This document shows, piece after piece, positions 1 through 28,942 of a stretch of 28,942 nucleotides of DNA (positions are counted from its first letter, which is position 1; the number at the start of each line of letters is the position of its first letter). The notes beneath the pieces are model-generated. The model made no database searches. It was not told the origin of the DNA and was given only the letters and a program-made list of their open reading frames with translations. A program made the translations under genes and the position numbers. Source of the DNA: a virus; the IMG/VR virus record IMGVR_UViG_3300036791_000294, positions 1 to 28,942 of that record; one strand, written 5' to 3'.

Positions 1-205
1 AACCAGAACGACGGTGTATACGGCGGTTTATAGGTATGGGTCAACCTAGTACCCCCCCCCTATGTCTAGGCTATCAGAGAAAGCAGAGTACTCCGATTTT
101 TTAGCGCCTCATCCTTGGCGCCCCTTGGTTTCGATTACAATGGCCTTTGCCGAGCTTTAGCGGCCCGCCAATTGCGCTGTGCCGCTTGCCAGGTAGCTAC
201 CTAGC

Positions 206-240
206 GGCCCGCTCCCGAAAACGTGCCAGCGGGCCTTTCT
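206..240 (+). terminator. Hairpin with trailing T-rich tract, possible rightward terminator
   Basis: GGCCCGCT at 206-213 pairs exactly with AGCGGGCC at 228-235. The loop is 14 nt and TTTCT follows at 236-240. The GC-rich stem and short T tract suit a Rho-independent terminator for rightward transcription entering from the left of the window. The T tract is short and interrupted, so this is tentative. Confidence 0.4.
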
Positions 241-250
241 GGCCGATTTG

Positions 251-289
251 GAACAAAACAAGCACTCGCCGTGAGTTTACGTTTTGTTC
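251..289. repeat. 9-bp inverted repeat forming a long hairpin
   Basis: GAACAAAAC (251-259) is the exact reverse complement of GTTTTGTTC (281-289). Inside the 21-nt spacer, ACTC (264-267) can pair with GAGT (273-276), giving a two-tier hairpin with a 5-nt tip. No T run follows, so it is not a simple terminator. A protein-binding site or structured RNA segment are possibilities; function unknown. Confidence 0.5.
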
Positions 290-300
290 TCATCAAGGCA

Positions 301-330
301 AGAAAAAGGCCCGCTCAATTGCGGGCCTTT
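301..330 (-). terminator. Rho-independent terminator of the leftward gene
   Basis: AAAGGCCCGC (305-314) and GCGGGCCTTT (321-330) form a perfect 10-bp stem around a 6-nt loop. Read leftward, the stem is followed by TTTTTCT (307-301), a proper U tract. It starts 22 nt after the stop codon of the leftward gene at 353-646, exactly where its terminator is expected. It may also act weakly rightward (TTTCCCTT follows). Confidence 0.8.
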
Positions 331-352
331 CCCTTGTCGTTTGCGCCGATCG

Positions 353-646
353 CTAGGCGTTGCGGCCGTTCTGCGCCGCCAGGAACTGCGCCAGGCTCAT
401 CTTCGGCTTGGCCGTGCTGGTGCCCTTGGGCTTGCCCTCTGCCGTGAACGAGAGCTTACCGAAACGATAACCCCATTGGAGCTGTGCCTTCATTTCGGCA
501 TTGGCCCTTGCCTCGAAAGCATCTTCCGCAGCGTATGCCGCACGGAATGCCTCGGCCCGCTTGGCGTAGAGTGCCTGCGCCTCTACCGAAAGCGTGCTCA
601 CATCGAAGTCATGCCATGTGCGGCCTTTGCTGTCAACGTATGCCAT
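353..646 (-). CDS. Small leftward phage protein of unknown function
   Basis: This encodes 97 aa and is the only leftward gene I accept in the window. The frame is open upstream to 814, but I choose the ATG at 646. It is preceded by AAGGA at a suitable distance, and the protein from here (MAYVDSKGRTWHDF...) looks like a genuine start, whereas the upstream extension is rich in Cys and Trp and covers repeats and a candidate promoter. The protein has an Ala/Glu-rich helical middle (about residues 20-55), a GYRFGKLSF segment, then a Lys/Pro/Thr-rich linker and a last short helix (SLAQFLAAQ). Such short proteins are common in phage accessory or early regions, but I recognise no named family. A strong terminator follows, so it is an independent transcription unit opposite to the virion operon. 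Confidence 0.7.
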   Translation of the reverse strand: MAYVDSKGRTWHDFDVSTLSVEAQALYAKRAEAFRAAYAAEDAFEARANAEMKAQLQWGYRFGKLSFTAEGKPKGTSTAKPKMSLAQFLAAQNGRNA

Positions 647-676
647 TGTCGTAGTCCTTGCGGTTGCAATCCGATA

Positions 677-722
677 GCCCATCGCCATCGGCCGGCGACC
701 TATCGCATGTTTGCCGATGGGC
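677..722. repeat. 8-bp inverted repeat flanking the candidate leftward -10
   Basis: GCCCATCG (677-684) and CGATGGGC (715-722) are exact reverse complements separated by 30 nt. The right arm abuts the candidate leftward -35 box. A further direct copy of CCCATCGCCAT occurs at 678-688 and 787-797. The arrangement is operator-like, but it is short and could be chance. Confidence 0.35.
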
Positions 723-727
723 GTCAA
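699..727 (-). promoter_or_regulatory. Candidate leftward sigma70-type promoter
   Basis: Reading leftward, TTGACG (727-722) is followed after exactly 17 nt by GATAGG (704-699). The -35 matches 5 of 6 consensus bases and the -10 only 3 of 6. It would start transcription near 693, about 47 nt before the ATG at 646. The weak -10 suggests a need for an activator, or that the real promoter lies elsewhere. Confidence 0.35.
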
Positions 728-739
728 CTCACAATCGTC

Positions 740-772
740 GCTGCACTGCACCAATTCGATGCTGCACTGCAC
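740..772. repeat. Pair of 12-bp direct repeats 21 bp apart, operator-like
   Basis: GCTGCACTGCAC occurs exactly at 740-751 and 761-772. The start-to-start distance of 21 bp is two helical turns. Each copy contains the palindrome TGCA-C-TGCA. For the leftward candidate promoter they would sit at roughly -50 to -80, where an activator commonly binds. Function inferred only from geometry. Confidence 0.5.
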
Positions 773-950
773 ACTCCATCCCATGACCCATCGCCATGCC
801 CCCCGGGGGTCCAAACTCGGGCGCTCGGCTGGGGCGCCATACCCCTCCGCGCATTTTTTATCATTTCACACACCCATACCTATACGCGCGCGAAATGGCG
901 GTCTTCAAGACAGCGCGAAGGAATTCTGTATACACTAGCGAGAAAAGTTC

Positions 951-979
951 TTGACTTTGCGGCGAAAATGTGGTAAAAT
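951..979 (+). promoter_or_regulatory. Strong sigma70-type promoter for the packaging/virion operon
   Basis: TTGACT (951-956) and TAAAAT (974-979) are separated by 17 nt. Each box differs from the bacterial consensus at one position. Transcription would start near 986, leaving a leader of about 40 nt before the GTG start of TerS at 1025. No other candidate of this quality was noticed ahead of the rightward genes. It implies that host sigma70-type RNA polymerase reads the late operon, at least initially. Confidence 0.75.
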
Positions 980-1024
980 GGTAGGGTAAAATCGAGTAGC
1001 GTCTCTAAATTTTGGTGTAGCGAT

Positions 1025-1684
1025 GTGTTAGGTCGAGGCAGACCTTCCAAACATCCTAGCATCGGGCCATTGCGCGAACTGACTCGCGCCGAGGTCCAGG
1101 CCGTCCAAAAATCATCCATAGCGCCGGTTCAAAAGTTTCGGGACAGCCATCATCGAATGGCCCGACTGTTTGCTAGCGGCCTTAGGGTTAAAGAGGTCGC
1201 GGAACTGACGGGCTATTCGGTCAGTCGGGTTTCGCTGTTCCACACGTCGCCCGCATTCCAGGACCTGATCGCCGAAAAGCGCAAAGTTGAAGACGAGGTC
1301 CACCGGGATCAGATAACGGCATATAATCAATTGATTCTATCAAATGGGTTGAAGGCCGAGCGAAAAATTGCCGACAAGCTCGATGACGATGATGAATCTG
1401 AGGAAATGAGTGTACGAGAATTGATTTCAATTGCGAGAGACGCCGCAGATCGGGTCGGGTTGTCGAAGCGATCCGTTCAGGTTGGCGTGTCGGTCGATTT
1501 TGCGTCGCTATTGGACCGAGCGATAAAGCGCAGCAATCCCCCATCCGGCGACTTGAAATTAGTCCCCCAGCCGCCGCTGTTGCTGGATGGGGGTCCACTC
1601 ACGGTTCCTAATCCCATTCCCGTTTCCACCTCTGTTCCCGCCTCTGTTCCCGCTAAACCAGTTAGATTGGTCAGGAGGATATAG
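1025..1684 (+). CDS. terS: Terminase small subunit-like DNA-binding protein
   Basis: This 219-aa protein is probably the small terminase subunit, which recognises the packaging site on phage DNA and loads the large subunit. It opens with GRGRPSKHP, an AT-hook-like N-terminus common in such proteins. Residues about 42-80 (HHRMARLFASGL, then VKEVAELTGYSVSRVS) form a helix-turn-helix, followed by FQDLIAEKRK, the typical TerS run into an oligomerising helical region. The C-terminus is Pro/Val-rich and disordered. The start is GTG at 1025; an ATG two bases earlier runs straight into a stop. The ribosome site is weak. It is the first gene after the strong promoter, and TerL lies three genes downstream, which supports the call. 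A plain helix-turn-helix regulator is the alternative. Confidence 0.75.
   Translation: MLGRGRPSKHPSIGPLRELTRAEVQAVQKSSIAPVQKFRDSHHRMARLFASGLRVKEVAELTGYSVSRVSLFHTSPAFQDLIAEKRKVEDEVHRDQITAYNQLILSNGLKAERKIADKLDDDDESEEMSVRELISIARDAADRVGLSKRSVQVGVSVDFASLLDRAIKRSNPPSGDLKLVPQPPLLLDGGPLTVPNPIPVSTSVPASVPAKPVRLVRRI
1629..1652 (+). repeat. Tandem 12-bp repeat in the 3' end of terS
   Basis: CCTCTGTTCCCG occurs twice head to tail. It encodes the repeated Ser-Val-Pro-Ala segment of the proline-rich C-terminal tail of TerS, so it keeps the frame. It is a likely site of slippage and length variation between relatives. Confidence 0.6.
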
Positions 1685-1686
1685 CG

Positions 1687-1848
1687 ATGCAGAACGTCGG
1701 TTTGATCTTGCTTTGCTTTGCGTTTGTCTTTGCGACAATCGCCGCATGTGTGATGGTTCAGGCCGGGAGATTTCATCTTGGCTGGGCCGCTGTAGCGTTC
1801 TGGATAGCCTCCGAGTTGATTGGAGGCCTCGGTCGGGTCTTTCACTAA
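1687..1848 (+). CDS. Small two-helix membrane protein, possible holin
   Basis: This is a 53-aa gene starting at ATG 1687, with a strong AGGAGG at 1673-1678 overlapping the end of terS. The protein has two hydrophobic stretches, residues about 4-24 and 31-47, joined by a short polar turn (QAGRFH), so it should be a hairpin in the inner membrane. It ends 4 nt before the ATG of a lytic transglycosylase gene. Size, topology and neighbour fit a small holin or another lysis or membrane accessory protein. It lacks the charged C-terminal tail usual in holins, and I recognise no family, so the role is inferred from context only. Confidence 0.65.
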   Translation: MQNVGLILLCFAFVFATIAACVMVQAGRFHLGWAAVAFWIASELIGGLGRVFH

Positions 1849-1852
1849 CGCC

Positions 1853-2572
1853 ATGCCCGATTATTCAGACATCATTGAAAAACATGCCCGTCGTGTCGGC
1901 CTTGATCCTGGCGTGATGAAAAAGATCATGCAGGTTGAATCGGGCGGCGACACAAAGCAATCAACTGGTAAAAGGGAACACTACAAAGGCTTGTTTCAAC
2001 TTGACCGAGAGGAATTTGCACGTCATGGCGGCACCGGAGATCGGTCGGACCCGGAACAGAACACAATGGCCGCCGCAAATATGATGGCCCGACAAAAGCT
2101 AGCGTTTAAAGCAAAGTACGGACGTGATCCAACGCCGACCGACACATATATGATCCATCAACAGGGCGCTGCTGGTTACAATGCCCATCTCGCTAATCCC
2201 GATGCCCCGGCGTGGGAGAATTTCAAAAAAGCCAGCGGCTGGTCGGACAAGATGGCCAAACAAGCTATTTGGGGCAACATGACCCCGGCAATGAAAGCCA
2301 AATATGGCTCGGTCGAGAACGTTCCAAGCAAAGGTTTCGTTAATGAGTGGGGCCAGAAGATTGAAAAGGACGAATATCAACCATCCAGCGATGTTGTGGC
2401 GACCAGCGAGGGCGGGACGGTAAAACGGCGTGGGCAGCGCCCCGAAAGTCAGGAGCCCGAGGAAGAACAGCCATCGCTGGCCAACGCTTTTGAGCTTCCA
2501 CAGAAAATGCGGGTTCCGACCTACGAGGTTGAGAACCTGGTGCCGAACATTCAAACCCCCAGGGTCATTTGA
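1853..2572 (+). CDS. Lytic transglycosylase (SLT-type) virion or lysis protein
   Basis: This is a 239-aa protein whose first about 125 residues are a soluble lytic transglycosylase domain. These enzymes cleave the N-acetylmuramic acid to N-acetylglucosamine bond in peptidoglycan, forming 1,6-anhydro ends. The catalytic glutamate is E29 in VESGG. It is followed by the family's GLFQL (46-50), the NTMAAANMMA helix (70-79) and the HQQGAAGYNAHL segment (102-113). Residues about 165-239 are charged and disordered, without signal peptide or membrane helix, which suits a protein packaged in the virion for wall penetration. The start at 1853 (MPDYSD) closely follows the membrane-protein stop. An in-frame TTG at 1820 is the alternative start. 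Its place between terS and terL, away from the ejection genes, is unusual. Confidence 0.85.
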   Translation: MPDYSDIIEKHARRVGLDPGVMKKIMQVESGGDTKQSTGKREHYKGLFQLDREEFARHGGTGDRSDPEQNTMAAANMMARQKLAFKAKYGRDPTPTDTYMIHQQGAAGYNAHLANPDAPAWENFKKASGWSDKMAKQAIWGNMTPAMKAKYGSVENVPSKGFVNEWGQKIEKDEYQPSSDVVATSEGGTVKRRGQRPESQEPEEEQPSLANAFELPQKMRVPTYEVENLVPNIQTPRVI

Positions 2573-3111
2573 TGCCTGTTCAGTTCCAATATCCTGAGCG
2601 TGGCTGGTCAACTGGCGGGATGCGCAAGGTTGGCGGTGATCCTAACGACGCTCCGACCACGTTGAAGCTTTTTCCGTATAAAAAATCGAAACAGCAGGAG
2701 AAAGAGTATCAAAAGCGCCAACAGCGACAGGACTTGCCGCCAGATGACCCATATCAAATGAGTCCGAAGCAATTGAAGGCATCCGGTCGAGCAGAGGCGT
2801 ATAAACCTGATTTTGATTACGCTTTTGGCCAAACAGCGCCACCGAAGGGCGCTCCTACGCCAGAACAGGTCGCTTATGGCGAACGGGCACCCAAAAAAGA
2901 CATGGGGCGCATAGAAGCCACTCCTAGCGACGCAGATGTCGTTGGAAAGGTCGCTGGCACGGTTCTTGGCACCAATGTTGAGGATGTTGGCATTCGGGCG
3001 CAGATTAGACAGAATCTAGCGGCTGGCGGCGACATAACCATCAGCCCTGAGCACTTTGACATCTTCACTGACGAGTTAGCTCGCAGAAAAAGAGAAGCAC
3101 AGGCCCAATGA
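2572..3111 (+). CDS. Unknown phage protein upstream of terL
   Basis: This encodes 179 aa. The ATG at 2572 shares its A with the preceding TGA stop, so translation is coupled to the transglycosylase gene. The protein is hydrophilic. Residues 35-60 are rich in Lys, Gln and Arg, the middle is proline-rich (QTAPPKGAPTPEQ), and the C-terminal third (about 117-179, DADVVGKVAGTVLG onward) looks helical and ordered. It has no membrane segment, signal peptide or catalytic motif that I recognise. Its stop overlaps the TerL start by four bases. A packaging accessory or minor virion protein is possible from position alone. Confidence 0.7.
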   Translation: MPVQFQYPERGWSTGGMRKVGGDPNDAPTTLKLFPYKKSKQQEKEYQKRQQRQDLPPDDPYQMSPKQLKASGRAEAYKPDFDYAFGQTAPPKGAPTPEQVAYGERAPKKDMGRIEATPSDADVVGKVAGTVLGTNVEDVGIRAQIRQNLAAGGDITISPEHFDIFTDELARRKREAQAQ

Positions 3112-4640
3112 ACGAACAGCTACTAGAGTGGCTGGCTTCTGTTTCCCGAGACCCTTTGCGGTTCGTCATGGGTGCTTTCCCTTGGGGCGAGCCGGAAACT
3201 AGGCTATCAGATTTCCCAGATGGTCCCGAACCTTGGCAGAAAGAAATCCTTGAGCAGATTAGGGACGGCCTTATCGACATCAACAAGGCCATTCAACTTG
3301 CCGTTGCCAGCGGCCACGGAGTTGGAAAAACTGCGCTGGTTTGCTGGATTATTTTGTGGGCCATCTCAACCAAACCCGATACCCGTGGAGTTGTCACTGC
3401 GAATACAGAAACGCAGTTGAAAACCAAGACCTGGGCCGAACTCGGGAAATGGTTTCATATGTTTATAGCGAAAGACTTTTTCTCGCTAACAGCGACAGCG
3501 ATTTTCGCAAAGGACAGCGCCCATGAACGTACATGGCGAATCGACATGGTTCCGTGGTCCGAACGGAATACAGAAGCGTTTGCTGGACTGCATAATAAGG
3601 AGAGAAGGATATTGGTGGTATTTGATGAGGCATCGGCCATACCGGACATCATATGGGAAACCACCGAAGGCGCTCTTACCGATGCTAACACGGAAATCAT
3701 TTGGTGCGTATTCGGAAATCCGACTCGCAACACCGGAAGGTTCCGTGAGTGCTTTCCTGGCCAGAAGCACTCGAAAGAATGGCGGTCGAAGCAGGTCGAT
3801 AGTCGTGAGGTGTCGCTTACCAACAAGGCGCAAGTGGACTCTTGGATCGGAGCGTATGGTGAGGACAGTGACTTCGTTAGGGTACGTGTTCGGGGTGTAT
3901 TCCCCCGGACCGGTGAGATGGAGTTTATTTCGAGCGAAGATGTCGAAGCCGCAGCGATCCGAGACATCGAGAGCTTTGCGAACGACCCCCTGGTTATAGG
4001 AGTTGACGTTGCGAGATTCGGTGCTAATGAGACTGTTATTTGGTTCCGTAAGGGTCGTGACGCTCGGAGTACGCCTCCTGTTCGCTTACGTGGCGCTAGC
4101 GTTGTACAGGTCGCAACAAAAGTATCAGAGGTCTGCCAGACATACAAGGTCGAGGCCGTATTTATTGATGGCGGTGGCGTTGGTGGTGGCGTGGTTGATA
4201 ACGTTCGGGCTCTTGGCATCCATTGTTTCGATATTCAGTTCGGGAGAAAATCTGAGTCGCTAGGCTTCATCTGGGGCGCCGATGGAGAGCGGTATGCAAA
4301 CAAGCGAGCCGAAATGTGGGGATCAATGCGATCTTGGCTCCGAACAGGTTCAATTCCTCATAATGCTGACCTTAAGGCCCAATTGGTTGGTCCGACTTAC
4401 ACATACAATCTCAAGAATGAAATCGTTCTTGAGCGCAAAGAAGATATGATGAAACGAGGACTGGACTCGCCTGATCTTGGCGATGCGCTTGCGCTGACCT
4501 TTGCAATGCCAGTCCAGGCCTCCCGGCGAGACACTTTCCCACAAAAACCGCTGGTTCAGTCCGAATACAATCCACTCTCCACACAGAACATCTACGGAGA
4601 TATGGTTGACCCAGAACAGGAAGATCGGAGGGTAGCATGA
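3108..4640 (+). CDS. terL: Terminase large subunit (packaging ATPase and nuclease)
   Basis: This 510-aa protein is the DNA-packaging motor. It hydrolyses ATP to pump phage DNA into the prohead through the portal and cuts the concatemer. The N-terminal ATPase shows a Walker A motif SGHGVGKT (68-75) and a Walker B ILVVFDEAS (168-176) with catalytic E174, then a coupling-motif region FGNPTRNTGRF (202-212). The C-terminal RNase H-like nuclease has acidic residues in IGVDVARFG (D300), VFIDGGGVGGG (D354) and DSPDLGDAL (D453, D456 and D459). Length and motif order are normal for the family. ATG overlaps the previous stop as ATGA, and its own stop overlaps the next start the same way. Nothing appears truncated. 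Confidence 0.95.
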   Translation: MNEQLLEWLASVSRDPLRFVMGAFPWGEPETRLSDFPDGPEPWQKEILEQIRDGLIDINKAIQLAVASGHGVGKTALVCWIILWAISTKPDTRGVVTANTETQLKTKTWAELGKWFHMFIAKDFFSLTATAIFAKDSAHERTWRIDMVPWSERNTEAFAGLHNKERRILVVFDEASAIPDIIWETTEGALTDANTEIIWCVFGNPTRNTGRFRECFPGQKHSKEWRSKQVDSREVSLTNKAQVDSWIGAYGEDSDFVRVRVRGVFPRTGEMEFISSEDVEAAAIRDIESFANDPLVIGVDVARFGANETVIWFRKGRDARSTPPVRLRGASVVQVATKVSEVCQTYKVEAVFIDGGGVGGGVVDNVRALGIHCFDIQFGRKSESLGFIWGADGERYANKRAEMWGSMRSWLRTGSIPHNADLKAQLVGPTYTYNLKNEIVLERKEDMMKRGLDSPDLGDALALTFAMPVQASRRDTFPQKPLVQSEYNPLSTQNIYGDMVDPEQEDRRVA

Positions 4641-4801
4641 CAAGGGCTCAATGGAAACGGTATTACAGACAGTTGCGAATTATCCGACGTGAGAGTTTAA
4701 AGGCTGCGATGGATGTGTTGCTCTTTGGTACCGGGTGTGTTCGAGTTGGTTCAGAAGTTAAGGACTTCATTGAGTATGTGGATATTCGGGAGGTAGTCTA
4801 A
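4637..4801 (+). CDS. 54-aa unknown protein coupled to terL
   Basis: A small gene that starts inside the terL stop (ATGA at 4637-4640) and ends with TAA sharing its last base with the next ATG (TAATG). It encodes a basic N-terminal helix (MTRAQWKRYYRQLRIIRRES) followed by a more hydrophobic segment (AAMDVLLFGTGCVRVG) and an acidic end. Tight coupling on both sides is the main evidence that it is real. I recognise no family. It could be a small packaging or regulatory factor, but nothing in the sequence shows this. Confidence 0.65.
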   Translation: MTRAQWKRYYRQLRIIRRESLKAAMDVLLFGTGCVRVGSEVKDFIEYVDIREVV

Positions 4802-5058
4802 TGGGTTTCGTAGCCAGAGCCTTCACGCCGCCTGGAAGTGGAGCTTTTGTTCCACCGCCAACTCCGGCAGCGCCAACTGCGGTAGCGGCACCAGCCGCAC
4901 CAGTAGCGCCGACTGCACCAGCGCCACCAGCGGCATTTGGCACCCAACAGGCGCCAATTGAAGCCGCTAGGCAGCGATCGGCCACTACAGCGACAACTCT
5001 CGGCTCAGCGGCCGTAGCGGGCCAAACAGCACGCAAAACAGCAACGGTGCTTGGATAA
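4801..5058 (+). CDS. Small Pro/Ala-rich protein between terL and portal
   Basis: This encodes 85 aa. Residues 8-47 are almost only Pro, Ala, Val and Thr and are surely disordered. The C-terminal half (ATTATTLGSAAVAGQTARK) ends in TVLG. Short proteins with a disordered proline-rich front and a terminal 'K-T-x-L-G' type ending are recurrent between the terminase and portal genes of podophages and other tailed phages. That is the pattern matched here; their role is not established to my knowledge. It is coupled upstream and downstream through TAATG junctions. A minor head protein is plausible by position. Confidence 0.65.
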   Translation: MGFVARAFTPPGSGAFVPPPTPAAPTAVAAPAAPVAPTAPAPPAAFGTQQAPIEAARQRSATTATTLGSAAVAGQTARKTATVLG

Positions 5059-5261
5059 TGCCACGAGTTCCTGACGCCAACTTCTACGACGAGCCGCAAA
5101 CGGTCACCGGCGAGAAATTTGTTGCGCCCGAGAATCTTCTAGTCGCTGCTGCCAACATGCACGACATGGGGCGCCTGTTTGAGCAAGGTGGCGGCCGGTT
5201 TGCGGGTGTTCGTGGAAAAGGTGCCAAAGGTCGGCCTTCGCAGTCGCTAAAGGTTCGGTAA
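5058..5261 (+). CDS. 67-aa unknown protein upstream of portal
   Basis: This encodes 67 aa between two TAATG junctions, so it is almost certainly translated with its neighbours. The protein has a short acidic start, a helical middle (PENLLVAAANMHDMGRLFEQ) and a Gly/Lys/Arg-rich basic tail (GVRGKGAKGRPSQ) that could contact nucleic acid. No family recognised. Confidence 0.6.
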   Translation: MPRVPDANFYDEPQTVTGEKFVAPENLLVAAANMHDMGRLFEQGGGRFAGVRGKGAKGRPSQSLKVR

Positions 5262-6997
5262 TGCCTGACAGAACGGTCAGCGACGAAGACCTTGCCTATC
5301 ATCGGCATGTGAACGAGCGGCTGCTCGGATTGCGGGTCAATCGCTATTCTTGGTGGGTTCATGGAAGGGAGCTTGCTGATTTCCTCTTACCTAGGAGGTA
5401 TAAGTGGCTGATCACGCCAAACCAGATGACTCGAGGCTCCCCGATCAATCAGCATATCCTCGACTCAACTGGAACCTTGGCTGCACGCAACCTGGCATCG
5501 GGGATGATGAGTGGTATCTCTTCACCGACCCGTCCGTGGTTCCGGCTCAAAATCGGCCGGATTGATTCCACCCAAACGTCCCCGGTGTCTCTTTGGTTAA
5601 ATGAGTGCGAACGGCTGATGATGTTGGTGTTTCAAGAGTCGAATTTCTATAACGCTGTAGCGACGGTGTATTTCGATCTGGTGATTTTCGGCACGGCCGT
5701 AATGCTGATGTACGAAGACTATGATAACGTCATTCACTGCTTCACGCCTTGTTTTGGCGAATACTATGTCGATAACGACGGTCGGATGCGGCCATTGATT
5801 TTCTTCCGTGAGTTTACGCTGACTGTGGACCAAGTCGTTAATCAGTTCGGCTACGAGAATTGCTCGACCCAAGTCAAAACGCTTTACGACGAGGGCAAGG
5901 CTGGACTGACTCGTGAAATCATTGTCGCTCACGCCATTGAGCCTAACGACGATGCTCGTAGGTTTGGGATACCGGAAATCTTCAAATATCGAGAAGCCTA
6001 TTGGGAATGGGGTGGATCAGCGTCGCCGCAAGGAGGAATCTCATATGCCCCGGGCTTCTTGCGAAAAGGAGGTTTCCGAGAAGCGCCGCATATCATTGTT
6101 CGGTGGGACTTGGTATCGAATGATGCGTACGGCCGAAGTCCTGGAATGGATGCTTTGCCCGATGTCAAACAACTCCAGCAGGAGGTTCGACGCAAAGCGC
6201 AAGCCATCGACAAGGCTGTTAACCCACCGATGGTAGCCGACATTCAGTTGAAAAATCAACCAGCCTCGCTTCTTCCAGGCGGCACGACTTATGTCGCTGG
6301 AATGATGCAAGCCAACAACAGTGGGTTCACGACGGCATATGGAAACTGGCGGCCCGATATTGGCGCTATAACCGAGGACCTGAACGAAGTCCGACAACGG
6401 ATCAGGACGATTTTCTACAACGATCTTTTCCAAGTCATTTCCCAATTCCAGACCCGATCGAATGTCAGCGCCACTGAAATCGATGCCCGTCGCAGTGAAG
6501 CGCTGGTTATGTTGGGCCCTGTGTTGGAGAGGATTCAATATGAGTTGCTGTCTCCTACAATCGACCGAACATTCTCAATTATGTCTAGGGCCGGAATTTT
6601 GCCGCCTGCGCCACCTGAAATCAGAGGACAAAATATCGATATCGAGTACGTCTCAATGCTGGCTACCGCTCAGTTGGCTGCGGCTACCAGCGGTATCGAA
6701 CGTACCTTGCAGATCGCTGGAGGACTTGTCGGCGTCGACCCAAGCGTAATGGACAACATCGATATAGATTTTGCGATCGAAAAATACTCGAGTCTGCTTA
6801 ATAACGACCCACGGATGATCCGGGCGCCAGACCAGCTTAAACAAATCCGTGATCAGCGCGCCCAGCAACAGGCTCAGGCCCAACAGAGCGAAGCGGCCGA
6901 TCGTGCGCAAAAACTGGCCGCTGGCGCCAAGACGCTCAGCGAAACCAGCGTTGGCGGCGGTGAGAATGCTCTTGAGCGGATGATGGGTGGGGCATGA
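5261..6997 (+). CDS. Portal protein (T7 gp8-type head-tail connector)
   Basis: This 578-aa protein forms the dodecameric ring at one capsid vertex. It is the channel for DNA packaging and exit and the platform for tail assembly. The N-terminal region with ERLLGLRVNRYSWWVHGREL, PRRYKWL and LDSTGTLAARNLASGMMSGI is characteristic of the podovirus head-tail connector family. So are the following SPTRPWFRL and the VRWDLVSNDAYGRSPGMDALPDVKQLQ segment near the middle. Length is close to T7 gp8 (536 aa) with a slightly longer Gln/Ala-rich, disordered C-terminus (about 520-578). The start shares one base with the preceding stop (TAATG). Confidence 0.93.
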   Translation: MPDRTVSDEDLAYHRHVNERLLGLRVNRYSWWVHGRELADFLLPRRYKWLITPNQMTRGSPINQHILDSTGTLAARNLASGMMSGISSPTRPWFRLKIGRIDSTQTSPVSLWLNECERLMMLVFQESNFYNAVATVYFDLVIFGTAVMLMYEDYDNVIHCFTPCFGEYYVDNDGRMRPLIFFREFTLTVDQVVNQFGYENCSTQVKTLYDEGKAGLTREIIVAHAIEPNDDARRFGIPEIFKYREAYWEWGGSASPQGGISYAPGFLRKGGFREAPHIIVRWDLVSNDAYGRSPGMDALPDVKQLQQEVRRKAQAIDKAVNPPMVADIQLKNQPASLLPGGTTYVAGMMQANNSGFTTAYGNWRPDIGAITEDLNEVRQRIRTIFYNDLFQVISQFQTRSNVSATEIDARRSEALVMLGPVLERIQYELLSPTIDRTFSIMSRAGILPPAPPEIRGQNIDIEYVSMLATAQLAAATSGIERTLQIAGGLVGVDPSVMDNIDIDFAIEKYSSLLNNDPRMIRAPDQLKQIRDQRAQQQAQAQQSEAADRAQKLAAGAKTLSETSVGGGENALERMMGGA

Positions 6998-7191
6998 GCA
7001 GGGTTGTATCTTGTCGGATATCCGAGGGCGAATGGAATGCCTTTCATCTCGTCTGCGAGCGCCACAGCGTTTCAGTCGGCGACCTGTTTCATAGCATCAT
7101 AGTAGATGCGTTAATCGATGAGGGTTTCGATGCCTTACGACCCGAGCAACCGGAAGGACGTAAAAACGGCTTTGAAACAAGCGAAAGTTGA
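6994..7191 (+). CDS. Small ribbon-helix-helix-like protein
   Basis: This encodes 65 aa. Its ATG lies in the portal stop (ATGA), and its 3' end overlaps the next gene by 62 nt. The sequence RVVSCRISEGEWNAF then SVGDLFHSIIVDALIDEGF follows the strand-helix-helix pattern of MetJ/Arc-type DNA-binding proteins. There is a short amphipathic strand with alternating residues, then two helices of the right length. Such a fold would dimerise and bind DNA, perhaps as a late-gene regulator or packaging aid. The match is by pattern only, and a plain structural mini-protein is possible. Confidence 0.5.
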   Translation: MSRVVSCRISEGEWNAFHLVCERHSVSVGDLFHSIIVDALIDEGFDALRPEQPEGRKNGFETSES

Positions 7192-7564
7192 GGAACAGCA
7201 GCGGAAGGAAATCGTTAATGGAATTATGTCGGTTGGACCTGGACGAAAGTGGATGTGTGAAATCCTTGAGCATTGCCATTGCTTCGCCACCAGTTACGCT
7301 GACGTTGCCGTCCGCATGGCGTTCATGGAAGGCCAGCGTGAGGTCGGAATCATGCTCCTTTCAGATATCATGTCCGCCTGTCCGAATCAGTACATCTTGA
7401 TGATGGAGGAACGAAATGCCAGACAATCAGCCATCGACGCCAGATTCAGCCGGAGTGGGCAGAACGGCGACGGGAGAGATAGCGAATCAGGGCCAGACAG
7501 CACCGGCAGCGGCGACGGGTCAGACGACGACGACGCTGGAGCCGAAGCCGAGCCTGGCCAATGA
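7130..7564 (+). CDS. Bbp19-like phage protein
   Basis: This encodes 144 aa from the ATG at 7130, chosen because GAGGG lies a suitable distance upstream; an ATG at 7118 in the same frame is the alternative. Residues about 30-100 (RKWMCEILEHCHCF, then AFMEGQREVGIMLLSDI, then YILMMEERNARQ) follow the Bbp19-like family. That family is found beside the scaffold and capsid genes in BPP-1-like podophages and is presumed to act in head morphogenesis. The last about 48 residues are unusual: a Ser/Gly/Asp-rich acidic tail encoded in the same DNA as the start of the scaffold gene in another frame (149-nt overlap). The domain call is good; the tail may be an artefact of the missing stop or a true dual-coding segment. 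Confidence 0.75.
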   Translation: MPYDPSNRKDVKTALKQAKVEEQQRKEIVNGIMSVGPGRKWMCEILEHCHCFATSYADVAVRMAFMEGQREVGIMLLSDIMSACPNQYILMMEERNARQSAIDARFSRSGQNGDGRDSESGPDSTGSGDGSDDDDAGAEAEPGQ

Positions 7565-8111
7565 ACCTGCTGGATCGCTAGCCAATCAGCCAGCGACAGC
7601 GCCAGTAGGTGCACCGGAAACCTATGCCGCCTGGAATGTGCCAGATGGCTGGACAATGGACACAGAGGTCGATACTGGCGCCAGGGCCATGTTTAAGGAA
7701 ATGAACCTGACCCAGGACCAAGGCCAGAAGCTTGTCGACTTCTATATCAAGCAAACCAGCGAGTCCGCCAACCAGCCGTATGAAGCCTGGAATCAAATGC
7801 AGGAACAGTGGGTCAAAGAGGTCAAGGCCGATCCTGTTCTTGGTCCGAAGCTGAACGAGGTCAAGACCACTATCTCTAGAGCCATTGATGGCCTTGGCGA
7901 TCCGAAACTCGCTGGAGCCTTTCGTGAGGCCATGGACTACACCGGCGCTGGCAATAATCCAGCTTTCATCCGAACGTTCTACAAACTCGCACAAATGATC
8001 ACCGAGGGCAAGCATGTGGCCGGTAATGGCCCATCTGCCGCTAGTCAGCAGCGCCAGGGTCAACGCCCTTCCGCCGCTCAGGCTATGTACCCAAATTTAC
8101 CAAGCGGTTAG
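7416..8111 (+). CDS. Capsid scaffolding protein
   Basis: This 231-aa protein probably guides assembly of the prohead and leaves or is lost on maturation. The first 60 residues are low-complexity Pro/Ala/Thr/Gln. Next comes the typical scaffold motif of a Trp/Pro/Gly turn (WNVPDGWTMD, about 74-83) and a helix with FKEMNLTQDQGQKLVDFY (93-110). A long, charged, helical body and a basic tail (QQRQGQRPSAAQAMY) follow; such tails bind the capsid protein. GGAGG sits just ahead of the ATG at 7416, so the start is firm even though it lies well inside the previous gene. The major capsid gene follows after 76 nt. Confidence 0.85.
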   Translation: MPDNQPSTPDSAGVGRTATGEIANQGQTAPAAATGQTTTTLEPKPSLANEPAGSLANQPATAPVGAPETYAAWNVPDGWTMDTEVDTGARAMFKEMNLTQDQGQKLVDFYIKQTSESANQPYEAWNQMQEQWVKEVKADPVLGPKLNEVKTTISRAIDGLGDPKLAGAFREAMDYTGAGNNPAFIRTFYKLAQMITEGKHVAGNGPSAASQQRQGQRPSAAQAMYPNLPSG

Positions 8112-8187
8112 CCCAGCCACTGACCGTGGATGAATGGAGATGGGACGCCGTAAACCAAAAGGAGTAACCCGGACTTAGGAGGCCATC

Positions 8188-9231
8188 ATGGCCGTAATTG
8201 GGGCAACTGCCCTAACCTATGCTGATTGGGCTAAGCGAATGGATGACGGCTATCACGTCGCCGTTATCATCGAGCTTTTGTCCCAAACGAACGAGATACT
8301 CGATGACATGCTTGTGGTGGAGGGTAACCTTCCGACGGGTCATAAGACCACTGTCAGGACTGGCCTCCCTCAAGCGACCTGGCGACTGCTCAATACAGGT
8401 GTCCCTAACGCTAAATCGACGACCGCTCAGATTGTCGATACTTGTGGCAATCTTGAAACTTACTCGGTCATCGATAAAGACGTGGCTGATCTTAACGGAA
8501 ATACCGCTGACTTCCGCCTCTCGGAGGTCAAGTCTTTCCTTGAGGGCATGTCACAGCAAGTCGCAGCAACGCTGATCTACGGGAATCAGTTCATCAATCC
8601 GGAACGGTTTTCTGGACTGGCCCCGAGGTATTCGACCAAGAACCAAGCTGCCTCCCAGACCGCGGCCAATGTTCTGGATGGTGGTGGAACGGCTTCGACC
8701 AACACGTCGCTTTGGATCGTTGTGTGGGGCCCAGACACCTGGCACGCCACGTTCCCGAAGGGCAAGGTCACCGGCCTCCAACACCGGGACATGGGCGAGT
8801 GGCCAGTCCAAGACGCCGCAGGCAACACCTACCAAGCCTATCGTGATCACTTCAAATGGGAGATTGGGCTGGTAGCCCGAGATTGGCGCTATGCGGTCAG
8901 GGTCGCGAACATCGACATCACGCAACTCTCGGGAGTCAATGCGGCCAACCTCATTAACCTGCTCGTTCGAGGGCTGTACAGACTTCCTACTGCGCCAGCT
9001 GGAGCTACTACAATCCAAACCTCGGACACGCCTGAAGTTAGAGCTAACATGGGTCGGACGGTTATATACTGTAACCGTGTTATACGAACCTATCTCGACC
9101 TCCAAGCGATGAACAAGACCAACGTCCTCCTTCGGATCGAGGAGTTCGATGGCAAGCCGGTCACGACCTTCCGCTCGATCCCGGTCAGGACCTGCGATGC
9201 AATTGTCAACAACGAGGCCCAAGTGGTCTAA
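8188..9231 (+). CDS. Major capsid protein (Bbp17-like)
   Basis: This 347-aa protein is the main shell protein, of the HK97-related fold used by tailed phages. The stretch around residues 34-60 (TNEILDDM, EGNLPTGH, TVRTGLP) is strongly characteristic of the podovirus Bbp17-type capsid family. So are DLNGNTADFRLSE and LIYGN with ERFSGLAPRY further on. A perfect AGGAGG (8177-8182) lies 5 nt before the ATG, the best ribosome site in the region, as expected for the most abundant product. The 76-nt gap before it has no clear promoter or terminator. There is no sign of a cleaved N-terminal domain, consistent with a separate scaffold gene upstream. Confidence 0.95.
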   Translation: MAVIGATALTYADWAKRMDDGYHVAVIIELLSQTNEILDDMLVVEGNLPTGHKTTVRTGLPQATWRLLNTGVPNAKSTTAQIVDTCGNLETYSVIDKDVADLNGNTADFRLSEVKSFLEGMSQQVAATLIYGNQFINPERFSGLAPRYSTKNQAASQTAANVLDGGGTASTNTSLWIVVWGPDTWHATFPKGKVTGLQHRDMGEWPVQDAAGNTYQAYRDHFKWEIGLVARDWRYAVRVANIDITQLSGVNAANLINLLVRGLYRLPTAPAGATTIQTSDTPEVRANMGRTVIYCNRVIRTYLDLQAMNKTNVLLRIEEFDGKPVTTFRSIPVRTCDAIVNNEAQVV

Positions 9232-9243
9232 AGGAGGCAACTT

Positions 9244-9765
9244 ATGATCCTCGACGGCCTACTCCAGTTCTCTGGACCCAACGGCGATAGCCCAACGGCT
9301 ACCGGCGTTTCTACCAACATCATCGACCTCCACATGCTTGGTATTCCTGTCCTGGCAGCAGGGCAGGGTGCCAGGGATATCGGTATCGGTGACGATCCTG
9401 CAATGAAGCTTCTTGTGCAGGTGACTGCACCCTTCACTGGTCTGACTAGCCTCCAGGTGGCTCTGCAAGGTGCCCCTGACAACGGTTCGGGTGCCCCAGG
9501 CACATTCGTGAATTGGTGGCTCTCGCCCGCCGTTGCCTTGGCTAATCTGACCGCCGGGGCTCGGCTCTACGACATGGACATGCCTAGGCCTCCCGCTGGC
9601 GTGGTCGAGCCCCGGTTCCTCCAGATGAGCTACACCATCGCTGGTACTGGCACTGGTGGAACCATCAAAGCGTTCATCGTACTTGACCGGCACGATCAGT
9701 TCTACAATGCCCTGAACAACGCTATCCTCGGCGGCTATCCGCCTGGGGTGGCTGTTGCAAACTGA
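9244..9765 (+). CDS. Capsid cement protein (Bbp16-like)
   Basis: This encodes 173 aa, starting 12 nt after the capsid gene with AAGGAGG just upstream. Position, length and an all-beta composition match the Bbp16-type capsid decoration proteins of BPP-1-like phages, which bind the outside of the shell and stabilise it after expansion. Recognisable pieces are MILDGLLQFSG at the start, the STNIIDL strand, KLLVQVTAPF with SLQVALQG, and RFLQMSYTIAG. The C-terminus (LDRHDQFYNALNNAILGGYPP) also fits. Not the shell protein itself, which is upstream. Confidence 0.85.
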   Translation: MILDGLLQFSGPNGDSPTATGVSTNIIDLHMLGIPVLAAGQGARDIGIGDDPAMKLLVQVTAPFTGLTSLQVALQGAPDNGSGAPGTFVNWWLSPAVALANLTAGARLYDMDMPRPPAGVVEPRFLQMSYTIAGTGTGGTIKAFIVLDRHDQFYNALNNAILGGYPPGVAVAN

Positions 9766-9776
9766 TGGAGGCTTAG

Positions 9777-10202
9777 ATGCGAGTGTTCAAGGCCCTCACC
9801 GCTGCGGCACTCGCATTGGGTGCGCTGGCGACCTGGCCTGGCCTGCCAGCGCATTCCCAACAGGCGGGCCCACAGGCGATACTGTGTAACAAGATCAACA
9901 ATGCTTCCAGCAGTGCCACGGTTGGTGTTTCGGTAGCGGCGGTACCGAACCAGACAATCTCCGTATGCGGTTTCCATGCTATTGCTGGGGCAGCGGCTGG
10001 TACCTTTCAATTACTCTCCGGTACTGGTGCAACCTGTGCTGGCGGTCAAACACTAACGCCTGTCATACCGTTACCAATAAACGGAAGCATGGTCGACCAC
10101 ATCGACAACGCTTGGTTTACTCTACCGTCGGCTAACAATCTCTGTGTGTCGATAACCGGAACGGGGCCCGTGTCTTACAATCTCTACTATGTTCAGTTCT
10201 AG
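9777..10202 (+). CDS. Signal-peptide-bearing four-cysteine beta protein in the capsid operon
   Basis: This encodes 141 aa with GGAGG ahead of the ATG. Residues 1-27 look like a Sec signal peptide: MRVFK charged start, hydrophobic ALTAAALALGALATW, and a likely cleavage after PAHS or AHSQ. The mature part is small, Ala/Gly/Thr-rich and probably all beta. It has exactly four cysteines (in ILCNK, SVCGF, ATCAG and NLCVS), suitable for two disulfides formed in the periplasm. A secreted protein is odd between cement and tail genes. It may be a membrane- or periplasm-directed factor, or a decoration protein whose N-terminus only resembles a signal. I recognise no family. Confidence 0.7.
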   Translation: MRVFKALTAAALALGALATWPGLPAHSQQAGPQAILCNKINNASSSATVGVSVAAVPNQTISVCGFHAIAGAAAGTFQLLSGTGATCAGGQTLTPVIPLPINGSMVDHIDNAWFTLPSANNLCVSITGTGPVSYNLYYVQF

Positions 10203-10211
10203 GAGATTCAA

Positions 10212-10463
10212 ATGGCTAGATGGCAAGGACTTGCGGCCTTCGTTATAGGCAACAAGAAATACAAGGCTGGCACGACCTACGCTGACACCGTTGGTAATGC
10301 TGTGGGCGGTGATGTGGTTTACGCTGCGTTTGGCACCTCCGGCGGCCTTTCTCCAATGTTGGTCCCGCTTGATGCGCCAGCTGTCGCTCTTCGTAACGGG
10401 AGTGCATTTGCGACGACTCCGTTGCCATGCACCATAACAGGAGTTAATAGCATCGATGGCTAG
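10212..10463 (+). CDS. 83-aa small structural-type protein
   Basis: This encodes 83 aa with AGGAG at 10201-10205 and a 6-nt spacer. The protein is rich in Gly, Ala and Val with short alternating strands (FVIGNKKYKAGTTYADT, GDVVYAAFG, APAVALRNGSAF). It is probably a small beta fold, as in many minor virion proteins. Its stop overlaps the next start by eight bases (ATGGCTAG). No family recognised. Confidence 0.65.
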   Translation: MARWQGLAAFVIGNKKYKAGTTYADTVGNAVGGDVVYAAFGTSGGLSPMLVPLDAPAVALRNGSAFATTPLPCTITGVNSIDG

Positions 10464-11013
10464 ATGGAGATTGATGGAGGCTCACTATATCAATGTCCCA
10501 GGAACCGAATGGGAGTATAAGGAGTCAGATAGGGAAACTAATCGATCAGTTCGCAGAGTCTATCAGGTCCCGCTTTACCTTGATCCGAAAGACGCTGCGG
10601 ACTTCACTGACCGATCGAATGGCTGGGTTGTGGTCAGTCATAAGTTCGACAAAGCTAACCCTCGTGATATCGTTTTCGTTGGCCCGCCCACGCCTAACAT
10701 GGAACCTATCGACGACGAGGCCGAACAAATCAGCCAACGGTACATCGACAGCGGAGCCTGGAAGCACCCCATCGAATCCCTCAACATGACCTACTCGCAA
10801 TCGATCTTGAGCGAGTTCGAACAGAAGCTCGCATCGATGTTGAGCGGTGGAATTCCGGTTAGCCCGCCGCCCAATGTGTCAACCGAAAGTATCTCGAAGA
10901 AACAGTTCGACGAGCTTCAAGCGACTGTAAAGCAGTTGATGGAGCAGAATGCAGCGCTGCAAAATCGATTGCTTGAACAGGATCAAAGTAGAGGGCTCCG
11001 TCGGAGGATTTGA
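10456..11013 (+). CDS. Unknown virion-region protein with C-terminal coiled coil
   Basis: This encodes 185 aa. The start may be ATG 10456 (AGGAG 12 nt upstream) or ATG 10474 (GGAG 4 nt upstream); 10456 is kept because it overlaps the previous stop as ATGGCTAG, a junction seen again at 20857. The N-terminal 110 residues are mixed (HYINVPGTEWEYKESD, VYQVPLYLDPKDAADF). Residues about 147-180 (SISKKQFDELQATVKQLM and on) have clear heptad spacing and should form a coiled coil before a basic end (GLRRRI). It is probably an oligomeric structural or assembly protein. The family is unknown. Confidence 0.65.
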   Translation: MARWRLMEAHYINVPGTEWEYKESDRETNRSVRRVYQVPLYLDPKDAADFTDRSNGWVVVSHKFDKANPRDIVFVGPPTPNMEPIDDEAEQISQRYIDSGAWKHPIESLNMTYSQSILSEFEQKLASMLSGGIPVSPPPNVSTESISKKQFDELQATVKQLMEQNAALQNRLLEQDQSRGLRRRI

Positions 11014-11468
11014 TGGTCACCAAGAATACTGACCTCGATCAAGGCGGACATGGCTATCCGAGGACTAGGGCTTATCTCGGCCCTAGCCTTGGATGGGTCG
11101 ATCAGTTGGTTAAGCCAGTCACTCTTGTTCAGTCTCCCCTTTATGGCGTGCAGCCAGGTGACTCAGTTATAATGGTAGATACCAACGTTGTAGGGCCTAG
11201 CTGCACTATTATCTTGCCAGACGTGATCGCCTGGGTGCAGCAGCCTCAGTATCAGCCAGCTACGGGATTTGAGAAAGCACTATGGATAAAGGACATTGGT
11301 GGCAACGCTGCTTCGAGCAACATTTTTGTTCAGCCATTTACAGGACAGAAGATCGACAATCTGGCGATATCGTTCCAGATTGTCCAGAATAGGCAGCTTC
11401 TTCGACTTTATCCAATCGTCGAATGGAACTACCCACCAGGAGAGTTCATAGGATGGTTCACAGGTTAG
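11013..11468 (+). CDS. Tail-fibre-associated beta protein, unknown
   Basis: This encodes 151 aa. ATG at 11013 shares a base with the previous TGA, and GGAGG lies 5 nt upstream. The middle (DSVIMVDTNVVGPSCTIILP, then LWIKDIGGNAASSNIFVQP, then IDNLAIS) has a rhythm common in small beta domains of phage fibre, collar and baseplate-type proteins: 'vDT..gp.tI.LP ... iKDigGnA.snnI.i.p ... ID'. It lies directly before the fibre gene and overlaps it by 16 nt, so it may be a fibre adaptor or cap. That role is inference. Confidence 0.65.
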   Translation: MVTKNTDLDQGGHGYPRTRAYLGPSLGWVDQLVKPVTLVQSPLYGVQPGDSVIMVDTNVVGPSCTIILPDVIAWVQQPQYQPATGFEKALWIKDIGGNAASSNIFVQPFTGQKIDNLAISFQIVQNRQLLRLYPIVEWNYPPGEFIGWFTG

Positions 11469-13813
11469 CGCTTCTAGCGGCGCTGCTTTCATCGTCGGCG
11501 GCGTTTGCGCAGGATATACCGAACCATAGCGTTCCAGTCGGTGGTGGCCCTGGGACTGTTGGCTGGAAATCTATTGGCCCCTGTCCTTCGGGTCAGGTGT
11601 TAGGCTGGAACTCCCCGACAGCCGATCCTGTGTGCACGGTTGGCGGAAGCGGAGGTGGTGGTGGAGTTTCGAGCGTAAATGGAATAACTGGCCCAATCTC
11701 GTTTGTGGCCGGGACCAACATGACGATTGTGCCCGGGTCCCCGAATGCACAGTCGATTACGTTAAATTCAACTGGTGGAGGTGGAGGCGGTGGTGACCCT
11801 TGTCTGACACTGAACCTGACTGGTGACGTTCATTCAACTAATAGCTGCCTAACTACATTAGCCACAGTCAACGGAACCACTGGCACTTACGGCACTGCCA
11901 GTGCTGTGCCTACAATCACGGTCAACGCCAAAGGCCTGATTACCAACGTAACGCCAACTGCGATCACGTTACCGTTTACGAGTATGACTGGCACCTTGGG
12001 CTGTGCTCAGATGCCTGTCTTGTCTGGCGATGTCACCTCCGCTGGCGGTACTTGCGCAACGACTATCGCTAATGGAGTCGTGACTAACGCCAAGCTGGTT
12101 CCGGCTCCAGCAGCGACCCTACGAGGCAATCCGACTAACGCAATTGCCAGTGTTCAGGACTTCAAGTTCACCGACCTACCAAACAAGGCCGTCCCGACTC
12201 CATCTACCGACTCGATGCTGATATTCGACTCGGCGGCAGGGACGTTGAAGTATTGTTTGCTGAACCAGTGTATTGCAGGCACCGGCACCGCTGGCGTTTC
12301 GTCATTGAACACGCTGACAGGTGCGTTGAACCTGAGTGCTGCCGCCGGGATAACAATAACGCCGAGTGGATCGAACATTCAAATTGGGTTGCAGCCAGTT
12401 ACCAACCCAACCCAACAGGTCTTTAATACCGGTAGCGGAACTTACACCACTCCCGCCGGTGTTGTTCGAATTGAAGTGTATATGGTTGGCGCTGGTGGTG
12501 GTGGAAGTGGCGGCGGTTCCGGTGCCGGTGCTGGGACCCCTGGTACAGCCACCACCTTTGGTTCATTTACTGCCCCAGGTGGCCCTAATGCTGGTGGTGC
12601 CCCCGCAGCCATCTCTGGCTGCACATTTGGCACCAGGGGTGGTTGGGGCCAAGGTGGCCTTCTATCATTTGCTGGTCAGTTCAGTGGACCTGGCGGCCCT
12701 GGTGCAGCTTCATTCTTTGGTGGTGGCGGCGCTGGCGGTTACAATACTACCGGTACTACCGCCGTAGCTCCCGGTGCTGGGGGTGGAGGCGGTAATTCTG
12801 ATTCTACTGCTACGTCACTTGGAGGCGCTGGCGGCAGTAGTGCTGGCTATTGTTTCCAGAACATTCGATCTGGCCTTGCTGCGAGCTATGCCTACTCAAT
12901 TGGCGTCGGTGGTAATGGCGGTACGGCCGTTGCACCCAACCTGCCTGGCGGTGCAGGTGGTACTGGTCTAATTCTTGTCCGAGAATATTACTCTCAGAGT
13001 GGCGGTGGAGGCGGTGGAGGCACAGCAGGTGTAACGTCACTGAACACCCTTCTAGGCGATCTGAACATCGTTGCAGGCACTGGCATCTCCGTCTCTCAGG
13101 CCGGGTCAACAATCACAGTCGCTAATACAGCCGCCGTGGCAGCAGTGTTCACCACCGGTGACATTAAGCAAACAATGAAGACTGTGGCCGATAGCGGTTG
13201 GGTAATGATGAACGTTGATGGCTCAAGCATCGGTGATGCGTCATCATCAGCAACGGTTCGGGCAGCGGCAGATTGTCAAGCCTTGTTCCAGCTTCTGTGG
13301 AATAACTGCTCTCAATGTCCTGTATCCGGCGGTAGAGGCGGTGACTCGCTGACGGACTGGAATGCCCACAAGGCTATAACCTTGCCTTACATCGCTGGTC
13401 GAACCGTGGCTGGGGCTGGTACCCAAACTTTAAGCCCTGGCGGTGGGCCTCGTGTGTTAGGCGCATACGCTGGTCTTGAGACGTTAAGTGGCTTGACTGG
13501 CTCAGCCACAGTCAGCGGATCACACACCATCACCGTCGACGAGATGCCACAGCACACTCACGCCACCGATTGGGCGAGTCCGTGGGAAATGATGTTCTAC
13601 TACGCCGGTGGTGGAGGTCCATATCTTAATCTCGATATCGGTTCAGGTAGCTCCAATGGTTCATTCAGTGGCGGCCCTGGCAGTAGCCAAAAGATCGTCG
13701 GCTACACTGGCAGCAGCGCAGCCTTCTCAATGTCATCGACAGGCTCAATCTCACTTAACGCCATACCGCAATTCGAACCCAAGAATTACTTCAACTTCAT
13801 GATAAAGCTATGA
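11453..13813 (+). CDS. Glycine-rich tail fibre/collar protein with signal-like N-terminus
   Basis: This encodes 786 aa from ATG 11453, chosen because AGGAGAG lies 8 nt upstream; an in-frame start at 11423 lacks this. Residues 1-20 (MVHRLALLAALLSSSAAFAQ) look like a Sec signal peptide with an AFAQ cleavage site, which is unusual for a virion fibre. Beta repeats follow (LTGDVHSTNS, LSGDVTSAGG), as in phage fibre shafts. A glycine-rich domain opens with FNTGSGTYTTPAGVVRIEVY and runs through GAGGGGSGGG repeats (about 330-520). The end is a tail-collar-type domain: FTTGDIKQTMK, GWVMMNVDG, ITLPYIAGRTVAG and the hallmark TVDEMPQHTHA. It probably binds the host surface. Overlap with the tailspike start is ATGA. 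Confidence 0.85.
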   Translation: MVHRLALLAALLSSSAAFAQDIPNHSVPVGGGPGTVGWKSIGPCPSGQVLGWNSPTADPVCTVGGSGGGGGVSSVNGITGPISFVAGTNMTIVPGSPNAQSITLNSTGGGGGGGDPCLTLNLTGDVHSTNSCLTTLATVNGTTGTYGTASAVPTITVNAKGLITNVTPTAITLPFTSMTGTLGCAQMPVLSGDVTSAGGTCATTIANGVVTNAKLVPAPAATLRGNPTNAIASVQDFKFTDLPNKAVPTPSTDSMLIFDSAAGTLKYCLLNQCIAGTGTAGVSSLNTLTGALNLSAAAGITITPSGSNIQIGLQPVTNPTQQVFNTGSGTYTTPAGVVRIEVYMVGAGGGGSGGGSGAGAGTPGTATTFGSFTAPGGPNAGGAPAAISGCTFGTRGGWGQGGLLSFAGQFSGPGGPGAASFFGGGGAGGYNTTGTTAVAPGAGGGGGNSDSTATSLGGAGGSSAGYCFQNIRSGLAASYAYSIGVGGNGGTAVAPNLPGGAGGTGLILVREYYSQSGGGGGGGTAGVTSLNTLLGDLNIVAGTGISVSQAGSTITVANTAAVAAVFTTGDIKQTMKTVADSGWVMMNVDGSSIGDASSSATVRAAADCQALFQLLWNNCSQCPVSGGRGGDSLTDWNAHKAITLPYIAGRTVAGAGTQTLSPGGGPRVLGAYAGLETLSGLTGSATVSGSHTITVDEMPQHTHATDWASPWEMMFYYAGGGGPYLNLDIGSGSSNGSFSGGPGSSQKIVGYTGSSAAFSMSSTGSISLNAIPQFEPKNYFNFMIKL

Positions 13814-15480
13814 CCGTATCAACCCAACTTTCTAAAATCACCTACAACGGTGACGGCGCTACTTTCCAGTGGAGCTTCTCGTTCCCTGGACATGATCCGT
13901 CGGCGATCGTTGTGTTTATTACCGACGCCGCTGGTAATGTGGTGTTACAGTCGACGCTGACCTATACAGTTACGCTTATTGCGCCGGTCGATCCCAACCC
14001 TACGGGCATTGGTGGTTCGGTCATTTTGAATAGTCACACCCCGCTGCCGGTTGGGCAGAAGATCACCATTATGAGGCTTCTGCCAGAGATTCAACCTACA
14101 TCAATTGCAAGCCAGTCGATTGTGTATCCGCCGATCGTCGAACTCGAATACGATTATCTAACGATGGTTGACCAGCAACTTCAAGAGCAAGTCAACCGAT
14201 CGATCCAAGTTGCCTTTAGCGATCCTAACCCAGCGCCGTTGCCGTCGGTAGCTCAGCGGGCCGGGTTGAATGCAATGTTCGACAGCGTCGGTAATCTAAC
14301 GGCAGGTGCACCGATTGTCGGTGGCGTAACCGTTTCTGCCGCTATGATTCCGGTGGTTACAGCGGCAACGATCAAAGCGGCACAGATTGCATTCGGCTTA
14401 GGGCCATTTGGTTACGCCGCCCTGAATGGAAGCAAGTTGTTCATTACCAATGCCCTGACCGTGACCAATGGTATGAAGGGTCTGACGCTAGTGTTGGCTG
14501 GCAGTGCGCTCTATACCGTGACTATGCCACCACCAGCGAGCATCGACGACGACTTCCAAATCTTGATCTTCGTCAATGATAGCCGTGGGAAGGACATCTC
14601 TGTTCCTGGCTATCCCAAACCATTCATGCTGTGGCCTGGTCAATGGATGATTCTGTCTAAGTATTCAGGCACTTGGCTAGTTATGCAGCCACCACGATGG
14701 AAGGTCAGTGCGGGTACAACTATCCCGGTCTATGTCAATCCTGCTAGCGGCAACGATAACAACGATGGCCTTGCCAGAGGCGCAGGAGCCTTCCAGACCA
14801 TCCAAGGCGCTGTGAACATGGTTCAGCAGTTCACGGACGGAGTGTTCCAGATTATTCCGGAGGCTGGATTTGGTCATACTGTTGGTGCGGGCGTTATTCT
14901 TGACGGACTTCAGTTTAACCGTAGCGTCACTATTATCGGCGATGGTCCTGTGGCACCTCCTGGGGTCAGCGTAACTGGTGATACTGGCGGGACGATGTTT
15001 CATGCGACTAACGGCGCTATTCTAGGCTTACAGAATCTGTATATCGGATTGAATAGTCCTGGCTCTGCTGGCAATGGTATTGTCTCGGAAAATGGCTCAG
15101 TCGTTAATCTGGCCAACTGCTCGTTCGGCGGCATGACCGGCGTTCATATGACCGTTGACGAGAACGCCACGCTAAACGTGACGGGCTTCTACGACATCTA
15201 CGGCGGTGCGACAGTTCATCTGTATGCAAATGCTTCTGGCTATGTCTCGTGGGCTCCAAGCACAGTTGGCATTAACAGTGCGATAAACATTGGCACCTTC
15301 GTCGAGGCTGTGTACAACTCTTCGGTTGTATGTCCCGCAGCGATCAACTTCGCTAACGCAAGCTTTGTGACCGGGAAGCAGTTTCTCATTGATTACAATT
15401 CCTCGCTGGTAACCCAAGGTGCAGTCATTCCCGGCACCGTCGCTGGTACCGCCGGGCCACATGGAGGCTTCGTCGTGTGA
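13810..15480 (+). CDS. Tailspike-like protein with beta-helix domain
   Basis: This encodes 556 aa. Residues 1-about 155 resemble the N-terminal virion-anchor domain of podophage fibres and spikes (TQLSKITYNGDGATFQWSFSF, then VELEYDYLTMVDQQLQEQVNRS). A beta domain follows (LVLAGSALYTVTMPP, VPGYPKPFMLWPGQW). From about residue 310, IPVYVNPASGNDNNDGL and GAFQTIQGAV open a pectate-lyase-like right-handed beta-helix. The rungs are rich in Asn, Gly and Val (GLQNLYIGLN, VVNLANCSFGG). Such spikes bind and often cut capsule or O-antigen. I cannot point to catalytic residues. It starts within the stop of the fibre gene, so the two receptor-binding proteins are coupled. Confidence 0.85.
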   Translation: MTVSTQLSKITYNGDGATFQWSFSFPGHDPSAIVVFITDAAGNVVLQSTLTYTVTLIAPVDPNPTGIGGSVILNSHTPLPVGQKITIMRLLPEIQPTSIASQSIVYPPIVELEYDYLTMVDQQLQEQVNRSIQVAFSDPNPAPLPSVAQRAGLNAMFDSVGNLTAGAPIVGGVTVSAAMIPVVTAATIKAAQIAFGLGPFGYAALNGSKLFITNALTVTNGMKGLTLVLAGSALYTVTMPPPASIDDDFQILIFVNDSRGKDISVPGYPKPFMLWPGQWMILSKYSGTWLVMQPPRWKVSAGTTIPVYVNPASGNDNNDGLARGAGAFQTIQGAVNMVQQFTDGVFQIIPEAGFGHTVGAGVILDGLQFNRSVTIIGDGPVAPPGVSVTGDTGGTMFHATNGAILGLQNLYIGLNSPGSAGNGIVSENGSVVNLANCSFGGMTGVHMTVDENATLNVTGFYDIYGGATVHLYANASGYVSWAPSTVGINSAINIGTFVEAVYNSSVVCPAAINFANASFVTGKQFLIDYNSSLVTQGAVIPGTVAGTAGPHGGFVV

Positions 15481-15632
15481 TGCCAAGTACATCAGAGAAA
15501 CAGGCCGTAGCGATGATGCTAGCGGCTAAGGGTAAGGGCAACATTGGAATTCCGCCCTCTGTGGGCAAAGAGTTCCATGCAGCGGACAAGAAGACTGGGA
15601 TATTGAAAAGGAAGAAAAAGGCCGAAAAATGA
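15480..15632 (+). CDS. Small conserved phage virion-type protein (50 aa)
   Basis: This 50-aa gene overlaps the tailspike stop by one base (TGATG). The sequence MPSTSEKQAVAMMLAAKGKG, then IGIPPSVGKEFHAADKKTG matches a widely met phage mini-protein pattern: 'MPs.S..Q...M.aa.....gIP.sVgkEF..ADk'. It is often encoded beside structural or packaging genes of podophages. The tail is strongly basic (ILKRKKKAEK). The function of that family is not firmly known; a minor DNA- or head-associated component is a fair guess. Confidence 0.75.
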   Translation: MPSTSEKQAVAMMLAAKGKGNIGIPPSVGKEFHAADKKTGILKRKKKAEK

Positions 15633-15958
15633 TGGACCCGTTCGAGATCGATCCTAACGACCCTGAGCCGTTGGAGAACCTGATTCCACGGAAGATATTC
15701 TGGCTGGCACACCATTTGCACAACCTAATCTATATCAGGTTCTTCTATGAACAGATTGGGATGCAGCCACCGGAGTGGACCAAGAACGAGATGACACGAG
15801 TGCAAGGTAGGCTATTGGACCAGCTTGACCGTGAGAACAGTCAAGGTGGCAAATTCAGAAAGGAGATACAAGATGAAGCAAGGTCGAGCGGAGACGAAGA
15901 GAGAAGGGTGGAAGACCGAGCCCCACTCCACCAAAGCCAACTTAGACGGCGTATCTAA
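15629..15958 (+). CDS. 109-aa unknown helical protein
   Basis: This encodes 109 aa. ATGATG at 15629 offers two adjacent starts; the first overlaps the previous stop as ATGA. The N-terminus is acidic and proline-rich (DPFEIDPNDPEPLENL). An amphipathic helix with many aromatics (IFWLAHHLHNLIYIRFFYEQ) comes next, then a charged helical C-terminus. The last 29 codons also lie in the next gene in another frame (86-nt overlap), and that tail is low in hydrophobic residues, so it may be tolerated read-through. No family recognised. Confidence 0.6.
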   Translation: MMDPFEIDPNDPEPLENLIPRKIFWLAHHLHNLIYIRFFYEQIGMQPPEWTKNEMTRVQGRLLDQLDRENSQGGKFRKEIQDEARSSGDEERRVEDRAPLHQSQLRRRI

Positions 15959-16100
15959 TCTCGGTTTATCGAGACAGTTCCGGAAGGAGGAAGCACTTGA
16001 CGGACCAGGATTCAATCCCACTACCACCTCAAGGCCCGCTCTGGGGCCTGGGGGAGGACGCACTGTCCATCCCTCCGGGTCCCAAGGCAAACACAAATAA
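15873..16100 (+). CDS. 75-aa basic unknown protein
   Basis: This encodes 75 aa from ATG 15873, fixed by AGGAGA at 15861-15866 (6-nt spacer); the frame is open further upstream but without such a site. It is rich in Lys, Arg, Gly and Ser, with a disordered second half (TTTSRPALGPGGGRTVHP). From 15997 the same DNA also carries an open frame beginning at a TTG with its own GGAGG, so this segment may encode two proteins. No family recognised. Confidence 0.55.
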   Translation: MKQGRAETKREGWKTEPHSTKANLDGVSNLGLSRQFRKEEALDGPGFNPTTTSRPALGPGGGRTVHPSGSQGKHK

Positions 16101-16110
16101 GGAGGTTACG

Positions 16111-16314
16111 ATGACTGAAAAGGTTGAATACGACACGAAGCCAAACTTCGATGTCGAAGAGGTACTTTCACTTCTTGAAATCTTGCATGCATCAAAGGAC
16201 GAGCAGAATCTGAAACCGCTCTTCGACGATGCATACAGGGCGCTAGTTGCAACCGCTGCGGAGCTTAAGGAAAAGCTCGCAGCAAAACAGGAGGATGAAG
16301 ATGAAGGGCGGTAG
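16111..16314 (+). CDS. 67-aa acidic helical protein
   Basis: This encodes 67 aa. AAGGAGG ends 6 nt before ATG 16111, making this the preferred start. The same frame also runs back to a TTG at 15997 preceded by GGAGG, which would give a 105-aa form with a Pro/Gly-rich extension. The protein is mostly helical and acidic (FDVEEVLSLLEILHASKDEQ, then ALVATAAELKEKLAAKQ) and ends in a run of Glu and Asp. It could form a small helical bundle. Its size and place next to two anti-defence genes make it a candidate small effector, but no family is recognised. Confidence 0.65.
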   Translation: MTEKVEYDTKPNFDVEEVLSLLEILHASKDEQNLKPLFDDAYRALVATAAELKEKLAAKQEDEDEGR

Positions 16315-16555
16315 AGATATCCTTTCGGAGTACGGCCATGACATTCCGCACCCGCAAGCGCCGAGAGCGACTTCGGGCGGCGTCACGTCAGCCAAGCCGC
16401 TCAGCTATTCCCCACCCCAAGGCCCCATCGGTCAGCATCACGAAAGACCAGGTCTTGGCGGCGACAATCACGGCAACGCACACTGTCCAGTCGCCAATCG
16501 TGGTTCTGGAGGCGTTGGTCCTGGCGGCAGTCATGGTGGGAGTCAGCGTGGATGA
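16301..16555 (+). CDS. 84-aa Gly/Pro-rich conserved phage protein
   Basis: This encodes 84 aa. AGGAGG at 16289-16294 lies 6 nt before ATG 16301; an ATG 6 nt earlier is too close to it. The sequence GRDILSEYGHDIPHPQAPRA, then SGGVTSAKPLSYSPPQGP, then PGLGGDNHGNAH recalls a recurrent disordered podophage mini-protein with the pattern 'GRDIL.EYG.D.p.PQA.RA.sGGVT.AkPL.YsPPqGP ... NhGN'. Its role is unknown to me. It overlaps its upstream neighbour by 14 nt and starts the string that runs directly into the Tad2-like gene (ATGA). Confidence 0.7.
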   Translation: MKGGRDILSEYGHDIPHPQAPRATSGGVTSAKPLSYSPPQGPIGQHHERPGLGGDNHGNAHCPVANRGSGGVGPGGSHGGSQRG

Positions 16556-16776
16556 TTAACATGGACATTGGTGAGGCTGTTCATCGACTCAATCAGGGCC
16601 AGAAAGTCCGTCGTGCTGGCTGGAATGGCAAGGGCATGTGGCTTGAGAAGCAGGTGCCAGATTCAGGCTCCAAGATGACCTTGCCATATGTGTACATGTC
16701 TACGGCGCAGGGCGATCTTGTGCCGTGGCTGTGTTCCCAGACAGACCTGTTGGCGAAAGATTGGGAGGTAGCATGA
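16552..16776 (+). CDS. tad2: Tad2-family (DUF2829) anti-defence protein
   Basis: This encodes 74 aa, the usual length for the family. The ordered pattern is that of DUF2829: an initial helix (IGEAVHRLNQGQKVRR), the RAGWNGKGMWL block (21-31), KMTLPYVYMSTAQGDLVPW (41-59), and the ending CSQTDLLAKDWEVA (61-74). Published work shows Tad2, a DUF2829 protein, blocks Thoeris immunity by binding and sequestering the glycocyclic ADP-ribose signal, and some members also bind CBASS cyclic dinucleotides. It acts in the host cytoplasm as an oligomeric sponge. ATG 16552 overlaps the previous stop by four bases, and its own stop overlaps the Acb2-like start. Family call is strong; which ligand it binds is not visible. 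Confidence 0.85.
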   Translation: MINMDIGEAVHRLNQGQKVRRAGWNGKGMWLEKQVPDSGSKMTLPYVYMSTAQGDLVPWLCSQTDLLAKDWEVA

Positions 16777-17012
16777 TGGATGTTCAACGACAACTAAGCT
16801 TCGGCGAGAAGGCTGTGGGTCTGACCTTCAATCCGAGCGGTGATTCTAGGGTCAATGAAATGAAGCAGCTTTACGCTAGGATCATTGACCTTATGCATGA
16901 GCTCCGAGGGCAGAGTATCGACCAGGAACAGGTACGTCTTGCCTCGGTATCTATCACCGAAGCCCAAGGTGCCCAGATGTGGGCAGTTAAGGCCATAACT
17001 TGGAGGGTTTAA
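16773..17012 (+). CDS. acb2: Acb2/Tad1-domain anti-CBASS-type protein
   Basis: This encodes 79 aa. The start is at ATG 16773 inside the Tad2-like stop (ATGA), with GGGAGG just upstream. From residue 18 the protein follows the Acb2/Tad1 hairpin domain: LTFNPSGDSRVNEMKQLYAR, then IIDLMHELRGQ, a turn, and RLASVSITEAQGAQMWAVKA. This is two helices with the conserved FNPSG opening and a final 'TxAQMWAVKA' helix. Acb2 proteins assemble into small oligomers that soak up cyclic di- and trinucleotides made by CBASS cyclases; Tad1 relatives capture Thoeris signals. The paired position after a Tad2-family gene supports a joint anti-signalling role. Ligand choice cannot be told from sequence. Confidence 0.85.
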   Translation: MMDVQRQLSFGEKAVGLTFNPSGDSRVNEMKQLYARIIDLMHELRGQSIDQEQVRLASVSITEAQGAQMWAVKAITWRV

Positions 17013-17822
17013 GTGACCTCTGAGGTAGACATTGCAAATCGGGCGCTATCTGGAATTGGCACTCGGTCTGAAATAGCGAGCTTCGATGAGGACTCCAACG
17101 AAGCTCGTCAGATTAAGCTTCACTTCCATAGTCTCAGGGACCAGCTTATCCGTATGGCGCCCTGGAACTTTGCGAGGAACTTCAACACGCTGAGTCTGAT
17201 CTGCTCGGCCCCGGGAACGCCAGAGAACCCGGGGCCGGGACTTAATGTGTGGGCAAAGGGGGTACCACCGCCACCATGGAGCTATGAATATGCTTACCCG
17301 AGTGACTGCTTACGGGCGGTATACATCGTCCCGCAATTCACTACTGGTTTCACATCGGGAGTACCAATCACTACTGCGGTCACCGGAGGCGCTCCTGCGT
17401 TTTGGAATGGGCCTCCTGTCAGGTTCCAAGTCGGACTCGAGCAAATCGGTTCGTCGGGTAAGCCGGAAAACGGAGGAATAGACACGAATGTAATCTGGAC
17501 CAATCAGCAACAGGCCATTCTTTGTTATAATCGTCGAGTAACCAACCCTGATGTTTGGGACGATCTATTTCACAACGCCATGACCACGGCCCTAGCGATG
17601 AGATTGGTCATAGCGCTGACCGGTGATAAAGGTCTAGCGCAACTTAAAATGCAAGATGCTAACGACTCGATTGTTAGAGCCAGGCAGCTGGACGGCAACG
17701 AAGGTTTGACAGTCAATGACGTAACGCCCGACTGGATACGCACTCGTGGGATCAGCTACCAAGCATGGGAATTCAGCCCCAACATCATGTTCGATTGGGG
17801 ACCACTGTTAAGCATGTACTGA
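17013..17822 (+). CDS. Tail tubular protein A-like adaptor (T7 gp11 type)
   Basis: This 269-aa protein probably forms the ring that joins portal to nozzle. The N-terminus SEVDIANRALSGIGTRSEIASFDEDSNEAR is typical of this adaptor family, as is HSLRDQLIRMAPWNFARNF a little later (about 36-54). The middle shows WSYEYAYPSDCLRAVYIVP (about 89-107), another family mark. The last third has ILCYNRRVTNPDVWDDLF and an Ala-rich helix. The start is GTG at 17013, directly after the Acb2-like stop, with GGAGGG 5 nt upstream. A GC-rich 9-bp inverted repeat lies within the gene (17207-17236). Length is somewhat above T7 gp11 (about 196 aa). Confidence 0.88.
   Translation: MTSEVDIANRALSGIGTRSEIASFDEDSNEARQIKLHFHSLRDQLIRMAPWNFARNFNTLSLICSAPGTPENPGPGLNVWAKGVPPPPWSYEYAYPSDCLRAVYIVPQFTTGFTSGVPITTAVTGGAPAFWNGPPVRFQVGLEQIGSSGKPENGGIDTNVIWTNQQQAILCYNRRVTNPDVWDDLFHNAMTTALAMRLVIALTGDKGLAQLKMQDANDSIVRARQLDGNEGLTVNDVTPDWIRTRGISYQAWEFSPNIMFDWGPLLSMY
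17207..17236 (+). repeat. GC-only 9-bp inverted repeat inside the tail adaptor gene
   Basis: GGCCCCGGG (17207-17215) and CCCGGGGCC (17228-17236) are exact reverse complements around a 12-nt loop. The stem would be very stable in RNA. It is coding (a Pro/Gly-rich loop in the adaptor protein), is not followed by T, and so is not a terminator. It might pause ribosomes or be chance in a proline-glycine segment. Confidence 0.6.
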
Positions 17823-17823
17823 A

Positions 17824-20454
17824 ATGTCTGAGAATGTTATCCAGACCTCATTTGCGGCTGGCGAACTGTCTCCGAGTCTATTCGCTCGGGTGGACTTCGC
17901 AAAGTATCATTCTGGCGCCGCTAAAATGCGGAACTTCTTTGTTGATTATCGCTCTGGCGCTTCTACACGTCCAGGGACAGAATTCATTCGCCCGGCTGGC
18001 GGCAAGAAGGTTAGGTTAATACGGTTTCAGCAGTCGACTACAGTCAGTTACGCTCTGGAATTCGGCAACAATTATCTCAGGTTCATTTCCCAGGGCGGCT
18101 CGGTGGTCCTAGGGGCGGTTGGTATTTTCACCGTACACTTTGGTTCCCAGACCGGGATAAATGCCCCTGGCTTCACCTTTATTCCAGGCCAGCTGTTGTT
18201 CATTAGTGGAGTGAATAGCGTTCCACAAATGAACAATCGGTATTATCTTGTCGATAACATAGCTGGCAGCACAGCTGAGATTAAGGATTCGCTGACAAAC
18301 GAATCTATTGATTCTAGCACTTGGCCGCCTTATGGCGGTGATGCTGTATTGCAAGTGGTTTACACTATCGCTACTCCATATAGCGCCGATGAATTGTCGA
18401 TGCTCAAATTTTCACAAAAAGTTAACAAGATGAATTTAACTCACCCAAACCATCCACCGTATGTTTTGACCCTTATTGACGCCACTAACTGGACCCTAGT
18501 CCCAGCGACCATCGGAACGAGTATAGGACCGCCGACTATAGCTTCCGCAGTTTCATCGGGAACAGGTTCGGTCGCCTACAAGTATACGGTCACGTCCGTA
18601 GATGCAAATGGGCAAGAGTCAGGCCCTAGCGGCGTCTTTGTCATACCTAACGGCATTGACTTGAGGTTGATTACCGGTGGCGCAACCGCTGTAACGGGGT
18701 CCAATCAGATTGTGTGGAACCCTTCGCCTGGTGCTGCCTTTTACAACATCTATGGATCGTCTCCGTCTTACCAGGCGCTAAATGCCGATGTTGGTGGCGT
18801 TGGCTTTATAGGTTCTGTCGATGCTTCGGTTACACAATTCGTTGATTCTAACATAGCGCCAGACTTTGCTCGCAGTCCACCGATCAGTGAGGACCCGTTT
18901 GCCAACCCGCCTGTTAATCCACAGGTTTCTAGCTATTTCCAACAGCGCCTGGCTTACGCTAATGGCGGTGGTAATTTGGTCCAAGAGTTTTGGATGAGTA
19001 AAACCGGAACAGATTACAACTTTGATATATCGAATCCAGTTCAGGCCGATGACGCCATAACTGGAGAACTGGTTAGCCTGGAGGTCAATGAAATCAAGTC
19101 AATGGTTCCGATGCCAACAGGCTTGATTATGCTGACCACCAAGGGTGCCTGGTTAGTTTCCGGTGGCTCTGGCGGTGTCGCCAGTCAGGGCGGCCCTATT
19201 ACGCCAACTAGCGTTACTGCAACTTCCCAGGCTTACATCGGCGCCAATGACGTTCCGCCAATCCTGGTTAATTACGACATTCTCTATGTGCAAGTTAAGG
19301 GTTCAATCGTCAGAGATTTAACGTACAACATTTACGCCAACATCTACACCGGTAATGACATCTCGATTCTGTCAAATCACTTGTTCTATGGCCATCAAAT
19401 TCTGGAGTGGGCCTATGCCGAGGAACCGTTCAAGGTCATCTGGGCCGTTCGTGAGGATGGAATTTTGCTGTCGCTGACTTTGCTTAAAGAACAAGACATG
19501 TACGGTTGGGCGCAACATGACACCCTTGGCAATTTTATGTCTGTGGCGTCTATTACCGAGGGCCAGTTCGATGCTACCTACGTTGCTGTTAGTCGCCCGT
19601 TGTTTGGGCAGACTGATCCAGTTACTACGATCGAGCGCCTTGACAATCGTATGTTTCCATTCGGCGCTGAGGATGCTTGGTGCGTCGATTGTGGAGTTCA
19701 GAACGTCCCAAATGCACCGCTGACGACTTTAGTAGTCGTTCGCAATCCTGATCCGACCACCGTTAGCCTAGCGACTACGGACCCATACTTCTACAATGGT
19801 CAGGTTGGTTGGGTAATTCGGGTCGGTGGAGGCATCATTAAGACCACGTCTTTTGATATTGCTTCTCGAACCATGCAAGGGAAGGTTATTCAACCAATAG
19901 CCGACACAGTTCCTGACGACTTTCAGGGACGGTACAAACCTGCTCCACCGTCGACTTGGACAATAGACCAGCCATTTAACCAAGTGTTTGGCCTGGATCA
20001 CCTTGAGGGTCAGTTGGTGTCGGTTCTGGCCGATGGCGGTGTGGTTAGGGGAGAGGTGGTTCATAACGGTTCAATTTCACTTCCTGCTCCGGCTACTAGG
20101 GCCATAGTCGGCCTTGGTTTCCAGGCACAGCTGCAAACCATGCCGCTAGACGTAGGACAAGAGGTGAACACCATTCAAGGCAAACGGAAGAAAGTTGGGG
20201 CGCTAACGGTTCGAGTGAAAGAAAGTCGTGGACTTAAGGCCGGAAGGACTTTCAGCACACTAACACCCATCAAAGAACTGAACCGTGTCACGCTAATGGG
20301 ATTGCCAGTGGCGCTGATTACTGCCGATGAACGCATAGTCATGGACCCGCTATGGGACGTTCCTGGGCAGATTTGTTTGCAAATTGACGATCCGTTACCA
20401 GCGACAGTTCTTGGTGTCATTCCCGAGGTTGTAATAGGGGACAGCGCCAAATGA
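17824..20454 (+). CDS. Tail tubular protein B-like nozzle protein (T7 gp12 / Bbp13 type)
   Basis: This 876-aa protein makes the end of the short tail. The N-terminus is diagnostic: VIQTSFAAGELSPSLFARVD, KYHSGAAKMRNFFVDYRSGA and TRPGTEFI (residues 5-55). It is followed by YALEFGNNYLRFI, then long beta-rich segments with WSPS-like repeats (QIVWNPSPGAAFYNIYGSS, a fibronectin-like insert about 235-345). The later core has QRLAYANGGGN and PTSVTATSQAYIGANDVPP. The end (KRKKVGALTVRVKESRGLKAG) is also as in the family. Length agrees with Bbp13-like rather than T7 gp12 proteins. It begins 1 nt after the adaptor stop and overlaps the gp13-like gene by four bases. Confidence 0.9.
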   Translation: MSENVIQTSFAAGELSPSLFARVDFAKYHSGAAKMRNFFVDYRSGASTRPGTEFIRPAGGKKVRLIRFQQSTTVSYALEFGNNYLRFISQGGSVVLGAVGIFTVHFGSQTGINAPGFTFIPGQLLFISGVNSVPQMNNRYYLVDNIAGSTAEIKDSLTNESIDSSTWPPYGGDAVLQVVYTIATPYSADELSMLKFSQKVNKMNLTHPNHPPYVLTLIDATNWTLVPATIGTSIGPPTIASAVSSGTGSVAYKYTVTSVDANGQESGPSGVFVIPNGIDLRLITGGATAVTGSNQIVWNPSPGAAFYNIYGSSPSYQALNADVGGVGFIGSVDASVTQFVDSNIAPDFARSPPISEDPFANPPVNPQVSSYFQQRLAYANGGGNLVQEFWMSKTGTDYNFDISNPVQADDAITGELVSLEVNEIKSMVPMPTGLIMLTTKGAWLVSGGSGGVASQGGPITPTSVTATSQAYIGANDVPPILVNYDILYVQVKGSIVRDLTYNIYANIYTGNDISILSNHLFYGHQILEWAYAEEPFKVIWAVREDGILLSLTLLKEQDMYGWAQHDTLGNFMSVASITEGQFDATYVAVSRPLFGQTDPVTTIERLDNRMFPFGAEDAWCVDCGVQNVPNAPLTTLVVVRNPDPTTVSLATTDPYFYNGQVGWVIRVGGGIIKTTSFDIASRTMQGKVIQPIADTVPDDFQGRYKPAPPSTWTIDQPFNQVFGLDHLEGQLVSVLADGGVVRGEVVHNGSISLPAPATRAIVGLGFQAQLQTMPLDVGQEVNTIQGKRKKVGALTVRVKESRGLKAGRTFSTLTPIKELNRVTLMGLPVALITADERIVMDPLWDVPGQICLQIDDPLPATVLGVIPEVVIGDSAK

Positions 20455-20864
20455 CACGGATAAAGAGGCTGAATACGTCGCAAGCTAAGCAATTTATGAA
20501 TGCTATCAGTTTTGATAACATTGGTCGAAGGACCATGGATTTTTGCTTAACGATGAGTGTGGTCATTTGGGCTGGATTCATCGACGATGTTATGGTCTGT
20601 ATTTGGGGCGTCATTCCTCCAACACTGATGTCCAATCAAGCCTATCTGTGGCTGTTCACCACCGACGCATTGAAAGGCCATGAGTTTTTGTTGGTTCGGC
20701 ATTCTCAGCTAGTGGTCAAAGAAATCCTAGATGAGTACCCATCTATCGTTGGTCACGCAATAGCGGGATCGGACAAGAGTATTCGTTGGTTGAGATGGCT
20801 AGGCGCTAAGTTTGGTGAGCCACAGGGAATGGCCATTCCGTTTAGGATATCCCGTCATGGCTAG
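20451..20864 (+). CDS. T7 gp13-like internal protein (DUF2833 type)
   Basis: This 137-aa protein is coupled to the nozzle gene by ATGA. The C-terminal half (AYLWLFTTDALKGHEFLLVR, then LVVKEILDEYPSIVGHAIAG, then SIRWLRWLGAKFG) fits the DUF2833 family. That family includes T7 gp13, a protein needed for assembly of the internal virion core, with an acetyltransferase-like fold that looks inactive. Position between the nozzle and gp14-like genes is the same as in T7. The N-terminal 60 residues contain a hydrophobic stretch (LTMSVVIWAGFI) that is part of the fold rather than a membrane helix. Confidence 0.8.
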   Translation: MTRIKRLNTSQAKQFMNAISFDNIGRRTMDFCLTMSVVIWAGFIDDVMVCIWGVIPPTLMSNQAYLWLFTTDALKGHEFLLVRHSQLVVKEILDEYPSIVGHAIAGSDKSIRWLRWLGAKFGEPQGMAIPFRISRHG

Positions 20865-21549
20865 TCCGGTAGCAATGGCTGGAATGGGTGCTAGCGCCGT
20901 CAGTGGCATACTTGGCGCCGTTGGAGCCCAGACCAAAGCCCAAGGCCAGCAGCTTTCAATTCAAGGCCAAATGCTCCAGACGATGGGGCAGGCCTATCAG
21001 CTTGACGTACAGGCCGCCGAGTACGGAACCAAGGCTAATATGGCGGACTACCAAGCTGCCGTCGCAGATCAGAACAAAAAGATAGCGCTACAACAAGCTG
21101 ATTACTCTGTCTCAGTCGGTGATACCCAGGCTACTGAGTCTGGAATGAAGACACGGGCGGAGATAGGTAGCGCCAAGGCATTTCAGGGTGCATCAGGTTT
21201 GAACGTCAACACCGGCTCGTCGGTCGATGTTCGGCAATCAATGACTGAGATAGGCTATTACGACCAGCAAACCATCCGGGCTAATGCTGCGAAGACCGCT
21301 TGGGGTTATGAGGTTGAGGCAACGCAAGATGAGGCTCAGGGAGCGCTATATACAATGTCGGCGGCCTTGGATCGCACACAAGCAGCAGCAGCGACAACTG
21401 GTGCGACGATGACTAGAGCGGCGCTGCCGTTAGAACAGCAAGCTATGGGCCTGGCGCAGACATCTGGAACGATTGACACTTTATCGTCGCTAGTCGGCGC
21501 TGGTAGCTCGGTAGCCGATAAGTGGATGAAGTGGAGCACGGTGTCGTAA
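20857..21549 (+). CDS. T7 gp14-like internal virion/ejection protein
   Basis: This encodes 230 aa from ATG 20857, whose ATGGCTAG overlaps the previous stop; AGGA lies upstream. It opens with a hydrophobic Ala/Gly segment (MASPVAMAGMGASAVSGILG) that may insert in the outer membrane. A long Ala/Gln-rich helical body follows (QGQQLSIQGQMLQTMGQAYQ, and GTKANMADYQAAVADQN). This is the signature of gp14-type core proteins, which form the first channel during DNA ejection. The short motif GASGLNVNTGSSVDV (about 115-129) is common in these. Place between gp13- and gp15-like genes supports the call. Confidence 0.8.
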   Translation: MASPVAMAGMGASAVSGILGAVGAQTKAQGQQLSIQGQMLQTMGQAYQLDVQAAEYGTKANMADYQAAVADQNKKIALQQADYSVSVGDTQATESGMKTRAEIGSAKAFQGASGLNVNTGSSVDVRQSMTEIGYYDQQTIRANAAKTAWGYEVEATQDEAQGALYTMSAALDRTQAAAATTGATMTRAALPLEQQAMGLAQTSGTIDTLSSLVGAGSSVADKWMKWSTVS

Positions 21550-23480
21550 TGGCCGAGCAACAACCAGGTCGAGTTCCGTACAGCGGAGTTCCCACAGTAT
21601 CTCCGGAGATGCCTCGTGGGAATGTGCAGCTTAATCTTCACATTCCAAACCTGTCATTTACCGATGCTATTGGTAAAGGCCTAGCTAACCTCGGTCATGG
21701 CTATGGCGTTCTTGGTCAAGCTACTGAGGCTGTGGGAGCAGCGTTTTCTCACGCAGGTCAAGTGGCTGATAAGAGCGGCACTGAGCTTTTTAATCGAGCG
21801 GTGGCGCTGCAAGAAATTACAAACGAGACAGCGACTAACGAGGCAGTAGCGGGTTACGATGTAGCGGATGGAAAGGCCCAAGCTGATTTCCTATCGACAA
21901 AGGGCACCAACGCCAGTGGTCAGTTCGCACAGTTCTCGAAGGATGCCCAGGAGCGGCGCAATAAGTTCCGAGACACACTAGCGAACGATTCTCAGAAACG
22001 TTTGTTCGACAACAAAACTATGAACATGATGGGCCGAACGATTCGGGAAGGCGCTAGACATGCGGGAGTGGAGCAAAAGAACGCATACATCAGTTCACTT
22101 GACTCTAATGTAGCGACTAAGTTCCGAGAGGTGTCCGACCATCCATTTGACGATGACCTTTACAATAGCTCTTTGCCAGAACTGCGGGAACTAATCGAGA
22201 AGAAACACCAGGCGCTAGGTCATTACGGCGATGAGGCCAAGAATGAATACACTGAGGTGACTCAGAAGCTGTTAGCTGATCGGCTGACCCATCAGTCTTT
22301 GGAACAGCCAAACCAAGCATGGGACAACTATCAAAAAGCTAAAGAGTTTATGCCTGAGGCTATGCGGGACCAGGTTGAACATACTCTAATGGACCGTATC
22401 AAAGACTCTGCGACTTTGGGCGCTCATGATAAGGTGATGAAGGATTACCTTTCTGGCGCTCCTGACGAGTCAAAAACCATCCAGGAAAGAGTCGATGCGG
22501 GCGTAAAAGAGTTGCCGCAAGTTATCAAAGACCATCCGGAACAGTTGCGGAAGGCCGAAAAGGAACTCCGTCAGCGGATTGAAGGCAGCGTTCGAGATTA
22601 CCAACAACAGAGAAGTATAAACGTCTATAACCACAGAAACGACACGTATAGGATTTTGAACGCTGAAAAGCCGCCGTTGAAGCTTGAGGACTTCCTAGCC
22701 ATTCCTGAGGGCAAAAGAATTTACGAAGCGTCAAATGATATAGAGCGGGCTCAGATTAAAGAATTGATTTATACAATGGCCAATCGTGAATTCAGGGTTG
22801 ATGCAGTAACAAGTCAAAAGAACCGTGAAAAGTATTTAACTCAGTTCCTTACCAACCGTGATGAGTTCATGAAGTCAATGGAGGACATGCGAAGCGTAAT
22901 GGGCGGAATGAATGGCTCGGACAGAAGGACCATATTGAATCTTTACGAAAAGGTTTTGAAGAGTCCAGCGGCCGATCCAGATGTGGCTAAAGGAATGTCG
23001 TGGCTCAAGCAGCAGTTCGGTCCGCAGATGCGTGAACTTGGTGTTTATGACTCACCACGCCGAGGTGAAGCAACCGAAGATTGGGATCACCTGCATAACG
23101 GCGTTTATGAAGCGATACAAGATTGGAGGGCCAAACACAAAGGCGCAATGCCGAGCCAAGAAGAGTTCAACAAGAACATAGCGCCGACTATTCTCAAAGA
23201 TATTAAAGGAACAACGTGGCCGTTCTCGTATCTTCCTTGGGCCACGCCGGACCAGCCAGCGTACTGGAAGGTCCCAATGCAGTCAGAGTGGGAAGAAAAG
23301 GAGCGGGCCAAAATCCAAGCAGAGACAGGTACTCCGGCCGCCGACATTCCACAGGAGGACATAAACAAGCGTTGGATACGTTACCAGTATCAACTAGCGA
23401 TAAAGCCAAAGCCAACAGCACAGCCTCATCCGTCTCAAGGCCTTAGGAAACGTGCGGCACCGGTCCCGGCAGGCGAATGA
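21549..23480 (+). CDS. T7 gp15-like internal virion/ejection protein
   Basis: This 643-aa protein probably belongs to the ejected core that spans the periplasm. ATG 21549 shares a base with the previous TAA; an in-frame GTG at 21522 is the alternative. It is almost wholly helical. The first 85 residues contain a Gly/Ala helix (FTDAIGKGLANLGHGYGVLG). A segment with FLSTKGTNASGQFAQFSKD and RRNKFRDTLAND (about 108-145) is recurrent in podophage gp15 equivalents, as is YGDEAKNEYTEVTQKLLADR (about 224-243). The C-terminus is Pro/Lys-rich. It overlaps the giant ejection gene by ATGA. Confidence 0.82.
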   Translation: MAEQQPGRVPYSGVPTVSPEMPRGNVQLNLHIPNLSFTDAIGKGLANLGHGYGVLGQATEAVGAAFSHAGQVADKSGTELFNRAVALQEITNETATNEAVAGYDVADGKAQADFLSTKGTNASGQFAQFSKDAQERRNKFRDTLANDSQKRLFDNKTMNMMGRTIREGARHAGVEQKNAYISSLDSNVATKFREVSDHPFDDDLYNSSLPELRELIEKKHQALGHYGDEAKNEYTEVTQKLLADRLTHQSLEQPNQAWDNYQKAKEFMPEAMRDQVEHTLMDRIKDSATLGAHDKVMKDYLSGAPDESKTIQERVDAGVKELPQVIKDHPEQLRKAEKELRQRIEGSVRDYQQQRSINVYNHRNDTYRILNAEKPPLKLEDFLAIPEGKRIYEASNDIERAQIKELIYTMANREFRVDAVTSQKNREKYLTQFLTNRDEFMKSMEDMRSVMGGMNGSDRRTILNLYEKVLKSPAADPDVAKGMSWLKQQFGPQMRELGVYDSPRRGEATEDWDHLHNGVYEAIQDWRAKHKGAMPSQEEFNKNIAPTILKDIKGTTWPFSYLPWATPDQPAYWKVPMQSEWEEKERAKIQAETGTPAADIPQEDINKRWIRYQYQLAIKPKPTAQPHPSQGLRKRAAPVPAGE

Positions 23481-26400
23481 CAGACACGTATTCAGCCGAT
23501 CCCAATGTAGTTGATTTTAAAGAACAGCAGCGCCGTCGTGTGTCTGCTGTCGTTATGGATTCCTTTGATCAAAATCCAGATGAAGCTGCGAGGGCACAGC
23601 AGATAGGTGCAGCTACCGGCACTCCGTCATCGATTATTGGAATGGACTCTAAGGGTTATGAAGATAACTTCAAGCGGATTACGGCCTCGCAATTAGTAAC
23701 CAACGACGATGCATTAAGCGATTTCGTTACCCGCCACCCAGAAGCAGCGGCGGTGGCGCAAGACGATTGGGATAATCTTAGCGAATATGCAGAGGCGTTG
23801 CTGAATGTAGGCTACAAGGGTGCGTTTAAGGCAGGTGAACAACCACCGAAGTATGCACCACCCATAACACCCTACACGTTTTGGAACGCTGGTAAAGCAG
23901 CTATTGAAGGCTTTAATGAAGCCTATGGGTCCGGTCCAGATGTACTGGCGCCATATAGAACTGAAGATGGCAAAATCATCGATAAGCAGACCCTTACTCA
24001 ATACGTTGCACAGGCTGCGACTTCGGCGGCAGAAAGGCCAGTTATTGGCGCTCTCTTGTCTTTGCCGTGGAACCTGGCATATGGCGCTTTGTCGGTAGGC
24101 CCAAAATCAATGGCGGCCCTAGGTGCGTTGAGTGAGGCAGTAAATCAAGGCGGTTTGCAGTTTGCAATTGATAGCGGCTTGGACCCGTATGAAGCCAAGA
24201 GATTCGCTAGGGAGGCTGCTAGCTTTGTTGAATTTGAATTGACCGACATGGCCCGATCGAAAATGCATGGGCCAGAAGCCAAGCAGTTCAAGGAGGATTA
24301 TCCTGGCGTTGATCCCCGAATGGCCGAATCCGCTAGACTAGAGGGCCTGACCCGGGAAGCTCAACAGGCACTTGCTCCGTTGATGGTAACCACACGGCTG
24401 ATGAAACCTTATATCGAGGCTGGTATGGAGCCTCCGAAGGGATTGCATCCGCTGCTTGATTTGGTGATTCAAGAGGCAGAAAAACGTGAGATTGAGTCGC
24501 TAGAGAAAGCCGATCAGGCGGGCAATAAAGTCCAGATTAAAGAGCGGAGCCCAATTACCTTCGATCAATTTACCCGTGGTGTCCTGGGCGAGAGGCATGT
24601 TTACGTCGACGCTGACATCGCTCGTCAAAACGCTGAGGCTCTTGATTGGGTCCCTGAGTTGCAGCAGCAACTTCAAGACGAGGGTCCTAGCGGCAGGGTA
24701 AGGATACCGCTGGAAGATTGGAATAAGGCCGACCCGGAGATTAAAAAGCTATTCAAAGATGATTATTCTATCCATTCCGATGGTAATACAACCAACGACT
24801 GGAACGAGATTCCACCTGGTCGTGCATCTGAATATGTGGAAGATTGGACCGACAACAGTAATTCGACTCGGACCTGGGACGCTGTAACGTCACTGAGAAG
24901 AGCCAACAAACTCGAACCGCTGGGAGGGATGCCATCGGAGGTTCCAAAGCGGTTGCAGCTGGTTCGTGGTAAGCCTGTTCCTTATCCTGAGTTAAAGGGT
25001 GAACACTCGTTTATGATAACCGACGAGATTGGCCGCCATGTGGCCGATCTTGAAATCGATACCCGAGACGGAGGCAAAGACCTTCACGTTAAGTGGTTGG
25101 GTGGACGGTATGTGCCGCATCAACAGATTCAGCCAGTGACCAATATTTTCGGCCCGACGTTGATGAGAGATTTGTTCAGGCAGATCAGAGACGAATTTCC
25201 TGAGGCCGAAACCATCTCTGGCCGCAGAGTTTCTGGCGCCAGGGAAGGCACGATTAAAGAAGGCGGTGAGGTCAAAGTCAATATAGACGGCTTGCGTGCT
25301 GAGGTTGAAGACCCAGCGGTTCTAGGCGAGCATACCGCTAACTTTATGGACATTGCTGAGAGTGGCGATTGGGCCAAGACCGGAGCAGGGGGTGAATATC
25401 TACCGTTATTCCGAGATAATCTGCCAGTTCATGCACAGAAGATAGCCGACGACATTGAGAAAGTTTTTGCTCGGCTCCTTCCGAAGGAGATGGAGGGCCG
25501 TGCATTTGCCACGAAGCGTGTATTATTGGATGGCCGTGACGTTAGAGGATATTACCAACCATATTATGATCGGATGCCACTAATTACTTGGTCGCTTACT
25601 TATGGTCATCCAGGCGTCGCTAGACACGAAGCAATGCATTTCCTTAAAGCATACGGGTATATATCAGATGAAGAGTGGGGTATTTTGATCCAAGCGGCAG
25701 AGAAAGGAAACTGGATCGAGAAGCATGACATTGACAAAATGTACCCCGGTGAGTCGCTGTCCAACCGTTTGGAAGAGGCTATAGCTAAAGAGTTAGAGGA
25801 CTGGTCAAAAGATAAACCAGCGACAGCCTATTCAGGAGTCTTTGGGCGAATACGAAAGTTGTTGGAAGAGCTTCACGATTACTTTAAGGAAGTCCTTTTC
25901 GGTAAAGAACCTACACCCGAGAACATCTTTCAGAAGATCGAGCGCGGTACGGTCGCTGAGAGGCCAATGGGTGAGGTCGAGACACCGACGTACGATCCAC
26001 GGACAGTTCAGGTCGCTGGGCCGTTACCGGCTGGAATGGCGGCACGGTTGAGAGGTCCAAGAGCGCCAGAACTTCCAGGGATGCGGCCGTTGGAAGAGCG
26101 GGCCGTTCACGAACCTGGGGCGCTACTGCCGAAGCGTCGCCAGGAAATGATGGAAAAGGAGATAAAGGCTGAGACAGCGAGGGATTTAGAATTCCGCCGT
26201 AAGCAAGCGGCAGAAGATGTTAAAGAACAAGCCACGAAAGAATACCAAGACGAGGCAGCTTCACGATTGCCGAAGATCGAAGAAGAAGTCGCTAACATGC
26301 CTGGGTTTGCTATCGACACGTTTTTCAGAGAGGGAAAGATTCAGGGCCAAGAACTTGACAAGAAGCCCAAAATTAGAAGTGACATGATCCCGCCTGAATA

Positions 26401-28942
26401 CGAAAGCGTGGTTCCAACCGCTTGGAGAGCGAAGAAAGGTGAGAGCCCAGATGTTCTGGCTGGACTGTTTGGTCAGGCCGATGCGACGGAGTTTTTCGAG
26501 CGGATAGCGGAGCATCAATTATCTCGTGGCGAGATGACACAAAAGGCATTTTTCAAAAAGTCTGTTGGGATCAAACTCACTAGGGAGATGGAAAGGGAGT
26601 TTGGTAAACAGGGCGACGCCGTTATGAAGGCGGCCGAGGATCATGTTTTTCACGACAATCAATTGAATCTCCTTCACCAAGACACAATGCGGGTAGCGAC
26701 AGAGCTTGGGCAAGAGCATTCGTTTACTCGGGAAGATGTTATCAGGCAGCAAGAGCGATTGCTTAATCAAACGAAAATGAAAGATGTTGACTTCAAGAAA
26801 TATAGCGGGGCATTGTATCGGAATGGAGGTAAAGCTGAGGACTCGATACTGCGAGGGGACTTCCGAAAGGCTTATGTCCATGTTCAGGGCCGTGAGAACG
26901 CCTATGCAATGACATTGGGCATAAAGAAACTTGAGAAAGAACAAGCGGCACATGCGAGGTTGAGATCGCTGTATCGCAAGCGTGATCCAGAAGGCCGGGA
27001 CAGTGAGCTAACTCCATTCATTCACAATGTCCTTGAGCGAATTGGTGAAACCACTCGGCCTAGGACCGACATCGAAACTGAGATGGCAGCTACGTCGTTT
27101 AAAGACATGGCTGGCCTTGATGAATTTCTTAGGAGTCCAGAGAACGATATTGGAATAATGCCTAGCTTTTTGCGGGACACGAATTGGAGGCGTGATCCGG
27201 AGCAGATGACGGTCGAGGAATGGCGTGGCGTTAACGATTTTCTACACTTTTTGGATGGGTACAGTCGTGATAACAAAACCGTAACGGTAGCCGATCGGAA
27301 GTTTCAGTTCGAGGAAATGATCGAGAAGATGGTCGATCAGATAGTGGCCCAGAGCCCACGACTTCCTGGAACTGGCGACACTGTTTTTACCAATGTACCA
27401 AAAGGTAAGATGAAAGAGTTGGCACATATCTATTTTGTTGAAAGTCTGCATATGGAGACGATGTTTAACTGGATGGACAAGAACAATCCAAGAGGAATAT
27501 TCAATCAGGCCATTATCCGTGACTTTACTAGCGCCGCTAATTACGCCGATAAGCTGGATAAGGAGGCCGGGGCGCTATTGAAAAAGCTAACGTCGATAAA
27601 AAACCCCAATCGCTTGGTTAAGCAGGGTCTATTTATAAACCCTGATACCGGTGAGCGTATGCAGTTTACCCGAAAGCAAATTCTAGGCATCCTTGCTAAC
27701 ATGGGCAATCCAAGCAATTTCTACAAACTGCTTGATAGCTACAACATACCGAGGGAGATGGCCGATAAGGTTAAGGATTTGGTGTGGGCCAACGTAACTA
27801 GGGAAGACGTTTCTCGAATGACGCAGCTTGGCGACATCTTCAAAAAATATAAGAAGATGTCGGACACGATGTACCGGGGTCTGTACAGACAAGCGCCGAT
27901 GAATATTGACCTATGGTCTATCCAGACACCATTTAAGGAACTTGGGCAGAATGGACTCGTTGAGGGGTGGTATTATCCGATCGTACACGATTTCAATTTC
28001 AAACAGAGTAGTCCAAAGTTAGCTGCACCTAGTCCGCTGGAGTTCCCGGTTTGGACCAAGTCGAACTTACCGACCGCTAACTACACCAAACAAAGAACCG
28101 CTTACACAGGGCCGGTGTTGCTCGATGTAGATGGGTTTCAGGCCACGTTGGCCATGATGGTTAAGGACATTGCTTTCAGGCCGACGTTGATGAATATGAA
28201 CAAAATCTTTAAGAACCCTGAGTTCAGGCGGGCTGTCAGAGAACATTGGGGCCCACATTACGAGAACCTGCTTGATCCGTTTTTACAGGACGTTAGTGGA
28301 TACCGTAGGATAGACAACAAGAATCAGTCCATCCTTGCACAGTCTCTCCAGTTCGTTAGACAGAACATAGTCTCTCATATGGTTGGACTCAACCCAGCGA
28401 CTATCGCCAAGCACACAACTACAGCGGCGCTACAAAGCATGGCCGAGGTTGGAGTTGGCGCTTGGGCCAGAGAGATGGCGATCATAACTGGACAGGCATT
28501 TAATCCATTTGCTGGTGAACGCAATTGGACCTTCGCTATGAATAAGAGCGAAGAACTTCAACGAAGGCATCGTAATGCGGTGGATGGCATATCCGGAAAT
28601 TTCGACAGGACATTTGGAAAGTTGAAAGAAGCCGATGTAATGCGAGACTTTCTCCACGACCTCACTGAGAGGCCGTTACCGCAATCATTGAGACTAGCGA
28701 TAAATGGTTTCCAGGGCAAATATCTCCGCTTGCGGGACACCATGCATTTCTATGAAGCTTCGCCTATAGCGTTTCTTGATTTGCTATCGGCGGTGCCAAC
28801 GTGGCTGGCTAGGTATCGTCAGGCGAAGATCGGTGGAGAGAACGAAGGTAACGCTATCTTCATGGCAGACCGTGCCGTTCGTCGAGCCCATGGATCGTCG
28901 GCCATAACCAGTCGCTCGGCGTTGATGAGAAACAATGCGATA
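23477..28942 (+). CDS. Giant polyvalent ejection protein (gp16-position), 3' end beyond window
   Basis: The frame is open for 1822 codons from ATG 23477 (in the gp15-like stop) to the last base, with no stop, so the gene is cut by the window edge. Order and size match the largest ejected core protein of podophages (T7 gp16, 1318 aa), but it is longer and modular. Segments seen are a linker-type domain with VYVDADIARQ and LDWVPELQQQL (about 375-400), and an acetyltransferase-like FGPTLMRDLFRQI, then SGRRVSGAR (about 558-588). Next is a metallopeptidase-like HEAMH (717-721) with a following EEAIAKELE (766-774) that could supply the third zinc ligand. IFQKIERGTVAER (817-829) and a long helical region follow. 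Near the end is ADRAVRRAHGSS (about 1797-1808), frequent in such proteins. It probably forms part of the ejection channel; whether the peptidase is active is unknown. Confidence 0.85.
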   Translation, partial: MTDTYSADPNVVDFKEQQRRRVSAVVMDSFDQNPDEAARAQQIGAATGTPSSIIGMDSKGYEDNFKRITASQLVTNDDALSDFVTRHPEAAAVAQDDWDNLSEYAEALLNVGYKGAFKAGEQPPKYAPPITPYTFWNAGKAAIEGFNEAYGSGPDVLAPYRTEDGKIIDKQTLTQYVAQAATSAAERPVIGALLSLPWNLAYGALSVGPKSMAALGALSEAVNQGGLQFAIDSGLDPYEAKRFAREAASFVEFELTDMARSKMHGPEAKQFKEDYPGVDPRMAESARLEGLTREAQQALAPLMVTTRLMKPYIEAGMEPPKGLHPLLDLVIQEAEKREIESLEKADQAGNKVQIKERSPITFDQFTRGVLGERHVYVDADIARQNAEALDWVPELQQQLQDEGPSGRVRIPLEDWNKADPEIKKLFKDDYSIHSDGNTTNDWNEIPPGRASEYVEDWTDNSNSTRTWDAVTSLRRANKLEPLGGMPSEVPKRLQLVRGKPVPYPELKGEHSFMITDEIGRHVADLEIDTRDGGKDLHVKWLGGRYVPHQQIQPVTNIFGPTLMRDLFRQIRDEFPEAETISGRRVSGAREGTIKEGGEVKVNIDGLRAEVEDPAVLGEHTANFMDIAESGDWAKTGAGGEYLPLFRDNLPVHAQKIADDIEKVFARLLPKEMEGRAFATKRVLLDGRDVRGYYQPYYDRMPLITWSLTYGHPGVARHEAMHFLKAYGYISDEEWGILIQAAEKGNWIEKHDIDKMYPGESLSNRLEEAIAKELEDWSKDKPATAYSGVFGRIRKLLEELHDYFKEVLFGKEPTPENIFQKIERGTVAERPMGEVETPTYDPRTVQVAGPLPAGMAARLRGPRAPELPGMRPLEERAVHEPGALLPKRRQEMMEKEIKAETARDLEFRRKQAAEDVKEQATKEYQDEAASRLPKIEEEVANMPGFAIDTFFREGKIQGQELDKKPKIRSDMIPPEYESVVPTAWRAKKGESPDVLAGLFGQADATEFFERIAEHQLSRGEMTQKAFFKKSVGIKLTREMEREFGKQGDAVMKAAEDHVFHDNQLNLLHQDTMRVATELGQEHSFTREDVIRQQERLLNQTKMKDVDFKKYSGALYRNGGKAEDSILRGDFRKAYVHVQGRENAYAMTLGIKKLEKEQAAHARLRSLYRKRDPEGRDSELTPFIHNVLERIGETTRPRTDIETEMAATSFKDMAGLDEFLRSPENDIGIMPSFLRDTNWRRDPEQMTVEEWRGVNDFLHFLDGYSRDNKTVTVADRKFQFEEMIEKMVDQIVAQSPRLPGTGDTVFTNVPKGKMKELAHIYFVESLHMETMFNWMDKNNPRGIFNQAIIRDFTSAANYADKLDKEAGALLKKLTSIKNPNRLVKQGLFINPDTGERMQFTRKQILGILANMGNPSNFYKLLDSYNIPREMADKVKDLVWANVTREDVSRMTQLGDIFKKYKKMSDTMYRGLYRQAPMNIDLWSIQTPFKELGQNGLVEGWYYPIVHDFNFKQSSPKLAAPSPLEFPVWTKSNLPTANYTKQRTAYTGPVLLDVDGFQATLAMMVKDIAFRPTLMNMNKIFKNPEFRRAVREHWGPHYENLLDPFLQDVSGYRRIDNKNQSILAQSLQFVRQNIVSHMVGLNPATIAKHTTTAALQSMAEVGVGAWAREMAIITGQAFNPFAGERNWTFAMNKSEELQRRHRNAVDGISGNFDRTFGKLKEADVMRDFLHDLTERPLPQSLRLAINGFQGKYLRLRDTMHFYEASPIAFLDLLSAVPTWLARYRQAKIGGENEGNAIFMADRAVRRAHGSSAITSRSALMRNNAI

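Follow-up and report, generated by a model that had tools for sequence, protein, structure and literature searches.

MPTases are the commonest domains of the polyvalent proteins of phages and plasmids, for which 12 MPTase clades have been published (Iyer et al. 2017, PMC5512222). Residues 700 to 1000 of protein Bbp10 of Bordetella phage BPP-1 are a seed of CLCA_X, a zincin family found mostly in phages and plasmids (Lenart et al. 2013, PMC3650047). Among ejected giant proteins, N4 vRNAP has an HExxH domain (C1) and, after it, a region of about 1100 residues that is mostly helical (C2), as described in its structure paper (PMC12633501). PhiM1 has a T7-type ejectosome, a three-protein ejection complex that includes a tetrameric ejection protein (8vb2, PMC11440229).

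We analyzed a stretch of viral DNA of 28,942 bases (the window), which is the whole IMG/VR record. The open reading frame at 23477-28942 runs off the end of the record. Re-reading it confirmed the first-pass annotation: at least 1822 codons are free of stops, HEAMH lies at residues 717 to 721, and EEAIAKELE begins at residue 766, 45 residues past H721. Sixteen full-length homologs extend 199 to 213 residues beyond the window end (two others extend 180 and 230), so the full-length protein is probably about 2030 residues long, with about 205 missing from the window. The features of the locus are as follows.

20451-20864, + strand: internal virion protein (phrog_308, E 2.1e-16)
20812-21549, + strand: internal virion protein (phrog_418, E 1.7e-16)
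21522-23480, + strand: upstream neighbor, an endolysin-like internal protein of 652 aa (phrog_10475, "endolysin", E 1.2e-9)
23477-28942, + strand: large ejection-type protein (ATG start, 1822 codons, stop-free, open at the contig end)
23549-23797, + strand: LPD22 (PF18834), residues 25-107 (Pfam E 4.6e-14, over the curated cut-off)
24914-26083, + strand: exchangeable cassette, residues ~480-869 (missing in relative L123; at least 11 content changes on the tree of the C-terminal region)
24989-25312, + strand: conserved segment with an RVSGAR motif, residues ~505-612 (conserved in 35 aligned sequences)
25439-26026, + strand: zincin-like metallopeptidase domain, residues ~655-850 (48-sequence alignment, AlphaFold model, structural matches, Bbp10 profile match)
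25625-25639, + strand: HEAMH, residues 717-721, predicted to supply two zinc histidines and the general-base glutamate (H717, E718, and H721 invariant in 48/48)
25772-25786, + strand: EEAIA, residues 766-770, with E766 or E767 as the predicted third zinc ligand (both invariant in 48/48)
26084-28942, + strand: constant helical C-terminal body, residues 870-1822 and beyond (phrog_9880; common to phages; AlphaFold model)

The large gene is the last big gene of an operon of internal virion proteins, and the tail genes also lie upstream. The stop of 21522-23480 overlaps its start, in the gene order of bbp11-bbp10 in BPP-1, and a similar operon order occurs in BPP-1, Pseudomonas phage PfDIW6, and vir555. 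A match to phrog_9880 (E 1.1e-64) covers the C-terminal half. In addition, the body matches Bbp10-like proteins in 22 phage records, including BPP-1, phages of Caulobacter, Vibrio, Cobetia, and Pseudomonas, cyanobacterial phages, and a Methanomicrobiales-assigned virus. The Methanomicrobiales-assigned virus vir555 (L015, BK063671.1) has the same ejection-type operon with phrog_418 and phrog_9880. A scan of genome contigs with one narrow pattern taken from the body found no prophage copies.

Of the solved structures, the one that best matches the AlphaFold model of the body (pLDDT 76.6) is the tetrameric PhiM1 ejection protein (8vb2), at a Z of 6.4 over 205 residues, a value that may reflect a common helical arrangement. 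That an ejection protein ranks first among the solved matches of the modeled body is suggestive; a Foldseek search of this model against the PDB gave no significant match. In PhiM1, a transglycosidase-like domain lies inside the ejection protein, whereas the endolysin-like protein of the window is encoded by a separate gene. The label of ejection protein given in the first-pass annotation is borne out by gene order and family: the large protein is most likely an ejection protein of a short-tailed phage (podovirus), which would enter the host ahead of the DNA.

The same annotation had referred to sponges in the late operon. A run of small genes at 15629-17012 (+) does include a Tad2-like (Thoeris anti-defense 2-like) gene at 16552-16776 (+) (Pfam E 1.2e-24), so this part of the remark has support, but nothing ties the Tad2-like gene to the large protein. 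Of the genes around it, 15629-15958 and 16247-16555 drew no match in Pfam, and a third, 16725-17012, falls in phrog_717, a family with no assigned function.

The HExxH motif arises in 6.1% of composition-preserving shuffles of the large protein, and HExxH followed within 10 to 70 residues by EExxA arises in 0.2%. At these frequencies, the motif seen in the sequence alone is a fair but weak hint. In addition, the window domain matched no peptidase model in Pfam, NCBIfam, and PDB sequence searches; weak matches to GSIII_N and YscX, which fall on the region of the Glu helix, were set aside as fortuitous. The frequency of HExxH in shuffles (6%) and the lack of a Pfam peptidase match in the protein both favor the reading that HExxH arose by chance in a structural protein rich in helices. 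The relatives argue otherwise. H717, E718, H721, L737, E766, and E767 never vary in the 48 aligned relatives, and the spacing from H721 to the EE pair ranges from 44 to 64 residues in the family and is most often 45. Because H717, E718, H721, E766, and E767, and thus the motif and its third ligand, are invariant across all 48, the motif lies beyond chance.

Neither the domain nor the whole protein, used as a single-sequence query against IMG/VR, gave any match. As such queries were insufficient, three distant relatives were aligned to start the scan. This alignment-based scan recovered 71 loci. Every one has HExxH close to the match, and EE.(I/V)A is present in most. The majority of the loci came through a pattern that itself includes HExxH; the loci found solely via a second pattern, which does not contain HExxH, all still have it. 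A match on a Paraburkholderia plasmid, in a frame broken by stops, was dropped. Together with the zincin order of the model and the profile homology to a member of a published zincin family, both described below, this conservation in relatives refutes the chance reading in practice, and we give it almost no weight.

An AlphaFold model of residues 640 to 890 (mean pLDDT 66, core blocks 85 to 98) runs from an N-terminal helix through strands to the HExxH helix (73-86 of the model) and the Glu helix (122-140), which carries the EE pair. Its core fold elements, namely, a helix, a three-stranded sheet, the HExxH helix, and the Glu helix, are ordered as in zincins, and the same order has been described for the zincin-like MPTases of polyvalent proteins (PMC5512222). 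The first-pass annotation had called the spacing compatible with zinc ligands and proposed structure prediction as a check. In the model, the two histidines are not placed apart; both lie on one helix, with the glutamates on the next. Zinc would be held by H717, H721, and either E766 or E767, and E718 would activate water.

The top VIA matches of the model are mostly zincins, including the lethal factor catalytic domain, YfcM, PprI, CapP, ArdC, and a Zn-dependent peptidase. The best of them has a Z of 4.6 and an rmsd of 5.2 over 142 residues, and all others score no higher. Ranked highest is anthrax lethal factor with its catalytic domain, in which the histidine-to-glutamate spacing is also 45. 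A Foldseek search of the same model against the PDB returned nothing significant (best E 0.36), and the best matches in a structural search of a viral library were very large phage proteins, some of them named as podovirus proteins. The structural matches are individually weak; combined with the motif, they speak for a zincin, and a zincin-type metallopeptidase domain in the large protein is a supported assignment.

Bbp10 is among the closest described systems. Profile alignment of the window domain with the HExxH domain of BPP-1 Bbp10 gave an hhalign probability of 94% (E 1.3e-7, 176 columns), with the motifs in register. Bbp10 and Rauchvirus-like proteins (phrog_9880) have the body in common with the window protein, at 21 to 22% identity over about 930 residues. 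Bbp10 likewise follows an endolysin or lysis-protein gene in its operon, and its HExxH domain lies directly upstream of the body. The body homologs examined all have an upstream HExxH, of a subtype other than that of the window: STFLHExGH ... HEQFARGFExYLxEGKAPS in the Bbp10 subtype versus GTARHEAIH ... EEAIAE in the window family. The window domain is thus homologous to the Bbp10 seed domain of CLCA_X, the comparison having been made with that seed rather than with the full published set.

The polyvalent-protein MPTases resemble the window model in having the HExxH helix followed by the Glu helix after a small sheet. Polyvalent proteins also share with the window protein the LPD22 partner, found in 53 of the 53 N-terminal regions scanned, and a late virion gene setting. 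Since Bbp10 already belongs to CLCA_X, MPTases outnumber every other domain in polyvalent proteins, and LPD22 fits this picture, the domain is not new, and the large protein is a further member of the polyvalent-protein kind. One enzyme domain was recognized in the window protein; in a relative, L162, the zincin is joined to an ART-like domain. The same zincin subtype also occurs in phage proteins of about 1100 to 4200 residues (L037-L088). Most of these have only this domain in common with the window protein, which indicates that it moves from one large phage protein to another.

The motif had also been described as lying after an acetyltransferase-like segment. A conserved segment, the one with RVSGAR, does precede it at residues ~505-612. 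The acetyltransferase identity was not supported: Pfam and PDB profile searches gave this segment no GNAT match and no match to any enzyme class.

To avoid selecting for the motif, relatives were gathered with the C-terminal body alone, and 67 had enough upstream sequence. HExxH, whose absence from close homologs was named in the first-pass annotation as evidence against a peptidase, is kept upstream of the body in 60 of the 67, about 150 to 380 residues before the matched body start, and is missing from the other 7. In 45 of these 60 carriers, the ligand motif is of the window type, EExxA or EExA. A second type, marked by NEDEFIAEAFSNP-like sequence, accounts for most of the others, and one bears a weak resemblance to peptidase family M90. 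In the seven relatives without HExxH, a window-domain profile found no copy of the domain. Three of these seven hold ART-PolyVal-like domains, only one of which passes the Pfam cut-off. The slot therefore contains a window-type zincin, the other zincin type, an ADP-ribosyltransferase-like domain, or nothing. These contents changed at least 11 times on a body tree built by a quick method with no mixture model, and the well-supported branches alone force several changes.

The clearest case is a pair of sister relatives that are 62% identical in the body. L123 (1503 aa) has an empty slot, and L189 has one filled with ART-like sequence, with about 437 residues where L123 has about 23. L123 skips window residues 480 to 869: its residues 402 and 404 align to window residues 479 and 870, so that one L123 residue lies between the flanks of the gap. 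A single empty-slot locus may be an assembly error, since IMG/VR loci are uncultured fragments; L161 is likewise short and without the zincin. The LPD22 N-terminal part and the body are thus constant, and the middle (480-869) is a swappable, sometimes empty cassette. A peptidase that is swapped and sometimes missing is probably not indispensable for ejection, and, judging from the sequences of the relatives, it is likely to be optional cargo and not a core component of the ejection machine.

A few of the relatives depart from the common layout in other ways. L136:3334-6045 carries HExxH twice in its N-terminal region (residues 246 and 725), and L154 has a twin-arginine signal-like stretch (TAT_signal) at residues ~246-266 (Pfam, E 2.4e-6) in the middle of its N-terminal part. 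On the contig that holds L027 and L170, the frame ends at 976 residues and the body goes on downstream, which leaves a choice between a split gene, a frameshift, and an assembly error.

The order of an HExxH domain followed by a helical region parallels that in N4 vRNAP, although the window protein has no RNA polymerase. The profile match between the two is local, around HExxH. Homology of the body to C2 of N4 vRNAP was not supported, with an hhalign probability of 1% over 65 aligned columns, a result compatible with a distant relation. This parallel bears on whether the zincin domain could be a structural part of the ejection machine, either a scaffold that binds metal or a component of the channel, in which catalysis has been lost or does not matter. 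HExxH domains do sit at the same place in BPP-1-like proteins and, as C1, in N4 vRNAP, and the available part of the N4 structure paper describes no activity for C1 (PMC12633501). However, E718 is invariant along with both histidines, which goes beyond the needs of metal binding alone, and the domain is lost or replaced by unrelated domains while the body stays. We therefore regard a structural role as improbable.

A more serious rival is that the zincin processes the large protein itself, during assembly or after ejection, and so frees the body or a neighboring segment. Iyer et al. (2017) put forward self-processing for polyvalent proteins, and their discussion favors it for at least some members, such as DdrB of P1, which is cut before packaging (PMC5512222). 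Some zincin is kept in 60 of 67 relatives, always upstream of the body, and the AlphaFold model joins it to the body by a low-confidence linker. For an optional effector, retention of some zincin in 90% of relatives is a high figure, one that self-processing could also explain and that keeps it alive as a rival. On the other hand, N4 vRNAP, with an HExxH domain of its own, is packaged unprocessed (PMC5512222), and complete proteins without HExxH exist, including L189, which has other cargo, and those with an empty slot.

The distribution of cargo bears on the same point. Among 46 zincin carriers, 10 lack both the RVSGAR segment and an ART and so have no other recognized cargo to free, and L189 has the segment and an ART without a zincin; the presence of the two was scored partly via sequence patterns, and some ART-like assignments are weak. 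Presence of an ART and of a zincin are only mildly anti-associated (Fisher p = 0.006, uncorrected for kinship). That the zincin and other cargo occur without each other is awkward for a pure cargo-release role. Self-processing is possible, and we would sooner doubt than expect it.

We judge that the zincin as a passenger enzyme ranks first, self-processing second, and a structural role third. The passenger reading, to which we give an even chance, places the zincin in the largest internal protein of a podovirus as an enzyme acting on the host after ejection. The constant frame, made of the LPD22 N-terminal part and the long helical body, would serve virion assembly and DNA entry. Between the two, an exchangeable enzymatic cassette would be carried, here a zincin-like zinc metallopeptidase. 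The zincin would be packaged with the ejection protein and delivered at infection, where, at an early stage of entry, it may cut a single host protein or a few of them.

More tentatively, the family as a whole could be a delivery chassis, with a constant frame and one docking slot that is repeatedly loaded with various host-modifying enzymes, among them several zincin types and ADP-ribosyltransferase-like domains, or with none. If so, the set of injected anti-host enzymes would be readable by slot position. Whether the zincins of polyvalent proteins process the proteins that carry them or attack the host is an old open question. This family offers natural controls for it, as relatives with the same body hold a zincin, a different enzyme, or nothing in the slot. 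These filled, other-enzyme, and empty versions turn the question into a comparison that is feasible in culturable relatives.
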